Of a stretch of DNA of 64,000 nt, positions 1-64,000 are shown piece after piece. Under the pieces are notes generated by a model that was not told where the DNA came from, searched no databases, and saw nothing but the letters and a program-made list of their open reading frames with translations. Origin of the DNA: Chlorobiota bacterium. Lineage in GTDB: Bacteria > Bacteroidota > Ignavibacteria > Kapaibacteriales > UBA961. The stretch is from assembly GCA_014191195.1 (NCBI GenBank), contig BJGZ01000004.1, positions 1 to 64,000 of the forward strand. The letters are read 5' to 3'. The stretch's first letter is position 1. Every line of letters begins with the position of its first letter. The translations under genes and the position numbers were made by a program.

Positions 1-2181
1 GGAGAAATGAGAGATCTTTTAGCCAAAAACGAAGTATTTCCTAGTGAAGGTATTTCTGATATTCGTCCTCAATTACATAAATCTCTTATTTCAGGTAGCT
101 TCCTTACTGCTTCAGAACTACTAGACGTTTACGATGCATTAAGGGCATGCAGACTATTATCTCAATATTTTGCCTCAAAATCAGAATTATCACCAGCACT
201 CGCTGAATTTGGTAAAGGTTTTTATGAAAATAGATTTTTAGAAAAACATATTACAGATGCAATTGATGATACTGGGTCAATTAAAGATACAGCCAGTAGA
301 GAACTTTCTGACATCAGAAAAAATATAGCCGAAACTTCTTCTAGGCTTAGGTCTAGAATGAATAAACTTCTGGCAAAAGTAGCAGAAGAGGATAAAGTAA
401 CTGATGAGTTTGTAACCCAAAGAGATGGTAGATTTGTTCTTCCTATGCGTGCTTCGGACAAAAGATCTGTCCCAGGTATCATTCATGGAATGTCAAATAC
501 AGGTTTAACAGTATTTGTTGAACCAACAGAAATAGTAGAAATGAATAATCAGCTTTCATTATTATTAAGTGATGAACGCAGAGAAATGATTAGAATCTTA
601 ACCGTATTAACGGCTGAATTAAGTGCAGAAGCTTCTCTTTTTTTACAATCAACAGAAGTGCTAGCTCATTTTGATGCAATGTTTGCTAAATCATCATATG
701 CACTTGAAAAAAATGGAGTGAAACCACATATTATATCTGGGCCCGAAATTGAATTGTATAATGTGTATCATCCATTATTACAATCTCAAAAAAGTGTAAA
801 ACCAATTCCACTGACTATAGAATTTACTTCAGATAAACGCGGACATCTTATTTCTGGACCCAATGCTGGTGGAAAAACTGTTGCTTTAAAAAGTATAGGG
901 TTAAATATTGCTATGGCTTTATCTGGAATTTTCCCTTTGGGTGAATGCAGAACCGGACTCAAAAAGATTTTTTCTGCAATAGGGGATCATCAATCTATAG
1001 AGAATAATCTGAGTACTTTTAGCTCGCAAATTGTCACATTAAAAAATATACTGTCCAATGCAGCATCTGATTCTTTGATTTTAGTAGATGAAATTTGCTC
1101 TGGAACTGATCCTCAAGAGGGAAGTGCGCTTGCTTCTGGCATTATTGATTTCTTTATTGATAAAAAATCAATGTTTGTAGCGACTACTCATCAGTCTTCA
1201 TTAAAGAGTTATGCTTTAAATCGCCCTGAGATCCTTAATGCATCAATGGAATTTGATGCTGAACATCTTAAACCTACATATCGATTTCAATCTGGCATTC
1301 CTGGAAATAGCTATGCTTTTGTTCTAGCTGAATCTATTGGTATGCCTCAAAGTGTTATGAATCATGCGAAAACATATTTAGGCGATAAACATTCTGAATT
1401 GGAACAGAGTATTGCATCATTACAATTATTTAAATCTCAAGCAGAAGATTCATTAAGAATAGCACATTCAGAAAGAGTAACTATTGCAACATTAAAAAAA
1501 GATTATGAAGAGAAAGCATTAGAATTTAAACAGAAAAAATCTGAATATCTTCAGAATGCAAAGCAAGAAGCAAAAGAGATTGTCCAAAAAGCAAATGCTT
1601 TAATTGAACATACTATTAAAGAAATTCGTGAGCAAAAAAGGGATATTACAGAGATCAGAAAAGAATTTTCAGCTATTAAAAAAGAAATAGAGCATTCTGT
1701 TAAAGATAATAAAGATATTATTCCTGCTGATACGGGCTTTGTTGTCGGCGATGCTGTTATGATCTCTGATAATCAAAGAGATATAGGTAGTATTATTATT
1801 GTTGATGAAGCATCACAATCTGCAATTGTAGAGTTTAATGGAATTAAATTTAAAACAGCATTACATAATTTGGTAAAAGCAAAAAAAAGTGAACAAAAAA
1901 AATATCAAAAATCATCTGGTGGAATATTAAAATTAGACGCCAAAACTACTATTGATATTAGAGGTTATAGGGCAGATGAAGCATGCAAAGAAGTAGAAAA
2001 ATTAATATCAGATGCATTAATTTCTAATATCGCAATTGTAACTATTATTCATGGCAAAGGAACTGGAGCACTCAGACAAGCAATTCACTCTCAACTATCT
2101 CAACATCCAGGTGTTTCTTCATATCGCAATGGTTTTATTGCCGAAGGTGGAGATGGTATTACAGTTGTGGAGATCGCTTGA
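1..2181 (+). CDS. mutS2: Endonuclease MutS2, 5' end cut by the window
   Basis: MutS2 is a MutS-family ATPase that acts on branched DNA or stalled ribosomes; it is not a classical mismatch sensor. The frame is open from base 1, so the N-terminus (about 55 residues compared with Bacillus MutS2) lies outside the window; the first visible Met is at base 7. Counting from that Met, a Walker A GPNAGGKT lies at 284-291, followed by a Walker B-like LILVDE and the signature region with SGTDPQEGSALA. A long charged coiled coil lies at about 460-570. The C-terminal Smr domain (about 645-724) has DIRG and the HGKGTGALR motif, which separates MutS2 from MutS1. The stop overlaps the tsaD start by one base (TGATG), so the two are probably co-translated. 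Confidence 0.96.
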   Translation, partial: GEMRDLLAKNEVFPSEGISDIRPQLHKSLISGSFLTASELLDVYDALRACRLLSQYFASKSELSPALAEFGKGFYENRFLEKHITDAIDDTGSIKDTASRELSDIRKNIAETSSRLRSRMNKLLAKVAEEDKVTDEFVTQRDGRFVLPMRASDKRSVPGIIHGMSNTGLTVFVEPTEIVEMNNQLSLLLSDERREMIRILTVLTAELSAEASLFLQSTEVLAHFDAMFAKSSYALEKNGVKPHIISGPEIELYNVYHPLLQSQKSVKPIPLTIEFTSDKRGHLISGPNAGGKTVALKSIGLNIAMALSGIFPLGECRTGLKKIFSAIGDHQSIENNLSTFSSQIVTLKNILSNAASDSLILVDEICSGTDPQEGSALASGIIDFFIDKKSMFVATTHQSSLKSYALNRPEILNASMEFDAEHLKPTYRFQSGIPGNSYAFVLAESIGMPQSVMNHAKTYLGDKHSELEQSIASLQLFKSQAEDSLRIAHSERVTIATLKKDYEEKALEFKQKKSEYLQNAKQEAKEIVQKANALIEHTIKEIREQKRDITEIRKEFSAIKKEIEHSVKDNKDIIPADTGFVVGDAVMISDNQRDIGSIIIVDEASQSAIVEFNGIKFKTALHNLVKAKKSEQKKYQKSSGGILKLDAKTTIDIRGYRADEACKEVEKLISDALISNIAIVTIIHGKGTGALRQAIHSQLSQHPGVSSYRNGFIAEGGDGITVVEIA

Positions 2182-3212
2182 TGAATAGTTCACACATTAT
2201 ATTAGCTATAGAAAGTTCTTGTGATGAAACCTCAGCTTCTGTAATACAAGGCAATCAAGTATTAAGTAATATTATTTCTTCTCAAACTTTTCATTCCACA
2301 TATGGTGGAGTAATACCTGAACTTGCCTCAAGGGCTCATTTAAGATCTATTTCATTAGTTGTTCATCAGGCATTGCACACTTCTGGGATAGGAATTAATA
2401 ATGTACATGCAATTGCTGTCACTAATCAGCCTGGCCTTGCAGGAGCCTTATTAGTTGGAGTATCTTTTGCAAAAGGTATGGCTTTGAGATTAGGTATTCC
2501 AATTATTCCTGTTAATCATATTGAAGGACATCTCTATAGCGGCTGTATGGAATATCCTGATGTTCAATTCCCTTGTATATCATTAGTTGTTAGTGGTGGA
2601 CATACCAGTATATTTTTAGTGCATTCTTATATTTCGTATGATTTATTAGGTAGTACAAAAGATGATGCCGCAGGCGAAGCGTTTGATAAAATTGGCAAAA
2701 TGCTTCATTTAGATTATCCTGCTGGACAAAAAATCGATTCATTAGCTCAATTAGGTAATCCAAAAGCATATGATTTTCCGAGATCAATGCTTCATGATGG
2801 ATCGTATAATTTTAGTTTTAGTGGTCTCAAAACATCAGTTAAAATATTTTTACAGAAACAGTTTAACAATCAAAAACCTAATCAATCTGAACTTCAAGAT
2901 ATTTGTGCTTCTGTGCAAATGGCAATAATTGAGGTTCTAACAAAAAAAACTATTAAGGCTGCAAGAGCATATAATGTCAAATGGGTTATTGTTTCAGGTG
3001 GCGTTTCTGCAAATTCTGGATTAAGAGCATTATTACATAAAGAATGCAATAAGCTTGGAATTCAGACAGCAATTCCTCGTGTAGACCTTTGTACTGATAA
3101 TGCAGCAATGATTGGTTTTTTAGCAGAAAAAAAATTAGCAATACATGGTAATGGTCCATATACAACATTTCAATTTACAGTCAATTCATCAGCCTTAAGA
3201 ACGAATCATTAA
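2181..3212 (+). CDS. tsaD: tRNA N6-adenosine threonylcarbamoyltransferase TsaD
   Basis: TsaD transfers the threonylcarbamoyl group to A37 of ANN-decoding tRNAs, working with TsaB and TsaE (not in this window). The protein is 343 residues, the usual length. It opens with LAIESSCDETSASV, has the metal-binding NHIEGHL motif with His113 and His117, and has the ASKHA-fold motifs SGGHTS and SGGVSANSGLR, ending with the metal-site region CTDNAAMIG. I chose the ATG at 2181, which overlaps the mutS2 stop; a TTG one codon earlier also lies in frame but is less likely. The SDR gene follows after 20 bases, so these three genes may share a transcript. Confidence 0.97.
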   Translation: MNSSHIILAIESSCDETSASVIQGNQVLSNIISSQTFHSTYGGVIPELASRAHLRSISLVVHQALHTSGIGINNVHAIAVTNQPGLAGALLVGVSFAKGMALRLGIPIIPVNHIEGHLYSGCMEYPDVQFPCISLVVSGGHTSIFLVHSYISYDLLGSTKDDAAGEAFDKIGKMLHLDYPAGQKIDSLAQLGNPKAYDFPRSMLHDGSYNFSFSGLKTSVKIFLQKQFNNQKPNQSELQDICASVQMAIIEVLTKKTIKAARAYNVKWVIVSGGVSANSGLRALLHKECNKLGIQTAIPRVDLCTDNAAMIGFLAEKKLAIHGNGPYTTFQFTVNSSALRTNH

Positions 3213-3232
3213 CTTAACAATATACAAAACGT

Positions 3233-3940
3233 ATGAACTTAGAACATAAAAGAATTTTACTTACCGGTGGTTCGCTTGGTATCGGAAAAGAAACCGCAAA
3301 ATTATTAGTAGATGCCGGCGCTCTAGTTGCAATTACAGGTAGAGATCACATTCGATTAGAAAAAGCTGCTGCATATACTGGGGCTTTTCCAATATGTGCT
3401 GATATATCAAAGGAAGATCAGCTTAATCAATCATTTGAGACTTTCATCGATAAATGGAAGGGAATTGATGTATTGATAAATAATGCTGGTATTGGTTCAT
3501 TTCCATCTATGCTAGACATTACAATGGAAAAATATGAAGAAATATTTAGAACAAATGTGTTCGGTCCGGCTTTATTAGCTAAAAAAGCTGCTCACTATAT
3601 GATCCCACAAAAAAGTGGTACAATCATAAATATTGGGTCTACAGCAGCCTTAAAGAGTTTTGAAAAAGGTGCAATTTATGCTGCTAGTAAATTTGCTTTA
3701 AGAGCCATGACAGAAGCTTGGCAAGCCGAATTGAGAAAACATTCAATTCGGGTTATGCAAATTAATCCTAGTGAAGTAGCAACTGCATTTAATAATCAAG
3801 AAAGAATTGAAAGAGAAGCCGCAACAAATAAGCTTCGATCTTTGGATATAGCCTATGCAATCAAATCAGTATTAGAACTTGATGATAGGGCCTTTATACC
3901 TGAATTATCCCTATGGGCAACAAATCCATGGAATCTCTAG
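3233..3940 (+). CDS. Short-chain dehydrogenase/reductase (SDR)
   Basis: A classical SDR of 235 residues. It has the Rossmann TGGSLGIG motif (11-18) for NAD(P)H, NNAG (83-86), and the catalytic set Ser136, Tyr149 and Lys153 in the YAASK motif. This matches the 3-oxoacyl-ACP-reductase-like branch, but SDR substrates cannot be read from sequence. The PG-like motif after the active site reads NPSEVAT, common in this branch. It sits 20 bases after tsaD and just ahead of the cytochrome c maturation genes, with no functional link evident to either. Confidence 0.88.
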   Translation: MNLEHKRILLTGGSLGIGKETAKLLVDAGALVAITGRDHIRLEKAAAYTGAFPICADISKEDQLNQSFETFIDKWKGIDVLINNAGIGSFPSMLDITMEKYEEIFRTNVFGPALLAKKAAHYMIPQKSGTIINIGSTAALKSFEKGAIYAASKFALRAMTEAWQAELRKHSIRVMQINPSEVATAFNNQERIEREAATNKLRSLDIAYAIKSVLELDDRAFIPELSLWATNPWNL

Positions 3941-3991
3941 TAATAATGTGATTTATACGGTATTTTTGTATAGAAATTATTTATAAATACA

Positions 3992-5056
3992 ATGAAAGCA
4001 CTTTTACTCTCTGCTGGTTTTATCATAGGTATTGCTTGGGGCATATTTCCAGGTATATCTAAACCTAAATCAACTTTTGCAAAATTATTTGCACTTGTTG
4101 TAATGACCATAACAATCATTCTATCACTATTGCCCCAAACTGCTGGTTCACCAGAAGATGCTGTCCTTGTTTCTAGAATGGGTGCAACAAAGTTTATTCC
4201 TGTTCTCTGCACGATAGATATATCTTATGCTATGAGAACTGATGCTCCAGGAGAATGGATAATTCCTCTTCATGGTTCTTCTATGAAAAGCTTTTTGATT
4301 AGATATACTTCGCCAACAATGGATGATATTGATAACAATACATTCGGTGATAATAATCAAGTTATTGCTTTATTAAAAAGAGGCAGCAACGATGGTGAGT
4401 TTTTCATTAATGGCATAGTTGAAATAAATCCAATACTAACATTACCTTATATAGTTGGACTAGAAGAAAGAGCAAGAATACTCTATTTTCATGTTCCTAT
4501 GTCTTGGATAGCATTTCTGGCTTATATCATAGCAATGATTTATTCTGTTAAATATTTAAGAAATCCAGATCAATATTATGATAGTATTGCTTCCTCTGCA
4601 GCTTCCTTAGGAACTGTATTCTGTGTTTTAGCTACGATAACAGGAGCAATATGGGCTAAATTTAATTGGGGATCTTTTTGGAATTGGGATCCTCGTGAAA
4701 TTTCTATTTTTGTTCTATTACTTATCTACAGTGCTTATTTTGTGTTAAGATCTGCCATAGAAAATGAAGAGACAAGAGCAAGATTATCATCTGTATATGC
4801 TATTCTAGGTGCTGTGGCTGCTGTATTTTTTATCTATGTAGCCCCAAGAATATATGGTGGATTGCATCCAGGTAGTGCAGATGATTCTAGTTCAGGGCCT
4901 GTATTAAGCCAGCAAGACGGAACATTAAATGTATTAAAACAAATTATCTTAAGTTTATCCTTTGCATCATTTACCATTATATTCTATTGGCTGCTAAATC
5001 TAAGTGTAAGAATTAAATTTGCAAAGAAAGCACTGTTTTATTCCAATAATTCTTGA
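3992..5056 (+). CDS. CcmC-like heme handling protein of cytochrome c maturation, N-terminally extended
   Basis: CcmC presents heme at the outer face of the membrane and passes it to CcmE. The C-terminal ~200 of 354 residues carry the family hallmarks: the tryptophan-rich heme-binding motif WGSFWNWD (226-233) and flanking histidines His167 (YFHVPM) and His292 (GGLHPG), placed like the axial heme ligands of E. coli CcmC, between several membrane helices. E. coli CcmC is about 245 residues; here an extra ~150 residues precede the conserved part, with two hydrophobic stretches (about 2-20 and 30-48) and then a soluble segment that I do not recognise. A TATTTTTG element at 3961-3968 could be its -7 box, but no TTTG lies at the right distance upstream. 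The CcmD-like and CcmE genes follow directly. Confidence 0.88.
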   Translation: MKALLLSAGFIIGIAWGIFPGISKPKSTFAKLFALVVMTITIILSLLPQTAGSPEDAVLVSRMGATKFIPVLCTIDISYAMRTDAPGEWIIPLHGSSMKSFLIRYTSPTMDDIDNNTFGDNNQVIALLKRGSNDGEFFINGIVEINPILTLPYIVGLEERARILYFHVPMSWIAFLAYIIAMIYSVKYLRNPDQYYDSIASSAASLGTVFCVLATITGAIWAKFNWGSFWNWDPREISIFVLLLIYSAYFVLRSAIENEETRARLSSVYAILGAVAAVFFIYVAPRIYGGLHPGSADDSSSGPVLSQQDGTLNVLKQIILSLSFASFTIIFYWLLNLSVRIKFAKKALFYSNNS

Positions 5057-5063
5057 TCTTATT

Positions 5064-5198
5064 ATGATGACTTTTTTTGAACAAAATGCCTTATATGTCG
5101 TTCTCTTAATTACCTTAACTGTATGGGTAGGGATAGCATTTTATCTACAAGCTTTAGATAAAAAAGTGTCCGCCTTAGAAAAAAAAATCAACCCTTAA
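5064..5198 (+). CDS. CcmD-like small membrane protein (44 aa)
   Basis: This short ORF begins with two ATG codons (5064 and 5067) eight bases after the ccmC-like stop. It encodes an acidic start (MMTFFEQNAL), one membrane helix of about 20 residues (about 10-29) and a charged, Lys-rich tail (LDKKVSALEKKINP). Size, topology (one helix followed by a charged coiled tail) and position between CcmC and CcmE match CcmD, which stabilises the CcmC-heme-CcmE complex. CcmD proteins are so short and variable that the assignment rests mainly on gene order. The ccmE start follows after 15 bases. Confidence 0.75.
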   Translation: MMTFFEQNALYVVLLITLTVWVGIAFYLQALDKKVSALEKKINP

Positions 5199-5213
5199 CT
5201 TTATTATATTAAT

Positions 5214-5612
5214 ATGAAACGTCGATATTGGATTGGCACAATTATAAGCATCCTTTTTATTGGAATTGGTGCATATACTCTGGATTCTAGTAAGATTGAA
5301 TATGGTACTATTCAAGTCGCAAAAATGAGCGGTAGAAAAATGCAGATCAAAGGTATATGGGTTAAAGAAAAAGGGTCTGATTATAATACCCTAAGTAATA
5401 TTTTCACCTTTAATATGAAAGATGATAATAGGCAAGAGATCTCTATCAAATATGAAGGAGCCAGACCCAATAATTTCGATATAGCTGAAAGTATTGTCGT
5501 GAAAGGAAAATATGATGGAGAAGTATTTCAGGCAAAAGAAATTTTAACGAAATGTCCTTCTAAATATGAAGGTAATGCAGATCAATTAAAACAAAGTTAT
5601 CAGCAGAAATAA
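5214..5612 (+). CDS. ccmE: Heme chaperone CcmE, Cys (CxxxY) type
   Basis: CcmE binds heme covalently in the periplasm and hands it to apocytochrome c. The protein is 132 residues: a basic N-terminus, one membrane anchor (about 6-22), then a small OB-fold with the family pattern ending FQAKEILTKCPSKYEG. In the common form the heme-binding residue is His in an HxxxY motif; here Cys114 takes its place, four residues before Tyr118 (CxxxY). That variant is known from the alternative 'system I*' seen in some deltaproteobacteria and archaea. It follows the CcmC- and CcmD-like genes with tight spacing, so the three should act together. Confidence 0.9.
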   Translation: MKRRYWIGTIISILFIGIGAYTLDSSKIEYGTIQVAKMSGRKMQIKGIWVKEKGSDYNTLSNIFTFNMKDDNRQEISIKYEGARPNNFDIAESIVVKGKYDGEVFQAKEILTKCPSKYEGNADQLKQSYQQK

Positions 5613-5613
5613 T

Positions 5614-5985
5614 ATGATTAGAAACATTATTCTTATTGCTTGTGTAATCATTGTACCTTTATTGTTTTGGTATGCCAAGCAATATGGTGATATCCAATCT
5701 ATCACTTTTCAAAAAGCTCTTTCATCTAGTGAAGAAAGTGCTGATACCGAACAAGCAACTAAAGTTAAAATTGATGCAACGATAATTATTGATGAAAGTC
5801 ACCCTTTGGATATTCCTTCTGGAATTATATATGCCAAAGATAGTGAAAACACTATTTTTAAAATAGAATATACTGGCAAAGACCCATTACCTACATTTAC
5901 ACAAGCATTTCCTGTTTCTATATTTGGGCATGTTCATAATGGAGAACCCCCATATGTGCATGCTTCACAAATCATAGGGCATTAA
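5614..5985 (+). CDS. Membrane-anchored CcmE-like small protein lacking the heme motif
   Basis: A 123-residue protein starting one base after the ccmE stop. It has one N-terminal membrane anchor (about 4-20), an acidic linker rich in Ser, Glu and Asp (about 35-48), then a beta-rich domain whose end (FPVSIFGHVHNGEPPYVHASQIIGH) resembles the CcmE OB-fold pattern of a G-rich turn followed by an F/V-x-A-x-x-I strand. It stops where CcmE would carry Cys/His-xxx-Tyr, so it cannot bind heme the same way. I infer a diverged CcmE paralogue or a partner in heme delivery; the similarity is weak. Its stop shares the bases TTAA with that of the opposing gene. Confidence 0.6.
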   Translation: MIRNIILIACVIIVPLLFWYAKQYGDIQSITFQKALSSSEESADTEQATKVKIDATIIIDESHPLDIPSGIIYAKDSENTIFKIEYTGKDPLPTFTQAFPVSIFGHVHNGEPPYVHASQIIGH

Positions 5986-7613
5986 TTAGATCTAGATTTC
6001 TTCTTCTGTGACATTTCCCAGATTGCAAACCCGATAAAATTTATGGCCCACCAAAAAAGTCCTTTAATACCATGAACATTAATCAGCATTTTATATGATT
6101 GGGGATGTCTTTTTGGAACAGTACTCATCATGATATTATATGATTTCCATTGCAAAGTATCTCTAAATACTTCTTCGGCAATGTGTTTGGGTAATGATCC
6201 CAGTACATCCATAAACATATTCATCGTTTTATTGACAGTAGAAGCACTTTGAAGAGGTTTACCTTGTAAAAAAGATGCAAAGTTGGACATAATTGCTACT
6301 CTAGGTTCAAAAGCATTTATTTTTGATAAGTCTTTCTTTTTTAGGGTATTTGCTTCTAATGCTTGAAAAAGCATAGTGCTTGTTTTAGGTAAATTTCTAA
6401 CAAAACTGCCAAAACCACAATATGAAAGTGGAGAACTTAATGCAGCAGCATCTCCAATTGAAATAATATTATCTTCTGCAGTAATGCGCTTATTTTTTGT
6501 AGAATGATGACTAAAAGAGGGGATTATCCCAAAAAGTGGTCTACCAATATCAAAATCTTCATCCGGCTTTTTATAAGTAAATAATTTCTCAAAAAATAAC
6601 TCATAAAGATTGATGAGAGACTTATCAGATGGTGATTGTATGGCATCATAAAAGAACAAATAAGTTACAAATCGATTCTGAGAACTAGGAAAACCTTCCC
6701 ATATTAATTGTCTACCATCTGGTAATTGATGTTCATTTGTTACTAATATTTCACCAACTGAAAAATCAATTTCATCACTGTTCTTTCCTACTTTAAATCC
6801 AGATGAAATAGTGCCAACTGTTGGACAACAGTGAGTAAATGGATATGCATTTAAACTTCTAGCTATAGGAGAAAACGAGCCCATAGCATCAGCAAATATT
6901 TTTGCTGACAATACAATCTTTGAATGTGGCGTTTCAATATGTATTAATGCATATGTTCCTGTTGTGATTACCTTCTTAAAATGAGCTTGTTCTATAATTG
7001 TACCACCATATTCAAGAATGATATTTTTGGCGGCATCTAAAAGTAAATTTGCATCTAATGCAGTATCAAGAACATTTTCTAACCATAGTGGAGGCATTGC
7101 AGACTTTGGATCATCATCATAGAATTTGACGAAGCCGCCTTTGTATTTACAAGCAATAAAACTATCAAGTTGTTCTTGAGAAAAAAGTCCGCACTCTTTT
7201 AATACCAAAAGTTCAGGAATACTAATATTCCAGTCCCTATGCGTTAGCCCAACTGCATATTTGTCAAACACACACACTTTTTTACCATAAACTTTGCTCA
7301 TCATTGCAGCATGAATTACGGCTAAACCACCACCACCATATACAATATCATATTCAGCAATTATACCAGGATCAGATTGAGATTTGCTAATGCAATTATT
7401 TTTTAAAGGGGAATTTCCATGAATCCAAGACTCATCAAGTGAGATAAGCCTGTGAAACCAATATGTTCCTTTATCCATCTTTTCAAAATTCTTAACTGTT
7501 AAAGGATGAGAATTTCTATAAGGATCATAGATGGAATTTTCGGGAATTGGTTGATCTAAAGGAACTGTACAAAGTGACATAGAATTAACAAAAAAGGGTG
7601 ATTGTATAACCAA
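5982..7613 (-). CDS. FAD-dependent oxidoreductase of the lycopene cyclase CruA/CruP family
   Basis: A 543-residue flavoprotein. An N-terminal segment with DPYRN and YWFHRLISLDESW precedes a dinucleotide-binding motif at about 88-105 (YDIVYGGGGLAVIHAA) and then VGLTHRDWNIS (about 121-131). From memory this order and these motifs match CruA of green sulfur bacteria and its paralogue CruP, which cyclise lycopene or limit carotenoid damage. A second flavin-fold motif lies near ISIGDAAALSSPLSYCGFGSF (about 375-395), and a hydrophobic C-terminal stretch (about 515-535) suggests membrane contact. No other carotenoid gene is in the window, so the substrate is unproven. It starts 37 bases after the ald stop on the same strand and is probably read through from it. 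Confidence 0.7.
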   Translation of the reverse strand: MVIQSPFFVNSMSLCTVPLDQPIPENSIYDPYRNSHPLTVKNFEKMDKGTYWFHRLISLDESWIHGNSPLKNNCISKSQSDPGIIAEYDIVYGGGGLAVIHAAMMSKVYGKKVCVFDKYAVGLTHRDWNISIPELLVLKECGLFSQEQLDSFIACKYKGGFVKFYDDDPKSAMPPLWLENVLDTALDANLLLDAAKNIILEYGGTIIEQAHFKKVITTGTYALIHIETPHSKIVLSAKIFADAMGSFSPIARSLNAYPFTHCCPTVGTISSGFKVGKNSDEIDFSVGEILVTNEHQLPDGRQLIWEGFPSSQNRFVTYLFFYDAIQSPSDKSLINLYELFFEKLFTYKKPDEDFDIGRPLFGIIPSFSHHSTKNKRITAEDNIISIGDAAALSSPLSYCGFGSFVRNLPKTSTMLFQALEANTLKKKDLSKINAFEPRVAIMSNFASFLQGKPLQSASTVNKTMNMFMDVLGSLPKHIAEEVFRDTLQWKSYNIMMSTVPKRHPQSYKMLINVHGIKGLFWWAINFIGFAIWEMSQKKKSRSN

Positions 7614-7650
7614 ACACCCTTCAGAAATAATAAGTTCTTAAAAACTGATA

Positions 7651-8757
7651 TTATACATTAAATTCAGAATAAGGTAAATCAAATGCATCAGCAACTGCTT
7701 TATACACAATTTCTCCATCTACCATATTAACACCATAATATAACTCTTGATTGTCTTTTACTGCGTTTTTCCAGCCTTTATTAGCTAATTGAAGAGCATA
7801 AGGCAAAGTTGCATTTGTAAGTGCAATAGTAGAAGTAAAAGGAACTGCTCCTGGCATATTTGCAACACAATAGTGCACAACACCATCAATAATATATGTT
7901 GGGTCTTCGTGGGTTGTTGGTTTACATGTTTCGATACAACCACCCTGATCTACAGAAACATCAACAACTACCGAACCAGGCTTCATTGTAGGAAGCATTT
8001 CTCTAGTTATAAGATGTGGGGCTTTTGCACCAGCAATTAACACAGCACCGATAACTAAATCAGCTGCTTGAGCATGACGACGAATATTATCTGGAGTAGA
8101 CATTACTGTCATAACATTTTTAGGCATAACATCATCTAGATAACGTAATCGATAAAGATTATTATCCATAATTGTAACTTTGGCACCAAATCCAGCAGCA
8201 ATTTTTGCAGCATTTGTACCAACGATTCCGCCTCCTAATACTAATACATTTGCAGGCTCGGTACCAGGAACTCCTCCAAGAAGAACACCTCTGCCACCCA
8301 TTGTTCGCTCAAGATATTTTGCGCCTTCTTGAGGTGCCATTCTGCCTGCAACTTCACTCATTGGAATAAGTAAGGGTAAAGAATTATCAGACTTCATAAC
8401 TGTTTCATATGCAATACAAACAGCTTTAGCTTTCATCATGGCTTCGGTTAATTGTCTAGAAGCAGCAAAATGAAAATATGTAAACAGTACTTGTCCTTCT
8501 CTTATTAAATTATATTCTTGTGCTATTGGCTCTTTCACTTTCATGATCATATCTGCTTTAGCAAAAACTTCTGCTGCAGTAGGAATCATTGTTGCGCCAG
8601 CATTAATGTATAATTCGTCAGGAAAACCACTACCTATACCAGCATTTTGCTCAACAACTACTGTATGGCCATTATGACAAAGTAATTCTGCACCGCCTGG
8701 TGTAAGTGCAATACGGTTTTCATTCGGCTTGATTTCGCGGGGAACGCCGATAATCAT
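7651..8757 (-). CDS. ald: Alanine dehydrogenase
   Basis: Ald interconverts L-alanine and pyruvate plus ammonia with NAD, linking amino acid use to central metabolism. The 368-residue length is typical. The start MIIGVPREIKPNENRIALTP is the family signature, with the substrate-binding Arg and Lys regions, and the NAD-binding Rossmann motif GGGIVGTNAAKIAAGFGA lies near the middle. His and Asp of the active site are in the AYETV and DVSVDQGGC regions. An AGGAGT-like ribosome site (read on the minus strand, near 8765) precedes the ATG. It is divergent from rplS, and the flavoprotein gene follows it. Confidence 0.97.
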   Translation of the reverse strand: MIIGVPREIKPNENRIALTPGGAELLCHNGHTVVVEQNAGIGSGFPDELYINAGATMIPTAAEVFAKADMIMKVKEPIAQEYNLIREGQVLFTYFHFAASRQLTEAMMKAKAVCIAYETVMKSDNSLPLLIPMSEVAGRMAPQEGAKYLERTMGGRGVLLGGVPGTEPANVLVLGGGIVGTNAAKIAAGFGAKVTIMDNNLYRLRYLDDVMPKNVMTVMSTPDNIRRHAQAADLVIGAVLIAGAKAPHLITREMLPTMKPGSVVVDVSVDQGGCIETCKPTTHEDPTYIIDGVVHYCVANMPGAVPFTSTIALTNATLPYALQLANKGWKNAVKDNQELYYGVNMVDGEIVYKAVADAFDLPYSEFNV

Positions 8758-8939
8758 GATTAACTCCTGCGTCTAATCTTCAAAAATGGTGATGAACTGT
8801 AATCCAATTCACATAAAATTAAAGTACAAAATTAACATAGAAATGTGAGCTAATGAAACTAAATCAAGTATATTTTTGAATTATTTATTATAAGTGATCT
8901 TTTTTCTGAAAATATTATAAAATAGATCGAATCTTTTTC

Positions 8940-8970
8940 TTTGATAGTATAGTAAGTTTCTTTATTTTTG
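8940..8970 (+). promoter_or_regulatory. rplS promoter, Bacteroidota-type
   Basis: TTTG at 8940-8943, a 19-base spacer, and TATTTTTG at 8963-8970 match the TTTG / TAnnTTTG (-33/-7) consensus known for Bacteroidota. Transcription should start about 7 bases downstream, giving a leader of roughly 30 bases with the ribosome site AGGAGA (about 8999-9004) before the ATG at 9010. Confidence 0.7.
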
Positions 8971-9009
8971 AATTCTGTTTATGATAGATACCGTGATTAG
9001 GAGATAAAG

Positions 9010-9390
9010 ATGTCTAAAATATTGCTTGTAGAGCAAAAGTATGTTCAGGCTGCCACTGATTTTCGCAATCTAAAGAACGAATCAGGGAAGTTTGAAATGC
9101 CTGATTTCCGTCCAGGTGATACAGTTATTATTGCTGTACGTGTTATTGAAGGTGAGAAAGAGCGTATTCAGAATTTCCAAGGTATTGTATTAGCTCGCCG
9201 TGGTTCTGGAATTAATGCTACTTTTCGTGTTCGTAAAATTTCTAATGGTGTTGGTGTAGAGCGTATATTTCCATTATTTTCGCCTATCATCTCAGGTATA
9301 GAAGTAATTAAGCGTGGTTCTGTTCGTAGAGCTAAGTTATATTATTTACGTGGCATGAGTGAGCGTAAGATTCGCGCTAAAACATCATAG
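9010..9390 (+). CDS. rplS: 50S ribosomal protein L19
   Basis: L19 sits at the interface of the two ribosomal subunits. The protein has 126 residues, near the usual 115-120. Family signatures are [22 protein letters not shown], the [15 protein letters not shown] block, the [22 protein letters not shown] block and the tail [10 protein letters not shown]. It has its own promoter and its own terminator, so it is not in the common rpsP-rimM-trmD-rplS order; those neighbours are absent here. Confidence 0.99.
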
Positions 9391-9424
9391 TTTTAACTGT
9401 AATGTAAATTCAGAAGAAATATTT

Positions 9425-9459
9425 GGCAGGTACTTAATTTTATGTGCCTGCCTTTTTTT
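9425..9459 (+). terminator. Rho-independent terminator of rplS
   Basis: The stem GGCAGGTAC (9425-9433) pairs with GTGCCTGCC (9444-9452) with one G-T wobble, followed by seven T residues. It lies 35 bases after the rplS stop and just ahead of purM. Confidence 0.88.
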
Positions 9460-9485
9460 ATGTACAGTGTATATTTAGGTAAATC

Positions 9486-10487
9486 ATGCTTACATATCAA
9501 TCAGCTGGTGTTAATATCGAATCTGGCGAAGAGATAGTAGATAAAATCAAACCATATATTCGTAGAACTTTTTCTCCGGCAGTATTAACAGATATTGGCT
9601 TATTTGGAGGCTTATATGATGGTAGATTTCCTGATCTAGAACATCCAGTATTAGTGGCTAGTGCTGATGGAGTTGGTACCAAGCTTAAAATTGCTTTTTT
9701 AACTGGCAAACATGATACAATTGGACAGGATCTAGTAAACCATTGTGTTAACGATATTTTAGCTTGTGGTGCTAAATCACTATTCTTTTTAGATTATTTT
9801 GCTACAGGAAGTTTAGATTCTGGAGTTGCTACTGATGTTATAAAAGGTATAGCAATTGCTTGCGAGCAAAATGGATGTGCACTTATTGGTGGTGAAACAG
9901 CAGAAATGCCATCTATGTATGCAAGTGGTGAATATGATATTGCTGGTACTATTGTTGGTGTTGTTGATAAAGCAAAGATCCTTCCTCATAAAAATTTGAA
10001 TTCAGGCGATATACTTATTGGTTTGGCATCAAGTGGATTGCATACAAATGGATATTCATTAGCTAGAGCAGCACTTTTCCCTGCTTATACTGTACATCAA
10101 TATATAGATGAACTAGGCATGAGTCTAGGAGAAGCACTATTAGCCGTACACACTTCTTATGCCCAAACATTATTGCCATTAATTCAGCAAGGTGATATAA
10201 AGGGATTGTCACATATCACCGGTGGTGGGATTATTGGAAATACCAAAAGAATAGTTCCTCAAGATTTAGAATTGAGTATCAACTGGAATTCATGGGAAAG
10301 GCCTGCAATTTATTCAATGATTCAACATGCAGGTAATATTCCTGAAGAAGAAATGCGCAAAGCATTTAATCTTGGAATCGGTATGATAGTAGCTGTTACA
10401 CCCGATAAAGTAGAACATATTCTATCTTCATGCTCTGCTTATTCGCCTAAAGTGATAGGCCAATTAATAACAAAAATTGTGTGCTAA
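9486..10487 (+). CDS. purM: Phosphoribosylformylglycinamidine cyclo-ligase (AIR synthetase)
   Basis: PurM closes the imidazole ring in step five of de novo purine synthesis, using ATP. The protein has 333 residues, close to the family norm. Motifs visible are SADGVGTKLKIA, NDILACGAKSLFFLDYFATG, the GGETAEMP block and GLASSGLHTNGYSLAR, followed by HITGGGIIGN. The ATG at 9486 lies only 26 bases after the rplS terminator, with no convincing promoter between, so purM may depend on read-through. No other pur gene is nearby. Confidence 0.98.
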   Translation: MLTYQSAGVNIESGEEIVDKIKPYIRRTFSPAVLTDIGLFGGLYDGRFPDLEHPVLVASADGVGTKLKIAFLTGKHDTIGQDLVNHCVNDILACGAKSLFFLDYFATGSLDSGVATDVIKGIAIACEQNGCALIGGETAEMPSMYASGEYDIAGTIVGVVDKAKILPHKNLNSGDILIGLASSGLHTNGYSLARAALFPAYTVHQYIDELGMSLGEALLAVHTSYAQTLLPLIQQGDIKGLSHITGGGIIGNTKRIVPQDLELSINWNSWERPAIYSMIQHAGNIPEEEMRKAFNLGIGMIVAVTPDKVEHILSSCSAYSPKVIGQLITKIVC

Positions 10488-10642
10488 TAATTTTTAGACA
10501 AAAAAATACCCGGAATTAAGAATTCCAGGTGCGAGCATCTCGCGCGGCTCTCAGGGGAGAGATAGCCACTCAACTCGAAGGCAAACATAAGTCTTAGACA
10601 TAATATAGACAAGAAATAAAAAATAAAAGTAGTAATTAAGTA
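10488..10642. other. GC-rich structured spacer between convergent purM and ispG
   Basis: Between two convergent genes lies a block (about 10528-10585) much richer in G+C than its surroundings. Besides the ispG terminator hairpin it holds GCGAG-CAT-CTCGC (10531-10543) and GGCT-CTC pairing with GAG-AGAT-AGCC (about 10546-10567). No tRNA, SRP RNA, tmRNA or RNase P motif fits. It could be a long structured 3' UTR, a small RNA or a decayed repeat; I cannot tell which. Confidence 0.4.
10498..10530 (-). terminator. Rho-independent terminator of ispG
   Basis: Read on the minus strand, ACCtGGAATT pairs with AATTCCgGGT around a three-base loop (stem at 10508-10517 and 10521-10530, one mismatch) and is followed by a run of seven T. 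It lies about 112 bases downstream of the ispG stop, so the transcript would include the GC-rich spacer. Confidence 0.75.
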
Positions 10643-11758
10643 CTATTCTGTAGGAATAAAGTTCATTACTTCCTCAACAACTGCATCAATTATTTCTTCT
10701 TCTTTTACTCTGCGAATTACTTCGCCTTTTCTGTATAATATTCCAACGCCTTTTCCGGCTGCGATTCCTATGTCTGCCTCGCTGGCTTCTCCAGGACCAT
10801 TTACAACACAACCAAGAAGGGCTATTTTGACTGGTTTTTTAATTCCTTTTAAGCGTTCTTCAATTTCGCCAGTAATTTTGAATAGATCTACTTCTAATCT
10901 TCCACAGGTAGGACAAGATATAATTTCGATACTTCTTTGAGTTAAACCTAATGAACGAAGGATTTCTTTTCCTACTTCTACTTCTTTTTCGGGTTCATCG
11001 GTTAAAGAAACTCTTATTGTATCTCCAATGCCTTCTGCCAATAAGGTTCCAATGCCAACAGAGGATTTTATGGTTCCTACACGTGTAGTACCAGCTTCTG
11101 TGACACCTAAATGCAATGGAAAATCTGTTTTTTCTGCAATCATTCTATATGCTTCGATCATTAATCGAACATCTGTTGATTTTACGGAAATGATGACATC
11201 ATCAAAGCCATAATCAGCAGCTATTTCAGCATGGCGCATGGCACTATCAAATAATGCTTCAGGAGTAGGATAACCATATTTAGCAAGAATATCTTCTTCT
11301 AATGATCCAGAATTAACACCTACACGTATTGGAATTCCGCGTTCTTTTGCTTTTGTGAGAACTTCTTTTATCCTTTCTTTAGAGCCTATATTTCCTGGAT
11401 TGATTCTTACTTTAGCAACTCCACCTTCTATAGCTTTTAAAGCAAATACATGATTAAAATGTATGTCAGATACAATAGGTACAGAAACTCTTTTAACAAT
11501 TTCTCCTATAGCTTCTGCTGCAGCCCAATCATTAACTGTAATGCGAACAATATCAACACCAGCTTCTTGACAACGAAGAATTTGTGCTACAGTTGCTTCT
11601 ATATCAGAAGTTTTGGTTTTTGTCATGGTTTGTACACTTATTGCAGCATTACCCCCAACAGGTACATTGCCTACCATAACTTGTCTGCTAACTCTTCTTC
11701 TAAAAGGCCGAGTAGCATATGCTTGTTGATTATCATTATTTAAGATTGGTATATTCAC
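10643..11758 (-). CDS. ispG: 4-hydroxy-3-methylbut-2-en-1-yl diphosphate synthase IspG
   Basis: IspG reduces the cyclic diphosphate MEcPP to HMBPP in the MEP route to isoprenoids, using a 4Fe-4S cluster. The cluster ligands are visible as Cys282 and Cys285 (SCPTCGR) and Cys317 (GCVVNGPGE), followed by the conserved Glu in that motif. The TIM-barrel half carries VQTMTKTKT, RITVND, DIHFN and RINPGNIG. At 371 residues this is the short bacterial form; the long form with an inserted domain, common in chlorobia and plants, is not present. Its presence means the organism makes isoprenoids by the MEP pathway, which would also supply any carotenoid substrate for the CruA-like protein. Confidence 0.97.
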   Translation of the reverse strand: MNIPILNNDNQQAYATRPFRRRVSRQVMVGNVPVGGNAAISVQTMTKTKTSDIEATVAQILRCQEAGVDIVRITVNDWAAAEAIGEIVKRVSVPIVSDIHFNHVFALKAIEGGVAKVRINPGNIGSKERIKEVLTKAKERGIPIRVGVNSGSLEEDILAKYGYPTPEALFDSAMRHAEIAADYGFDDVIISVKSTDVRLMIEAYRMIAEKTDFPLHLGVTEAGTTRVGTIKSSVGIGTLLAEGIGDTIRVSLTDEPEKEVEVGKEILRSLGLTQRSIEIISCPTCGRLEVDLFKITGEIEERLKGIKKPVKIALLGCVVNGPGEASEADIGIAAGKGVGILYRKGEVIRRVKEEEIIDAVVEEVMNFIPTE

Positions 11759-11831
11759 TGTAGATCTCGATAATTAAAGTGTAACTAATATTTACAACTA
11801 ATAGGTAGAAAAAAATGTTCCAGATAAAAGA

Positions 11832-12758
11832 TTAATCTATTGTTTTTGAAACTTCATACAGCATCTTTTTTTCTCTATCTGTAAGATTAGTAAATCCTTT
11901 CGCTGTAATTTTTTCTAGAATAATATCTATTTCTTCGGAAGTAATTTCTTTTCCTTCAAAATATAAACCAGTCGACTTTTTCTCAGGATTTGATTTTGTA
12001 TCTGGAATTATTTCTATGTTGGCATGAGGCCTAGGGAATTGAATAATGTTTCTTTTTGAATTAGACTTTATAGATGAAAACATATTAAATAATTTATCAG
12101 CAGCACTAAATATATGTAAATCATCTCCATGTTTCATAAGAAAATATCCAAAAAAAGCTCCTCCTAAATGGGCAAAATGCGCTATTCCAGAGCTAGTACT
12201 AAATAATCCTGAAAATAAATCTATGCTTGCATAAATCAGAACAAAAATTTTAGCTGGAATTGGTATAAATAATGGAAACATCATTATTGGCCTATCTGGG
12301 AAAGTAAATCCAAATGCTAAAAGAACGCCCATGATTGCACCTGATGCTCCAACTGTGGGTGCACCTTCCATACCTGGTAATAATTGCATACCTAAATGAA
12401 CAAGGCCTCCACCGATTCCAGATAATAAATAGAACACAATAAATCTTCTGCTTCCCATTACTTGTTCTAGTTCAGCACCAAACATCCATAAAGCAAAGAG
12501 ATTGAAAAAAATATGTGAAAATCCTGCATGCAAAAACTGATAGCTAATTAATTGCCATGGATAAAATAATCCACTTTGTAAAGGTTGTAATGCAAAGTAC
12601 TCTAAAATAAATCCTGCCAAAGACATTCCTTTGAAAGAAAGTAATTCAAATACCAAAGAATCTAATAGAAAAATGCCAACATTTACTAGTAAAAGCATTT
12701 TTATTATCGGAGGAAAAAAAGAAAATCCACCAAATCCACTTTGCTGATTATAAGACAT
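11832..12758 (-). CDS. Rhomboid-family intramembrane serine protease
   Basis: A polytopic membrane protein of 308 residues with about six helices between residues 18 and 210. The rhomboid catalytic pair is present: Ser139 in GASGA and His197 in the AHLGG motif of the last helix, with Asn86 in the HIFFN segment as the oxyanion partner. This predicts cleavage of single-pass membrane proteins inside the bilayer. The last ~90 residues are soluble and charged, with a segment (EGKEITSEEIDIILEKI) that looks like a small helical regulatory tail. It follows pgk by 18 bases on the same strand and is probably co-transcribed. Confidence 0.92.
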   Translation of the reverse strand: MSYNQQSGFGGFSFFPPIIKMLLLVNVGIFLLDSLVFELLSFKGMSLAGFILEYFALQPLQSGLFYPWQLISYQFLHAGFSHIFFNLFALWMFGAELEQVMGSRRFIVFYLLSGIGGGLVHLGMQLLPGMEGAPTVGASGAIMGVLLAFGFTFPDRPIMMFPLFIPIPAKIFVLIYASIDLFSGLFSTSSGIAHFAHLGGAFFGYFLMKHGDDLHIFSAADKLFNMFSSIKSNSKRNIIQFPRPHANIEIIPDTKSNPEKKSTGLYFEGKEITSEEIDIILEKITAKGFTNLTDREKKMLYEVSKTID

Positions 12759-12776
12759 AGAGTATATTCCGTTTAA

Positions 12777-13964
12777 TTACATTTCTAATGCTAATATTCC
12801 TGGTAAAATCTTTCCTTCCAAGAATTCTAATGAAGCGCCACCACCAGTTGAAACATGGCTAACTGAGTTTTCTAACCCAAATTTTAATATAGCTGCAGCT
12901 GAATCACCGCCACCAATAATTGTTAGTGCTCCTAAAGAGGTAATTGTAGCCAATGTTTGAGCAATGGATTGTGTCCCATGTTCGAATTTTGGCATTTCAA
13001 AAACTCCCATTGGACCATTCCATAGAACTGTTCCAGCCTTTTTTAACAATGCTGAAAATTCTTCAATAGTTTTAGGGCCAATATCAAGTCCCATCCAATT
13101 GTCAGGTATATCTGTGCAATCTACAATCCTTGTATCAGCATCATTAGAAAAATTGCTAGCCACAATTGTATCTGTAGGTAAGTGTAATTTCCCAGCAAAC
13201 TCTGAATGATGTAATAATTGAAGGGCAGTATCAATTCGATCATTTTCAATCATTGAAGAACCTATATGATGTCCCATTGCTTTTAGAAATGTAAACATCA
13301 TTCCACCACCAATCAGAATGTGATCACAAATGGGTAGCAAATTATAAATTACATCAATTTTTCCAGAAACTTTAGCTCCTCCTAAAACGGCTATAAGTGG
13401 CCTTTTGGGAGAATGGATTGCTTTGTCTAAATATGCGATCTCTTTTTCAATTAATAATCCGGCAGCTTTCTGTGTAAAATATTTAGCAATTCCCTCTGTA
13501 GAAGCATGTGCCCTATGTGCTGTTCCAAAAGCATCATTGATATATATATCACCTAAAGCTGCAAGTCTAGAGGAAAAGTCTTGAGAATTTTCTTCTTCTT
13601 CTTTGTAAAAACGAAGATTCTCAAGAAGCATAATATCTCCATCTGACATCTGATTAATGATACTTTTAGGTGTATCTCCGATACAGTCATGAGAAAATAC
13701 AATATGCTTATTAAGTAATTCACCTAATCTTTGTGCAATAGGAGCCAATGTAAATGTAGGATTGAAAGTCCCTTTTGGTCTACCCAAATGAGACATCAAA
13801 ACTACTTTTGCACCACGAGAGATAAGAGAAACTATAGTGGGAATCGATTCACGAATTCTTTTATCATCGGTAATTTCTAAATATTCATTTTGCGGTACAT
13901 TATAATCCACACGTACTAAACAAATCTTAGATTGAACGTCAAGACTAAGTATAGAATTAATCAT
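12777..13964 (-). CDS. pgk: Phosphoglycerate kinase
   Basis: Pgk transfers phosphate from 1,3-bisphosphoglycerate to ADP in glycolysis. The 395-residue length is standard. N-domain signatures are RVDYNVPQ, SHLGRPKG, LLENLRFYKEEE and NDAFGTAHRAHAS; the nucleotide domain shows VLGGAKVSGKI, GGMMFTFL, WNGPMGVFE and the GGGDSAAA and STGGGASLEFLEG loops. The usual partner gap is not adjacent. A rhomboid protease gene follows it. Confidence 0.98.
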   Translation of the reverse strand: MINSILSLDVQSKICLVRVDYNVPQNEYLEITDDKRIRESIPTIVSLISRGAKVVLMSHLGRPKGTFNPTFTLAPIAQRLGELLNKHIVFSHDCIGDTPKSIINQMSDGDIMLLENLRFYKEEEENSQDFSSRLAALGDIYINDAFGTAHRAHASTEGIAKYFTQKAAGLLIEKEIAYLDKAIHSPKRPLIAVLGGAKVSGKIDVIYNLLPICDHILIGGGMMFTFLKAMGHHIGSSMIENDRIDTALQLLHHSEFAGKLHLPTDTIVASNFSNDADTRIVDCTDIPDNWMGLDIGPKTIEEFSALLKKAGTVLWNGPMGVFEMPKFEHGTQSIAQTLATITSLGALTIIGGGDSAAAILKFGLENSVSHVSTGGGASLEFLEGKILPGILALEM

Positions 13965-14110
13965 GTATGAAGAATATTGAATGAAAGAGATTTTTAAAAA
14001 ATCTTATGCAAAAATAAGAAGTTCATATTAAATCTGAATTATTGGACGGCCTTACAGTGATATTAACTTAAAGATCTGAAAAAACTAATACCAAACAGTG
14101 ACCTTACATA

Positions 14111-15943
14111 CTACTCCACTGTGACCGATTTAGCTAAATTTCTAGGCTTATCAACATCACATCCTCTTAACACTGCAATATGATATGCAAGTAATTGTAG
14201 GGGAATAGCTGCCAAAATAGGTGTTAACATTGGCAATGTATTAGGAATATAAATAACATGATTTGCTACCGATTCAATATTTGTATCTCCTTCGGTTGCA
14301 ATAGCTATGACTTTACCTTTTCTTGCACGAACTTCTTGAATATTTGAAATCACTTTATCATAAATATCATCTTTGGTCGCGATAAATACCACTGGCATAT
14401 TTTCATCAACAAGTGCGATAGGACCATGTTTCATTTCAGCTGCTGGATATCCTTCAGCGTGGATATAAGAGATTTCCTTTAATTTTAAAGCTCCTTCTAA
14501 AGCAACAGGGAAATTATAACCACGTCCTAAATACAAGAAATTTCCAGCATCTTGATATTCTTCAGCTATTTGTTTAATGGTACTTTCTTGTTTTAGAATT
14601 TCTTCAATTTTTAAAGGGATAGCATCCAAGGCTTCGGCAATTCTTTTACCTTCAATCGAAGATACTTTATTCATTCTTCCTAGATGTAAAGCCAGGAGCG
14701 ACAATACAGCAAGTTGGGAAGTGAAAGCTTTTGTTGAAGCCACTCCAATTTCTGGCCCAGCATGTGAATATACTCCGGCATGGGTTTCTCTGGCAATAGA
14801 ACTTCCAACAACATTAACAATTCCTAAAACAGTTGCTCCTTTTAAACGTGCTTCTTTTATAGCAGCTAAAGTATCTGCAGTTTCTCCGCTTTGTGAAATA
14901 GCAATGATGATATCATCTGGATAAATGATTGGTGTTCTGTATCGAAACTCAGAAGCATATTCTACTTCAACGGGTATTTGGGCCAATCGTTCAATCATAT
15001 ATTCGCCAACAAGACCCGAATGCCACGAAGTACCACATGCTAAGATAATTATGCGCTTGGCTTGTCTTAATTCTTTAATAACAGAATTTAATCCACCTAA
15101 TTTTACATTTCCTTCATCTGTTAATAATCTGCCTCGTAAAGCATCACGAAAAGTAGAAGGTTGTTCATAGATTTCTTTTAACATGAAATGGCTATAACCA
15201 CCTTTTTCTATAGCATCTAAATCAAAATCAATTTCTTCGATCTGTTCATTAGTGATAACATTATCAATAGTTTTAGTAGTAATTCCATTCCTACTAATCA
15301 CCGCCATTTCATTATCAGAAAGATAAATAACTTGTCTAGTATGCTGAATTATTGCAGATGCATCGGATGCCACTATGAATTCATCATCGCCAATTCCTAC
15401 AACAAGAGGGCTTCCTCTACGAGCAGCAATAACCAAATCAGGATTATCGGAACAAATGACGCAAATGCCAAAAGTGCCTTCAACTTCATTTAATGCAAGC
15501 CTTACAGCTGTTTCTAAGTCTTTTCCTTGATTATATATCGAGCCAATAAATACAGCCAAAACTTCAGAATCTGTTTCTGAAGTAAATGTATATCCATCTT
15601 TAATTAACTTTTTTGTTAAAACAGAATAGTTCTCGATAATTCCATTGTGGACTAATGCAATTTTACCGTGAAAATCTGTATGAGGATGAGCATTAATATC
15701 ATTAGGTTCACCATGGGTTGCCCATCTGGTATGCCCAATTCCTATAGTGCTGTTTAGCCGATTATGATCCAGCATTTTTTCTAAATGCTTAACTTTTCCA
15801 GCTTTTTTTGAAATATCTAATACATTGTTTTCTATAGTAACAATTCCAGCAGAATCATAGCCCCTATATTCAAGAAGTTTTAGACCATTTAAAATGATGA
15901 GAGATGCTTTTTGATTTCCTATATAACCTACTATTCCGCACAT
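14111..15943 (-). CDS. glmS: Glutamine--fructose-6-phosphate aminotransferase (isomerising)
   Basis: GlmS makes glucosamine-6-phosphate from fructose-6-phosphate and glutamine, the first step to UDP-GlcNAc for cell wall and LPS. The start is set by the catalytic Cys2: the protein must begin MCGIVGYIGN, so the ATG at 15943 is right and the 59 further in-frame residues upstream are not part of it. The resulting 610 residues match the family. The glutaminase domain has RGYDSAG, GHTRWATHG and HNGIIENY; two SIS domains follow (ACGTSWHSG, SQSGETADTL, and later YLGRGYNFPVALEGALKLKEISY), and it ends with the conserved KSVTVE. No glmS ribozyme was seen upstream. Confidence 0.97.
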   Translation of the reverse strand: MCGIVGYIGNQKASLIILNGLKLLEYRGYDSAGIVTIENNVLDISKKAGKVKHLEKMLDHNRLNSTIGIGHTRWATHGEPNDINAHPHTDFHGKIALVHNGIIENYSVLTKKLIKDGYTFTSETDSEVLAVFIGSIYNQGKDLETAVRLALNEVEGTFGICVICSDNPDLVIAARRGSPLVVGIGDDEFIVASDASAIIQHTRQVIYLSDNEMAVISRNGITTKTIDNVITNEQIEEIDFDLDAIEKGGYSHFMLKEIYEQPSTFRDALRGRLLTDEGNVKLGGLNSVIKELRQAKRIIILACGTSWHSGLVGEYMIERLAQIPVEVEYASEFRYRTPIIYPDDIIIAISQSGETADTLAAIKEARLKGATVLGIVNVVGSSIARETHAGVYSHAGPEIGVASTKAFTSQLAVLSLLALHLGRMNKVSSIEGKRIAEALDAIPLKIEEILKQESTIKQIAEEYQDAGNFLYLGRGYNFPVALEGALKLKEISYIHAEGYPAAEMKHGPIALVDENMPVVFIATKDDIYDKVISNIQEVRARKGKVIAIATEGDTNIESVANHVIYIPNTLPMLTPILAAIPLQLLAYHIAVLRGCDVDKPRNLAKSVTVE

Positions 15944-16231
15944 GAAATTGTGGACCTGCCGACCAATATTTGTAGAAAAAAATATACTTGATTTGACGAT
16001 GCTATGTGCTTTTACTTGTAAGCATATGCTTATATTTGCTCTGTAATTTGACGTCTGCAGCGATTGCCAACATATCTTTCCGATATATTGACCACTTGTC
16101 AAATGCACATTGTTCATCAATTATTTAAGTCAAATTCACAGCTTATTAAGCATTGCACCATTGCAAAATAGCTTTTATAATTCTATTAATGGATTCTTCA
16201 TTGCATTTTATCATTTTTTAGGTGATTATCA

Positions 16232-17092
16232 GTGTCTGACCGCTTTCAACAACAATTACAAACTTCGCTATATTTTTTAATGTTAATAGTTATACCAACA
16301 TTAGGAACATTAACTGCATTATATTTAGCCTTTTTAGGACAGATTACTTGGCTAGACATAATTTTATGTATTAGTATGGTAATTCTTACAGAGTTAGGAA
16401 TTACTATGGGATTCCATAGAATGTTGGTACATCAAAGTTTTATTGCTCATCCAATTGTAAAATTTATTTTGTTGATGTTAGGTTCTATGGCATTACAAGG
16501 CCCTGCTTCCAATTGGGCAAGTGTTCATTTAAAACATCATGCACATACTGATGATGATGATGATCCGCATAGTCCAACGGTTAAGGGTTGGCTTCATTCC
16601 CATTGCGGCTGGATTTTTACTATGGCCCATGATGAACATATATCAGCTAGGCAAACATTTGGAAAAAAATTTCAACAAGACAAAATGGTTCAGTTTTTTG
16701 ATGCTACTTTTTTTGTTTGGTCTATGATTGGATTATTTATCCCATTTTTAATTGGTGGATTAAATGGATTATTATGGGGCGGATTTGTTCGTCTTTTCTT
16801 AGCATTAAATTTTACATGGAGTGTTAATTCATTTTGTCATATTATTGGTGGAAGAATGTTTAATACTCCTGATAAATCAAAAAATAATCTTATTGTTGGC
16901 ATACTTGCAATGGGCGAGGGTTGGCATAATAATCATCATGCTTTTCCTAGATCTGCCTTTCATGGAATGGCTTGGTGGCAAATTGATATTTCTGGATATA
17001 TCATTAGATTATTAGAAATTCTTCATCTTGTAAAAAATGTATATAGAGTTCCTAATGCAGTTATGCAGGAAAAACTAATTTCTGAAAAATAA
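16232..17092 (+). CDS. Fatty acid (acyl-CoA/acyl-lipid delta-9 type) desaturase
   Basis: An integral membrane di-iron desaturase of 286 residues that should introduce a double bond into fatty acyl chains, adjusting membrane fluidity. All three His boxes are present: HRMLVH (62-67), HLKHH (99-103) and HNNHH (232-236), with hydrophobic helix pairs at about 12-60 and 160-200. The start is a GTG at 16232 with AGGTGA as ribosome site about 7 bases upstream; no better ATG exists. It stands alone between the oppositely oriented glmS and a HAD phosphatase gene. Confidence 0.92.
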   Translation: MSDRFQQQLQTSLYFLMLIVIPTLGTLTALYLAFLGQITWLDIILCISMVILTELGITMGFHRMLVHQSFIAHPIVKFILLMLGSMALQGPASNWASVHLKHHAHTDDDDDPHSPTVKGWLHSHCGWIFTMAHDEHISARQTFGKKFQQDKMVQFFDATFFVWSMIGLFIPFLIGGLNGLLWGGFVRLFLALNFTWSVNSFCHIIGGRMFNTPDKSKNNLIVGILAMGEGWHNNHHAFPRSAFHGMAWWQIDISGYIIRLLEILHLVKNVYRVPNAVMQEKLISEK

Positions 17093-17109
17093 CAGAGTAA
17101 TTTCTATAA

Positions 17110-17646
17110 TTATTGTCCTTTTGTATGTTCTAAAATACTCAAGACATCGTGTAAATCCTTAATGATAAAATCTGCTTCAGGCACTTGTTCAGCGGAATAA
17201 TTTCCTACAAGAATAGTGCGTGTTTCACTTATCTTTCCAGCTTTGGCATCTGAAATACTATCACCAATCATCCATGATTGTTGGGGATTAATATGCCACT
17301 TTTCAATAGCTTCCAATAACATCCCTGGATTTGGTTTGCGTCTGAATGATTCTGATTCTGCTAAATCTGGACAGAAATAGATATCATCAAAACACAATCC
17401 AATTTTATCCAAAAGGATAGAATTCATATGGTTATGAATTGTCTGTAAATCAGATTCAGACATAATTCCTTTACCTATTCCTTGTTGATTTGTTATCAGA
17501 ATCAGTAAATATTCATGCGATTTTCCCCACGCTAGTATTGGTAAGATTTCATCTTGAAAGGTAAATTCTTCTATCTTTTTCACATAATCATGTGGAATTT
17601 TCTTATTTACAATTCCATCTCTGTCTATAAAGAGTGCTTTTTTCAT
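17110..17646 (-). CDS. HAD-IIIA hydrolase, GmhB/histidinol-phosphatase-like
   Basis: A 178-residue HAD phosphatase starting MKKALFIDRDGIVNKK. Asp8 and Asp10 of the DxDG motif are the nucleophile and acid; LITNQQGIGKG is motif II, RRKPNPGM holds the motif III Lys, and MIGDSISDAKAG is motif IV. Layout and length match D-glycero-D-manno-heptose 1,7-bisphosphate 7-phosphatase (GmhB) and its relatives, but the four-ligand zinc loop of E. coli GmhB is absent here (CPDLAESESFRRKP keeps only the first Cys), so the exact sugar phosphate is open. The ATG at 17646 was chosen because the 17 residues further upstream overlap the preceding gene. Co-transcription with a glycosyltransferase supports a role in cell-surface sugars. 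Confidence 0.8.
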   Translation of the reverse strand: MKKALFIDRDGIVNKKIPHDYVKKIEEFTFQDEILPILAWGKSHEYLLILITNQQGIGKGIMSESDLQTIHNHMNSILLDKIGLCFDDIYFCPDLAESESFRRKPNPGMLLEAIEKWHINPQQSWMIGDSISDAKAGKISETRTILVGNYSAEQVPEADFIIKDLHDVLSILEHTKGQ

Positions 17647-17662
17647 ACTATTTGAATTAAGA

Positions 17663-18889
17663 CTATAATGAGATTCCACATTGAAGAAGCACATCATCCA
17701 TTTGTTTATAGATGGCCTCCCATGAAAAATTATCTTCGATTAATGTTCTAGCATGTATAGCCATAGATATTCTTTTATCAGGATTTTCTAATAAAAAAAG
17801 AACATACGATGAGATCTCTTCATTAGTATGTGCAATAAAAACATGCTCATTATGTATGGCCGGAATTCCTTGTATTCCAGTTTGGGTAGTAATTACTACG
17901 CATCCACAAGCCATTGCTTGAAGTACTTTATTTTGAATACCAGAACCACCTTTATGTGGATGAACAAAGATTGCAGCTTGATATAAGAAGTCTTCGGTAC
18001 TTTTTACATTTGGATAGATATGAATATTATCCGAAGCTAATGCTATAATATTAGGCGATGGGTCTGCACCAGCTATAGAAAAAGTAATCTGAGGATACAC
18101 TTTCATAATATTGGGTAAAATATCTTTAACAATGGTTTGGATCATCATTGAATTTGCCCAAAGATCTAATTTCCCAATAAAAACCAATCCATCTCTTTTA
18201 TGTAATTGATCAGTACTTGATGATTTCATTATACTTAAATCAATTCCATTAGATAATAAAGCATATGTTGCATCAGCATTATATTTTTGCATTTCTTTGA
18301 TATCATCGTTTGTTACCAGTGTTGTGATATCAAAATAAGGAGTAATTGTTGGTTCATATACTTGTAATCTTAATACTTCCCAATGCCTAACAAGTTTTTG
18401 AATGATATTATCACTTGCTTTAGCAGATCTAGATTGATACAGTGCTCTGCAATCTTCGGCGATCAAAACTTTCTTGATTGATACATCTTTTAGATATTCG
18501 GCTGTTCTCATAAAAAATGCAAATGCAATATCGAAGTGATTATGTTTAATGATATCGTTTACTTTATTTCTAAATCCAGGATGTAAATAAAAAAGGATTT
18601 CTAAAGGAAATTTTGTCCAAAAAGTACGTATTGATCGTAATGAGGCACGAAATGGAAAAAGAGTGATACTATGAACCTTTATACCTAGATGTTCTAATTC
18701 CTGCACATATTCTTTGTTGGGAGCACCGCCATGACTAAGAGTAATCAAAGTAACATTGGCATATCTAGAAAGATATTTGAGTATATAGAATGATTTTATT
18801 CTATCACCACCAATTAATGGATAGGGGAATCGTGGGGTTAGAAAGAGAATATTCTTTTTCTTATTCATATCTGTAATTGATTCTGTCAT
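17663..18889 (-). CDS. Glycosyltransferase, GT4/GT1-like (GT-B fold)
   Basis: A 408-residue GT-B-type glycosyltransferase. The N-terminal half begins with NILFLTPRFPYPLIGGDRIK, the typical acceptor-side start with a Gly-rich loop, and the C-terminal half has the donor-side pattern: FIGKLD, then IAGADPSPNI, and the HPHKGGSGIQNKVLQAMACG block that holds the nucleotide-sugar contacts. It resembles the 'sugar transferase, PEP-CTERM/EpsH1 type' group but no specific acceptor can be read. The ATG at 18889 lies one base after the helicase stop; earlier in-frame Met codons fall within the helicase gene. Membrane-associated synthesis of a surface polysaccharide is the likely role. Confidence 0.82.
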   Translation of the reverse strand: MTESITDMNKKKNILFLTPRFPYPLIGGDRIKSFYILKYLSRYANVTLITLSHGGAPNKEYVQELEHLGIKVHSITLFPFRASLRSIRTFWTKFPLEILFYLHPGFRNKVNDIIKHNHFDIAFAFFMRTAEYLKDVSIKKVLIAEDCRALYQSRSAKASDNIIQKLVRHWEVLRLQVYEPTITPYFDITTLVTNDDIKEMQKYNADATYALLSNGIDLSIMKSSSTDQLHKRDGLVFIGKLDLWANSMMIQTIVKDILPNIMKVYPQITFSIAGADPSPNIIALASDNIHIYPNVKSTEDFLYQAAIFVHPHKGGSGIQNKVLQAMACGCVVITTQTGIQGIPAIHNEHVFIAHTNEEISSYVLFLLENPDKRISMAIHARTLIEDNFSWEAIYKQMDDVLLQCGISL

Positions 18890-18890
18890 A

Positions 18891-20906
18891 TTATTGATCT
18901 TCTTCGCCAGACTTAAGCACATATCGTTCTGCAATGTGATGTTCGATGCCATCTAAAAAGCGAGTTGGTGCACCAAGTACCATACCAGTCTCTCTATCAA
19001 AAATATTTACTGGATATAAAACAAAGACATGTTCTTTTGCCCTTGTGATCGCAACATACATCAATCGTCTTTCTTCTTCTAATTGATCAATTGATTGTAA
19101 TGATTTATTTGGAGGAAATTTTCCTTCTAGTGCCCATAATAAAAAGACAGTATTCCATTCTAAACCTTTTGCTGAATGAATAGTTGAAATCGTAAAAAAC
19201 TCATCTTCATGAAACTCGGCATGTGCCTCGGCAGATTGAATTGGTGCGCCTAATGCCATTTCAGATAATAAGATAGCAATAGAATTATATTGTTCTGCTA
19301 TTGTTGTAAATGTATCTATATCTTTCCATCTTTTAGGATAATCGTCATATTTCTTTTTTAATATTGGACGATAAAATTCATTGCATAGATACATTTTCTC
19401 AGACATCTTTATATCATCCGATTGAATCTTTCTTAAGAGATGGCACAGACGTGAAAGCTCATCTTTGCCTCTACTTATTGTATTCCATCCATTATCATAT
19501 CTAAAATCCAATCGATTTTCAGATATATCTTCTATGATCATATTTGCTGTTCCAGGCCCTATACCTTCTAATAAAAGAAGTATTCTATGCCAAGCAAGTA
19601 CATCTTTTGGATTATTGGCAATCCTAAAAAATGACAATATATCTTTAATATGTGCTGTTTCGATAAACTTAAAGCCACCAAATTTCTTAAAAGGGATATT
19701 AGCTTTGGTTAATTCGATTTCTAAATCGAAAGACATATAACCAGAACGAATCAATGCAGCCATTTGATTGAGAGAAATTCCAGACTCACGATATTCTAAG
19801 ATCTGCTGAACGATAAATTCAGATTGCTGTCTTTCATCGGAAGTTGCTATAATATATGGATGCTCTTGATTGTCTAAGGTACTAAATAGGTTTTTTTTAT
19901 ATCCAAAAGTAGCATGTTCAAGAATACTATTAGAGAAATCCAAAATACTTTGAACAGAACGATAGTTTTGTTCAATCGGATAGACATCGCAGTGCTCGAA
20001 GGATGCTGGGAAGTCTAAAATATTCTTAAAATTTGCTCCTCTGAAACTATAAATACTCTGTGCATCATCACCAACAGCCATGATATTTTTTTGAGTTCCA
20101 GATAAAGCGAGTACTATTCGATGTTGCAAGCTATTTGTATCCTGATATTCATCTATCATGATATATCGATACTGGGCCTGCAATTGATTACGCACTGTTT
20201 GATTTGTTTCTAATAGGGTTAATAAATAAACAAGCAAATCATCATAATCAAGCATATTTTGCTTTCTTTTATAAGCAATATAGGCTCTGAATAATTCTTG
20301 AATTTTATCTGTTTCATCTATAAACTGTGGATATGAACTGCGAAGTATTTCTTGGATTGGTAAGCATTTATTAACTGATAGGCTATACATCGAAGCAAGT
20401 GTATGCTTTTGAGGAAATCTTTTTTTTCCAATTTCTTTTGTTATCTGCGTACGAATAATATTTAAAGCATCTTCCATATCACTTTGATCTAACACCGAAA
20501 AATTTGACTCGAATCCTATTTCTTGTGCAAATTTTCTTATGATTTGATGAGCAAAGGAATGAAATGTTCCGCCTGATACTTGTTCGCATTTACCATTAAG
20601 CATCATAGATGCTCTTGATAACATTTCATTAGCAGATTTTCTGGTAAATGTTAATAATAAAATGTTTTGGGGCGGGACTCCATCTTCTACAAGGCGTGTT
20701 AATCGATATACTAATATCCTGGTTTTACCAGTGCCTGCACCCGCTAATACAAGTGCAGGCCCTTCATTATGAAATACAGCAGCATATTGAGCTGGATTTA
20801 ATTCCTCATGATAACGAACTGAATAAACTGTATCCTTATGTATGATTGTTGAATCTGCTATATCATTTTCTTTATGCAGACTTTTCTTCAAAAGGAGTTT
20901 TTTCAT
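18891..20906 (-). CDS. UvrD/PcrA-like superfamily 1 DNA helicase
   Basis: A 671-residue SF1A helicase that unwinds DNA 3' to 5' using ATP. It has the Q-motif region LNPAQYAAVFH, Walker A AGAGTGKT (about 55-62), TFTRKSANEML (Ia), DEYQDTN (II), GDDAQSIYSFRGA (III), QNYRS (IV), the STIHSAKGLEWNTVFL motif V and RRLMYVAITRAKEHV (VI). It is somewhat shorter than UvrD or PcrA (720-740), missing the long C-terminal tail. It follows a small acidic protein gene by 42 bases and precedes the glycosyltransferase by one base, an unusual operon partner for a repair helicase. Confidence 0.93.
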   Translation of the reverse strand: MKKLLLKKSLHKENDIADSTIIHKDTVYSVRYHEELNPAQYAAVFHNEGPALVLAGAGTGKTRILVYRLTRLVEDGVPPQNILLLTFTRKSANEMLSRASMMLNGKCEQVSGGTFHSFAHQIIRKFAQEIGFESNFSVLDQSDMEDALNIIRTQITKEIGKKRFPQKHTLASMYSLSVNKCLPIQEILRSSYPQFIDETDKIQELFRAYIAYKRKQNMLDYDDLLVYLLTLLETNQTVRNQLQAQYRYIMIDEYQDTNSLQHRIVLALSGTQKNIMAVGDDAQSIYSFRGANFKNILDFPASFEHCDVYPIEQNYRSVQSILDFSNSILEHATFGYKKNLFSTLDNQEHPYIIATSDERQQSEFIVQQILEYRESGISLNQMAALIRSGYMSFDLEIELTKANIPFKKFGGFKFIETAHIKDILSFFRIANNPKDVLAWHRILLLLEGIGPGTANMIIEDISENRLDFRYDNGWNTISRGKDELSRLCHLLRKIQSDDIKMSEKMYLCNEFYRPILKKKYDDYPKRWKDIDTFTTIAEQYNSIAILLSEMALGAPIQSAEAHAEFHEDEFFTISTIHSAKGLEWNTVFLLWALEGKFPPNKSLQSIDQLEEERRLMYVAITRAKEHVFVLYPVNIFDRETGMVLGAPTRFLDGIEHHIAERYVLKSGEEDQ

Positions 20907-20948
20907 GAAGCTGTATTCTTATTATGAGATACTATGAATGATAAATAA

Positions 20949-21389
20949 TTAAAAGAAATCCTCTTCTTGTCCAGGTGCATCAAGTAGAAAATCATCATCA
21001 TCTAAATCTGTATTTTCATCAAATGCAAGATTATCACCTTCAAATTCATCTTCAGAAACCCAATTTCCAGAAGCATAATCATCATTCATTGCATCTTCTA
21101 GCTGTTGCATATATGTTTCGTTTTCAAATAATCCTATGGATCTATCTGCGAATTTTTGGGCATCAACAGCATTACAAGACCACACGGCTGTTTTCATACC
21201 ATCATCCGGTTTTTTTCCGTCTAATATCAAAGACTTTACAGTTTCATTATTAGTAACAGTTGATGTAGCTCCACTGTCTGCATTTGTTGCTCTTATTTCA
21301 AATGTTGAAGTAGGCTTTGTAGAAGACCAAATAACATCGAAATAATAAAAATCTCCTTCAAAACTGCGAATCTGTTGTTTCTGTTGCAT
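20949..21389 (-). CDS. Hypothetical protein with acidic C-terminal tail
   Basis: I do not recognise this 146-residue protein. Residues 1-95 look like a compact alpha/beta domain with alternating hydrophobic residues (DFYYFDVIWSS, TFEIRATNAD, KTAVWSCNAVDAQKFADRSIGLF) and no signal peptide. The last ~45 residues are very acidic, with an Asp-rich run (DLDDDDFLLD) and a terminal EEDFF. Acidic tails ending in aromatic residues occur in proteins that dock to single-strand-DNA-handling or RNA polymerase partners, but that is only an analogy. A TATTTTTG element upstream (minus strand, about 21435-21430 region) could be its -7 box. It is the first gene of the run that continues with the helicase. Confidence 0.75.
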   Translation of the reverse strand: MQQKQQIRSFEGDFYYFDVIWSSTKPTSTFEIRATNADSGATSTVTNNETVKSLILDGKKPDDGMKTAVWSCNAVDAQKFADRSIGLFENETYMQQLEDAMNDDYASGNWVSEDEFEGDNLAFDENTDLDDDDFLLDAPGQEEDFF

Positions 21390-21471
21390 GTAAAGTTAAA
21401 TAATGTGAAAAGTGAATAATTGAGGGGCAAAAATACTAAAATTTTATATTCATTCTGTCGATGAAAGCTGA

Positions 21472-23184
21472 TTACTTAGAGTTTTCTAAGCCTTTAATAT
21501 ATAATAGATTTTCAGGATCAATCAATAAGGCCTTCTTTAAGGTTGAATGGGCTTTATCATCTTCATTAGCTTGTTTATATGCTTCAGATAAATGATACAA
21601 TATAATAGCAGATTGTTCTCTTGTGATTCGTACTGCTTTTTCTAATATTAGGATAGCCTTATTAATATTTCCTTGTTTGAATAATATCCAACCATATGTA
21701 TCTAGATAAGAACTGTTTTCTGGATCTAAGCTTATTGCTTTCTTTGCAAGTTCTTGAGCTTTATAAAGTTCTGAAGATCTTTCACTTAAAGCATATGCAA
21801 AATTATTATTGTATAATGGATTGTCTGGCTCTAATGCCAAGGCTTGCCCATAACAAGAATCTCCTTTTGGAAACTCATTGTTTCTTATATATAATGAACC
21901 AAGTTCAGACCAAGCATCTGCATATTCGGCATCTCTTTTAATTGCCTCTGAATAATATGATATGGCTTCACTGTACTGTTTATTATTACTATTGATTATT
22001 CCCATCAAAAAGGGAAATGAAGGATTTTGCGTAAAATGATGAGAATAAAATGAAATAAAATGCTCGGCTATAAAGCCAGTATTATTTCTTAATAATTCAT
22101 AAGCTAAAGAAACTGCATAAGGTATTGTTAAAGAATCAGCTAATCGAGAAGATCTTTCATAAAATTTTTCTGCTATACTCTTTTTACCACTATAATCTGC
22201 CATAAAAGCAAAACTGTTCAAAACTTTCCAGCTTAAAGTTGGAAATTTCTCGAAGCTTGGAAGAAATTTGTCTATGATTGTTATACTATTAGTATCCTTA
22301 TTGATGATGATACTAAATGCAAGAGTTTGATAATACTCCTCTAATTCTTCATCTAATGATGTACCAGCAAATTGTTCTATTATCGTAAATGCTTTGTCAT
22401 ATTCTTTAAAAACACTATAAGCTTCTATTAATAATGCCCTTGAACGACTATTTTCTGGATGAAAGTTATACTGATTTTCCATCAGTGATATATACGAAAG
22501 TGAATCTCGTATTTGTAGCAATACTCCACCATATTTTCTAACTTGTTCATCGTCATAGCCCGACTTTACAATAGCCTTTTTATAATAAAAGACTGCTGAT
22601 TCTGGGCTTATACTTTCTGATAATTCAGCTAAAGCAATTAGTACTGACAGTCTATTAGAATCTAGCGCATAGATTCGTTTATATAAGTCAATTGCGGGCT
22701 CTAGTTCCTTGATATTTTGAAGTTTAAGTATTGCTAATTGTTCTAATGCTGGTATTGAGACAGAATCTAATTTTAGTGATTTTTCTGTAAATTCAATTGC
22801 TAAGTCTCCTTGCCCAATTGCATTATAACATTTTCCAATCGAGTAGAATACTGCTGCATTAGAATCAAATCTCAGTACTCTTTGATATGCCAAAATTGCA
22901 TCTGAATATTTACCCACCAATTCCAATTCAGAAGCTTGAATATAATATTCTAATGCAATATGAGACATCCTGGCAGAATCTGCTTTTGAAAGGGGTAATG
23001 GTTGCTCTCTAAAAAATGAATTCAAAGGCTTAACTATTTTTTTACGAGGATTTTCTGTTATTTCTAATGTTGAACTAGCACATCCATAAAATAGTATGCT
23101 CATACATATCATTATAATAGACCCAATACATTCTATTATGTGATTCTTATCATGTATATTTTTTATGTAATGATGACTAGACAT
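21472..23184 (-). CDS. TPR-repeat lipoprotein
   Basis: A 570-residue predicted lipoprotein. The N-terminus has a hydrophobic stretch (about 19-34) ending in the lipobox FYGC, with Cys35 as the lipidated residue. From about residue 50 on it is built of tetratricopeptide-type helical pairs; clear repeats include ALEYYIQASELELVGKYSDA, AVFYSIGKCYNAIGQGDLA, AYADAWSELGSLYIRNNEF-like units and the final three near 425-560 (e.g. YLDTYGWILFKQGNINKA). Such proteins serve as outer-membrane assembly or scaffold proteins. It lies just downstream of the rpmB terminator, so it probably has a promoter of its own within about 30 bases. Confidence 0.85.
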   Translation of the reverse strand: MSSHHYIKNIHDKNHIIECIGSIIMICMSILFYGCASSTLEITENPRKKIVKPLNSFFREQPLPLSKADSARMSHIALEYYIQASELELVGKYSDAILAYQRVLRFDSNAAVFYSIGKCYNAIGQGDLAIEFTEKSLKLDSVSIPALEQLAILKLQNIKELEPAIDLYKRIYALDSNRLSVLIALAELSESISPESAVFYYKKAIVKSGYDDEQVRKYGGVLLQIRDSLSYISLMENQYNFHPENSRSRALLIEAYSVFKEYDKAFTIIEQFAGTSLDEELEEYYQTLAFSIIINKDTNSITIIDKFLPSFEKFPTLSWKVLNSFAFMADYSGKKSIAEKFYERSSRLADSLTIPYAVSLAYELLRNNTGFIAEHFISFYSHHFTQNPSFPFLMGIINSNNKQYSEAISYYSEAIKRDAEYADAWSELGSLYIRNNEFPKGDSCYGQALALEPDNPLYNNNFAYALSERSSELYKAQELAKKAISLDPENSSYLDTYGWILFKQGNINKAILILEKAVRITREQSAIILYHLSEAYKQANEDDKAHSTLKKALLIDPENLLYIKGLENSK

Positions 23185-23213
23185 ATGGGATTATCGTAAC
23201 AAATTATCAGCAT

Positions 23214-23244
23214 AAAAAAACCCCAACACTTTTTTGTGTGGGGG
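23214..23244 (-). terminator. Rho-independent terminator of rpmB
   Basis: On the minus strand CCCCACAC pairs with GTGTTGGGG-type sequence (CCCCAACAC at 23221-23229 and GTGTGGGG at 23236-23243 on the plus strand) around a run of A, followed by seven T. It sits 27 bases after the rpmB stop. Confidence 0.85.
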
Positions 23245-23270
23245 CTTAAAAAGTCAAATCAAAAAAGAAA

Positions 23271-23501
23271 TTACTTGGATTTTGCCTTCATTTCAAGCAT
23301 CATCGCTGTATAACCTTTTTTGTCTAAAGTACGTAAAGCACGAGTTGTAATTTTAACAGTTACAAATTTACCTTGTTCGGCAACCCAAACTCGCTTCTTC
23401 TGAAGGTTAGGTAAAAATCTTCTACGTGTACGATTATTAGCATGAGATACATTGTTTCCGTATTGAACGGTTGTACCAGTTAATTCACAAACTTTTGACA
23501 T
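23271..23501 (-). CDS. rpmB: 50S ribosomal protein L28
   Basis: A 76-residue L28, usual length. It starts MSKVCELTGTTVQYGNNVSHANN, the family signature with the single Cys, and continues with RTRRRFLPNLQKKRVWV and the TTRALRTLDKKG block. Genes for L33 (rpmG), often next to rpmB, are not found here. It has its own exact TTTG-N20-TAnnTTTG promoter and its own terminator, so it is monocistronic. Confidence 0.98.
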   Translation of the reverse strand: MSKVCELTGTTVQYGNNVSHANNRTRRRFLPNLQKKRVWVAEQGKFVTVKITTRALRTLDKKGYTAMMLEMKAKSK

Positions 23502-23553
23502 TATCTTAAACCTTATATAGCTTCCGAAACAAATTTTCGTTTTTTTATGAACC

Positions 23554-23585
23554 CAAATATAGATTGTTGATGTAAAATAGCCAAA
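23554..23585 (-). promoter_or_regulatory. rpmB promoter, Bacteroidota-type
   Basis: On the minus strand TTTG (23585-23582), a spacer of exactly 20 bases, then TATATTTG (23561-23554). The start codon is at 23501, giving a leader of about 45 bases. Confidence 0.75.
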
Positions 23586-23603
23586 TACTTATAATAATTT
23601 TTA

Positions 23604-25043
23604 CTATTTATCCTTAACAGAATTATTCAGAAATATTATCATTTTATCTTTTAGACTACCATCAACTAAATAAAATTCTTTTAATGGAAGTGATTTTTGT
23701 TTGTATACGCTTATGATGGCTAGGCATGCAAATCCAATATAGATCCAATGGTCGAATGTTATCCAAGAATATCCGGATAATCCATATCCAGCCATAAGTA
23801 TTAAAAAATAAGGTGATAATGATAAGATAAAGTCGGTATCATATGACAAAGAAGATGCATATGTTTTGGATAAAGAAACAACTTTAGAATAGAGTAAAAT
23901 CACGAAAATAAAGAACACTAAAAATCCAAATAGGCCTAATTCTCCAATAAGACCTGAATAGAGAGCATCTGTATACGGTATTGAATCTGTTTTTGAATAA
24001 GAAAATAAGCAACCAGCACCTAATCCAGTTATTGGATTTTCGAACCAAGCACTAATTCCTTGCATACTAGTTTCCATTCTAGAGAAAAAAGATTCTCCTT
24101 GAATTGAAGATGAGCCCCCACCAGACGTACTTAACACATTATAAATACCACCAAATCTCATAAAAAATAGCTCTAGAATACTTGTATTAAGAATAGAATC
24201 TATGATTCTATCAATACAGATAAGAAGTCCACCAAATATCCCTGAAACTATACCTAGCATTGATTTTCTTCCAGATTGTTCTATAAATACAATATAGAGT
24301 AAAACCATAACTACCATTGTTATTCCAGTTAATGAGAAAGCCACTAACATTCCAATAAGAGATAGGATAAGAATGGTAATGATGTGAATATGTGAAGAGA
24401 TTAATTGAGGTTTTTTGGTTATATATGGAACTGTAATAAGTGAGATTATCAGGGCATTAAAATGTCCTAAAATGGATGATTCGCTAAAAAGAGAAGTTGC
24501 TCTAAAAAAATTATCAAAATTGAGGCTGAGTTGTTTAAGTCCATCCATAGAAATATTGTTTCTTAAGCCAACTGTTACATTATTAATGTCTATCCATGCA
24601 AATGGTAAATTAAATGCTCTTGCAAACATCTGATATACCCCAAAAACATTAATAAACACACTAAAATATAAGATGAATACACAAGCTTTTTTTGCATCTT
24701 TTTCTGTAAAAACACCGGTAATAAATACAAGAGCAAATAGCCATTTATAGAGAAAATTAGTACTTGTTTTTAAAAATTGCATCTGCATTGTTGTCGATGC
24801 TGATAGAATAGGATTAATGATAGAAGTATATTCAGACAGTAAAATCAGAAAAAATAAAGTTGATATCCACCCTGGAATAAAAGTAAGAGGTTGCCCTAGC
24901 CAAATCCATTTATATAAAGCAAATAATATCATTGACACAGCACATGCATCACCCATCGTAATGCCATAGGTATCAATGCTGGTTAATTGAAAGATATTAA
25001 TCCAGTGCAAACTAAACATTAAGCTTAGAAGCAAAGCGCTCAT
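23604..25043 (-). CDS. O-antigen ligase/polymerase-like membrane protein
   Basis: A very hydrophobic protein of 479 residues with about 11-12 membrane helices. A large periplasmic loop (about residues 295-360) contains FFSRMETSMQGISAWFENPITGLGAG, which fits the loop of the WaaL/Wzy family: an Arg-rich helix followed by a P-I-x-G-x-G motif. The family joins or polymerises O-antigen or related glycans at the outer face of the inner membrane. The gene begins two bases after the YyaL-type gene; the glycosyltransferase at 17.7 kb is the only other polysaccharide gene nearby, so its glycan is unknown. Confidence 0.8.
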   Translation of the reverse strand: MSALLLSLMFSLHWINIFQLTSIDTYGITMGDACAVSMILFALYKWIWLGQPLTFIPGWISTLFFLILLSEYTSIINPILSASTTMQMQFLKTSTNFLYKWLFALVFITGVFTEKDAKKACVFILYFSVFINVFGVYQMFARAFNLPFAWIDINNVTVGLRNNISMDGLKQLSLNFDNFFRATSLFSESSILGHFNALIISLITVPYITKKPQLISSHIHIITILILSLIGMLVAFSLTGITMVVMVLLYIVFIEQSGRKSMLGIVSGIFGGLLICIDRIIDSILNTSILELFFMRFGGIYNVLSTSGGGSSSIQGESFFSRMETSMQGISAWFENPITGLGAGCLFSYSKTDSIPYTDALYSGLIGELGLFGFLVFFIFVILLYSKVVSLSKTYASSLSYDTDFILSLSPYFLILMAGYGLSGYSWITFDHWIYIGFACLAIISVYKQKSLPLKEFYLVDGSLKDKMIIFLNNSVKDK

Positions 25044-25045
25044 AA

Positions 25046-27109
25046 TTAATTTGGATATAAATGTGCAAAAGTCTGTTCTATTTCTTGAACTGATTCAATT
25101 GGTTGTTGACATGAATAATTTTTACATATATACACTATAGCATCTTTATCGGTAGATTGAACCGCTAGTGAAGGTGCTAGCAATGATAATTCTTCTGGAT
25201 TATAATTTTGAATCAAGATTGCATGAGGCATATAATAAGAATGTATCTTTTGAAGAAAAGTTTGATATAAAATAGAATCTTTATTACCAGCTAAAACGAT
25301 CTCTTGTCTGGAAGAAAGTAAAAAATCTAATCCACACAACATATAAGAAAAACCCGATGGATATGTTTCAATCTGTTTGCCATATGCATGAATAATATCA
25401 AAGGCTGTATTGATATAATGAGGGTTTTCTGTGATAATTCCCATTTTGCCTAAAACATCTACCATAAATGATGGTCCGGATGGAATTGCGCCATCATATG
25501 CGGAAGCAAAAATGTGAAAATCAGTAGGTGGGATTAATGATTGTTTCACTTTTTTTGTGTCATTATCGATAAATGATTCAATGATTGTATCACATAATAT
25601 TTTACAATCAGATGCATACTTAACATTACCAGTTGCCTGAAATAATTCTAATAATCCCTTTGCATACATTGCATAGTCTTCACTCATTCCTAGAATAGAA
25701 GAAATACCGTTTCTATGAGTATGTAACAGTATTGAATCATTATTAAACATATGCTCTTTGATATGTTGTTCTATCAAGATTGCATGATCTATATATGAAA
25801 AATTAGAAAATGCTCTGCCTGCAAAAGACAAAGATGCAATCATCAAAGAATTCCAATCTGTAAGGATTTTATCATCTAAAAATGGAGCTTCTCTTGTGGA
25901 TCTGTAGTGTGTAAGCTTAGAAATAATAGATTTAAAAAGTTCATTATCTATATCTTCGATTCCCACTTTTAATCTGAGGATATTTTTACCGGTATATTCC
26001 CCAGTAAATTCATCATGAAAATTACCTTGATGATCAATATCAAAGCATACTTCAGCGTATTGAAATTCTTCTTTGTTTAAAATACGTGTAAGTTCATCAT
26101 GTGTAAAGAGATAATATGTACCTTCTTCTCCTTCAGAATCAGCGTCTTGTCCAGAAAAAAAACTACCATTATTACTTATCAAATATTCTTGACAATACGT
26201 AATGATGCGTTCGGCTATATTTTTGTAAATGCTATTACCAGTACATAACCATGCTTCTGCATAAGCTTGAATCAACATTGCTTGATCATAAAGCATTTTT
26301 TCAAAATGGGGAACATGCCATTGCTGATCTGTTGAATATCTATGAAAACCTTGTCCAATATGATCATACATACCACTTTGAGCCATTGCAATCAATGTTT
26401 TTTCTGCCATGGCTTTTAATACATGATTATTCGTCGTATGTGATCTTCTAAGCAAAAAAATGCTGTTATGTGGCGTTGGAAATTTAGGAGCTGAACCAAA
26501 GCCACCAAAAGCGACATCAAATCGTTTAACAAATTGATCTTCTGCAATAGTGAGGGTTTTGGGGTCGATTAATACAGAACTATGTTGATATTGAATATCT
26601 TTCATAGCCTTTACAATATCATCACCTGCCTTAAGAATAGATTCTTTTTCATTGTTCCAAGCTTCAATGATTCTTAACAGGATATCTTTGAATCCAATAC
26701 GATTGGGCAGAGAAACTGGAGGAAAATAAGTACCCGCAAAAAAAGGCTTTTTATCTGGTGTCATGAACATACTTAATGGCCAACCGCCATGGCCTGTCAT
26801 ATTTTGACATACCTCCATGCATGCAGCATCAATATCAGGCCTTTCTTCTCTGTCCACTTTTATAGAAATGAAATGCTCATTAAGCAATCGTGCAATTTCT
26901 TCATTTTCAAAGCTTTCTTTTTCCATCACATGACACCAATGGCAGGTGGCATATCCAATGCTTATAAATAATGGTTTCTGCTCCTGAATTGCTTGCAATA
27001 ATGATTGTTCATTCCATGCTTGCCAATTGACAGGATTATAGGCATGCTGTAATAAATAAGGCGAAAGCTCATTGATAAGAGCATTCGGCTTGCCAGCAGT
27101 TGATGACAT
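25046..27109 (-). CDS. Thioredoxin-domain protein of the YyaL/SPATA20 family
   Basis: About 687 residues with two parts. The N-terminal ~170 residues are the DUF255 thioredoxin-like domain with the signature [14 protein letters not shown] and the redox motif CHWCH, then DREERPD and [12 protein letters not shown]. The remainder is an (alpha/alpha)6-barrel of the kind found in glycan-acting enzymes, with [33 protein letters not shown] and [17 protein letters not shown]. Its biochemical role is unknown; the family is widespread. I chose the ATG at 27109, just after the upstream stop at 27117; in-frame Met codons at 27127 and 27136 would overlap the upstream gene. Confidence 0.88.
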
Positions 27110-27116
27110 ATGCTTC

Positions 27117-28130
27117 TTACTTTGCATAATGAGCACGAATATTTGGAATTAAATAGTCTTTAAAAGTAGCTGTAAAAGAAAAATCAGGATGCCAATTCCA
27201 ATCTTTTCTAGCTTGAGAATCATCAACTTCGGCGGGCCAACTATCTATGATTTCTTGTCTTTGTTGTTGTGGTTCAAAAGTAATAAGTGCTTCAGGAAAT
27301 TCAGATGTCACCATTTCTGCAATATTAGCAGCAGATGGAGAAAACGAAGTAACATTATATACCCTTTGAGTAAGCGCTGATAATGGTGCTGCAGCTAATC
27401 CTAATAGTGCTTTTACCGCATCGGGCATTGCCATAAATGGAATTGTTGCGTCCGGTCTAACAAAACATGCATATGGTTTATGCTGAGCCGCATTATGAAT
27501 CATTTCTGGTGCATAATCGCTTGTTCCGCCTGTTGGAATTGTAAAAGCAGATATCAAACCTGGAAATCGTAAAGCTCGAAAATCTACAAAGCCCGATTCT
27601 TTAGTTGGTGATAGCCTTTTATAACAATCAGAATAGTATCTACCAAGCTGCTCATTATACATTTTATTGATACCATACATTGTAAAAGGAGAAGTAAAAT
27701 CTAATTCTTTTGCAGGTTTTGCAGAATTTTTGATAGATAAATTAGGGACGCCATATGCTGCAATTGTACTTGGAAATAGCATTTTAACAGCATTTCCTGT
27801 CCTTTTTCCAATTCTATACGCCAATTGAAGAAAATTCATCGTGCCATCTACATTGATATGATGGGCTCTTTCAGGATTTTTTTCACCACTAGTAGATAAA
27901 ATTGCTGCCAAATGAAATATCTCATTGATATCATATTTTTCTATATCGCGAATTACTTCATCATCGCATATATCGCCAACAATTACCTCTTCACACAATG
28001 AAGTATGATATTCGCTTAATGGCGTTAAATCTACTGCTATGATTGTAGCTTTTGCTGCAGAAAGGGTTTCTAATAATAAATGGCCAATTTCACCATTTGC
28101 TCCTGTAATAACGACGGTACGGTTAGACAT
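27117..28130 (-). CDS. NAD-dependent epimerase-fold L-threonine 3-dehydrogenase-like protein
   Basis: A 337-residue extended SDR. The NAD site is [14 protein letters not shown] near the N-terminus; the catalytic Tyr-x-x-x-Lys is in the [13 protein letters not shown] segment. The run [22 protein letters not shown] followed by [18 protein letters not shown] matches the epimerase-type threonine dehydrogenases found in flavobacteria, which oxidise L-threonine to 2-amino-3-ketobutyrate. Other sugar-epimerase functions are not excluded. ATG 28130 was chosen (GGAAA about nine bases upstream) over the ATG at 28157, which lacks support. It heads the three-gene operon with the YyaL-type and O-antigen-ligase-like genes. 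Confidence 0.8.
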
Positions 28131-28272
28131 CAATAATTTCCAGATTGAATTCAACATATTAGGTTTTTACTTCACAAATCTACAAAATCAAGCATGAATT
28201 TTCTTAGTTGCATTATGTTCATGAGCTTAAATGGTATTTTTGTTGCAATCATTGTAACTATTAATTCCTTGT

Positions 28273-29826
28273 ATGAATACTTTTCTTTTCCCACATCAGC
28301 AGCAATCATTAGATGATTATGCTATCCACACATGCGGAATACCAAGTATTATCATGATGGAAAATGCTGCTTCCGGATGCGCACATGCAATTGCCCTTCG
28401 ATTAGAAGAAGAATTTCCATTAAAAGATTGTATTGCTATTACTGTATTATGTGGACTTGGTAATAATGGGGGAGATGGATTTGCAATTGCACGACATCTG
28501 AACTCCATGAGCCGTTTTTCTTTGAATGTGATATGCATTGGAGAAGAACATTCTTTAAAAGATGATGCCTTGATTAATGCTCAAATTCTTGAAAATATGG
28601 GTATTCAAATTGTATGGTTAAAGAATGAAGCAGATATTTCATCAGCTTTATTTCAAACTGATTGTATTATTGATGCTATTATTGGTACAGGTGGATCTTC
28701 CTTATTAAGAGGATTACCCAAAATTGTTGTAGATACTTTAGCTCAGAAACAAGTGTATGAACATTCTTTCTGTATTGCTATTGATATCCCAACTGGTATT
28801 GATGGAAATAATGGAACTGCTTATCCTAATGCATTTAAAGCAGATTATACATGTACAATGTTTGCAAAAAAAATAGGAATGCAATTGTTTCCTGCACAAG
28901 ATTTCTGCGGAGAAATAGAAATAATTTCTGTTGGAATTTCTGATACTATGATTCAATCTTTTGGAAATATGTTTTCATATGAAGATGCAGATATTGCTGG
29001 GATAATGAAGAAAAGAAAACAGCAAACATCTAAAGTAGATTATGGAAGAGTATTGATTATTGCTGGTAGCATGGATATGCCCGGGGCTGCTGCCTTATGC
29101 TCATTGGCTGCTTTAAGGTCTGGGGCTGGAATAGTTGAATTACTTACATGCTCGGTGCATCCATCTATTCCCATGGAAGTTCTAGTAACTGTATTATCTC
29201 ATCAAGATGGCATGATCGATATTGAACAAAATAAAGAGAGAATTCGAGAATCTTGCTTAAAAGCATCCTCAATTATATGTGGTCCGGGTTTAGGACAAAA
29301 AGCAGGAAAAGAACTTTTGAAATTATTATTATCAATCCCTCTCCATATTCCTGTCTTGATAGATGCAGATGCAATTCCAGCCAAACATGACATTGAACAT
29401 TTGCCCGAACATTGGATTTTAACTCCACACTGTGGGGAATTCTCTCGATTATCTACAATTCCTAGAAGTGATATTGAACAAAATTCACTTCATTATGCAA
29501 AACAAGTTGCTTCATTGCTTAAGTGTATCATACATGTAAAGTCTGTACCTGCAATTACTACCGATGGAGACAAAGTATTTATTACACATCATGGTAATCC
29601 AGGTATGGCAACAGCTGGCTCGGGTGATGTTCTATGTGGAATAGCTGGAGCATTATTAGCAAAAGGCCTTTCTCCATTGATTGGAATGTCTTTAGCTTCC
29701 TATATTCATGCAAAAGCTGGTGACTTTGCAAAAAGTGTTTTTGGAGAAGAATCATTGATATCTTCTGATATTATTGCCAGCTTACCACATGTTTTTGATC
29801 CTTCATTACTTGATTCTTGGGAATAA
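28273..29826 (+). CDS. nnr: Bifunctional NAD(P)H-hydrate repair enzyme (epimerase + ADP-dependent dehydratase)
   Basis: This 517-residue fusion repairs hydrated NAD(P)H. The N-terminal YjeF_N domain (about 1-220) is the NAD(P)HX epimerase, with MENAASGCAHA and the GLGNNGGDGFAIARHL phosphate loop. The C-terminal ribokinase-like domain (about 235-510) is the ADP-dependent dehydratase, with VLIIAGSMDMPGAA, ICGPGLGQ, LTPHCGEFSRL and the TAGSGDVLCGIAGALLAKG ATP loop. A TATTTTTG element (28235-28242) about 30 bases upstream may be its -7 box. The flavoprotein gene starts one base after its stop. Confidence 0.95.
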   Translation: MNTFLFPHQQQSLDDYAIHTCGIPSIIMMENAASGCAHAIALRLEEEFPLKDCIAITVLCGLGNNGGDGFAIARHLNSMSRFSLNVICIGEEHSLKDDALINAQILENMGIQIVWLKNEADISSALFQTDCIIDAIIGTGGSSLLRGLPKIVVDTLAQKQVYEHSFCIAIDIPTGIDGNNGTAYPNAFKADYTCTMFAKKIGMQLFPAQDFCGEIEIISVGISDTMIQSFGNMFSYEDADIAGIMKKRKQQTSKVDYGRVLIIAGSMDMPGAAALCSLAALRSGAGIVELLTCSVHPSIPMEVLVTVLSHQDGMIDIEQNKERIRESCLKASSIICGPGLGQKAGKELLKLLLSIPLHIPVLIDADAIPAKHDIEHLPEHWILTPHCGEFSRLSTIPRSDIEQNSLHYAKQVASLLKCIIHVKSVPAITTDGDKVFITHHGNPGMATAGSGDVLCGIAGALLAKGLSPLIGMSLASYIHAKAGDFAKSVFGEESLISSDIIASLPHVFDPSLLDSWE

Positions 29827-29827
29827 C

Positions 29828-31396
29828 ATGATTCATAAAGTTGAATTGGTATTAATGCCACAAGAAGCAGAAGACACATCATTTATACTGCAAAAAATAA
29901 TATCTACTATCGATATACATGAATCTTCGATTACACATTGGCACATCATAAAAAGATCTATCGATGCAAGAAGCCGAACTCCTAAAATTGTACTGTTAAT
30001 CGAAGTATTTCAAAACGAAGATGCCACACCTGATATCAAAAAAGTGTATACTTTTAAACAAGTTGATGGAAAAAAATCTGTCATTATCATTGGTGCTGGC
30101 CCAGCAGGTTATTTTGCGGCATTAAAATTATTAGAGCATGGAATAAAACCTATCGTATTAGAAAGAGGCAAAGATGCCAGATCTAGAAGGAGAGACTTAA
30201 GAGCCATACAACAAGATGGAATAGTGAATCCAGATTCAAATTATTGCTTTGGTGAAGGTGGTGCCGGAACATATTCAGATGGAAAATTATGGACAAATTC
30301 CAAAAAAAGAGGAGATATAGAAAAAGTTCTTCAATTACTTGTTCAGCATGGAGCCCATGAAAGAATTTTGGTAGATACCCATCCACATATAGGTTCTAAT
30401 AAATTACCAGGAATTATTCAAAATATCCGCTCAACTATTGAAACATATGGTGGGGAAGTTCATTTCGAATCGAAAGTAACAGATTTTATCATTGAAAAAT
30501 CTACGATTAAAGGAGTGATTGTAAATGGGCAATTAGAATTCTATGCTGATGCTGTCATACTTGCAACTGGACATTCAGCAAGAGACATTTTTTATCTACT
30601 CAAAGAAAAAAATATCCTTATAGAGCCTAAACCATTTGCTTTAGGCGTAAGGGCAGAACATCCACAACAATTGATTGATGAAATTCAATATAAACAGAAA
30701 AAAAGAGATCCGTATTTACCTCCATCAACCTATAAACAAGTATGCCACATAGCGGGAAGAGGAGTATTCTCATTTTGTATGTGTCCCGGTGGACTTATCG
30801 TTCCAGCCGCAACCGCCCCCGGTGAAATTGTTGTAAATGGTATGTCTATGTCTCGCAGAGATTCAGCTTTTGCAAATTCAGGTATTGTTGTTGCAATAGA
30901 ACAAGATGATTTAAGTGCTTATCAGCAATATGGTGCCTTAGCTGGTTTAGAATTTCAAAAAGATATAGAACAAAAAGTATTTAGTATTGGCGATGGATCC
31001 CAAAAAGCTCCTGCACAGTCAATTCCGCATTTTATTTCAAAAAAAACAAGTTCTCGGCTTCCCAAAACATCGTATATACCGGGAATTTATTCAGCAAATA
31101 TTGCAGACATATTACCCAAAGGAATCTCCAATCGATTACAAATGGGTTTTGAGGAAATTGGAAAAAAAATGAAAGGCTATATTCACCCAGAATCGATTAT
31201 TGTTGCTACAGAATCAAGAACAAGTTCTCCAGTCAGAATTCCACGTCATCACGAAACAAAAGAACATCTACATATACAAAGATTATTCCCTTGTGGGGAA
31301 GGCGCTGGATATGCTGGTGGAATAATAAGTGCTGCAATGGACGGACAAAATACATCAGAAGCAATTGCAATTCTTTTTGGATATCTACATGCATAA
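29828..31396 (+). CDS. NAD(P)/FAD-dependent oxidoreductase (uncharacterised dehydrogenase family)
   Basis: About 522 residues. An N-terminal ~80-residue domain precedes the FAD motif SVIIIGAGPAGYFAALKLLEHG, then GGAGTYSDGKLWT and the second dinucleotide motif DAVILATGHSARDIFYLL. The C-terminus ends GEGAGYAGGIISAAMDG, the flavin-contacting loop. This order matches a broad family annotated only as 'FAD-dependent dehydrogenase'; no reaction is known. The ATG at 29828 is one base after the nnr stop; the in-frame ORF extends upstream inside nnr. The hemW start lies eight bases inside its end, so nnr, this gene and hemW form one operon. Confidence 0.85.
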   Translation: MIHKVELVLMPQEAEDTSFILQKIISTIDIHESSITHWHIIKRSIDARSRTPKIVLLIEVFQNEDATPDIKKVYTFKQVDGKKSVIIIGAGPAGYFAALKLLEHGIKPIVLERGKDARSRRRDLRAIQQDGIVNPDSNYCFGEGGAGTYSDGKLWTNSKKRGDIEKVLQLLVQHGAHERILVDTHPHIGSNKLPGIIQNIRSTIETYGGEVHFESKVTDFIIEKSTIKGVIVNGQLEFYADAVILATGHSARDIFYLLKEKNILIEPKPFALGVRAEHPQQLIDEIQYKQKKRDPYLPPSTYKQVCHIAGRGVFSFCMCPGGLIVPAATAPGEIVVNGMSMSRRDSAFANSGIVVAIEQDDLSAYQQYGALAGLEFQKDIEQKVFSIGDGSQKAPAQSIPHFISKKTSSRLPKTSYIPGIYSANIADILPKGISNRLQMGFEEIGKKMKGYIHPESIIVATESRTSSPVRIPRHHETKEHLHIQRLFPCGEGAGYAGGIISAAMDGQNTSEAIAILFGYLHA

Positions 31397-32645
31397 ACAT
31401 CCTCATCCTGATTTTGGTGTCTATCTACATATTCCTTTTTGTGAAAAAAAATGTATCTATTGTGACTTCTATTCTCTTGAAAAAATGGAGCATATGGACA
31501 TATTTATCTCTCAAATAATAAAAGAAATTAAGTACACCTCACAGCAATCACAGCAGTATTTTAGGCCAGCTACAAGCATTTTTTTTGGAGGAGGTACGCC
31601 TTCTTTATTATCTGCTACACAAATGCAAAAAATCATCAATGAAATTCATACATCGATCGCAATTCATCCCAATGCAGAATGGACAATGGAATGCAATCCA
31701 GGAACAATTACATTAGATTCTTTGAAAGCATATAAAGACTTAGGAATAAATAGATTAAGCTTTGGAATTCAATCTTTTCATCAAAAAGAACTCGATTTCT
31801 TGCATAGAATACATTCTCCTATGGAATCAATAGAAGCTGTGTCACTTGCAAGGCAAGCTGGCTTTGATAATATTAATATTGATTTGATTTTTGCTTTGCC
31901 TGATCAACAGATGAATTCTTGGAAAAAGACATTAGAGATGGCCATAGAACTTCAAACCGAACATATCTCTGCTTATAGTTTAATATTTGAAGAAAAAACA
32001 CCCTTATATACTATGCTTCAAAAAGGTTTAGTAAAGCCATCCGAAGAAGAAAAAGATGCAGATATGTATGCTTATACAATAGAAACACTTACATCTGCAG
32101 GCTATTCACAATATGAAGTTTCGAACTTTGCAAAGGATGGTTATTCATGTGTTCATAATAGAACATATTGGCAAGCTAAAGAATACATAGCATTTGGCCC
32201 TTCTGCGCATGGATTTTTACATAATAAACGATATTGGAATTATCGAAATTTGATTCGATATCTTGAAGCGGTAGAAAAAACTGGAAAAGGCGAAGCAAAT
32301 GTTGAAGAATTAAATGCATATAATCGATTATTTGAAACTGTGTTTTTGTCTTTTAGGGCAGAAGGACTTAATATTAATGAAATAAATACAGAATTTAATA
32401 TTGATATTTTATCAATATTAGAAAAAGAATTTGCGCTGTGGAAACAAGAGAAATTAATCGAATTACATCATTCTATTATCTCTTTAACAGCCAAAGGATA
32501 TGCATTATGTGATGAACTTAGTGTTAGAATCATAGCATCTTTAGAAGCATTTCTAGGCCAAGAATGGGATAATCAAGGGTATCAAGAAGACGAATCTGAA
32601 GAAGAAGACACAATTGTCTATACTCTTCCAATTCTTGATGTATAA
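31389..32645 (+). CDS. hemW: Radical SAM heme chaperone HemW
   Basis: HemW is the coproporphyrinogen-oxidase-like radical SAM protein that binds heme and inserts it into respiratory enzymes. From the ATG at 31389 it has 418 residues. The cluster motif is CEKKCIYC with Cys18, Cys22 and Cys25, directly after LHIPF. Next come FGGGTPSLL, ECNPGT, RLSFGIQSFH and the C-terminal YEVSNFAKDGYSCVHNRTYW, then a HemN-type domain. The enlarged N-terminus of true HemN is absent, which favours HemW. The last ~20 residues are an acidic tail (DESEEEDTI) not typical of the family. It overlaps the flavoprotein stop by eight bases. Confidence 0.9.
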   Translation: MHKHPHPDFGVYLHIPFCEKKCIYCDFYSLEKMEHMDIFISQIIKEIKYTSQQSQQYFRPATSIFFGGGTPSLLSATQMQKIINEIHTSIAIHPNAEWTMECNPGTITLDSLKAYKDLGINRLSFGIQSFHQKELDFLHRIHSPMESIEAVSLARQAGFDNINIDLIFALPDQQMNSWKKTLEMAIELQTEHISAYSLIFEEKTPLYTMLQKGLVKPSEEEKDADMYAYTIETLTSAGYSQYEVSNFAKDGYSCVHNRTYWQAKEYIAFGPSAHGFLHNKRYWNYRNLIRYLEAVEKTGKGEANVEELNAYNRLFETVFLSFRAEGLNINEINTEFNIDILSILEKEFALWKQEKLIELHHSIISLTAKGYALCDELSVRIIASLEAFLGQEWDNQGYQEDESEEEDTIVYTLPILDV

Positions 32646-32676
32646 AAAATTCATATCTTTTTTATAAAAAAATCAC

Positions 32677-32684
32677 TATGTTTG
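32677..32684 (+). promoter_or_regulatory. Possible -7 box of the rpsF-rplI promoter
   Basis: TATGTTTG matches the TAnnTTTG element; no TTTG is found 19-21 bases upstream, so the -33 half is weak. Downstream, GCCCAT (about 32700) pairs with ATGGGC (about 32715) and may form a small leader hairpin before the AGGAG ribosome site of rpsF (32739-32743). Confidence 0.5.
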
Positions 32685-32748
32685 CAGTTCTAATTTCCTG
32701 CCCATAAAATTTGTATGGGCTGTTTTATAACAACCACAGGAGCATCGA

Positions 32749-33174
32749 ATGAGCATTCGTCGTTTATACGAGAGCACATTCATAATCAATGCAGCATTGG
32801 AAGATCCCGATGTAGAAGCAGTGATTCGTCGCGTTACTGATTATATTGAAAATCATGGCGGACAATTTGTGGAGATGAGCAAGTGGGGACGTCGTCGCTT
32901 GGCTTATCCTATTAAGAAAAAGTATAATGGCTATTATGTGTATATGGCCTTTGAATCTGCCCCTGAAGTATTACCATTGGTAGAGCGTTTCTTTATTTTG
33001 GAAGAAAATGTTCTTCGTCATTTGACATTAGAGCTTTCTGAAAAACTGCGTGAACATCGCAAAGAGCGTGCTTTAATTTCTGGAACAACAATTCCAGAGG
33101 AACCAATTGTGGATGTACCTTTAGTAGCTTCAGTTAAACCTATTATTGACAGTTCTGATATTTTACCAGAATAA
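32749..33174 (+). CDS. rpsF: 30S ribosomal protein S6
   Basis: S6 binds the central domain of 16S rRNA with S18. This protein has 141 residues: YESTFIINAALEDPDVEAVI, GGQFVEMSKWGRRRLAYPIKKKYNGYYVYMAFE and the VERFFILEENVLRHL segment are family signatures. The last ~35 residues are an extra tail rich in Pro, Val and acidic residues. An AGGAG ribosome site lies 5-10 bases before the ATG. The gene for S18, normally between rpsF and rplI, is missing here. Confidence 0.98.
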   Translation: MSIRRLYESTFIINAALEDPDVEAVIRRVTDYIENHGGQFVEMSKWGRRRLAYPIKKKYNGYYVYMAFESAPEVLPLVERFFILEENVLRHLTLELSEKLREHRKERALISGTTIPEEPIVDVPLVASVKPIIDSSDILPE

Positions 33175-33223
33175 TTTTACCCATTGATACACTAGTTATC
33201 ACCTTTATGAAAGAGATGAATAT

Positions 33224-33667
33224 ATGAAAATCATTCTTCGTCAAGATGTAGAAAACCTGGGTCAGATGGGTGATATCCTAACCGTTAAAGATGGTTATGC
33301 AAGAAATTATCTCATCCCCAGAAGTTTAGCTTATTATGCTTCTCCTGCACATATCAATGCATTTGCAAGCGAAAAAAAGCGTCATATGGCAGATTTACAA
33401 CGCAAAAAAGAATCTGCTGAATTAATAGCTTCCAAATTATCAGAAGTACAAGTAAGTGTTCCAATGAAAGTTGGTGAAGAAGGTCGCTTATTTGGTTCTG
33501 TTACTCCTCAAATGATTGCTCATGAATTGGGCGTTTTAGGTTATGATATTGATCGTCGTACGATTATCATGGATGATCCTATTAAATCTTTGGGTGTTTT
33601 TGATGTAAAAGCAAAACTTCATCCAGAAGTTACTGCTACATTCAAAGTTTGGATTATTAGTGCTTAA
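33224..33667 (+). CDS. rplI: 50S ribosomal protein L9
   Basis: L9 at 147 residues, the standard size. It starts MKIILRQDVENLGQMGDILTVKDGYARNYLIPR, the N-domain rRNA-binding signature, continues through the long connecting helix (about 40-75) and ends in the C-domain with GRLFGSVTPQMIA and the HPEVTATFKVWI tail. It follows rpsF by 49 bases, and its own terminator lies 21 bases downstream. Confidence 0.99.
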   Translation: MKIILRQDVENLGQMGDILTVKDGYARNYLIPRSLAYYASPAHINAFASEKKRHMADLQRKKESAELIASKLSEVQVSVPMKVGEEGRLFGSVTPQMIAHELGVLGYDIDRRTIIMDDPIKSLGVFDVKAKLHPEVTATFKVWIISA

Positions 33668-33688
33668 TTCCCTATGATCTAGTTTATG

Positions 33689-33722
33689 AGAGTACATGTT
33701 TTTGCATGTACTCTTTTTTTTT
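33689..33722 (+). terminator. Rho-independent terminator of rpsF-rplI
   Basis: AGAGTACATG (33689-33698) pairs perfectly with CATGTACTCT (33705-33714) around a six-base loop, followed by a T run to 33722. It rules out the in-frame upstream starts of the next gene. Confidence 0.93.
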
Positions 33723-33742
33723 GGCATATTTTTCTCAATACA

Positions 33743-34771
33743 ATGAATCTCTCTTATCAAACATTAAAAGAACTAGTTGACATTGATTCTCCAACAGGTT
33801 ATACTGCGCAAGCCGAAACATATACCATGAATCTATTAAAGAATTATGGATTATCTCCTTATCAAACTAAAAAAGGAGCTGTTATATGTAAGTTTGGAGA
33901 AAATCCTATTATTGCTATAAGTGCACATCTAGATACACTTGGGGCAATTGTTACTGGCATTAAACCTAATGGCACATTATCTATTTCGCCTATTGGAGGT
34001 TTAGGTTTAATTAGTTTTGAAGGTGGATATGTACGAATAAGAACATTAGAGGATAAAGTATTTAATGGTACTTTCTTATTAAATAATCCAGCTTCACATG
34101 CAAATAAGACTACTGATACTGCAATGAGATCAATTGACAATATGCATATCAGATTAGATGAAGAAGTTACCAGCAAAAATGATGTATTAGCATTAGGTAT
34201 TCAAGTAGGAGATTTTGTTTGTTTTGACCCTAGATATCAAGAATTAGAATCTGGTTATATAAAATCTCGCTTTATGGATAATAAAGCCTCATGTTTTGTT
34301 TTATTCGAATTAGCTCGATTACTGAAAGAAAAAAATATTTTATTGCCTATAGAGTTTTACTTCAGTAATTATGAAGAAGTTGGCCATGGAGGTTCAAGTG
34401 GATTTTCTGAAAGTATTAATGAATTACTAGTATTAGATATGGGCGTTGTAGGTGACCAATGCGAAGGAAGTGAAACGCATTGCTCTATTTGTGCAAAAGA
34501 TTCAACAGGCCCTTATGACTATAGTTTTAGAAAAGAATTAACTCTTTTGGCTAGAACAAATAATATTCCTCATAAAGTAGATATCTATCCATATTATGGG
34601 TCTGATGGATCTGCAGCATTAAGAGCAGGAAGAGATATAAAAGTAGGATTAATCGGGCCTGGTGTTTCAGCTTCTCACGGAGTTGAACGTACACATAAAA
34701 AGGGCATCGAGGCAACTATCGCTTTATGTATGGCATATGTGCAATCTCGCTTCCCAGATGCAGGGATTTAA
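33743..34771 (+). CDS. M42-family metallo-aminopeptidase
   Basis: About 342 residues of the M42 (glutamyl aminopeptidase/endoglucanase-like) family, which trims peptides in the cytosol in large dodecamers. Metal ligands visible include His and Asp in SAHLDTLGAIV, Asp in RFMDNKASCF, the Glu pair in NYEEVGHGG, Asp in LLVLDMGVVG and His in SASHGVERTH. The ATG at 33743 follows the rplI terminator; the in-frame Met at 33686 lies in the hairpin and is rejected. No promoter of its own was recognised. Confidence 0.93.
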   Translation: MNLSYQTLKELVDIDSPTGYTAQAETYTMNLLKNYGLSPYQTKKGAVICKFGENPIIAISAHLDTLGAIVTGIKPNGTLSISPIGGLGLISFEGGYVRIRTLEDKVFNGTFLLNNPASHANKTTDTAMRSIDNMHIRLDEEVTSKNDVLALGIQVGDFVCFDPRYQELESGYIKSRFMDNKASCFVLFELARLLKEKNILLPIEFYFSNYEEVGHGGSSGFSESINELLVLDMGVVGDQCEGSETHCSICAKDSTGPYDYSFRKELTLLARTNNIPHKVDIYPYYGSDGSAALRAGRDIKVGLIGPGVSASHGVERTHKKGIEATIALCMAYVQSRFPDAGI

Positions 34772-34804
34772 TTATTCGCTCGTTTGGATTTTAGGAGGTT
34801 GATG

Positions 34805-34824
34805 GGGCGAATAATTATTCGCCC
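34805..34824. repeat. REP-like perfect palindrome beside a RAYT gene
   Basis: GGGCGAATAATTATTCGCCC is a perfect 20-base palindrome (GGGCGAATAA / TTATTCGCCC), 29 bases before the transposase start. A related partial copy, AATTATTCGCTCG, lies at about 34770-34782. Palindromes with this GGGCGAAT core are typical REP units of Bacteroidota genomes mobilised by RAYT enzymes. Confidence 0.7.
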
Positions 34825-34852
34825 GTAAATGGTGCAGGGGTTTTAATAATGA

Positions 34853-35446
34853 ATGAGTAAAGAGGGTATAATGTCGTATAATCCTAAAAAACATCATCGT
34901 AGGTCTATACGATTAAAAGGGTATGATTATTCGCAAGCTGGATTATATTTTATAACCATTTGTTGCAAAAATAAGGCTTATTTGTTTGGTAATATATCAG
35001 TAGAAGGTGAAAATATTCCGCCCAAAATGATATTGAACAATGCAGGTAAAATAGCAGAAGAATGTTGGTTAGATATTCCTAAACATTTTCCAAATGTAAT
35101 TTTACACGAACATATTATTATGCCAAATCATATACATGGTATTATTGAATTGGTGGTTGAAAAAAATGTTTCGCCATACAATGAAAAAAATAATGCGGAG
35201 TATTTTAGAAAAAGTACAAAATATGCTCTAGCTGTCAGATGCTCACCGTCAAAAACAATTGGTTCGGTTGTCAGAGGGTTTAAAATTGGTGTCACAAAAT
35301 GGTTTCATGAAAATACTGATATTGATACCGTTTGGCAAACCAATTATTATGATATTATAATCCGAAATGAACAATCATTTCAAAACATTTCACGTTATAT
35401 TATCAATAATCCTGTAACATTGTATTATAAATATGTTACTAAATAA
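34853..35446 (+). mobile_element. REP-associated tyrosine transposase (RAYT)
   Basis: A 197-residue single-strand DNA transposase of the IS200/IS605-related Y1 family. The HUH metal site is HIIMPNHIHGIIE with His93 and His95, and the catalytic Tyr is in NYYDIIIRNE (Tyr165 or Tyr166). The start reads YNPKKHHRRSIRLKGYDY, common in the RAYT clade of Bacteroidota. The gene looks intact. Start could be ATG 34853 or 34871 (MSYNPKK), the latter closer to relatives. Neither IS605-type ends nor target duplication was seen; the palindrome upstream is a likely substrate. Confidence 0.88.
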
Positions 35447-35529
35447 AGTTCATATTTCTTCAAAAGCTCATTATAATTCCAATTGGTAATTATCGTTATA
35501 CATAGTTTATTAAATCCTACATTTGCACT

Positions 35530-35874
35530 TTATCTACCAATCAGCATTTTTTTAAGTTCAGTAAGTCTTTTTTTTGTTTTAGTGGCTAAGCAATCATGAT
35601 AAATCATGGCATACATGCTTCCACCCTCATACTCGGCTGCTTCTTTGGTGCAGCTTGATTCTTTCATTTTGATCCATTTTCTTTGAGCAGTTTTTAATGT
35701 CGTTTTATCTAGTTCAGACATTTTACCTATTACTTGTTTGTATACAAGATTAAGCTCTTTATCAACTTTTTCATATGCACGAATTGCATCATCATTCATA
35801 TCTAATTGGCTTTGAGCAAAAGCAGAAACTGTTAGCCCTAAAGATAAAAAAATACCCAACATCAATATTTTCAT
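35530..35874 (-). CDS. LprI-like (DUF1311) secreted protein
   Basis: A 114-residue exported protein. A clean signal peptide (about 1-21, cut after AFA) precedes a small helical domain with the DUF1311 pattern: an early ALxxxYKxVxxxL helix, LKTAQRKWIKMKESSC, and a Cys near YHDCLATKTKKRL, likely forming a disulfide. DUF1311 includes the LprI lysozyme inhibitor of Mycobacterium, but the family has varied roles. It lies 24 bases downstream of the DUF1028 gene on the same strand, so both are probably co-exported. Confidence 0.85.
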   Translation of the reverse strand: MKILMLGIFLSLGLTVSAFAQSQLDMNDDAIRAYEKVDKELNLVYKQVIGKMSELDKTTLKTAQRKWIKMKESSCTKEAAEYEGGSMYAMIYHDCLATKTKKRLTELKKMLIGR

Positions 35875-35898
35875 AAAAATCCCTCATTTGTTAAGATG

Positions 35899-36885
35899 TT
35901 AATGCTGAATAATAACTTTTTTCAGCATTGTGTCAGTTATAAGCATATATATTCCATTAGGTACCGCACTAATGTCTAAAGTTTGTGATGAATTGTTATT
36001 ATGCATAAGTTCATTGCCAAGTAATGATCGTAAAGAAACGAAATTATATGGTTTAGCGAATGAAATTCTCTGTTCAGCTGGATTTGGAAACACATCATTG
36101 TAAGACTTCTCATGATCTTTGATAAAGGTAGTATTGCACTCAATCTTATCATCGATTATTTTTTGTAATTCATCGATTGGCTCTACCATTTCTCCATTAT
36201 AGGTAATATACGACTCAAATATAGAGGGTTTACCATAAGAATCAGTTGGTTTTGCAACTTTTACAAAAGCAAATAAAGAAGATGAATTGTTAGCTGCACA
36301 TCGTGTATCGGCGCCTATCACTTTAGCACCTTGTAATGCAGCCATTAATCTACATACAATGCTTCCATTAGTAGATCGGAAGCGTGATTCCATAGAATCT
36401 AAAATATGTTTACCTAGTAAAATATTCCCTTGAATTGAATATGCAATACCCTGAATAGTTCCTGTTATATGTTGTTTATAATTGATACAATTTGCACCAG
36501 TAAATCCGGCTGCTACAGCTTTTTTACCAATAAATCCTGCAATGCCATATTGTCTTATTTCTGGATTATCTTCAATATCATGTGTTTTGATAAACTCGAT
36601 AATTTGTTCAGGAGTATCACCTTCTCTCATTCTAAATCTAGCATTTTCTTGATTACCTGGCTGATAAGCAGCTTGAGTATTAATTGAACAAGAATCGGGG
36701 AAAATATCAGATAAAAAAGATGCATCTGTAATGCCAAAAGCAATTAAATCAACGCAAGATGCTCCTGCGCTTCCTACTTGCCTTGTCACTGAATCTGCAC
36801 ATACTATAGAAAATGTGTCTTGTGCTTTAGTTTGGCAAAAAGAAAAGAGGATTAAAGCAATGATTAGACTAAATTTTGATTTCAT
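35899..36885 (-). CDS. DUF1028 protein with T9SS-type C-terminal sorting domain
   Basis: A 328-residue secreted protein. The signal peptide covers about 1-21. The central ~230 residues carry the DUF1028 pattern: TFSIVCADSVTRQVGSAGASCV, the QAAYQPGNQENARFRM stretch, GFTGANC, ILLGKHILDSM and GADTRCAANNSSSLFAFVKV. DUF1028 proteins have an Ntn-hydrolase-like fold but no settled function. The last ~70 residues begin FPNPAEQRISF and end NGIYMLITDTMLKKVIIQH, the form of a type A T9SS sorting domain, so it should be attached to or released from the outer membrane. Confidence 0.87.
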   Translation of the reverse strand: MKSKFSLIIALILFSFCQTKAQDTFSIVCADSVTRQVGSAGASCVDLIAFGITDASFLSDIFPDSCSINTQAAYQPGNQENARFRMREGDTPEQIIEFIKTHDIEDNPEIRQYGIAGFIGKKAVAAGFTGANCINYKQHITGTIQGIAYSIQGNILLGKHILDSMESRFRSTNGSIVCRLMAALQGAKVIGADTRCAANNSSSLFAFVKVAKPTDSYGKPSIFESYITYNGEMVEPIDELQKIIDDKIECNTTFIKDHEKSYNDVFPNPAEQRISFAKPYNFVSLRSLLGNELMHNNNSSQTLDISAVPNGIYMLITDTMLKKVIIQH

Positions 36886-37044
36886 TATATTTTACTTATT
36901 TGTTAATATCAATGTTATAAAAACCAATCATGAACATTAAAGATGCCATGATTGCTAATGGTCCTGAATATTTTAAGAACTATGGGAAGAACTCATTGGC
37001 TTATCTGTAGGTATTTAATGTACCACCAATATATCCTATATATT

Positions 37045-37983
37045 TTATATTTCTATTCTTGATTTACCTAGCATTGCTGCTCCAACTAATCCAGCATTAT
37101 TGCTAAAAAATGCCTTTCTTATTTCTACTAATGATGAAATCGTTGGTAAAGATCTTTGTTTTAAGGTGTGGAGAGCAGTATCTAAAAATAGTGGACAAGA
37201 TTTTGAAATTCCGCCACCAATGACAACGATTCGCATATCCAAAATTGCGAGAATAGATGCTAATCCTAAACCTAATAATGTACCTGCTTCTGTCATACAT
37301 GATATTGCCGCACTATCGCCTTGCTCTGCACAATATGAAATATCCTCTACATCAATGTTTTTATAGGTATGAATGATTGAGTTTGGATACGATTGTGCAT
37401 GCTTTTGTGCCATTCGAATAAGGCCCATTCTGCCAATATATTCTTCCATTGTTCCTGTTCTATATGATGCTTCATCGCCTTTGATATCATCGGCTTTGAT
37501 TACGATATGTCCTATTTCGCCAGCACCACCACGTTCACCAGTAAATATTTGATGATTCAGTATAATTCCACCACCAATACCAGTTCCTAAAGTCACATAT
37601 AAAAAATGGGAAGCATTCTTGCCTGCACCCAATGTGGCCTCTGCTAATGCTGCTACATTGGCATCATTATCTATTGCAACTGGACGAGTTGTGCATGATT
37701 GTAATAATTGCACTAAAGGGATAATTTCCCAACCTGGCAAATTTGGAGGATAATATACGCATCCATCTGTAGGATTAACAACAGATGGAAAACCTATACC
37801 AAAAGAAAGTACATCAGGGAAAGCTTCAGAAATATCTTTGATGAGCTTTTGCAAGCGGGATATCATATACTCAGGGCCTTTTTCTGGCTCTGTTGGAATA
37901 GAATCTTGAAATAGTATAGATCCATCCTTATTGGTGACACCATATTTGATGCTTGTACCACCAATATCTATTCCTGCATACAT
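37045..37983 (-). CDS. ROK-family sugar kinase without the usual zinc-Cys motif
   Basis: A 312-residue ASKHA-fold kinase, probably a glucokinase or a related hexose kinase. It has the ATP phosphate loop GIDIGGTSIKYG at the start, the catalytic Asp in AIDNDANVAALAE, TLGTGIGGGIIL, and the ROK GEIGH motif in AGEIGHIVI. Typical ROK proteins then show CxCGxxGCxE; here the segment ADDIKGDEASYRTGTMEEYIG has no Cys at all, so structural zinc is absent. A ten-base-pair inverted repeat lies 60 bases upstream and may be an operator. Confidence 0.88.
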   Translation of the reverse strand: MYAGIDIGGTSIKYGVTNKDGSILFQDSIPTEPEKGPEYMISRLQKLIKDISEAFPDVLSFGIGFPSVVNPTDGCVYYPPNLPGWEIIPLVQLLQSCTTRPVAIDNDANVAALAEATLGAGKNASHFLYVTLGTGIGGGIILNHQIFTGERGGAGEIGHIVIKADDIKGDEASYRTGTMEEYIGRMGLIRMAQKHAQSYPNSIIHTYKNIDVEDISYCAEQGDSAAISCMTEAGTLLGLGLASILAILDMRIVVIGGGISKSCPLFLDTALHTLKQRSLPTISSLVEIRKAFFSNNAGLVGAAMLGKSRIEI

Positions 37984-38042
37984 ATAAACTCCACTATAAA
38001 AACAGAGGTAAATCTTCAGATTATTATGTGTACTGTTAATAA

Positions 38043-38066
38043 ATTTCCATTAGCTATAATGGAAAT
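38043..38066. promoter_or_regulatory. Perfect inverted repeat upstream of the ROK kinase gene
   Basis: ATTTCCATTA (38043-38052), a four-base centre GCTA, and TAATGGAAAT (38057-38066) form a perfect ten-base dyad. It lies about 60 bases before the kinase start, with no T run on either strand, so an operator fits better than a terminator; no regulator gene is adjacent. Confidence 0.5.
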
Positions 38067-38109
38067 GTAAAGCAAAATCAGCCTATAATACATACGAATA
38101 TTGTATTTA

Positions 38110-38541
38110 TTAGGTAGACAAAAGGAGCGAAAAAGTCATTGTTACTGTGGTTTTCTTATTATCTGAAAAAACCTGTAATGTGTCTGAAAAATAATCCATA
38201 AGCAAAATACCTCTTCCGCCCTCATTACCTTCTTTTGATACTTTGGCTTTATCTTTTGCTTTGTCTAAAGAGAAAGTAGGGCCTTCGTTTATAATGCTTA
38301 TGCTTAAAGTTTTATCATCTAATACTTCAATGATAATGTCTATAACTTGATTGGGATTATAAGCATTACCATGAAGTACTGCATTGGTATATGCTTCTAT
38401 GATACACAATAGTAAAGTGTGAACCTTTTCTTGTCCAAGTTGAGAAATAATGCTTATTGAATATAAGAATTCTTCGATATGTCGAATTTCTGAAATCTGA
38501 GCAGGTAATCTAAGTGAATATGAAGATTCTGTGCTATTCAT
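38110..38541 (-). CDS. Anti-sigma-factor-type ATP-binding protein (RsbW-like HATPase)
   Basis: A 143-residue single-domain GHKL ATPase of the RsbW/SpoIIAB type, which controls a sigma factor through an anti-anti-sigma partner. The N box is AYTNAVLHGN, the G1 box is a NEGPTFSLDK segment in place of DxGxG, and the G2 box is GGRGILLMDYFSD. The start MNSTESSYSLRLPAQISEIRHIEEFL is typical. It follows the OmpA-like gene by three bases. No sigma factor or STAS-domain gene lies in the window, so its target is unknown. Confidence 0.85.
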   Translation of the reverse strand: MNSTESSYSLRLPAQISEIRHIEEFLYSISIISQLGQEKVHTLLLCIIEAYTNAVLHGNAYNPNQVIDIIIEVLDDKTLSISIINEGPTFSLDKAKDKAKVSKEGNEGGRGILLMDYFSDTLQVFSDNKKTTVTMTFSLLLST

Positions 38542-38544
38542 ATA

Positions 38545-40425
38545 TTAATCATGAAATATTCGAATCAAAATACCTCTTTGTATATCGGATCTCATATTTC
38601 TTTTATCGTATTCATCAATCAATATGTTTTTAGATAATGTTTGCATTTCTATGCTATTGATTTGTTGTGTTGATAAAAACTCTAAGGCTTTTTCTACTCG
38701 TTTTTTCTGTAGCCTTATATTGTGATCTTCTGTTCCATATACATCTGAAATAGGAATGATGTCGACACGTTTTTTTTCTTGAATTGCATCTTTTATCCTC
38801 TGAATTGCATATAGATTATACACATGAATATCAGATTTATCAAATTCAGAATATGAGAGGATATGTTCTTCATATCCATTCAATGTATTAATAAACACTT
38901 CAGACTTAGTTTCTACTGGTTTAATATAACATTCAATTCGTGAAGCGGCCTTTTGCATCGGGCTAATCGAAGCAAAACATTTAGCAGTCAATGTCTGAAT
39001 AGAAAATGGAGAAGCAGGATTATATTGTAATCTAAAAAGTACATTTGGCTCTTCTATGCTTTGAACCCTTGTTGTACCAAGTGTAATCAAGCCAGAAATT
39101 TTTGCTCCTGCTTTACTAGGTATAGAAGTAAATTCCATTGGTGAATCAGACCAATATAGCGAAGTATCTTTTTGTGTTAGAATTGGAATACTTCCATCAT
39201 TGAATTGAATTGATACAATATGATATTCTGATTTAAGTGTTTGATATTTAATCGTTTGTAGTTTTTTTACTTCGGTTTGTATTGTGATAGGATTATGTAA
39301 TCCATAGTTGTTTAATTGTTTGGCGATAAAACTTGCTCTTTTTTCAGCAATATCTTTATCTTCATCATCTATTGCATATCCTTTAATGATTAGCGTTTTT
39401 TCTGGAGATTCTTTACATGCTTTTACTAATACTTCAAGTGAGACATTCTGTTTTTGAATGGAGCTATCAGAAAATTCTTCAAATGTAAATATTGGAAATA
39501 AAGGTTGTGTCTGAACAATTGTTTTCATGGAATATTCATATGGAATTGTATCGCCAAATGAAATATTCTTTTGATTATATGTGGCAGCAAAATTTAATGT
39601 TAATGCAGGGATTTCGGGCTCTTTTTCAGCAATAATAATCGGTTCGGGAATTGGTATAATTGGTATACTTTTAGGAATATTAAACTGTAATTCACATTGT
39701 AACTCTGCCGATTGAGATTGCCAGGCAATAGATTGTATAAATGGAGTAAAATATGGACGAAATACTAATGATGTTGCAAGACTTAACTTATCTGTCATGT
39801 GAAATTTTTTACCCAAAGAAATCATTCCGCCAAGTAAAACAGAAGCTTGATCTGATAATGAACCAGAATATCTTGTCAAGATTTTTTGATTATTTCCAAA
39901 AAATGCTTTAGCAGGGGAAACGATTTCTTCATTTTGTTCTGCTGAGGAAGATACCATAAAACTGATATGAGGTCCAACAGCAATATCTATTGGTAAAAAA
40001 TCTGGTGAATATGTAATATAAGGTTCTGCAGAAATATAGTGTAAGGTTGATTGTAATGTAAAATCAATAAGAGCTTTTTCTACTGAATTATTATTGATGA
40101 TATTCCCGATATATTCTCTGGTTGAAAAACCTGATTGAATCATGGAATATCTTAATGAAAACCCTAATGAACTTTGTGGAATATTGATGATACCGCCCTT
40201 ATTTTGTATGCCAATATATGCACCAATATTCACTCCATTTGTAGATGGATATTCAGTGCAGCAACTTGCAAATCCAGGAATGCCTTTAAATCCGCCACTA
40301 TGAAAACCTATGCCACCAGAAAGTCCACCTATTAATGTATAAGAACTTTTAGCTTGTACAGTGTCTTGCGAGAATACAGAACAAAATGAAAAAAGAAATA
40401 CTATGAAACAGAAAAAGATATTCAT
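38545..40425 (-). CDS. OmpA-like outer-membrane protein with two OmpA-type domains
   Basis: A 626-residue exported protein. A signal peptide (about 1-19) precedes a ~210-residue beta-barrel-like region with alternating aromatic strands (YTLIGGLSGGIGFHSGGF, IGAYIGIQ, LGFSLRYSM). A Pro/Glu hinge (about 250-270, IPEPIIIAEKEPEIP) leads to a first OmpA-like domain (about 315-385; TLIIKGYAIDDEDKDIAEKRA) and, after about 130 residues, a second (about 535-610; RVDIIPISDVYGTEDHNIRLQKKRV). Both have the order hydrophobic strand, acidic/Gly loop and Arg-rich helix seen in peptidoglycan-binding OmpA domains. It lies between corA and the RsbW-like gene with very short gaps. Confidence 0.75.
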   Translation of the reverse strand: MNIFFCFIVFLFSFCSVFSQDTVQAKSSYTLIGGLSGGIGFHSGGFKGIPGFASCCTEYPSTNGVNIGAYIGIQNKGGIINIPQSSLGFSLRYSMIQSGFSTREYIGNIINNNSVEKALIDFTLQSTLHYISAEPYITYSPDFLPIDIAVGPHISFMVSSSAEQNEEIVSPAKAFFGNNQKILTRYSGSLSDQASVLLGGMISLGKKFHMTDKLSLATSLVFRPYFTPFIQSIAWQSQSAELQCELQFNIPKSIPIIPIPEPIIIAEKEPEIPALTLNFAATYNQKNISFGDTIPYEYSMKTIVQTQPLFPIFTFEEFSDSSIQKQNVSLEVLVKACKESPEKTLIIKGYAIDDEDKDIAEKRASFIAKQLNNYGLHNPITIQTEVKKLQTIKYQTLKSEYHIVSIQFNDGSIPILTQKDTSLYWSDSPMEFTSIPSKAGAKISGLITLGTTRVQSIEEPNVLFRLQYNPASPFSIQTLTAKCFASISPMQKAASRIECYIKPVETKSEVFINTLNGYEEHILSYSEFDKSDIHVYNLYAIQRIKDAIQEKKRVDIIPISDVYGTEDHNIRLQKKRVEKALEFLSTQQINSIEMQTLSKNILIDEYDKRNMRSDIQRGILIRIFHD

Positions 40426-40431
40426 TGTAAA

Positions 40432-41469
40432 TTAATCCATCCAACCTTTACGTTTAAAATAATGAAGCATATATGCACTGAGCATGATAATAATCATCCA
40501 AAATGCATAATAGCCATAGCGCCATTCTAATTCAGGAAAGAATTTAAAATTCATTCCATAAATACTTGATAAAAATGTAAGTGGAAGGAATATAGTAGAA
40601 ATAACTGTTAGAACTTTCATTACTTGATTCATTCTATTAGAATTCACAGATAGATATGCATCTAAAAGCCCTGCAATACTTTCTCTATATGCTTCAACTA
40701 AATCTGAAACTCTTACAAGATGATCATATGCATTTCTATAATACAGGATTTCTTCAGAGGAAATAAGAGAAAACTCCCCTCGAGCAAGCCTATTAAGGAT
40801 TTCTCTTTGATAGGTGGTGATTTTTCTAAAACTTATTATTCCTTTCTTTAGACTTAATATTTTGGAAAGTGTTGCGGCTTGATAATTTTGAAAAATAGTA
40901 AGTTCAAGTTCGTCTATTTGATCTTCAAAAAATTCAATAACTGGGTTTAAATTATCAACAATATTATCTAAAATAATATGAAATAAGAAATCAGGACCTT
41001 TGCTTAATGTTAGCGGACTTTTTTCAATTAATTCTAGGACAGAATTAATACTTGTAGAGGATTCATAATGATGAGTTATCAACCAATTGGGACCAAGAAA
41101 AGTATTGAGCTGTCTAGTTGGAAAACTAAAATGAAGAAGTGGATCTGTATGCGTTTTTATCTGTTTTTTATGAATTAATGGTATATCCAAAGGATTGAAA
41201 ATGATAAAAAGATAATCGAAATAATCTTCAACTTTTGGATAATGATCTTTTATTTGTGGACTATTTCTTTCTTTTGTACAATCTTCTATTGCCAATGGAT
41301 GTAATGAAAAGCATTCAGTAAAAATAAGGGTTTCTTCTGATGGTTCAGGATTAAATAGATCTATCCATACCATCGAAGATGCAAATTCATCACTTGTGCA
41401 AAAATCTTGCAAATGGCTGATATCTAGTGTTTTACAAACATGATTCGAATACACATTAATACTAATCAT
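40432..41469 (-). CDS. corA: CorA-type magnesium/cobalt transporter
   Basis: A 345-residue CorA-family divalent cation channel. The soluble N-terminal domain is followed by the long stalk helix (about 195-285) and two C-terminal membrane helices (about 290-310 and 320-340). The signature loop YGMNF lies between them, the selectivity filter of the pentamer. The protein ends with a basic tail (FKRKGWMD). It follows ruvA by three bases, so it is translated from the same message. Confidence 0.94.
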   Translation of the reverse strand: MISINVYSNHVCKTLDISHLQDFCTSDEFASSMVWIDLFNPEPSEETLIFTECFSLHPLAIEDCTKERNSPQIKDHYPKVEDYFDYLFIIFNPLDIPLIHKKQIKTHTDPLLHFSFPTRQLNTFLGPNWLITHHYESSTSINSVLELIEKSPLTLSKGPDFLFHIILDNIVDNLNPVIEFFEDQIDELELTIFQNYQAATLSKILSLKKGIISFRKITTYQREILNRLARGEFSLISSEEILYYRNAYDHLVRVSDLVEAYRESIAGLLDAYLSVNSNRMNQVMKVLTVISTIFLPLTFLSSIYGMNFKFFPELEWRYGYYAFWMIIIMLSAYMLHYFKRKGWMD

Positions 41470-41472
41470 AAT

Positions 41473-42090
41473 TTATTTCTGTAAAAGAATATTAAGAGCA
41501 TTTTTTATGATAATATCTGTAGATACGGAAACGGAGCCCAATTTAATCACTGTTTCTCTTACTGCTTTTTCTGCTGAAGCTTTTAGATATCCAAGTGCAA
41601 TTAATGCAGATACTGCATCTTGTTGAATGTTTTTTGCAGTGGTAGGAATTGTTTTGTCAAGAATATCATGCATATGTGGTGGATTTACCTTACCAATTTT
41701 ATCTCTTAATTCAATTAATATTCTCTCTGCAGTTTTTTTACCAACACCTTGCATTTTTTGTAATGAAACTACATCATTCATTAAAATATTCTGCTGAAGA
41801 TCTTGTATAGCCACTGAAGATAAAATACCTAGTGCGATTTTAGGTCCAACCCCTGATACAGAGGTTAATAAAAGGAAAATTTCTCTTTCTACTTGCTGAA
41901 AAAAACCAAAAAGTTGAAGAGCATCTTCTCTTGGAATAAGAACAGTATATAGTCTTACCCGAGAATCAATTTCTGGTAATTGTCCAAAAGTAGCCATTGA
42001 TATCATAGCTGCATATCCAACTCCGTGACAATCTACAACAATCTCGGAAGGTGTTTTTTCTATCAATGTGCCAGATAATTGTTTTATCAT
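41473..42090 (-). CDS. ruvA: Holliday junction branch migration protein RuvA
   Basis: RuvA binds four-way junctions and loads the RuvB motor. From the ATG at 42090 it has 205 residues: the OB-fold domain starts IKQLSGTLIEKTPSEIVVDCHGVGYA; the paired helix-hairpin-helix motifs are SVSGVGPKIALGIL and MQGVGKKTAERILIELRDK; the C-terminal RuvB-binding domain (about 150-205) has DAVSALIALGY. The nine residues further upstream are not conserved. ruvB and ruvC are not in the window; corA, the OmpA-like gene and the RsbW-like gene follow in one apparent operon. Confidence 0.96.
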   Translation of the reverse strand: MIKQLSGTLIEKTPSEIVVDCHGVGYAAMISMATFGQLPEIDSRVRLYTVLIPREDALQLFGFFQQVEREIFLLLTSVSGVGPKIALGILSSVAIQDLQQNILMNDVVSLQKMQGVGKKTAERILIELRDKIGKVNPPHMHDILDKTIPTTAKNIQQDAVSALIALGYLKASAEKAVRETVIKLGSVSVSTDIIIKNALNILLQK

Positions 42091-42108
42091 AATGATATGT
42101 AATATAAA

Positions 42109-42141
42109 TAGGCGCAACAGATAAAAATTCTCTTGCGCCTA
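42109..42141 (-). terminator. Hairpin between the acyl-CoA dehydrogenase gene and ruvA
   Basis: TAGGCGCAA (42109-42117) pairs with TTGCGCCTA (42133-42141), nine base pairs. On the minus strand it is followed by a T-rich but broken tract (TTTATATT). It most likely ends the acyl-CoA dehydrogenase transcript 20 bases after the stop. Confidence 0.65.
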
Positions 42142-42160
42142 TTAGTAATAATTCTGTGGA

Positions 42161-43309
42161 TTATAATGCCTTTAATAATTCACGAGCAATAACTATATGT
42201 TGGATTTCAGATGTTCCTTCATAAATCTCAGTGATTTTTGCATCACGTAACATCCTTTCCACATGGTATTCACGAACATAACCATAACCACCATGAACTT
42301 GAATAGCTTCTAAGGCAACTTCAACGGCAGCTTTTGAAGCAGCTAATTTGGCCATAGCTGCTTCTTTAACATAACTTACATGTTGATCTTTTAATGTTGC
42401 AGCACGAATTGTAAGCATTCTGGCTGCTTCAATTTTTACAGACATATCAGCTAATTTAAATTGGATTGCCTGTAATTCACTAATTGGTTTTCCAAAAGCA
42501 ATTCTTTCTTTAGAATAATTTACAGAGCGTTCAAATGCACCTTGTGCTATTCCAAGAGCTTGCGCAGCAATACCAATACGTCCTCCATTCAAACTTTCCA
42601 TAGCTATTTTAAAGCCTGTACCTACTCCACCTAAAATATTCGATTCTGGAACAGTGACATTAGATAAAGCAATTGAACACGTATCGCTAGAACGTATCCC
42701 TAATTTGTCCTCTTTTTTTCCTGGCTCAAATCCGGGTGTATCTTTGTCTACAATAAAGCAAGTGATTCCTTTATGTTTTTTTTCTCTATCTGTTTGAGCA
42801 AATACAAGATATATATCTGCAGAAGTACCATTGGTAATCCAGTTCTTCATGCCATTAATTACCCAATTACCTTGGTCATAATGTGCTATTGTATGTTGAT
42901 GAGTAGCATCAGATCCTGCTTCTGGTTCACTTAAGCAAAAGGCTCCTAATTTTTGTCCGGATGCCAATACACGTAAATATTTATCTTTTTGTTCAGGAGT
43001 TCCAAATGTTTCTAGACCCCAACAGACAAGTGAATTATTCACACTCATAATAACGCCTACACTTGCATCTACTTTCGATATTTCTTCCATAGCAAGCACA
43101 TAGCTAACTGCATCTAAACCACTTCCACCATATTCTGGAGAAACCATCATTCCCATAAATCCTAAATCACCCATTTTTTGGATAATTTCTTTTGGGAATT
43201 CGCATGATATGTCGCGATTAATAACAGATGGCGAAATTTCTACTTGTGCAAACTGCATTGCAGTTTCACGAATCATTTCTTGTGTTTCACTATACTTAAA
43301 ATTTAACAT
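42161..43309 (-). CDS. Acyl-CoA dehydrogenase
   Basis: A 382-residue flavoprotein that oxidises acyl-CoA to enoyl-CoA, passing electrons to ETF. Motifs include the FAD-side CLSEPEAGSDA and NWITNG, the signature GGVGTGFKIAMESLNGGRIGIAAQALG, and the C-terminal VHGGYGYVREYHVERMLRDAKITEIYEGTSEIQ in which the Glu of YEGTSE is the catalytic base. This position of the Glu marks the short/medium-chain (butyryl-CoA-like) class. It stands alone with a terminator, with no other beta-oxidation gene in the window. Confidence 0.94.
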   Translation of the reverse strand: MLNFKYSETQEMIRETAMQFAQVEISPSVINRDISCEFPKEIIQKMGDLGFMGMMVSPEYGGSGLDAVSYVLAMEEISKVDASVGVIMSVNNSLVCWGLETFGTPEQKDKYLRVLASGQKLGAFCLSEPEAGSDATHQHTIAHYDQGNWVINGMKNWITNGTSADIYLVFAQTDREKKHKGITCFIVDKDTPGFEPGKKEDKLGIRSSDTCSIALSNVTVPESNILGGVGTGFKIAMESLNGGRIGIAAQALGIAQGAFERSVNYSKERIAFGKPISELQAIQFKLADMSVKIEAARMLTIRAATLKDQHVSYVKEAAMAKLAASKAAVEVALEAIQVHGGYGYVREYHVERMLRDAKITEIYEGTSEIQHIVIARELLKAL

Positions 43310-43455
43310 ACTATGATTCTTTTTATAATATTATCAATAGGTTTATCAAAAACTGACAGGTAAATTACGAAGAAATAACCACGTTTTTATATACAAAATT
43401 CCTTGCTCAAGAAATTAGAAAAGGTTTCTACGAAAAAAGTAGATACTTCTTTTCT

Positions 43456-43487
43456 TTTGAATGTTCGATTCATGTTTGGTAACTTTA
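43456..43487 (+). promoter_or_regulatory. Promoter of the Asp-box propeller gene
   Basis: TTTG (43456-43459), 20 bases, then TAACTTTA (43480-43487): the Bacteroidota pattern with one mismatch in the last base. This places transcription start near 43494 and excludes the earliest in-frame start at 43461. Confidence 0.6.
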
Positions 43488-43586
43488 CAAATACCTATTA
43501 AGGAACAAAATCTCTTTCTTGTAAGTTTACACACATATCGTTTACATATTAAATACTTTTTGATTTATCACATTCATTATATAGTT

Positions 43587-46500
43587 ATGAAATCTTCATT
43601 CTACTTTATTTTTTGCTTATTGGCAGTTTCTTTTCTGTCAAATCCATTACTATCTTCAAGAGAAAAAGAAAGAGAAGGCAGTCCATTCGATAGATGGAAA
43701 GCTTTTCACAATCAAAGGGCTTTCCCTTTTGGTGAAATTCCAACAGATGCTATGAAAAAAGCGCATGGCAAAGTGCAAAGAATGATTGAGCAAAAGGGTG
43801 GCGCGCAAGTACTTTCTAAACAACCTCAATGGGAATTAATGGGACCCAAAAATGTTGGTGGTAGGATTAGATCTATTGCTTTGCACCCAACAAAACCAGA
43901 TTGGGTATATATTGGTGCAGCAAATGGAGGTATTTGGCGTACTACTAATGCTGGTGAAAACTGGGAACCGTTAATGGACTTTGAAAATTCAAGTTCAATG
44001 GGACAAGTTGAGATAGATCATCAAAATCCATCTATTATTTATGCTGCAACCGGCGAAGATCGTGGTGGAAGTTATGGTTATCCTGGTTCTGGTATTTATA
44101 GATCTGTAGATGAAGGTAAAACGTGGGCAATCATAGGATTATCCAATGTTGGTTCTTTTAATGCATTCAAAGTTCATCCTCTTAATTCTAGTTTACTTTT
44201 TGCCGGTGGTGCAAATGCTAATCCTGGATTTTATAGATCAGTTAATGGTGGTGCAAATTGGCAAAGAACATTCTTGTATTCTGTAAGCGATATATCAATA
44301 AATCCAAAAAATCAAGACGAAGTATTTTTAGCATCGCCAGGAAATGGAATTTTTCGTTCTAGTGATGCTGGCCAAACTTGGACAGATTGCAATGTTATGC
44401 AGCCTGCAGATTATGGCTATGTAAAAATAGATCAATCCATTTCTAATCCATCAATTTTGTATGCCTTAATAGAAGGTTCTGCTGATAAATTGGGATATAT
44501 CTATAAATCTACCGATTCAGGAAAAGAGTGGATAATCATCCATGAAACTGATGTTACTTTTTTTAATGGACAAGGTAGCTATGATATCTACATATCGATT
44601 CATCCTACTAATCCTGATATCGTTCTTGCAGGTGGCATAGATGTGTATAGGACTTCTGATGGTGGAAAAAAGTGGGAAAATCAAACAAGAGTATATACTG
44701 GTGGAGATAATCATCCAGACCAACATTGCGCAGTGTTCTTACCTTCTAATCCAGATATAGTATATGCTGGAAATGATGGTGGAATGATGAAAAGCGAAGA
44801 TGCCGGCCTAACATTTACACCAATTAATTCCCAATTAGCAATAACTCAGTATCATGCTTTTGCTATCGATCAATCTCAATCTAAAATGAGTTATGGCGGT
44901 GCTCAAGATAATGGAACAACATCTATATTATCTGAAACATATGGAGATATTGTTGGAGGAGATGGAGGATTTACTTTAGTAGATCAAGTAAATCCAAATA
45001 CAGTATATGCTACCACGCAAAATGGAAATATGTACAAAGTTCAAGTTAATACAAGACAAGTTAGCGGCATTACTACAGGAATTCCAACTTCGGATGAAGG
45101 ATTATTTATCTCTCCGATTTCTATGGACCCGCAAGATACAAAGACCATTTATCATGGTAGACATACAGTATATCAGTCTACAAATCAAGGTGCAAAGTGG
45201 ATTGCAATTTCACCAAAATTCACAAATAGAGTCTCTTATATCGGAGTTTCTCCTTTAAGACCCGAATATATTGCTGCTGGAACAGAAAAAGGCGATGTAT
45301 TTATAACAGCAGATATGGGCGAAAAATGGGTGAATGTGACTCAAAATGGTCTCCCTACTCGTTATATAACTGATATTGAATTTTCTAGATTATCAGAGAA
45401 TACATTATATGTAACCCTTTCTGGATCATATACTTCCCATGTATATAAGTCAACAGATTTGGGTGCATCATGGAAAAATATCAGTGAACCATTACCTGAT
45501 ATTTCTGCAAATGCAATTGCATTATATCCCGAAAACGAGAATATACTTTTTGTTGGTACTGATATTGGTGTTTTTGGAACATATAATGGTGGGGAAACAT
45601 GGTTTCCTTTTGGAATCGGATTTCCAAATACATCTGTGTTAGACATGGGAATTTATGAAGGCAGAGGCGCAGCCACAGATCCTATCAGTTTAAGGGTTGC
45701 TACTCATGGACGTGCTATTTGGGAAGTTTCTATTCCAGAAGATATTGTTCAAACTGCTGAAATTGTCAATCCTATTGGTGGTGAAAATTATCTATCGGGT
45801 TCTAATGAAAGAATATCTTGGTATGGATTTACTCCTCCAGTTAAAGTTGAATATTCTATTAATAATGGCGAAACATGGAATATTATAGCAGATAAAACAA
45901 ATGGTAATGATGTCCGCTGGAATATTCCAAGTAGATTTACTTATACAGGTAGAATTCGTATTAGCTCTATTGGTGATCCTTCACAATCAAGAATAACAAG
46001 AACTTTTACTATCAGTGAATTAAGAAAAGGTTCATTAACGCAAGCATCTGCTGTTGCTCATTTGCCTTATGGTTTATGCTATGATGGAAAAGATGGTTTA
46101 TGGACTACCAGTTTTAATGATAATTATTTATATAAACTGAATTCAAAATCATTGGTGATTGAAAAGAAAATGCAAATTAGCCAAGGTGATAGTTTATTTG
46201 CTGATTTCACAATGGATAGATCACGTTATGTATTTTATATTCATAAGCTGAATAGTACCCAAGGTGATGGTGGTAAAATATTAGAAGTTGATACTACAGG
46301 TAAAATTTTGCGATCATTTACCACTCCAGCCAAAAAATATGGATTGGGCCTAGAATTAGTAGATGGAAAATTAATAGCAACCGAGCGTGATGGATCCAGA
46401 CTGATGTATATTATTAATCTTGAAACAGGCTTAACAGAAACTACAAGTCCAAATCCTTTTCAACTAACATATGGTCCTAGATGTCTTGCCTATGATGGTG

Positions 46501-47042
46501 ATAATCATTTATATCAAGTATGTACATTTTTCCCAGGTGGTGGATCATTATCAGCAGTATATGTTATCAAAATTGATAAAAATACCTTAAAAGAAGTTGA
46601 TAGATTAGAACTATTAAGTAATAGCGGATTAATTAATGCTCGTGGCGTTGAATTTGACCCCTCAGACAAAAATTTATGGGTAAGTTCTTATGATGGGGCT
46701 ATCTATAAAGTAGCTGGTTTTGAAACAAAATCAGTGTCTGTTGATGACGATAATATTTTAACTACGATGAACCAAGAATATGCAACAGAGCTTTATCCAA
46801 ATCCAGCTTCAGAAAGTTGTTTCTTTAGTTTTATTATGCCAACAGATAATGATTATGCTCAAGTAGATATCTATGATTTATTAGGCAAAAAGTCGCTTTC
46901 CATTTTTAAAGGATATGTAGAACCTAATTCTCAGAAGAATATTAATTTCTCTGTGAAAGATATCAATCCTGGAGTGTATTCAGTTATTATCCGTTCTAAA
47001 GATGGTTCTCATAAGGCCATGCGCAGACTAATTGTTCAATAA
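43587..47042 (+). CDS. Secreted Asp-box beta-propeller protein with T9SS sorting domain
   Basis: A secreted protein of 1151 residues. The signal peptide MKSSFYFIFCLLAVSFLSNP leads to a large propeller region (about 60-720) with roughly a dozen Asp-box units of the form S-x-D-x-G-x-x-W, such as RTTNAGENW, RSVDEGKTW, RSSDAGQTW, KSTDSGKEW and KSTDLGASW; this architecture resembles VPS10/sortilin and BNR sialidase propellers, without a visible catalytic set. An Ig-like domain follows (VNPIGGENYLSGSNERISW to about 810), then a second NHL-like propeller (about 815-1060), and a C-terminal T9SS type A domain beginning ELYPNPASESCFF and ending in RRLIVQ. Binding or structural function at the cell surface is likely. 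ATG 43587 fits the signal peptide. Confidence 0.87.
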   Translation: MKSSFYFIFCLLAVSFLSNPLLSSREKEREGSPFDRWKAFHNQRAFPFGEIPTDAMKKAHGKVQRMIEQKGGAQVLSKQPQWELMGPKNVGGRIRSIALHPTKPDWVYIGAANGGIWRTTNAGENWEPLMDFENSSSMGQVEIDHQNPSIIYAATGEDRGGSYGYPGSGIYRSVDEGKTWAIIGLSNVGSFNAFKVHPLNSSLLFAGGANANPGFYRSVNGGANWQRTFLYSVSDISINPKNQDEVFLASPGNGIFRSSDAGQTWTDCNVMQPADYGYVKIDQSISNPSILYALIEGSADKLGYIYKSTDSGKEWIIIHETDVTFFNGQGSYDIYISIHPTNPDIVLAGGIDVYRTSDGGKKWENQTRVYTGGDNHPDQHCAVFLPSNPDIVYAGNDGGMMKSEDAGLTFTPINSQLAITQYHAFAIDQSQSKMSYGGAQDNGTTSILSETYGDIVGGDGGFTLVDQVNPNTVYATTQNGNMYKVQVNTRQVSGITTGIPTSDEGLFISPISMDPQDTKTIYHGRHTVYQSTNQGAKWIAISPKFTNRVSYIGVSPLRPEYIAAGTEKGDVFITADMGEKWVNVTQNGLPTRYITDIEFSRLSENTLYVTLSGSYTSHVYKSTDLGASWKNISEPLPDISANAIALYPENENILFVGTDIGVFGTYNGGETWFPFGIGFPNTSVLDMGIYEGRGAATDPISLRVATHGRAIWEVSIPEDIVQTAEIVNPIGGENYLSGSNERISWYGFTPPVKVEYSINNGETWNIIADKTNGNDVRWNIPSRFTYTGRIRISSIGDPSQSRITRTFTISELRKGSLTQASAVAHLPYGLCYDGKDGLWTTSFNDNYLYKLNSKSLVIEKKMQISQGDSLFADFTMDRSRYVFYIHKLNSTQGDGGKILEVDTTGKILRSFTTPAKKYGLGLELVDGKLIATERDGSRLMYIINLETGLTETTSPNPFQLTYGPRCLAYDGDNHLYQVCTFFPGGGSLSAVYVIKIDKNTLKEVDRLELLSNSGLINARGVEFDPSDKNLWVSSYDGAIYKVAGFETKSVSVDDDNILTTMNQEYATELYPNPASESCFFSFIMPTDNDYAQVDIYDLLGKKSLSIFKGYVEPNSQKNINFSVKDINPGVYSVIIRSKDGSHKAMRRLIVQ

Positions 47043-47078
47043 TAGAATATTATGTACAGTTAAAAAGCCCAAAATTGA

Positions 47079-47121
47079 AATGCCCCCAAAAAGTTAGACA
47101 CTTTTGGGGGCATTTTTTTTC
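47079..47121 (+). terminator. Strong Rho-independent terminator of the propeller gene
   Basis: AATGCCCCCAAAAAG (47079-47093) pairs with CTTTTGGGGGCATT (47101-47114) around a seven-base loop, followed by eight T. It is the longest stem in the window. Confidence 0.95.
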
Positions 47122-47254
47122 TATCATTTACAGTAGAATGTGAACGATCTTCAACATCTATCATATAATGATGAAGTGTCGTAAAGTAAAAAAATAATAT
47201 TAACAAATCAGATTATATAGGTAGGCCTTGAAATCTTGTAAAAAACAGATATTC

Positions 47255-48157
47255 TTAGATATTTTTATAGATAGATTTTAACACTTTATATGTTTGAACA
47301 TGAGCTTGTACGCTATGATCAATTGGTTTACTATAACCGCCACCTAAAGCTAGTGACAATGGAATACCTTTTGCATAACATGCTTCAAATACCATTCTAT
47401 CCCTTTCGGCTAAACCATTCATTGTTAATGAAATTCTTCCTAATGAATCGGTATGTAATGGGTCGCTTCCACCTAAATAGAAGACGATATCAGGCTTAAA
47501 ATCGAAAATCTTCGGTAAGTATTTTGATAAAATATCAAGATATTCTTCATCTTCTGTATTGTCTTCTAAATCAATATCAATAGTAGAGGGTACTTTGTGA
47601 AAAGGATAATTTTTTTTACCATGCATACTAAATATAAAAACCTGCGGTAAATCCCCTAAAATGGCAGAATTCCCATTGCCCTGATGAACATCAACATCAA
47701 TAATTGCTGCCCTTGAAATATGATGATGAGATAATAATTGCATGATAGATACTGCAATATCATTAAAAACACAGAATCCCTCTCCAGCATCATATAAAGC
47801 ATGATGAGTTCCACCTGCTAAATTACCTGATACTCCTACATCTAATGCTGTCTGTGATGCTGCAACTGCCCCACCTACTGTTGCTAAAGAGCGTGTAACC
47901 AATGCTTGAGTTAAAGGGAATCCAATTCTTCTTACGATTTTTGGATCTAATGTAAGTGAACAAACTGCATCAACATACTGTTTATCATGGGTTGTATACA
48001 GTAATTCTTGAGGAAAAATAGGGGATTGTACTAATTCAGAAAGCTGAAGTGTTCCACTTAAAAGTAATTCATCTCTAATCATTCGATATTTGGACATCGG
48101 AAATTTATGTCCATCAGGCAAAGGAATCGTATAAGTATCTGAATAATAAACTATCAT
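47255..48157 (-). CDS. Histone-deacetylase-family zinc hydrolase
   Basis: A 300-residue bacterial member of the HDAC/acetoin-utilisation (AcuC) and acetylpolyamine amidohydrolase superfamily. Zinc ligands lie in IIDVDVHQGNGN (Asp and His) and LGGSDPLHTDSLG; the His pair of the charge relay is in GGTHHALYD, and the catalytic loop Gly-rich segment is SLALGGGYSK. The usual active-site Tyr position reads GGGYSK. Substrate in bacteria is generally unknown: acetyl-lysine, acetylpolyamine or another amide. It follows the fused E1 gene after a terminator. Confidence 0.88.
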   Translation of the reverse strand: MIVYYSDTYTIPLPDGHKFPMSKYRMIRDELLLSGTLQLSELVQSPIFPQELLYTTHDKQYVDAVCSLTLDPKIVRRIGFPLTQALVTRSLATVGGAVAASQTALDVGVSGNLAGGTHHALYDAGEGFCVFNDIAVSIMQLLSHHHISRAAIIDVDVHQGNGNSAILGDLPQVFIFSMHGKKNYPFHKVPSTIDIDLEDNTEDEEYLDILSKYLPKIFDFKPDIVFYLGGSDPLHTDSLGRISLTMNGLAERDRMVFEACYAKGIPLSLALGGGYSKPIDHSVQAHVQTYKVLKSIYKNI

Positions 48158-48166
48158 ATATTACAT

Positions 48167-48193
48167 AAAAAAGGGCTTACATTGTAAGCCCTT
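48167..48193 (-). terminator. Rho-independent terminator of the fused E1 gene
   Basis: On the minus strand AAGGGCTTAC pairs perfectly with GTAAGCCCTT (48184-48193 and 48171-48180 in plus coordinates) with a three-base loop and a following T run. It lies four bases after the E1 stop. Confidence 0.88.
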
Positions 48194-48196
48194 AGT

Positions 48197-50659
48197 TCAA
48201 AAATAAATAGGGAATTGTTGAGGTGATGCTTCATTCATCATAGAATACACTTTTTCGAATACATGCTCTGCCTCTGCCTTAGACCAATAATTTCCATCAG
48301 TTCCATATGCTGGCCTATGTGCATTTGAAGTTAATGTCTCTGGTTTACTATCTAGATATTTATAACCATCCTGTAATTCAATAACTTGTTGCATCATATA
48401 TGAAGTAGTACCGCCTGGAACATCTTCATCAAAAAATAGAATACGATTTGTCTTTTTTAAGGATTCCCCGATGATACCATATCTATCAAAGGGCAATAAT
48501 GTTTGTACATCAATAATTTCTACAGAAATACCAATATGTTGTAGTTGTTCAGCAGCTTCCATAGCTATACGACAACATGCCCCATAGGTAACAAGCGTAA
48601 GGTCATTTCCTTTTCTTAGCACTTCAGGAACACCTAAAGGAACAGTATATTCGCCCATATTTGATGGCAAACTTTCTTTAAGCCTATATCCATTAAGCAC
48701 TTCCACAATTAAGCCAGGTTCATCAGATTGTAATAATGTAGTGTACATTCCAGCTGCTTGTGTCATATTTCTTGGTACACAAACATAAATTCCACGAACT
48801 AAGTGAATAATACCAGCCATTGGGCTGCCACTATGCCAAATTCCCTCTAAACGATGTCCTCTTGTTCTTATAATTGCAGGAGCTTTTTGTCCTCCTTTTG
48901 TTCGCCATTGAACAGTAGCCAAATCATCGCTCATCAATTGCAAAGCATAAAGGATATAATCTAAATATTGAATTTCTAGAATTGGCCTTAGGCCGCGCAT
49001 TGCTAAGCCGATGCCTTGTCCTAAAATGGTAGCTTCACGTATTCCAGTATCAGAAACTCTCAGTTTCCCATATTTGGCTTGCAAACCTGAAAATCCTTGA
49101 TTTACATCACCTAAATGTCCTACATCTTCACCAAAAGCAATGATTTTTGGATCTTTGCTAAAATGGAAATCAAAACAAGCATTCATGATTTCCGAACCAT
49201 TTACAGATAGAGAATCTTCTGAATAAACAGCTTGAATATGTGGAACTTGTAATGCCGAAAGAGAACTTTCACTATGTAAATAACTTGAATATCTATCTAT
49301 TTGTAAAAGATCACAAGACTTTTTCCAATTGATTAAAGCACTTCTCATTTCTGCTGGAAGATTTCTTGAAGCATATAGCACTTTATGAATACAACTAAAA
49401 ATATCTCTTCGGAATGGTTCACGAATAGCAAGTAACTGAGAATTAAGAGCTAATAATTCTTGAGAAAGAGTGATATCATTACATTGAGTAGCAATAGATT
49501 CAATAATCATAGAAACCTGCTGAATATCAAGTTTTATTGGGTCTTGATATTCTTTCCATGCTTCATCTTTCCATCGTTTGACACGTATTATAGCTTGTTT
49601 TTCTATTTCTTCTGTTTGTTCAAGAGTGATAATAGATTGATTGATCAACCATTGCTTCATTCTGGATATTCCATCAAAATCCTGTTCCCATTGCAAGCGT
49701 TCTTTGGATTTATATCGTTCATGGCTACCAGAGGTAGAATGTCCTTGTGGCTGGGTAACTTCAATTACATGAATCAATTGCGGAATATGCTCAGTTCTTG
49801 CAGTATACGCTGCTTTTTGATAGGTTTCAATCAATGCAGGATAATCCCAAGCTTTAACTGTATGGATATCAAATCCATCTTTAGAGCCATTCTCTCTTTG
49901 AAATCCCGATAATAAAGTACCTACATTTGACTTAGTCATTTGCAGTTCATTTGGTACCGATATTCCATAACCATCATCCCAAATAGAAATAATTGCTGGA
50001 GCATGTAATACTCCAATTGCATTTACTGATTCCCAAAACATACCTTCAGCTGCGCTGGCATTACCAATTGTACCCCATGCTATTTCATTGCCATTCCTGC
50101 TAAAATCAGTAAGGTTTTGTAATTCTTCTAATTCTCTATACAGTGTAGAAGCATACGCTAAACCAACCAATCTGGGCATTTGTGAGCCAGTTGGAGAAAT
50201 ATCTGCCGAGGAATTATATTGTTCGGTTAATGATTTCCAAGAGCCATCTGGATGAAGAGATCTTGTTCCAAAATGACCATTCATAGAGCGTCCCGCAGAA
50301 GAAGGTTCTGCTTGAACATCAGGATGAGCATATAATTGTGCAAAAAACTCTTTGATTGACGATGCACCTTTACTGAACATAAAGGTTTGATCACGATAAT
50401 AGCCAGATCTAAAATCTCCTTTTTGGAAAGCCCTTGCCCATGCTAATTGAGGTATTTCTTTTCCGTCTCCAAAAATGCCGAATTTAGCTTTGCCTGAAAG
50501 AACTTCTTTTCTGCCCAGTATGCTGGCTTGTCTACTTTCTACAGCCAGTACAAAATCCTTTATGATTTCTTCAGCAGAAAAAGGTATGGAAGATATATCT
50601 TGTTGATTCTTATTACTTGATTTTTTGGTGACAGATGTATTGCTTATACGAGATTTCAT
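48197..50659 (-). CDS. Fused alpha-beta E1 component of a 2-oxoacid dehydrogenase complex
   Basis: An 820-residue protein joining both E1 chains that decarboxylate a 2-oxoacid with thiamine diphosphate and acetylate lipoyl-E2. The alpha half (about 30-420) has MNGHFGTRS, the TPP-binding GTIGNASAAEGMFWESVNAIG with IWDDGYGISVP, and the phosphorylation-loop-like GHSTSGSHERYKSKERL. The beta half (about 475-815) starts EIMNACFDFHF and has FGEDVGHLGDVNQGF, EIQYLDYILYALQ and the final DEDVPGGTTSYMMQ. Branched-chain 2-oxoacids are the likeliest substrate, as in other Bacteroidota fusions, but pyruvate cannot be excluded. E2 and E3 are not in the window. It has an exact promoter and terminator of its own. 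Confidence 0.9.
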   Translation of the reverse strand: MKSRISNTSVTKKSSNKNQQDISSIPFSAEEIIKDFVLAVESRQASILGRKEVLSGKAKFGIFGDGKEIPQLAWARAFQKGDFRSGYYRDQTFMFSKGASSIKEFFAQLYAHPDVQAEPSSAGRSMNGHFGTRSLHPDGSWKSLTEQYNSSADISPTGSQMPRLVGLAYASTLYRELEELQNLTDFSRNGNEIAWGTIGNASAAEGMFWESVNAIGVLHAPAIISIWDDGYGISVPNELQMTKSNVGTLLSGFQRENGSKDGFDIHTVKAWDYPALIETYQKAAYTARTEHIPQLIHVIEVTQPQGHSTSGSHERYKSKERLQWEQDFDGISRMKQWLINQSIITLEQTEEIEKQAIIRVKRWKDEAWKEYQDPIKLDIQQVSMIIESIATQCNDITLSQELLALNSQLLAIREPFRRDIFSCIHKVLYASRNLPAEMRSALINWKKSCDLLQIDRYSSYLHSESSLSALQVPHIQAVYSEDSLSVNGSEIMNACFDFHFSKDPKIIAFGEDVGHLGDVNQGFSGLQAKYGKLRVSDTGIREATILGQGIGLAMRGLRPILEIQYLDYILYALQLMSDDLATVQWRTKGGQKAPAIIRTRGHRLEGIWHSGSPMAGIIHLVRGIYVCVPRNMTQAAGMYTTLLQSDEPGLIVEVLNGYRLKESLPSNMGEYTVPLGVPEVLRKGNDLTLVTYGACCRIAMEAAEQLQHIGISVEIIDVQTLLPFDRYGIIGESLKKTNRILFFDEDVPGGTTSYMMQQVIELQDGYKYLDSKPETLTSNAHRPAYGTDGNYWSKAEAEHVFEKVYSMMNEASPQQFPIYF

Positions 50660-50717
50660 GAGAATATTCTTTGATAATATTAGCTTAAAAGCTAAAGAAA
50701 TAGTTCTTAACTGAGTG

Positions 50718-50749
50718 CAAAAATAACTCCAAACCTAACCAATACCAAA
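50718..50749 (-). promoter_or_regulatory. Promoter of the fused E1 gene, Bacteroidota-type
   Basis: On the minus strand TTTG (50749-50746), exactly 20 bases, then TATTTTTG (50725-50718). The start codon at 50659 leaves a leader of about 50 bases. Confidence 0.75.
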
Positions 50750-50903
50750 ATGCCAATAAATCTTATTTATTTGATAAAATGACTTATGGTTTACCAATAA
50801 ATATACGCATCATAATTATAGTTACGATATATATATATATCAATCATTTAGTAGTAAAATATAATTTCCAACTTAGGAATAAAAGCATAATGATCTAAAA
50901 AAG

Positions 50904-50935
50904 TTTGCTTAGAAAAACATGAAGCACTATCTTTG
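50904..50935 (+). promoter_or_regulatory. tRNA-Leu promoter, Bacteroidota-type
   Basis: TTTG (50904-50907), exactly 20 bases, then TATCTTTG (50928-50935), 15 bases before the mature tRNA 5' end. This is the clearest -33/-7 pair with a stable RNA product. Confidence 0.8.
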
Positions 50936-50950
50936 CTTTCCCTTATAACT

Positions 50951-51034
50951 GCGGAAGTGGCGAAACTGGCAGACGCACCATCTTGAGGGGGTGGCGCCTT
51001 AATTGGTGTACGGGTTCAAGTCCCGTCTTCCGCA
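50951..51034 (+). tRNA. tRNA-Leu (anticodon GAG)
   Basis: The acceptor stem GCGGAAG (50951-50957) pairs with CTTCCGC (51027-51033), with discriminator A51034. The D-arm contains GGCGAAACTGGCAGACGC. The anticodon stem CCATC/GGTGG closes a loop TTGAGGG, giving anticodon GAG for CUC and CUU codons. A long variable arm (CGCC/GGTG) marks a class II tRNA, and the T-arm is ACGGG-TTCAAGT-CCCGT. The CCA end is not encoded: the bases after the discriminator are CAA. Confidence 0.97.
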
Positions 51035-51036
51035 CA

Positions 51037-51066
51037 AAAGCTTAAGTTTTACTTAAGCTTTTTTTT
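51037..51066. terminator. Bidirectional terminator between tRNA-Leu and ftsX
   Basis: AAAGCTTAAGT (51037-51047) pairs with ACTTAAGCTTT (51051-51061) over a three-base loop, with a T run on the plus side to 51066 and A residues on the other. It ends the tRNA transcript three bases after the mature end and also overlaps the ftsX stop region. Confidence 0.85.
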
Positions 51067-51922
51067 ATGTATCCCTTGTAACTGTTAAAGCTGTCATAGA
51101 AGAAACAGCTATACTTAACAGTAACATTATCCCAATCGACATTAATATCCAGTTAAAAGGTATTTCCCATATCCAAACATGCTGAACAAATAAACTTTTT
51201 GTTATTAAAAATGCACTAATACCTCCAATAGTGATTCCTAAAAGTATAGATGCTATAGAAAAAATGACATGTGGCACAGCAATAAAAGTTCTAGAGGCAC
51301 CTAATGTTCTTAGTACAAACCACACTGCTGGACTTTGTAATATCTCTGCTCTAAACACATAAGAAAGAATACCTAAAAATAATAGAAAGATACTTATTGA
51401 TCCTGCAAATGCAAGAGTTAATAGGAGAGTATGTCTAGCAAATAAAGATTCGGCAGCTTTGCTATTAAATACAGTTTGATCTACTATGTGTTTTTTACTG
51501 ATATCTTGCAAAAACACTGTTATATATTCAAATGTACAGTATTCAGGTTTTAAAGTACAGGAAATTGACCAATTAAAAGGATTATCAGGAAGTAATTTGA
51601 ATGTTGAACTTTGCATCTGCTTCTCAAATTCTAATGCTGCTAATGTTGGGGAAATCACATACACTTGATCTATTTGAGCATATGACGATAATGAAGAAGC
51701 AAAAGAAAAAATCCTTGAACTATCAGCATTTTGTTTAAGGAGGATTGTAATTTCTAATGATGAAGCAAGCCTATTTTGTTCTTTAATAAGCCCAAAATAT
51801 GAAATGGCAATACCTAGAGTACATATGGTAAGGACACAGCAAATAAGAGTTATACGAAAAAAAGGGAAAGGCCTTCTTCTGATTAACACACCTGCACGAT
51901 GAAAATAATAGCCATAATTCAT
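51065..51922 (-). CDS. ftsX: FtsX-like cell division permease subunit
   Basis: A 285-residue protein of the FtsX family: a short cytoplasmic start with a basic run (RRRPFPFFR), helix 1 (about 22-44), a periplasmic domain of about 110 residues (LASSLEITILLKQNADSS onward), then three more helices (about 165-190, 210-235, 255-275). FtsX pairs with the ATPase FtsE to switch on peptidoglycan hydrolases at the septum. ftsE is not adjacent. It follows the asparaginase gene by 27 bases and probably shares its transcript. Confidence 0.86.
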   Translation of the reverse strand: MNYGYYFHRAGVLIRRRPFPFFRITLICCVLTICTLGIAISYFGLIKEQNRLASSLEITILLKQNADSSRIFSFASSLSSYAQIDQVYVISPTLAALEFEKQMQSSTFKLLPDNPFNWSISCTLKPEYCTFEYITVFLQDISKKHIVDQTVFNSKAAESLFARHTLLLTLAFAGSISIFLLFLGILSYVFRAEILQSPAVWFVLRTLGASRTFIAVPHVIFSIASILLGITIGGISAFLITKSLFVQHVWIWEIPFNWILMSIGIMLLLSIAVSSMTALTVTRDT

Positions 51923-51949
51923 GTAAATATTCCTACTTTCTTTGTATCA

Positions 51950-52927
51950 TTATGCCCATTCAAATGATTGTTTCATTTCTTCGATGGTATAATCTGAACC
52001 AATTGCTGCAATTAATTTGATTCTTGCTTTTTGTCCATTCAAATAATCAGCAAAAATTATTCCCGAATCATATAAATGTTTGCCAGCCCCTTCATAAGCA
52101 TAAATATGTTCAATTCTTCCAACTGGACATCTAGACACTAAAACAACAGGAATATTTGATGAAACTGCATTTTTTAGGGCATAAAAAACAGGTGGTGGAA
52201 CATTCCCAACACCAAAAGCTTCTATTACAAAACCTTCGGCTCCATTTTGAAGGGCATAACGAATTAATGAGTCGTCCATTCCAGCATAACATTTTAATAA
52301 AGGTACATTATGTGGAATTCTCTTGATTGGAAAAATCTCCCTTCTTACAGGTTTCCTGTACATTTGAACAGTACCATTTGATATGCGTCCTATGGGGCCA
52401 AAATCGAAACTACCAAAAGTATGTAATTGATTGGTATCTGTTTTTGTTGCTTCTGATGCAGCATTTATGCTATCTGATAAACAAAGCAAAACCCCATAAT
52501 CATTACATTCATCACTAATTGCTATCTGAAGTGCATCTCTTAGATTTCTTGGTCCATCCCAATCTGGTTCACTGGAATTTCTCATGGCTCCTACTATTAA
52601 AACAGGTTTTGTCGTATTAAGGAAGCAATCGAGAAAAAAAGCAGTTTCTTCTAAAGTATCAGTTCCATGAGTAATGATGATTCCATCGATATGTTCTTGA
52701 TCTACAGTATATTGAACACGTTGAGCAAGATCAAACATGATATCTGGAGTTATGTGTGGTCCGGGATAATGCCCATATTCTATAGTTTCTATAGTAGCAA
52801 TACTGTGTAAGTCTGGAATAGCCTCAAGAATTTGATTAGCAGAAAGGCTTGGTACTATGCCGCCAAAGCCTTTATCGATACTCATTGAAATTGTTCCGCC
52901 TGTAAAAAAAATTGCAATAGTTTTCAT
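51950..52927 (-). CDS. L-asparaginase
   Basis: A 325-residue asparaginase/glutaminase-family amidohydrolase that turns asparagine into aspartate and ammonia. The first catalytic Thr is in IFFTGGTISMSI near the N-terminus, and the second motif THGTDTLEETAFFL carries the Thr-Asp pair; both signatures are intact. No signal peptide is present, which favours the cytosolic (type I) form. A TATTTTTG element upstream (52981-52974, minus strand) may be its -7 box, with no matching -33. Confidence 0.93.
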   Translation of the reverse strand: MKTIAIFFTGGTISMSIDKGFGGIVPSLSANQILEAIPDLHSIATIETIEYGHYPGPHITPDIMFDLAQRVQYTVDQEHIDGIIITHGTDTLEETAFFLDCFLNTTKPVLIVGAMRNSSEPDWDGPRNLRDALQIAISDECNDYGVLLCLSDSINAASEATKTDTNQLHTFGSFDFGPIGRISNGTVQMYRKPVRREIFPIKRIPHNVPLLKCYAGMDDSLIRYALQNGAEGFVIEAFGVGNVPPPVFYALKNAVSSNIPVVLVSRCPVGRIEHIYAYEGAGKHLYDSGIIFADYLNGQKARIKLIAAIGSDYTIEEMKQSFEWA

Positions 52928-53184
52928 TGATTCTGAGTATCTCTGTTATATAATAAATGTAAAATTCTACATGCAAAAATACAAATCCACTGTGAATACA
53001 TACATTCTAAAAATCTTAGTTTATTTAATGGTAAATTTCTGTATTTTTCTAATAGGAAAAGGGTATTCAAAAGATTGAAACTTTCAGTATTCTTTTAGTG
53101 TCTTTACTAAATCAGATTGTTCTTGGAACATTCCTATATAGTCAATGGTTATATTTTAAAAGTCATTCTCTCCCTATACTCTAT

Positions 53185-56100
53185 ATGATAAGAAATAGTA
53201 TTTCTCGCTCTTTACCAGCTTTCTTCTTGATACTAATAAGTGCCCTTTTTAGTATTATATATGATGCTTCAGCTCAAACAGAAGAAAAAGACTCTCGTGG
53301 GAAAGACTTTTGGTTTACTTTTATACCAAATCTGCATGTTAATAGGCCTCAAACTGATTCTTTATATATTTTTATTTCAGCTACTGAAGCAACAAATGGA
53401 ACTATATCTTATAGAGGAAGGACAGGAAATTGGAATACAGTTCAATTTTCTATAACAGATCCCTCAACTATCTATCAATTACCTTTGTTCTGGCAAAATT
53501 GGGAATTACAGGGACAATACCTTTCTCCCGGCTATCAAACCAGTGGAAATAATCAAGCAGAAATTCCCGCTAATAATTCATTCCATATCATTGCAGATAG
53601 AGAAGTAAGTGTATATGCATTAAATCAGGCTTCTACAACAAGCGATGCATTTATCGTATTACCAACTGATGCCTTAGGTAAAGATCATTATGTTCTGGCT
53701 TATAATTCTGATGCTAATAATAATAATGGTGGTAATACACCATCGGAATTTGCAGTTGTTGCAACAGAAAATAATACTCAAATATCGATATTACCTAGTA
53801 TTCAAACCTCTAGAAGCAATTCCAAAAATCCAATAAGTGTGATACTCAGTCAAGGGCAGTCCTATTTAGTTCAATCTAGCTTGCTTGCTACCGTTAGTGG
53901 TGGTTATGGAGATTTGACTGGTTCTAGAGTACAAGCAGATAAACCTATTGCATTATTTGCTGGACATCAAAGAGCAACTATTCCTGTTAAAACTTCAGAT
54001 TTAAGGTCAAGAGATCATATCGTAGAACAAATACCAAGTGTTGAATCATGGGGAAGAACAGCTTTAGTTGTTCCATATCCTCAACCAAATGGCTCTACAT
54101 TAACTGCTCAAGATTTGTATCGTGTTATTGCAGCCTATGATAGTACCGATATTATCATAAATGGAAAAAAGGCGACAACATTGAATTCAGGTGGCATGTA
54201 TGAATCTGTTCTCGTTTCATCTCAATCTATTACATCAAATAAAGCCATACTTGTTGCTCAATACAAAAAAACATCAGGTACAAATACGACTAATTTTGCT
54301 TTAGGTGATCCATTTATGATGTTAGTGCCTCCAAGTGAACAATATCAAAAATTTTATAGATTTATTAATGTTCAGGCAGTTAATTATTCTAATGGTTTTG
54401 AAGAACTTAGGGGTTATTCTGACCAATGGATAACCGTCATCATGCCTAATACTGCCATAGATAAAACTCTCTTAGATAATAAACAAGTTTCCTCTTATGT
54501 GGGAATCAATATTATTCCGATTAATGGCACAAAATATTCATATACATGGGTTCCGGTACAAGACGGAAATCATACAGTAGAGTCTTCTGAACCTGTAGGA
54601 ATTTTTGTTTATGGATATGGTTCAGCTAATTCTTATGGATATGTTGGTGGAATGAGTTTTAGAAGCTTTGATTTTAATCCACCCCAAATTACGGGTAAAT
54701 CAGAATGTAAAGGCTTTATTGGAGCTGTATTTGATACTGTTGCTGGTGATACTAGAATTGTATCCGTTTCTATTCCTAAAGATTCACTTATTAATTGTAT
54801 AGCCCAAGATATACCACAATTTTCTGAACCTCAGGATTCTGTACAATATACTTTTACATTAATAAATCCTTATCTGGATGGAAGTGCGCGGATTATTGCC
54901 ATAGATTCAGTTGATCAAAAAACAGAAAAAAAGATAGTAATCAAAGGATTTACCGTATCTACAAAAATTGTAGATGTTACTAATATTCCAGAGAAATTGA
55001 ATTGGAGTTTACCTGTTGGTAGAAAACAATGTTATTCTATAGAACTAGAAAATTATGGATCACAAGATCAAACGATTAATCCAATTATGAGTAATAATAC
55101 ATTGAATTATTATTCTTTTTCTGGAAGTTTCCCTTTGACATTAAAACCTGGTCAAAAATCAAATTTTACTGTATGCTTTGAATCAAAAGATCAAGTAAAC
55201 AGATTGGATACAATGTATTTATCTAATTCTTGCATTAATCGACCCTTAATAGAATTCACTATTAGAACATATGATGATAAATATGATCCAGTTATCGTGT
55301 CAGAATCTGATTCTTGTAATAGTTGCTTTCTTCTAAGTATTACAGATTCTACTGTGAATGATGGAGGCTTACTGAGCGTTAGCCAAATAGAGGCCCAAAA
55401 TATACAATGGAATATTCCAGCTAATATCTCACCATTATATAGAGTACTAACAGCATGTATTGTAGATCCATTTAAAGATGCAGTCTATGCAATTCAAGCG
55501 GTTGATAATAATGGAAATTCCACAATATTTAGAGATACTATCCCAGGATTTACTCTTCAAATATCAGCAATGAAAAATCCTGAAAAGTTAAAGGGATTAC
55601 CTATTGGGATAAATTATTGCGATTCTGTATCTATAAAAAACAATGGAAATTTTATACAAACTATAGAATATTCGCAGTTTAAAAAGAATGTTCAATTTAG
55701 TGTGCCCATATCACAGTTTCCTATTGTGTTAAATCCAAAAGATCAAAAATCTATTGTCTTTTGCTATAATCCAATTAAAGTAGCAGATACCTTGCAATAT
55801 GAAAAGGATACTGATACCTTGTTTTTTGGCAGAGATTGTGTATCCTTGCCATTACCATTTGAAGGCTTTGCAATCGATGATAATCATCTAACAAAAGCCA
55901 AATGCTCGGTTGATATTATTATTGGCATTGTTAAAATTCCACAACCTGGATTATCAGATATTATTGTTTTTCCAAATCCAATTTCTGTGCAAAATAATGC
56001 AGCAACATTGCAATTTACTCTAGGTTCGATGCAAGATATTTCCTTAGATATATTCTCTCCATTAACAATGCATAAGGTTCATATGTATGATGGAGTTCGA

Positions 56101-56217
56101 AGATCCCCTGGACAATATACCATAGAAGTTCCGATACAAGAATTGCATTCAGGGTTTTATTATTTTATGCTAAAAGCTGGCCCATATTCAGAGTTTATAC
56201 CAATATCTATTTATTAA
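53185..56217 (+). CDS. Secreted IgGFc-binding-domain-like protein with T9SS-like tail
   Basis: A 1010-residue secreted protein. From the ATG at 53185 the first ~32 residues form a signal peptide (basic start, FFLILISALFSII, cut near ASAQT). The ~430-residue region after RGKDFWFTFIPN has the order seen in IgGFc-binding N-terminal domains of adhesins: ISATEATNGTISYRGR, FHIIADREVSVYALNQ, GQSYLVQSS, DLTGSRVQADKPIALFAGHQ, DHIVEQIPSVESWGRTALVV, and the final EPVGIFVYGYGSANSYGYVGG. Several Ig/BACON-like domains with spaced Cys follow (about 550-920). The last ~85 residues (VFPNPISVQNNAATLQF to IPISIY) look like a T9SS sorting domain. A GTG start at 53098 was rejected because it would put 29 residues ahead of the signal peptide. 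Confidence 0.82.
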   Translation: MIRNSISRSLPAFFLILISALFSIIYDASAQTEEKDSRGKDFWFTFIPNLHVNRPQTDSLYIFISATEATNGTISYRGRTGNWNTVQFSITDPSTIYQLPLFWQNWELQGQYLSPGYQTSGNNQAEIPANNSFHIIADREVSVYALNQASTTSDAFIVLPTDALGKDHYVLAYNSDANNNNGGNTPSEFAVVATENNTQISILPSIQTSRSNSKNPISVILSQGQSYLVQSSLLATVSGGYGDLTGSRVQADKPIALFAGHQRATIPVKTSDLRSRDHIVEQIPSVESWGRTALVVPYPQPNGSTLTAQDLYRVIAAYDSTDIIINGKKATTLNSGGMYESVLVSSQSITSNKAILVAQYKKTSGTNTTNFALGDPFMMLVPPSEQYQKFYRFINVQAVNYSNGFEELRGYSDQWITVIMPNTAIDKTLLDNKQVSSYVGINIIPINGTKYSYTWVPVQDGNHTVESSEPVGIFVYGYGSANSYGYVGGMSFRSFDFNPPQITGKSECKGFIGAVFDTVAGDTRIVSVSIPKDSLINCIAQDIPQFSEPQDSVQYTFTLINPYLDGSARIIAIDSVDQKTEKKIVIKGFTVSTKIVDVTNIPEKLNWSLPVGRKQCYSIELENYGSQDQTINPIMSNNTLNYYSFSGSFPLTLKPGQKSNFTVCFESKDQVNRLDTMYLSNSCINRPLIEFTIRTYDDKYDPVIVSESDSCNSCFLLSITDSTVNDGGLLSVSQIEAQNIQWNIPANISPLYRVLTACIVDPFKDAVYAIQAVDNNGNSTIFRDTIPGFTLQISAMKNPEKLKGLPIGINYCDSVSIKNNGNFIQTIEYSQFKKNVQFSVPISQFPIVLNPKDQKSIVFCYNPIKVADTLQYEKDTDTLFFGRDCVSLPLPFEGFAIDDNHLTKAKCSVDIIIGIVKIPQPGLSDIIVFPNPISVQNNAATLQFTLGSMQDISLDIFSPLTMHKVHMYDGVRRSPGQYTIEVPIQELHSGFYYFMLKAGPYSEFIPISIY

Positions 56218-56242
56218 TCTGAAATACTATTAGTACATATCT

Positions 56243-57286
56243 GTGGCAAAAAGATCCTATAAAAAGAAATCAACATATAAGTGGTCTGTATTTGTATCAA
56301 TACCACTTTTAGTAATTGTGGTATTGATGATATACTCGGCATGGTTTTTTGCACAAACTGTAGTATTAAAAAAGACAATTGACATTACGATACAAGATAA
56401 CTCGATATCTAATACAGTTCAGTTATTAGAACAAAAGGGAATAATTGACTCTCCATTTCCAATTTTACTTATAGCCGAGTTATATGGTACATGGCTCAAT
56501 AAACAATGTGTTATTGGTGAATACAGAATATTACCAACATTAACTCACGGACAATTATTAAAGCTAATTTTTTCTGGAAAACAATCCTATACAGTAAATG
56601 TATCATTCCCAGAAGGAATTCAACTAAAAAAGATAGCGTCAATGTGTGCACAACAACTGGGGATTGATTCTGCTGAATTTATTGAATTAACACATAAAGA
56701 TTCTTTATTAAAGCATCATCAGATTAAGGGGAATTCTTTAGAAGGTTATTTAATGCCTGATACATATAATTTTTACTGGAAGCAAAATCCGCATGAAATT
56801 ATAAGCAAACTATTGGCTGTACAGTTATCCTTTTGGAATGAAACATGTTTTGAAAAAGCGCAGAAACAATCATTAAGTAAGCATCAAATATTGACACTAG
56901 CATCTATTATAGAAGCAGAAGCAATAGTAGATGAAGAAAGGCCAATAATAAGCGGTGTATATCACAATAGATTAAAAAAGGGGATGAATCTTGCTGCAGA
57001 CCCAACAGTTCAATATGCTTTAGGTAAAAGTAAAAGGCTACTGTATAGTGACTTAAAGATTGATAATCCTTATAATACTTATCGTTTTTCAGGCTTGCCA
57101 CCTGGCCCGATTAATTGTCCAAGTAGAAAATCAATTCAAGCAGCAATTCAACCATCAAAACATAACTATTATTTTTTTGTAGCACTTGGGGATGGATCTG
57201 GTAAACATGTATTTTCTGAAACTGCCATCCAGCATATGAAAGCAGTGCAATCATATAGAAAACAAAGACAGCTTAATAATCAATAA
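56243..57286 (+). CDS. mltG: Endolytic murein transglycosylase MltG
   Basis: MltG (YceG) cuts nascent peptidoglycan strands to set their length. The 347-residue protein has a cytoplasmic basic start (AKRSYKKKSTYKW), one membrane helix (about 15-38), a LysM-like subdomain, and the YceG catalytic domain with IIEAEAIVDEERPIISGVYHNRL, in which the first Glu is catalytic, then MNLAADPTVQYALG and YNTYRFSGLPPGPINCPS. The start is a GTG at 56243; no in-frame ATG is near. It follows the IgGFc-like gene by 25 bases. Confidence 0.95.
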   Translation: MAKRSYKKKSTYKWSVFVSIPLLVIVVLMIYSAWFFAQTVVLKKTIDITIQDNSISNTVQLLEQKGIIDSPFPILLIAELYGTWLNKQCVIGEYRILPTLTHGQLLKLIFSGKQSYTVNVSFPEGIQLKKIASMCAQQLGIDSAEFIELTHKDSLLKHHQIKGNSLEGYLMPDTYNFYWKQNPHEIISKLLAVQLSFWNETCFEKAQKQSLSKHQILTLASIIEAEAIVDEERPIISGVYHNRLKKGMNLAADPTVQYALGKSKRLLYSDLKIDNPYNTYRFSGLPPGPINCPSRKSIQAAIQPSKHNYYFFVALGDGSGKHVFSETAIQHMKAVQSYRKQRQLNNQ

Positions 57287-57296
57287 ATTGAATTGA

Positions 57297-58220
57297 TTAG
57301 ATATGTCCAGGAGGATGATGAGAAGTACTTTCTAAATGGCTCACAATATCTGTTTGCAAGGGCATTACAGCGCTAATTTGTTGCTCAGCGCTAGTTGCTA
57401 AAAGATGGGCATATTCGATAGTTACAGAATCAGGAAATTGAAGATGAAAATCAACATATACAAAATTACCGGATACTCTTAAGCGTAATCTATGATAAGA
57501 CAATTGATGTTCATTGCAAAAATGTATAAGAATATTTTGTGCTTTCTGTTCTAAAACTGGGTCTGATTTATCCATCAAACCTTGAATTGAAGTTCTAATT
57601 AATTTACCACCTGTAACAATAATATTTGCGCCAAAAATCAGGGCCATAAAGGGGTCAATCCACTGAGCACCAGTAAAATACGCAATGAGAAGTCCAGCAA
57701 TCGCACCGGCACTTGTCCATGCATCTGTCAGTATATGCTTACCATTGGCTTCTATAATCAAAGTTTTTTCGGATTTACCAACTCTAACAAGATATAATCC
57801 TAAAATTGTGTTGATTATAGCAGCAGTGGCTGTTAATGTAGTACCAATTCCAATTTGTTCAAGAACGACGCCGTGAATTAATTTATCTATAGCTGTTCCA
57901 ATAATTACTAGGGCAGCAAGAATAATTAAAGCACCTTCTAATCCAGCAGAAAAAAAAGTGATTTTATCATGTCCAAAATGATGGTCTTCATCTGGTGGTA
58001 AATATGTAATTCTTAAACTATACCAAGCAAAGCCCACAGCAGCTATATGAACAACAGTTTCTATTGCATCAGAAAAAATAGCAATAGAACCAGTTAATAC
58101 ATATGCAGACCATTTAAGAGCCAGCATTAAAACACCAATAAGCAATGAAATATTCATTGCTTTATATTCTCTAGAAGATGGTGTAGAAGATATATTTCCA
58201 GACTTTTGTAATTCAATCAT
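57297..58220 (-). CDS. Cation diffusion facilitator (CDF) transporter
   Basis: A 307-residue metal/proton antiporter. Six helices lie in residues 25-215. The metal site has FSDAIETVVH in helix 2 (Asp and His of the HxxxD-type signature) and a second conserved ligand pair in ILTDAWTSAGAIAG in helix 5. The histidine-rich loop DEDHHFGHDKI is typical of zinc/iron CDFs. The C-terminal cytosolic domain (about 215-307) includes YVDFHLQFPDSVTIEYAHLL. The protein ends in HLESTSHHPPGHI, a short His-rich tail. It converges with mltG, ten bases apart. Confidence 0.92.
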   Translation of the reverse strand: MIELQKSGNISSTPSSREYKAMNISLLIGVLMLALKWSAYVLTGSIAIFSDAIETVVHIAAVGFAWYSLRITYLPPDEDHHFGHDKITFFSAGLEGALIILAALVIIGTAIDKLIHGVVLEQIGIGTTLTATAAIINTILGLYLVRVGKSEKTLIIEANGKHILTDAWTSAGAIAGLLIAYFTGAQWIDPFMALIFGANIIVTGGKLIRTSIQGLMDKSDPVLEQKAQNILIHFCNEHQLSYHRLRLRVSGNFVYVDFHLQFPDSVTIEYAHLLATSAEQQISAVMPLQTDIVSHLESTSHHPPGHI

Positions 58221-58378
58221 AATGTGACTGTTTAATCAAAAAAAACGATGTGCAAAGATACATAATCAAATGTTTAAAATATTGTTAACTGAAGGATATA
58301 TTTGTGTATAACTTTACGATAATTAAACATCCTCAAAAGTGTATTTTGTATTATTAATTATTAAGCAAATTTCCTTAT

Positions 58379-61300
58379 ATGCCAGACTTCGTCCATCTTC
58401 ATAATCATACCCATTATTCCTTATTAGATGCTGCTTGTAAGCCGGAACAGCTAATAGCAGCAGCCCAAGCTGATGGCCAAACATCTCTTGCTTTAACAGA
58501 TCATGGAGTAATGTTTGGATGTTTCGAATTTTATAAAAAAGCAAAAAAAGCTGGTATAAAACCCATTTTAGGGTGTGAAGTATATATTGCAAATGGTAGC
58601 CGATTTGATATGACGTCAAGGAAAGCAGCTACCAAGAAAAGAAATTATTATCATTTAGTACTTTTAGCAAAAAATGATATTGGCTACAAAAATCTAATGA
58701 AGCTCACTACCTTAGGGCATACCGAGGGCTTTTATTATAAACCTAGAATTGATACAGATTTATTAGAAAAACACCATGAAGGATTGGTTGCTTTATCTGC
58801 TTGCTTAGCAGGAGTAATTAATGCACCATTATTAGAAGGAGATTATGAAGGTGCAAAAAAGACAGCAATATGGTATAAAGAATTATTTGGGGATGATTTT
58901 TATATAGAGTTACAAAATCATGGTTTGCCTGGTGATGAAATTGTGATGGCACAAGCCCCAAGATTAGCCCAAGAACTAGGCATTAAACTGATTTGCACTA
59001 ATGATTGCCATTATATAAAACAAGAGGATGCAGTTGCCCATAATGTATTACTAAATATCAAAGAAGTAAATGCTGCAAATTCGGGAAAATTAGATATATA
59101 TAATCTTAGATATGGTAAGCCTGAGATGTATTTTAAATCTAAGCAAGAAATGGCAGCTTTATTTTTAGAATTTCCAGAAGCAATTGAAAACACAAATGAA
59201 GTTGCAGAAAAATGTAATATAGATTTAAAAACAGATATAAAAATGCCTGTTTTTCCTATTCCATCACATTCTAAAGCAGAAACACTCGAGGAATATCTTG
59301 AAGAAATAACAATGATAGGATTGGAAAAAAGATATCCTGTTCTCAATAAAGATATTTTGGATAGAGTTCGATTTGAACTTGATGTCATTAATAAAATGGG
59401 CTATGCTGGTTACTTTTTAATTGTTCAAGATTTTATAGCTGCAGCTAGAGATAAAAATGTTAGAGTTGGCCCTGGACGTGGTTCTGCAGCTGGAAGTATC
59501 GTAGCATATGCATTAAAAATAATCAATGTTGACCCACTAAAGTATGATCTATTATTTGAGCGATTTCTTAATCCAGATAGAGTATCAATGCCTGATATTG
59601 ATATTGACTTTGCTGATGATAAAAGAGATATTGTGATAGATTATGTGAAAGAAAAATATGGAAATGATTCTGTAGCACAGATAATAACATTCGGAACATT
59701 ATCAACCAGAGCTGTTCTATCTGATGTTGGACGAGTACTTGGAGTTCCATTAACTACCATTAGAAGTATTACCGAAAAAATTCCCGTTGTTATGGGGAAA
59801 GTTACTTCCTTAATAGAAGCATTAGAATTACCAGAATTGCGTTGGGTAAAAGAAACAAATGATCAAAAGTTAAAAGAAGTAATTAGTTATGCACTTACAT
59901 TAGAAGGATTAGCTAGAAATGCTTCTACTCATGCGGCAGGTGTAGTTATTGCTCCGGGCGATATAACTGATTATGTTCCGCTTTATAAAACTTCAGACTC
60001 TGGACTTGCCACCCAATATACTATGAAAGATTTAGAAGATGCAGGTCTTCTAAAAATGGATTTTTTAGGTTTAAGAACTCTTTCTATTATAGAGAATACA
60101 CTATCTCAGATTAAACAAAACCATACAATTACTATTGATTTAGATACTATAGATCTGCATGATAAACAAACTTTCGATATGATTGGGAAAGGCAAAACAT
60201 TAGCTGTTTTTCAATTTGAATCGGAGCCAATGCAAGAAGCCTTAAAACAATTAAAGCCTAATGATCTAGAAGATTTAATCGCAATGAATGCATTATATCG
60301 TCCAGGGCCAATGGATAATATTCCAGAGTTTATTGATAGAAAACATGGAAGAAAACCAATTGAATATCTTCATCCAATTATGGAATCTGCATTATATAAA
60401 ACCTATGGTGTTATTGTTTATCAAGAACAAGTAATGCAATTAGTAGGTGATATTGCTGGCTTTACACTTGCACAAGCTGATATCATGAGAAGAGCAATGG
60501 GGAAAAAAGATGAAAACCTAATGTTAGAACAAAAAGCAATATTTGTTGAAGGAGCATTAAAAAATCATGTATATGCTCAAGGATGCTCAGATAAAAATAC
60601 AAATCCCGAAATATTAGCTCAAGAGATCTTTGATTTAATTCTCAAGTTTGCTTCTTATGGATTTAATAAATCTCATTCATGTGCTTATGCATATTTAGCT
60701 TATCAAACAGCATGGCTTAAAGCCCATTATACTGCAGAATTTTTAGCTGCCAATATGACAGCCGAATTGCACAACCTCGATAAGATTGTTGCTTTAATTG
60801 ATGAAGCTAAGTCTTTTAATATAAAAGTGATGCCTCCAGATGTAAATAGATCATTTGCTACATTTACTGCTTCAACTTCCAATATCATAGAATTTGGATT
60901 AGCAGGTATAAAAAATGTTGGTATCCCTGCCGTAGAATCAATTGTAGAAGGAAGAGCATCTGGTGCCTTTACTTCTTTTTTTGATTTTATGAAAAGAGTA
61001 AATACAAAGCTTATTAGCAGAAGAACACTTGAACCACTGATTGCATCTGGTGCATTCGATACATTACAATATGGCCATAGAGCCCAATTCTTCGCTTCTA
61101 TTGATATTGCATTAGAATTTGCAAAAAGAATGCAGGGCGAAGGAATTTCAGGAGCAGAAAGTCTTTTTGGAGAATCTAGTTCAACAGAAGCAATTGAACC
61201 CAAAATGATAGAAATAAAACCTTGGAATGAACTTGAACGATTGCAAAAAGAAAGAGAAGTACTCAATTTTTATTTAAGTGGACATCCATTACATAGATAT

Positions 61301-61870
61301 CAACCACATGCAGTTTCTTTTACTACTTTGCCATTAGGAAAGTTAGATAGCCCTCTTATTGGTAAACCCGTTAGAGCTACAGGAATTATTACCGAAGTTA
61401 AAACCAAGTTAGACCGCAAAGAACAAACGATGGCATTTGTTACCATAGAAGATTTTACGGGGAAAGCAGAAGTTATTTTTTGGAGTGATGCATATAAACG
61501 GTATAAAGACTTTCTTAAACCAGAACAAGTAATTCTCGTAAGGGGAAAAAGTGATATTACTGGTGAATTAATCAAAGTTATTGCCGAAGAAGCCATGGAT
61601 ATTGAAAAAACACCCGAAAAATATGGTAAAGGTTTTATTGTCACTATACAAGAATCCGAATCTAGCATTGATAATTTAAATAAACTTAACAAGTTACTTG
61701 AATCAAAAAATTCATCAAGCTCCACGATAAAATTTAAATATATCGATGAGCAAGGTAATATTAAGTCTCAATTTATTTCGCAAGGATTAAAACTATCGTG
61801 CACTCATGAAATGTGTGATACAATCGTCTCTATTTTTGGTAGAAATAATGTCCGATTTTTATTGGATTAA
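58379..61870 (+). CDS. dnaE: DNA polymerase III subunit alpha
   Basis: The replicative polymerase of 1163 residues, standard for DnaE1. The N-terminal PHP domain starts PDFVHLHNHTHYSLLDAACKPEQL and includes ALTDHGVMFGCFEFY and LGCEVYIA. The palm has GPGRGSAAGSIVAYAL and the catalytic Asp triplet in MPDIDIDFADDKR; the fingers and tau-binding region have YRPGPMDNIPEFIDRKHG and YGFNKSHSCAYAYLAYQTAWLKAHY. The beta-clamp site likely lies before the C-terminal OB domain (about 985-1070). The HNH spacing in the PHP start differs slightly from the usual HVH. HflX follows after 54 bases. Confidence 0.98.
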   Translation: MPDFVHLHNHTHYSLLDAACKPEQLIAAAQADGQTSLALTDHGVMFGCFEFYKKAKKAGIKPILGCEVYIANGSRFDMTSRKAATKKRNYYHLVLLAKNDIGYKNLMKLTTLGHTEGFYYKPRIDTDLLEKHHEGLVALSACLAGVINAPLLEGDYEGAKKTAIWYKELFGDDFYIELQNHGLPGDEIVMAQAPRLAQELGIKLICTNDCHYIKQEDAVAHNVLLNIKEVNAANSGKLDIYNLRYGKPEMYFKSKQEMAALFLEFPEAIENTNEVAEKCNIDLKTDIKMPVFPIPSHSKAETLEEYLEEITMIGLEKRYPVLNKDILDRVRFELDVINKMGYAGYFLIVQDFIAAARDKNVRVGPGRGSAAGSIVAYALKIINVDPLKYDLLFERFLNPDRVSMPDIDIDFADDKRDIVIDYVKEKYGNDSVAQIITFGTLSTRAVLSDVGRVLGVPLTTIRSITEKIPVVMGKVTSLIEALELPELRWVKETNDQKLKEVISYALTLEGLARNASTHAAGVVIAPGDITDYVPLYKTSDSGLATQYTMKDLEDAGLLKMDFLGLRTLSIIENTLSQIKQNHTITIDLDTIDLHDKQTFDMIGKGKTLAVFQFESEPMQEALKQLKPNDLEDLIAMNALYRPGPMDNIPEFIDRKHGRKPIEYLHPIMESALYKTYGVIVYQEQVMQLVGDIAGFTLAQADIMRRAMGKKDENLMLEQKAIFVEGALKNHVYAQGCSDKNTNPEILAQEIFDLILKFASYGFNKSHSCAYAYLAYQTAWLKAHYTAEFLAANMTAELHNLDKIVALIDEAKSFNIKVMPPDVNRSFATFTASTSNIIEFGLAGIKNVGIPAVESIVEGRASGAFTSFFDFMKRVNTKLISRRTLEPLIASGAFDTLQYGHRAQFFASIDIALEFAKRMQGEGISGAESLFGESSSTEAIEPKMIEIKPWNELERLQKEREVLNFYLSGHPLHRYQPHAVSFTTLPLGKLDSPLIGKPVRATGIITEVKTKLDRKEQTMAFVTIEDFTGKAEVIFWSDAYKRYKDFLKPEQVILVRGKSDITGELIKVIAEEAMDIEKTPEKYGKGFIVTIQESESSIDNLNKLNKLLESKNSSSSTIKFKYIDEQGNIKSQFISQGLKLSCTHEMCDTIVSIFGRNNVRFLLD

Positions 61871-61924
61871 TTTTTTTAATCACATAATCTAGTATTCCAA
61901 GCATTTAAGGTAAAAAAAGATAAT

Positions 61925-63208
61925 ATGAAACAATTAGTTCATACTGCAAATCCACATGAAAAAGCTTTAGTAGTGGCTGTGATAAAAAAAGGTGGTAATC
62001 GTATTGAAGCCTTGGAATATTTAGATGAACTGGCTTTTTTGGCAGAAACAGCAGGGGCAGAAGTAATTGGTAAGATATATCAAGAAAGGGTTAGACCAGA
62101 CAGAGCAACGATGATTGGTAAAGGTAAGGTAGCAGAAATCAAAGAAATGATTGAATTAGATGATATACAAACAGTGATTTTTGATGATGATTTATCCCCA
62201 ATGCAAATAAGAAATTTAGGGAAAGAATGGCAAATTAAAGTTTTAGATCGAAGCGGGATCATCTTAGATATTTTTGCATCTAGGGCTAGATCTATGGAAG
62301 CAAAAACCCAGGTTGAATTAGCACAATTACAATATTTGTTGCCAAGGCTTACAAGAATGTGGACGCATTTATCTAAGCAATTTGGTGGAATTGGAACAAA
62401 AGGTCCAGGAGAAACTCAAATTGAAACTGATAGACGATTAATCAGGGATAGAATCACAAGATTGAAAGAAAAGTTATCTGATATAGATATGCAAAGATTT
62501 CAACAAAGAAAGGGAAGATTATCATTGCCAAGATTTGCTTTGGTTGGTTATACAAATGCTGGTAAATCTACTTTGATGAATACAATAACACATGCAGATA
62601 CATATGTTGAAGATAAACTGTTTGCTACATTAGATACAACAGTAAGACAATTTGAATTTCCTGGTGGACAAAAAGCCCTTTTATCTGATACTGTTGGTTT
62701 TATCAGAAAATTACCTACTCATTTAATTGCATCTTTTAGAAGTACTTTGGCTGAAGCAGCAGAAGCTGATGCACTGTTACATGTTATAGATTGTACTCAT
62801 AGTAGTTTTAAAGATCACATTCGCGTAGTTCAAGAAACATTGGAATCGCTAAAAATTATTAATAAAAAAACTATTCTTGTCTTTAATAAAATAGATGCAT
62901 TGCATGATATTAATGCAATTAGGGAATTAGAATACGAGTTTCCTGATTGTATTGGTATATCTGCTTCAACTGGTTTAAATATATCAAGTTTGATAGAAAA
63001 AATGCAAGAAATTGCAGTGGATAATAGTCAAGATATTCGCATCTTATTACCATATAATTCTATGCAATTATTGCCATTAATGTATGAATCAGGTGAAATA
63101 ATTGACAGGCAAGATTTAGATATTGGTATAATGATAGTTGTTCGGGCTGTAAAAGATAAGAGAGAGATATTATTAAGACAATGTGAAAATTATCTTTTCT
63201 TAGATTAA
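61925..63208 (+). CDS. hflX: GTPase HflX
   Basis: HflX is a ribosome-binding GTPase that splits stalled ribosomes. The 427-residue protein has the N-terminal HflX domain with the GKGKVAEIKEMI block, the Gly-rich coiled region (LPRLTRMWTHLSKQFGGIGTKGPGETQIETDRR), and the G domain: G1 GYTNAGKST, G2 region FATLDTTVRQ, G3 SDTVGFIRKLP, G4 FNKIDAL and G5 SASTG. Its stop shares the TTAA bases with mnmM on the other strand. Gene order dnaE-hflX is not universal. Confidence 0.97.
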   Translation: MKQLVHTANPHEKALVVAVIKKGGNRIEALEYLDELAFLAETAGAEVIGKIYQERVRPDRATMIGKGKVAEIKEMIELDDIQTVIFDDDLSPMQIRNLGKEWQIKVLDRSGIILDIFASRARSMEAKTQVELAQLQYLLPRLTRMWTHLSKQFGGIGTKGPGETQIETDRRLIRDRITRLKEKLSDIDMQRFQQRKGRLSLPRFALVGYTNAGKSTLMNTITHADTYVEDKLFATLDTTVRQFEFPGGQKALLSDTVGFIRKLPTHLIASFRSTLAEAAEADALLHVIDCTHSSFKDHIRVVQETLESLKIINKKTILVFNKIDALHDINAIRELEYEFPDCIGISASTGLNISSLIEKMQEIAVDNSQDIRILLPYNSMQLLPLMYESGEIIDRQDLDIGIMIVVRAVKDKREILLRQCENYLFLD

Positions 63209-63780
63209 TATTTTCTTTTTGATGCTAGCAATACAATTGGTGCTGTATTTGTTTGATTGATAGCCTCAGATTTTATCACATGCCATATGTGTGGCTCTAA
63301 TGTTTGCATAAATTGCTCAATTGCAACATATTCTTCTAATCCTCCGATATGTCCTTGATATGCAATAACACAAAGAATTCCTCTATTGTTTAATAATTGA
63401 ATACTTGATTCCAGTGCCTTCAACGTGGAATCTTTCTTTGTAATATGTACCGTATTATCAGCACCAGGTAAATATCCAAGATTAAAGACGATACAAGAAA
63501 TCTGATTTTGATAATCTTGAGCGATTTTACCTATATGTTCATGTGAATCGCATACATAATGCACATTACTATAAGGATTATGTCTTGCTATCAATTGTTG
63601 TGTACGGTTAATTGCTTCTTTTTGTATATCAATTGATATGATTGTTCCAGAATTTCCAATCAAAGTACTTAAAAATAGAGTATCATTCCCATTCCCAGCA
63701 GTAGCATCAATAACAATATCCCCTGATTTCACAAAATCCTTGATAAACATATGTGCAATATGTACGGCAGTTACATTCAT
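63205..63780 (-). CDS. mnmM: tRNA (mnm5s2U34) methyltransferase MnmM / YtqB-like
   Basis: A 191-residue SAM-dependent methyltransferase. MnmM, formerly YtqB, methylates the aminomethyl group at the tRNA wobble uridine in bacteria lacking MnmC. Motif I is [18 protein letters not shown], the acidic end of strand 2 is ISIDIQ, and the [11 protein letters not shown] block, with its GYLPG signature, is the catalytic loop. The last strands fit a class I Rossmann fold. The start overlaps the cinA stop (ATGA), so the two are translationally coupled. Other uncharacterised rRNA methyltransferases of the family cannot be ruled out. Confidence 0.88.
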
Positions 63781-64000
63781 ATGTGATGTAGTTCATCATA
63801 TAATATACTAAGTGCTGCATATACTGAACGTTCACGATTCATATCTCTGTCTGTTCCAAAAATATGTTTCCTTGCAAATGTTCGATTGTTACTAGAAAGT
63901 CCTATCCAAACTAAACCGACAGGCTTTTCATCGGATCCACCACCCGGACCAGCTATACCTGTTATAGAAATACAATAGTCTGTGTGTAGGATTTCTCTTC
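63777..64000 (-). CDS. cinA: CinA C-terminal domain (nicotinamide-nucleotide amidohydrolase), cut by the window
   Basis: Only the last 74 codons of a minus-strand gene are in the window. They include [20 protein letters not shown], the strongly conserved segment of the CinA C-terminal (PncC-type) deamidase of NMN, followed by VWIGL and a helix with [16 protein letters not shown]. The stop TGA overlaps the mnmM ATG (ATGA). Whether an N-terminal molybdopterin-binding-like domain is present cannot be seen. Confidence 0.9.

Follow-up and report, generated by a model that had tools for sequence, protein, structure and literature searches.

The region upstream of rplS in a Chlorobiota bacterium carries two elements that resemble the promoter of Bacteroidota, which raises the question whether this promoter type is used in a lineage outside Bacteroidia. 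Bacteroidota are well known for an odd promoter and for a scarcity of Shine-Dalgarno (SD) sequences, and it is because of the promoter that foreign genes often stay silent in them. The sigma factor of Bacteroidetes was reportedly described in 2005. In the sections available of four papers the promoter type with TTTG at -33 and TAnnTTTG at -7 is established for Bacteroidota (PMC6847099, PMC9723704, PMC7366714, PMC12632263). In the open-access literature, which leaves aside preprints and most subscription papers, we found no promoter study of Kapaibacteria or Ignavibacteria. From the sequences analyzed here, the Kapaibacteria lineage very probably uses Bacteroidota-type promoters of about the form TTTG-N19/20-GTAHHTTTGC, rich in G at -13, and the known promoter type is thereby very probably extended to a separate bacterial branch.

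Motif sites in the 64-kb window

The window, i.e. the whole stretch of 64,000 nucleotides that was analyzed, contains six exact matches to TTTGN{18,22}TANNTTTG on both strands. The first-pass annotation had named five sites of this pattern. Four of them are exact with the spacers it gave, the one ahead of the propeller gene has one mismatch, and its gene labels were upheld (Table 1). The other two exact matches, with N18 (40861-40890) and N21 (49897-49929), lie antisense within ORFs, and restricting the scan to N19/20 left exactly the four named sites, all between ORFs. The ORF after the rplS site is L19 (TIGR01024) and ORF 23271-23501 after the rpmB site is L28 (TIGR00009), while the 820-residue ORF matches E1 alpha and E1 beta models, both below the curated cut-offs. 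The propeller site is the weakest among the five, and its mismatch affects G-5, which carries more information than any other column in a matrix trained later (2.31 bits). The probable start of this gene is the in-frame ATG at 43587, and not position 43461, where the longest ORF begins.

Table 1. Predicted sigma-A promoters and -7 elements in the window (matrix scores are from the matrix trained without the window)
Feature	Position	Strand	Elements	Remarks
rplS, predicted sigma-A promoter	8940..8970	+	TTTG-N19-TATTTTTG	39 nt to ATG at 9010; score 14.4
rpmB, predicted sigma-A promoter	23554..23585	-	TTTG-N20-TATATTTG	52 nt to start
Fused E1 alpha/beta, predicted sigma-A promoter	50718..50749	-	TTTG-N20-TATTTTTGCA	58 nt to start; score 19.5
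tRNA-Leu(gag), predicted sigma-A promoter	50904..50935	+	TTTG-N20-TATCTTTGC	tRNA at 50951
T9SS-secreted propeller gene, weak candidate	43456..43487	+	TTTG-N20-TAACTTTA	one mismatch at G-5
ORF 20949-21389, predicted -7 element	21428..21435	-	GTATTTTTGC	score 13.1; no good -33 match
Asparaginase-like gene, predicted -7 element	52974..52981	-	GTATTTTTGC	score 13.5; no good -33 match
CDF cation transporter gene, predicted -7 element	58253..58260	-	GTATCTTTGC	score 12.6; no good -33 match
Phosphoglycerate kinase gene, predicted -7 element	14009..14016	-	TTATTTTTGC	score 11.8; no good -33 match

The count in the window is unremarkable, as 25 of 100 shuffles reached six matches (shuffle mean 3.93). 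Everything therefore depends on the rest of the genome, and an excess emerged only when more of the genome and the location of the sites were considered. With the window excluded from its training, a two-block matrix scored at least 11 in six of the 31 window gaps, compared to a mean of 0.65 and a maximum of 2 in 20 shuffles. The E1 promoter was the top of all scored gaps, followed by that of rplS. Among the genes behind predicted -7 elements, the transporter matches TIGR01297 over the cut-off and the asparaginase-like gene matches asparaginase models below it. The sole NCBIfam model for the phosphoglycerate kinase ORF is PRK13962, in its kinase part only and below cut-off, and ORF 20949-21389 had no NCBIfam match at E 1e-10.

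Enrichment, spacing and placement of the motif

We sampled 864 kb of the genome (800 kb plus the window), in which a simple longest-ORF caller set the gene starts; with ORFs of at least 80 aa this gave 389 upstream gaps of at least 40 nt. Among 9,908 gapped words of 2+4 letters seen at least eight times upstream, GTnnnTTTG ranked first and TAnnTTTG second, and TAnnTTTG also ranked second of 22,573 when rare words were included. In the 207 gaps between genes on the same strand (tandem gaps) it occurred 53 times in sense, 13 times in antisense and 19 times reversed (p = 3.6e-7). The same pipeline yielded sense to antisense ratios of 41:10 in Cytophagia, 45:9 in Flavobacteriia and 18:4 in Bacteroidales as positive controls, and 0:1 in E. 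coli, where 50 kb with 15 tandem gaps are too small a sample to weigh. The groups of named loci were drawn from the best 80 of 593 relatives, of which 70 were used and 10 belonged to no promoter group. An exact TAnnTTTG is present in 124 of the 389 upstream regions, so that the majority lack one, and an exact TTTG at N19/20 accompanies it in 11 regions; the -33 element is thus often absent. Within 160 nt upstream of the genome's own rpoD no exact motif was found.

Of the patterns that the first-pass annotation had proposed to compare, TAnnTTTG was enriched upstream of genes and TATAAT was not. That the genome uses ordinary TTGACA/TATAAT sigma-70 promoters and carries the motif incidentally has a practically negligible probability. 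TATAAT words are indeed plentiful in the AT-rich intergenic DNA (78 in sense in the 389 regions), but in tandem gaps they show no sense excess (39 sense, 38 antisense), they rank 9,424 of the 9,908 upstream words, and TTGACA-N16-18-TATAAT occurs in none of the 389 regions. TTGACA and TATAAT gave nothing as competing elements.

The distance between the two elements was similarly distinctive. TTTG precedes TAnnTTTG five times at N19 and seven times at N20, compared to 22 times over 26 other spacers (p = 2.4e-7), and the shorter TTG does so 11 and 14 times, respectively. In G109, a genome from another family of the same order, TTTG was found four times at N19 and 14 times at N20 vs nine times at other spacers. 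The peak is sharper than in pooled Bacteroidia, in which six matches at each of the two spacers stand against 48 over the others.

The 114 sites of this genome also hold information in columns that the search had left unfixed. G is found at -13 in 45% of them (z 9.9), T prevails at -10/-9 and A at -3, and further preferences are A at -18/-19 and G at -32. At -4, C (38%) and T (42%) make up a pyrimidine after the G, while G itself is rare at -9 (4%, z -2.9) but at -10 its 11% lies close to the background of 13.8%. Pooled Bacteroidia (148 sites) have C-4, A-3 and the A stretch in common, with G-13 at 21% over a background of 16.5%. Within our genome G-13 precedes TAnnTTTG in 57 of 137 upstream cases vs 78 of 502 coding cases.

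Moreover, the sites are located where promoters are expected. Although 93% of the sampled DNA lies inside ORFs, 22 of the 32 exact N19/20 matches in the 864 kb are intergenic and 18 of these 22 face an ORF start. For 24 other spacers only 33 of 181 matches are intergenic (odds ratio 9.9, p = 2.7e-8). Sixteen tRNA genes were sampled, one of which, the second in a cluster, was left out. TAnnTTTG lies in sense at most 110 nt upstream of 13 of the remaining 15, compared to two in antisense and one downstream, and nine of the 15 have a TTG at N19/20. In Bacteroidia the corresponding numbers are 21 of 28 tRNAs upstream in sense, six in antisense and three downstream.

These data bear on the view that the motif is a by-product of the AT-rich composition of intergenic DNA together with a T-rich strand bias. 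It would account for a window count within the range of the shuffles, and T-rich words are strand-biased too, two of them slightly more than TAnnTTTG. Nevertheless, we consider it highly improbable, as TA..TTTG was the highest of eight anagrams, and the 19/20 spacer peak, the excess of these spacers in all but one of the 24 genomes from the order, the placement at tRNAs and the information in unfixed columns all speak against it. The suggestion of the first-pass annotation that this lineage uses the promoter type of the Bacteroidota sigma factor is well supported by word rank, strand bias, spacing, location, tRNAs and the held-out matrix.

The primary sigma factor and the proposed mechanism

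The genome encodes eight proteins with sigma-70 region 2 matches, of which a protein of 286 aa was taken as the primary sigma. Its residues 16-285 align to residues 122-389 of a 390-residue SigA. Together with its length this indicates that the N-terminal part is missing, which we take to be region 1.1. We infer, with high confidence, that these sites act as promoters for an RNA polymerase holoenzyme containing this single primary sigma, which is of the sigma-ABfr type without region 1.1. Since there are eight region 2 matches, the sites could instead serve an alternative (ECF) sigma or a transcription factor, with housekeeping promoters of a different kind. This is very improbable because the motif lies ahead of 13 of the 15 tRNA genes and of genes for ribosomal proteins, leads the words found upstream and meets no competing TATAAT signal.

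If the primary sigma reads these sites, contacts can be proposed from what is known of sigma-70 in general. Region 4.2 would hold the upstream element, TT(T)G, and, 19-20 bp further downstream, T-12 and A-11 would be gripped by regions 2.3-2.4, whereupon the DNA would open. The melted TTTG at -8 to -5 would then be held in pockets of regions 1.2 to 2.3, and transcription would start 4-5 nt past the -7 element. The E. coli sigma-70 promoter (TTGACA-N17-TATAAT) likewise has two elements, T-12, A-11 and a TTG in its upstream element, but its words, its spacing and its bases at -8 to -5 differ, and TATAAT is not enriched here. The first-pass annotation had expected starts about 7 bases after TAnnTTTG; in Flavobacterium johnsoniae many starts lie 4 or 5 nt after the -7 element and not about 7, according to the part of the study available (PMC6847099). 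Compared to the Bacteroidota sigma-A of B. fragilis, B. thetaiotaomicron and Flavobacterium, as far as the accessible parts of the papers describe it, the TAnnTTTG core and the TTTG 19-20 bp upstream are alike, as are the few G at -9, the C/T at -4 and the A at -18/-19 (PMC6847099, PMC12632263) and the short sigma without room for region 1.1 (PMC6847099, PMC7366714, PMC12632263). Differences are the host outside Bacteroidia, the preferred G at -13 and a weak SD-like G peak.

Among the best 80 of 593 relatives, the primary sigma is 92-93% identical to those of two Candidatus Kapaibacterium MAGs and UBA2373, 80% to that of the Ignavibacteria MAG L044, mostly 77% to Hymenobacter and about 68% to Flavobacteriaceae. 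In a sigma tree of 108 rows, from which second copies of sigma and 25 nearly duplicate rows had been removed, it falls among the Kapaibacterium rows. These are separated from a group of 44 rows, almost all of them from Bacteroidia (support 95/64; 100/97 for 43 of the rows). The rows labelled Kapa do not form a single clade in the strict sense, as the long-branch L079 and L178 fall among them, and L229, a second copy from one Kapa member, is unlabelled in the tree. The MAG L049 is titled Bifidobacterium breve and has its sigma among the Cytophagales-side rows, so that probably either the contig or the label is in error. Three genomes (G019, G093 and G263 of families f8, f11 and f17) carry two sigma genes each, which are 71-82% identical to the primary sigma of our genome.

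The region 2.3-2.4 consensus is identical in Kapaibacteria, Ignavibacteria, Balneolia and Chlorobia rows, nearly identical in Bacteroidia and slightly different in low-identity rows. L440, Q441, N455 and G458 (E. coli numbering) are common to all row groups including our sigma; the region 2.4 residues of Bacteroidota are thus not discriminating, since Chlorobia, Balneolia and low-identity rows have them too. The rows compared include the apparent non-users of the motif, G063, G005 and G300. Region 2.4 was therefore rejected as a predictor of the promoter type, and as region 2.3-2.4 cannot separate users from apparent non-users, the specificity for TTTG may lie elsewhere. In the sigma-A of Kapaibacteria three residues are inserted close to the beginning of region 2.1 (about residues 43-46 of our sigma, L031:1009-1869), and the sigma consensus of the other groups lacks this insertion. 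Conservation of the rpoD promoter was also rejected as uninformative, with an exact TAnnTTTG in five of 12 upstream regions of Kapaibacteria and none of five class-mates; the rpoD upstream regions of L163 and L041 are identical and evidently come from one genome.

Spread of the promoter type and the Shine-Dalgarno signal

For 296 genomes of the phylum, matches at N19/20 (on-spacer) were compared with codon-phase-matched off-spacers N25/26, a genome-wide count that is insensitive and whose baseline is shifted by coding sequence. Off-spacers N24-27 were dropped both for a codon phase that differs from that of N19/20 and for a coverage of only 213 of the 296 genomes, with 16 of 64 in f24. Counts of the reversed pattern were given up as the main control, since coding sequence may use TTTG and GTTT unequally. 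In the own order, which we take to be Kapaibacteriales with families f1-f6, we observed 2,214 on-spacer vs 1,278 off-spacer matches, with an excess in 23 of 24 genomes. The other families of the class had 3,066 vs 3,029 (excess in 29 of 49 genomes), with a deficit in f8 (1,297 vs 1,509) and an excess in f15 (169 vs 103). Beyond the class, f46 (322 vs 157), f23 (855 vs 556) and f25 (725 vs 539) showed an excess, and f28, taken as Flavobacteriaceae and thus as known users, almost none (3,893 vs 3,776; 15 of 29 genomes). The family f30, taken as Balneolaceae, had a deficit of 1,357 vs 2,126, with on exceeding off in one of 35 genomes, perhaps due to coding periodicity. The assignments of f28 and f30 are based on the Zobellia and L080 genomes, whose counts are equal to those of G182 and G046, respectively, and the sigma tree is consistent with both. 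The FMO protein was found in representatives of f24, f22, f37 and f49 (six of 26 genomes positive, counting that of L086), and these families were therefore taken as Chlorobia and f24 as Chlorobiaceae.

Sense to antisense counts of TAnnTTTG upstream of genes were 32:6 in G109 of the own order and 30:6 in G267 of the own class, and nine named loci on the Ignavibacteria side had 11 in sense and five in antisense. No upstream enrichment was found in the samples of the Ignavibacteria genome G300 (3:3), the Chloroherpetonaceae genome G005 (8:7) and the Chlorobiaceae genome G063 (0:2 in 64 tandem gaps). Nonetheless, f24 shows a spacing excess of 1,106 vs 799, with on exceeding off in 55 of 64 genomes, and the full motif occurs at one of four Chlorobiaceae tRNAs. 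Only one sense and no antisense match was seen in 25 tandem gaps of G101, a genome of the own order with a GC content of 56%, and the samples were too thin to weigh for Balneolia (4:0 in 21 gaps), Calditrichota (2:0 in 12) and the pooled low-identity group (3:1 in 60).

It had been suggested that the sites help to date the promoter type. The data bear this out in part. A shared origin before Bacteroidia split from the Kapaibacteria/Ignavibacteria side fits, but the distribution looks patchy, as G063, G005 and G300 lack enrichment with nearly the same sigma region 2.3-2.4. Since users and these apparent non-users are interleaved, Kapaibacteria and Bacteroidia could have gained TAnnTTTG independently from a shared sigma and not by inheritance. 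We regard this as unlikely, though it deserves consideration: the -7 core and the 19/20 spacing are the same and the flanks similar, G267 of the same class is positive, and the spacing excess of Chlorobiaceae is maybe a remnant. A single gain with losses requires fewer coincidences.

SD sequences were counted as AGGA, GGAG or GAGG at -18 to -4 before ATG, with the complement as control (given in brackets). They preceded 56 of 394 starts in our genome (11), 17 of 67 in G109 (0), 10 of 46 in G101 (1) and 18 of 108 in G267 (2), and the signal was strong in G300 of Ignavibacteria with 25 of 60 (0). For Chlorobiaceae, Chloroherpetonaceae and Balneolia the values were 11 of 88 (7), 11 of 105 (2) and 7 of 34 (2), and for Flavobacteriia, Bacteroidales and Cytophagia 17 of 198 (4), 5 of 41 (1) and 9 of 238 (20), compared to 11 of 29 (0) in E. 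coli. The share in our genome (14%) is little above those of Flavobacteriia (9%) and Bacteroidales (12%). A clearer sign of SD than the four-letter count is a peak of G at -12 to -8 before the start, which reaches 16-26% vs 9% further upstream in our genome and is similar in G109. The corresponding values are 11-13% vs 16% in Cytophagia and 10-15% vs 11% in Flavobacteriia. A weak SD-like G peak is thus retained in the own order. Published values, probably as percent of genes with SD, are 32 for Ignavibacteria and 13 for Chlorobia in the available part of a table, with examples from Bacteroidia at 2 percent (PMC10783764).

Since a weak SD signal persists, promoter type and SD scarcity, both hallmarks of expression in Bacteroidota, may differ in their histories, and our data suggest but fall short of proving a possible separation of promoter type, sigma sequence and SD loss. 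Tentatively, Kapaibacteria might represent an intermediate stage in which TAnnTTTG with an added G-13 is established and SD only partly decayed. The DNA-reading surface of sigma-A would then predate the promoter change, as region 2.3-2.4 is almost unchanged in lineages that show no TAnnTTTG enrichment, and TTTG specificity would be set elsewhere, e.g. in region 1.2/2.1 or the core polymerase. We consider this scenario possible but doubtful. If true, a sister branch with the promoter and SD remnants separates both traits and serves as an outgroup for dating each. Moreover, the promoter rule could be used for annotating or expressing Kapaibacteria genes, and a near-identical region 2.3-2.4 in users and apparent non-users makes the part of the polymerase that reads TTTG testable.

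The share of G-13 differs between lineages, with values that include chance matches as they were taken among all exact N19/20 matches. It amounts to 548 of 1,246 in f1, f2, f3, f5 and f6 and to 154 of 968 in f4. Elsewhere we counted 30 of 193 in G154, 31 of 133 in G230, 26 of 189 in G238, 26 of 127 in G017, 13 of 177 in G126, 26 of 109 in G267, 16 of 112 in G212, 14 of 62 in G125 and 13 of 58 in G280. As G318 (54 of 176), G251 (37 of 107) and G133 (20 of 55) reach 31-36%, G-13 is strongest in the own order and not exclusive to it.
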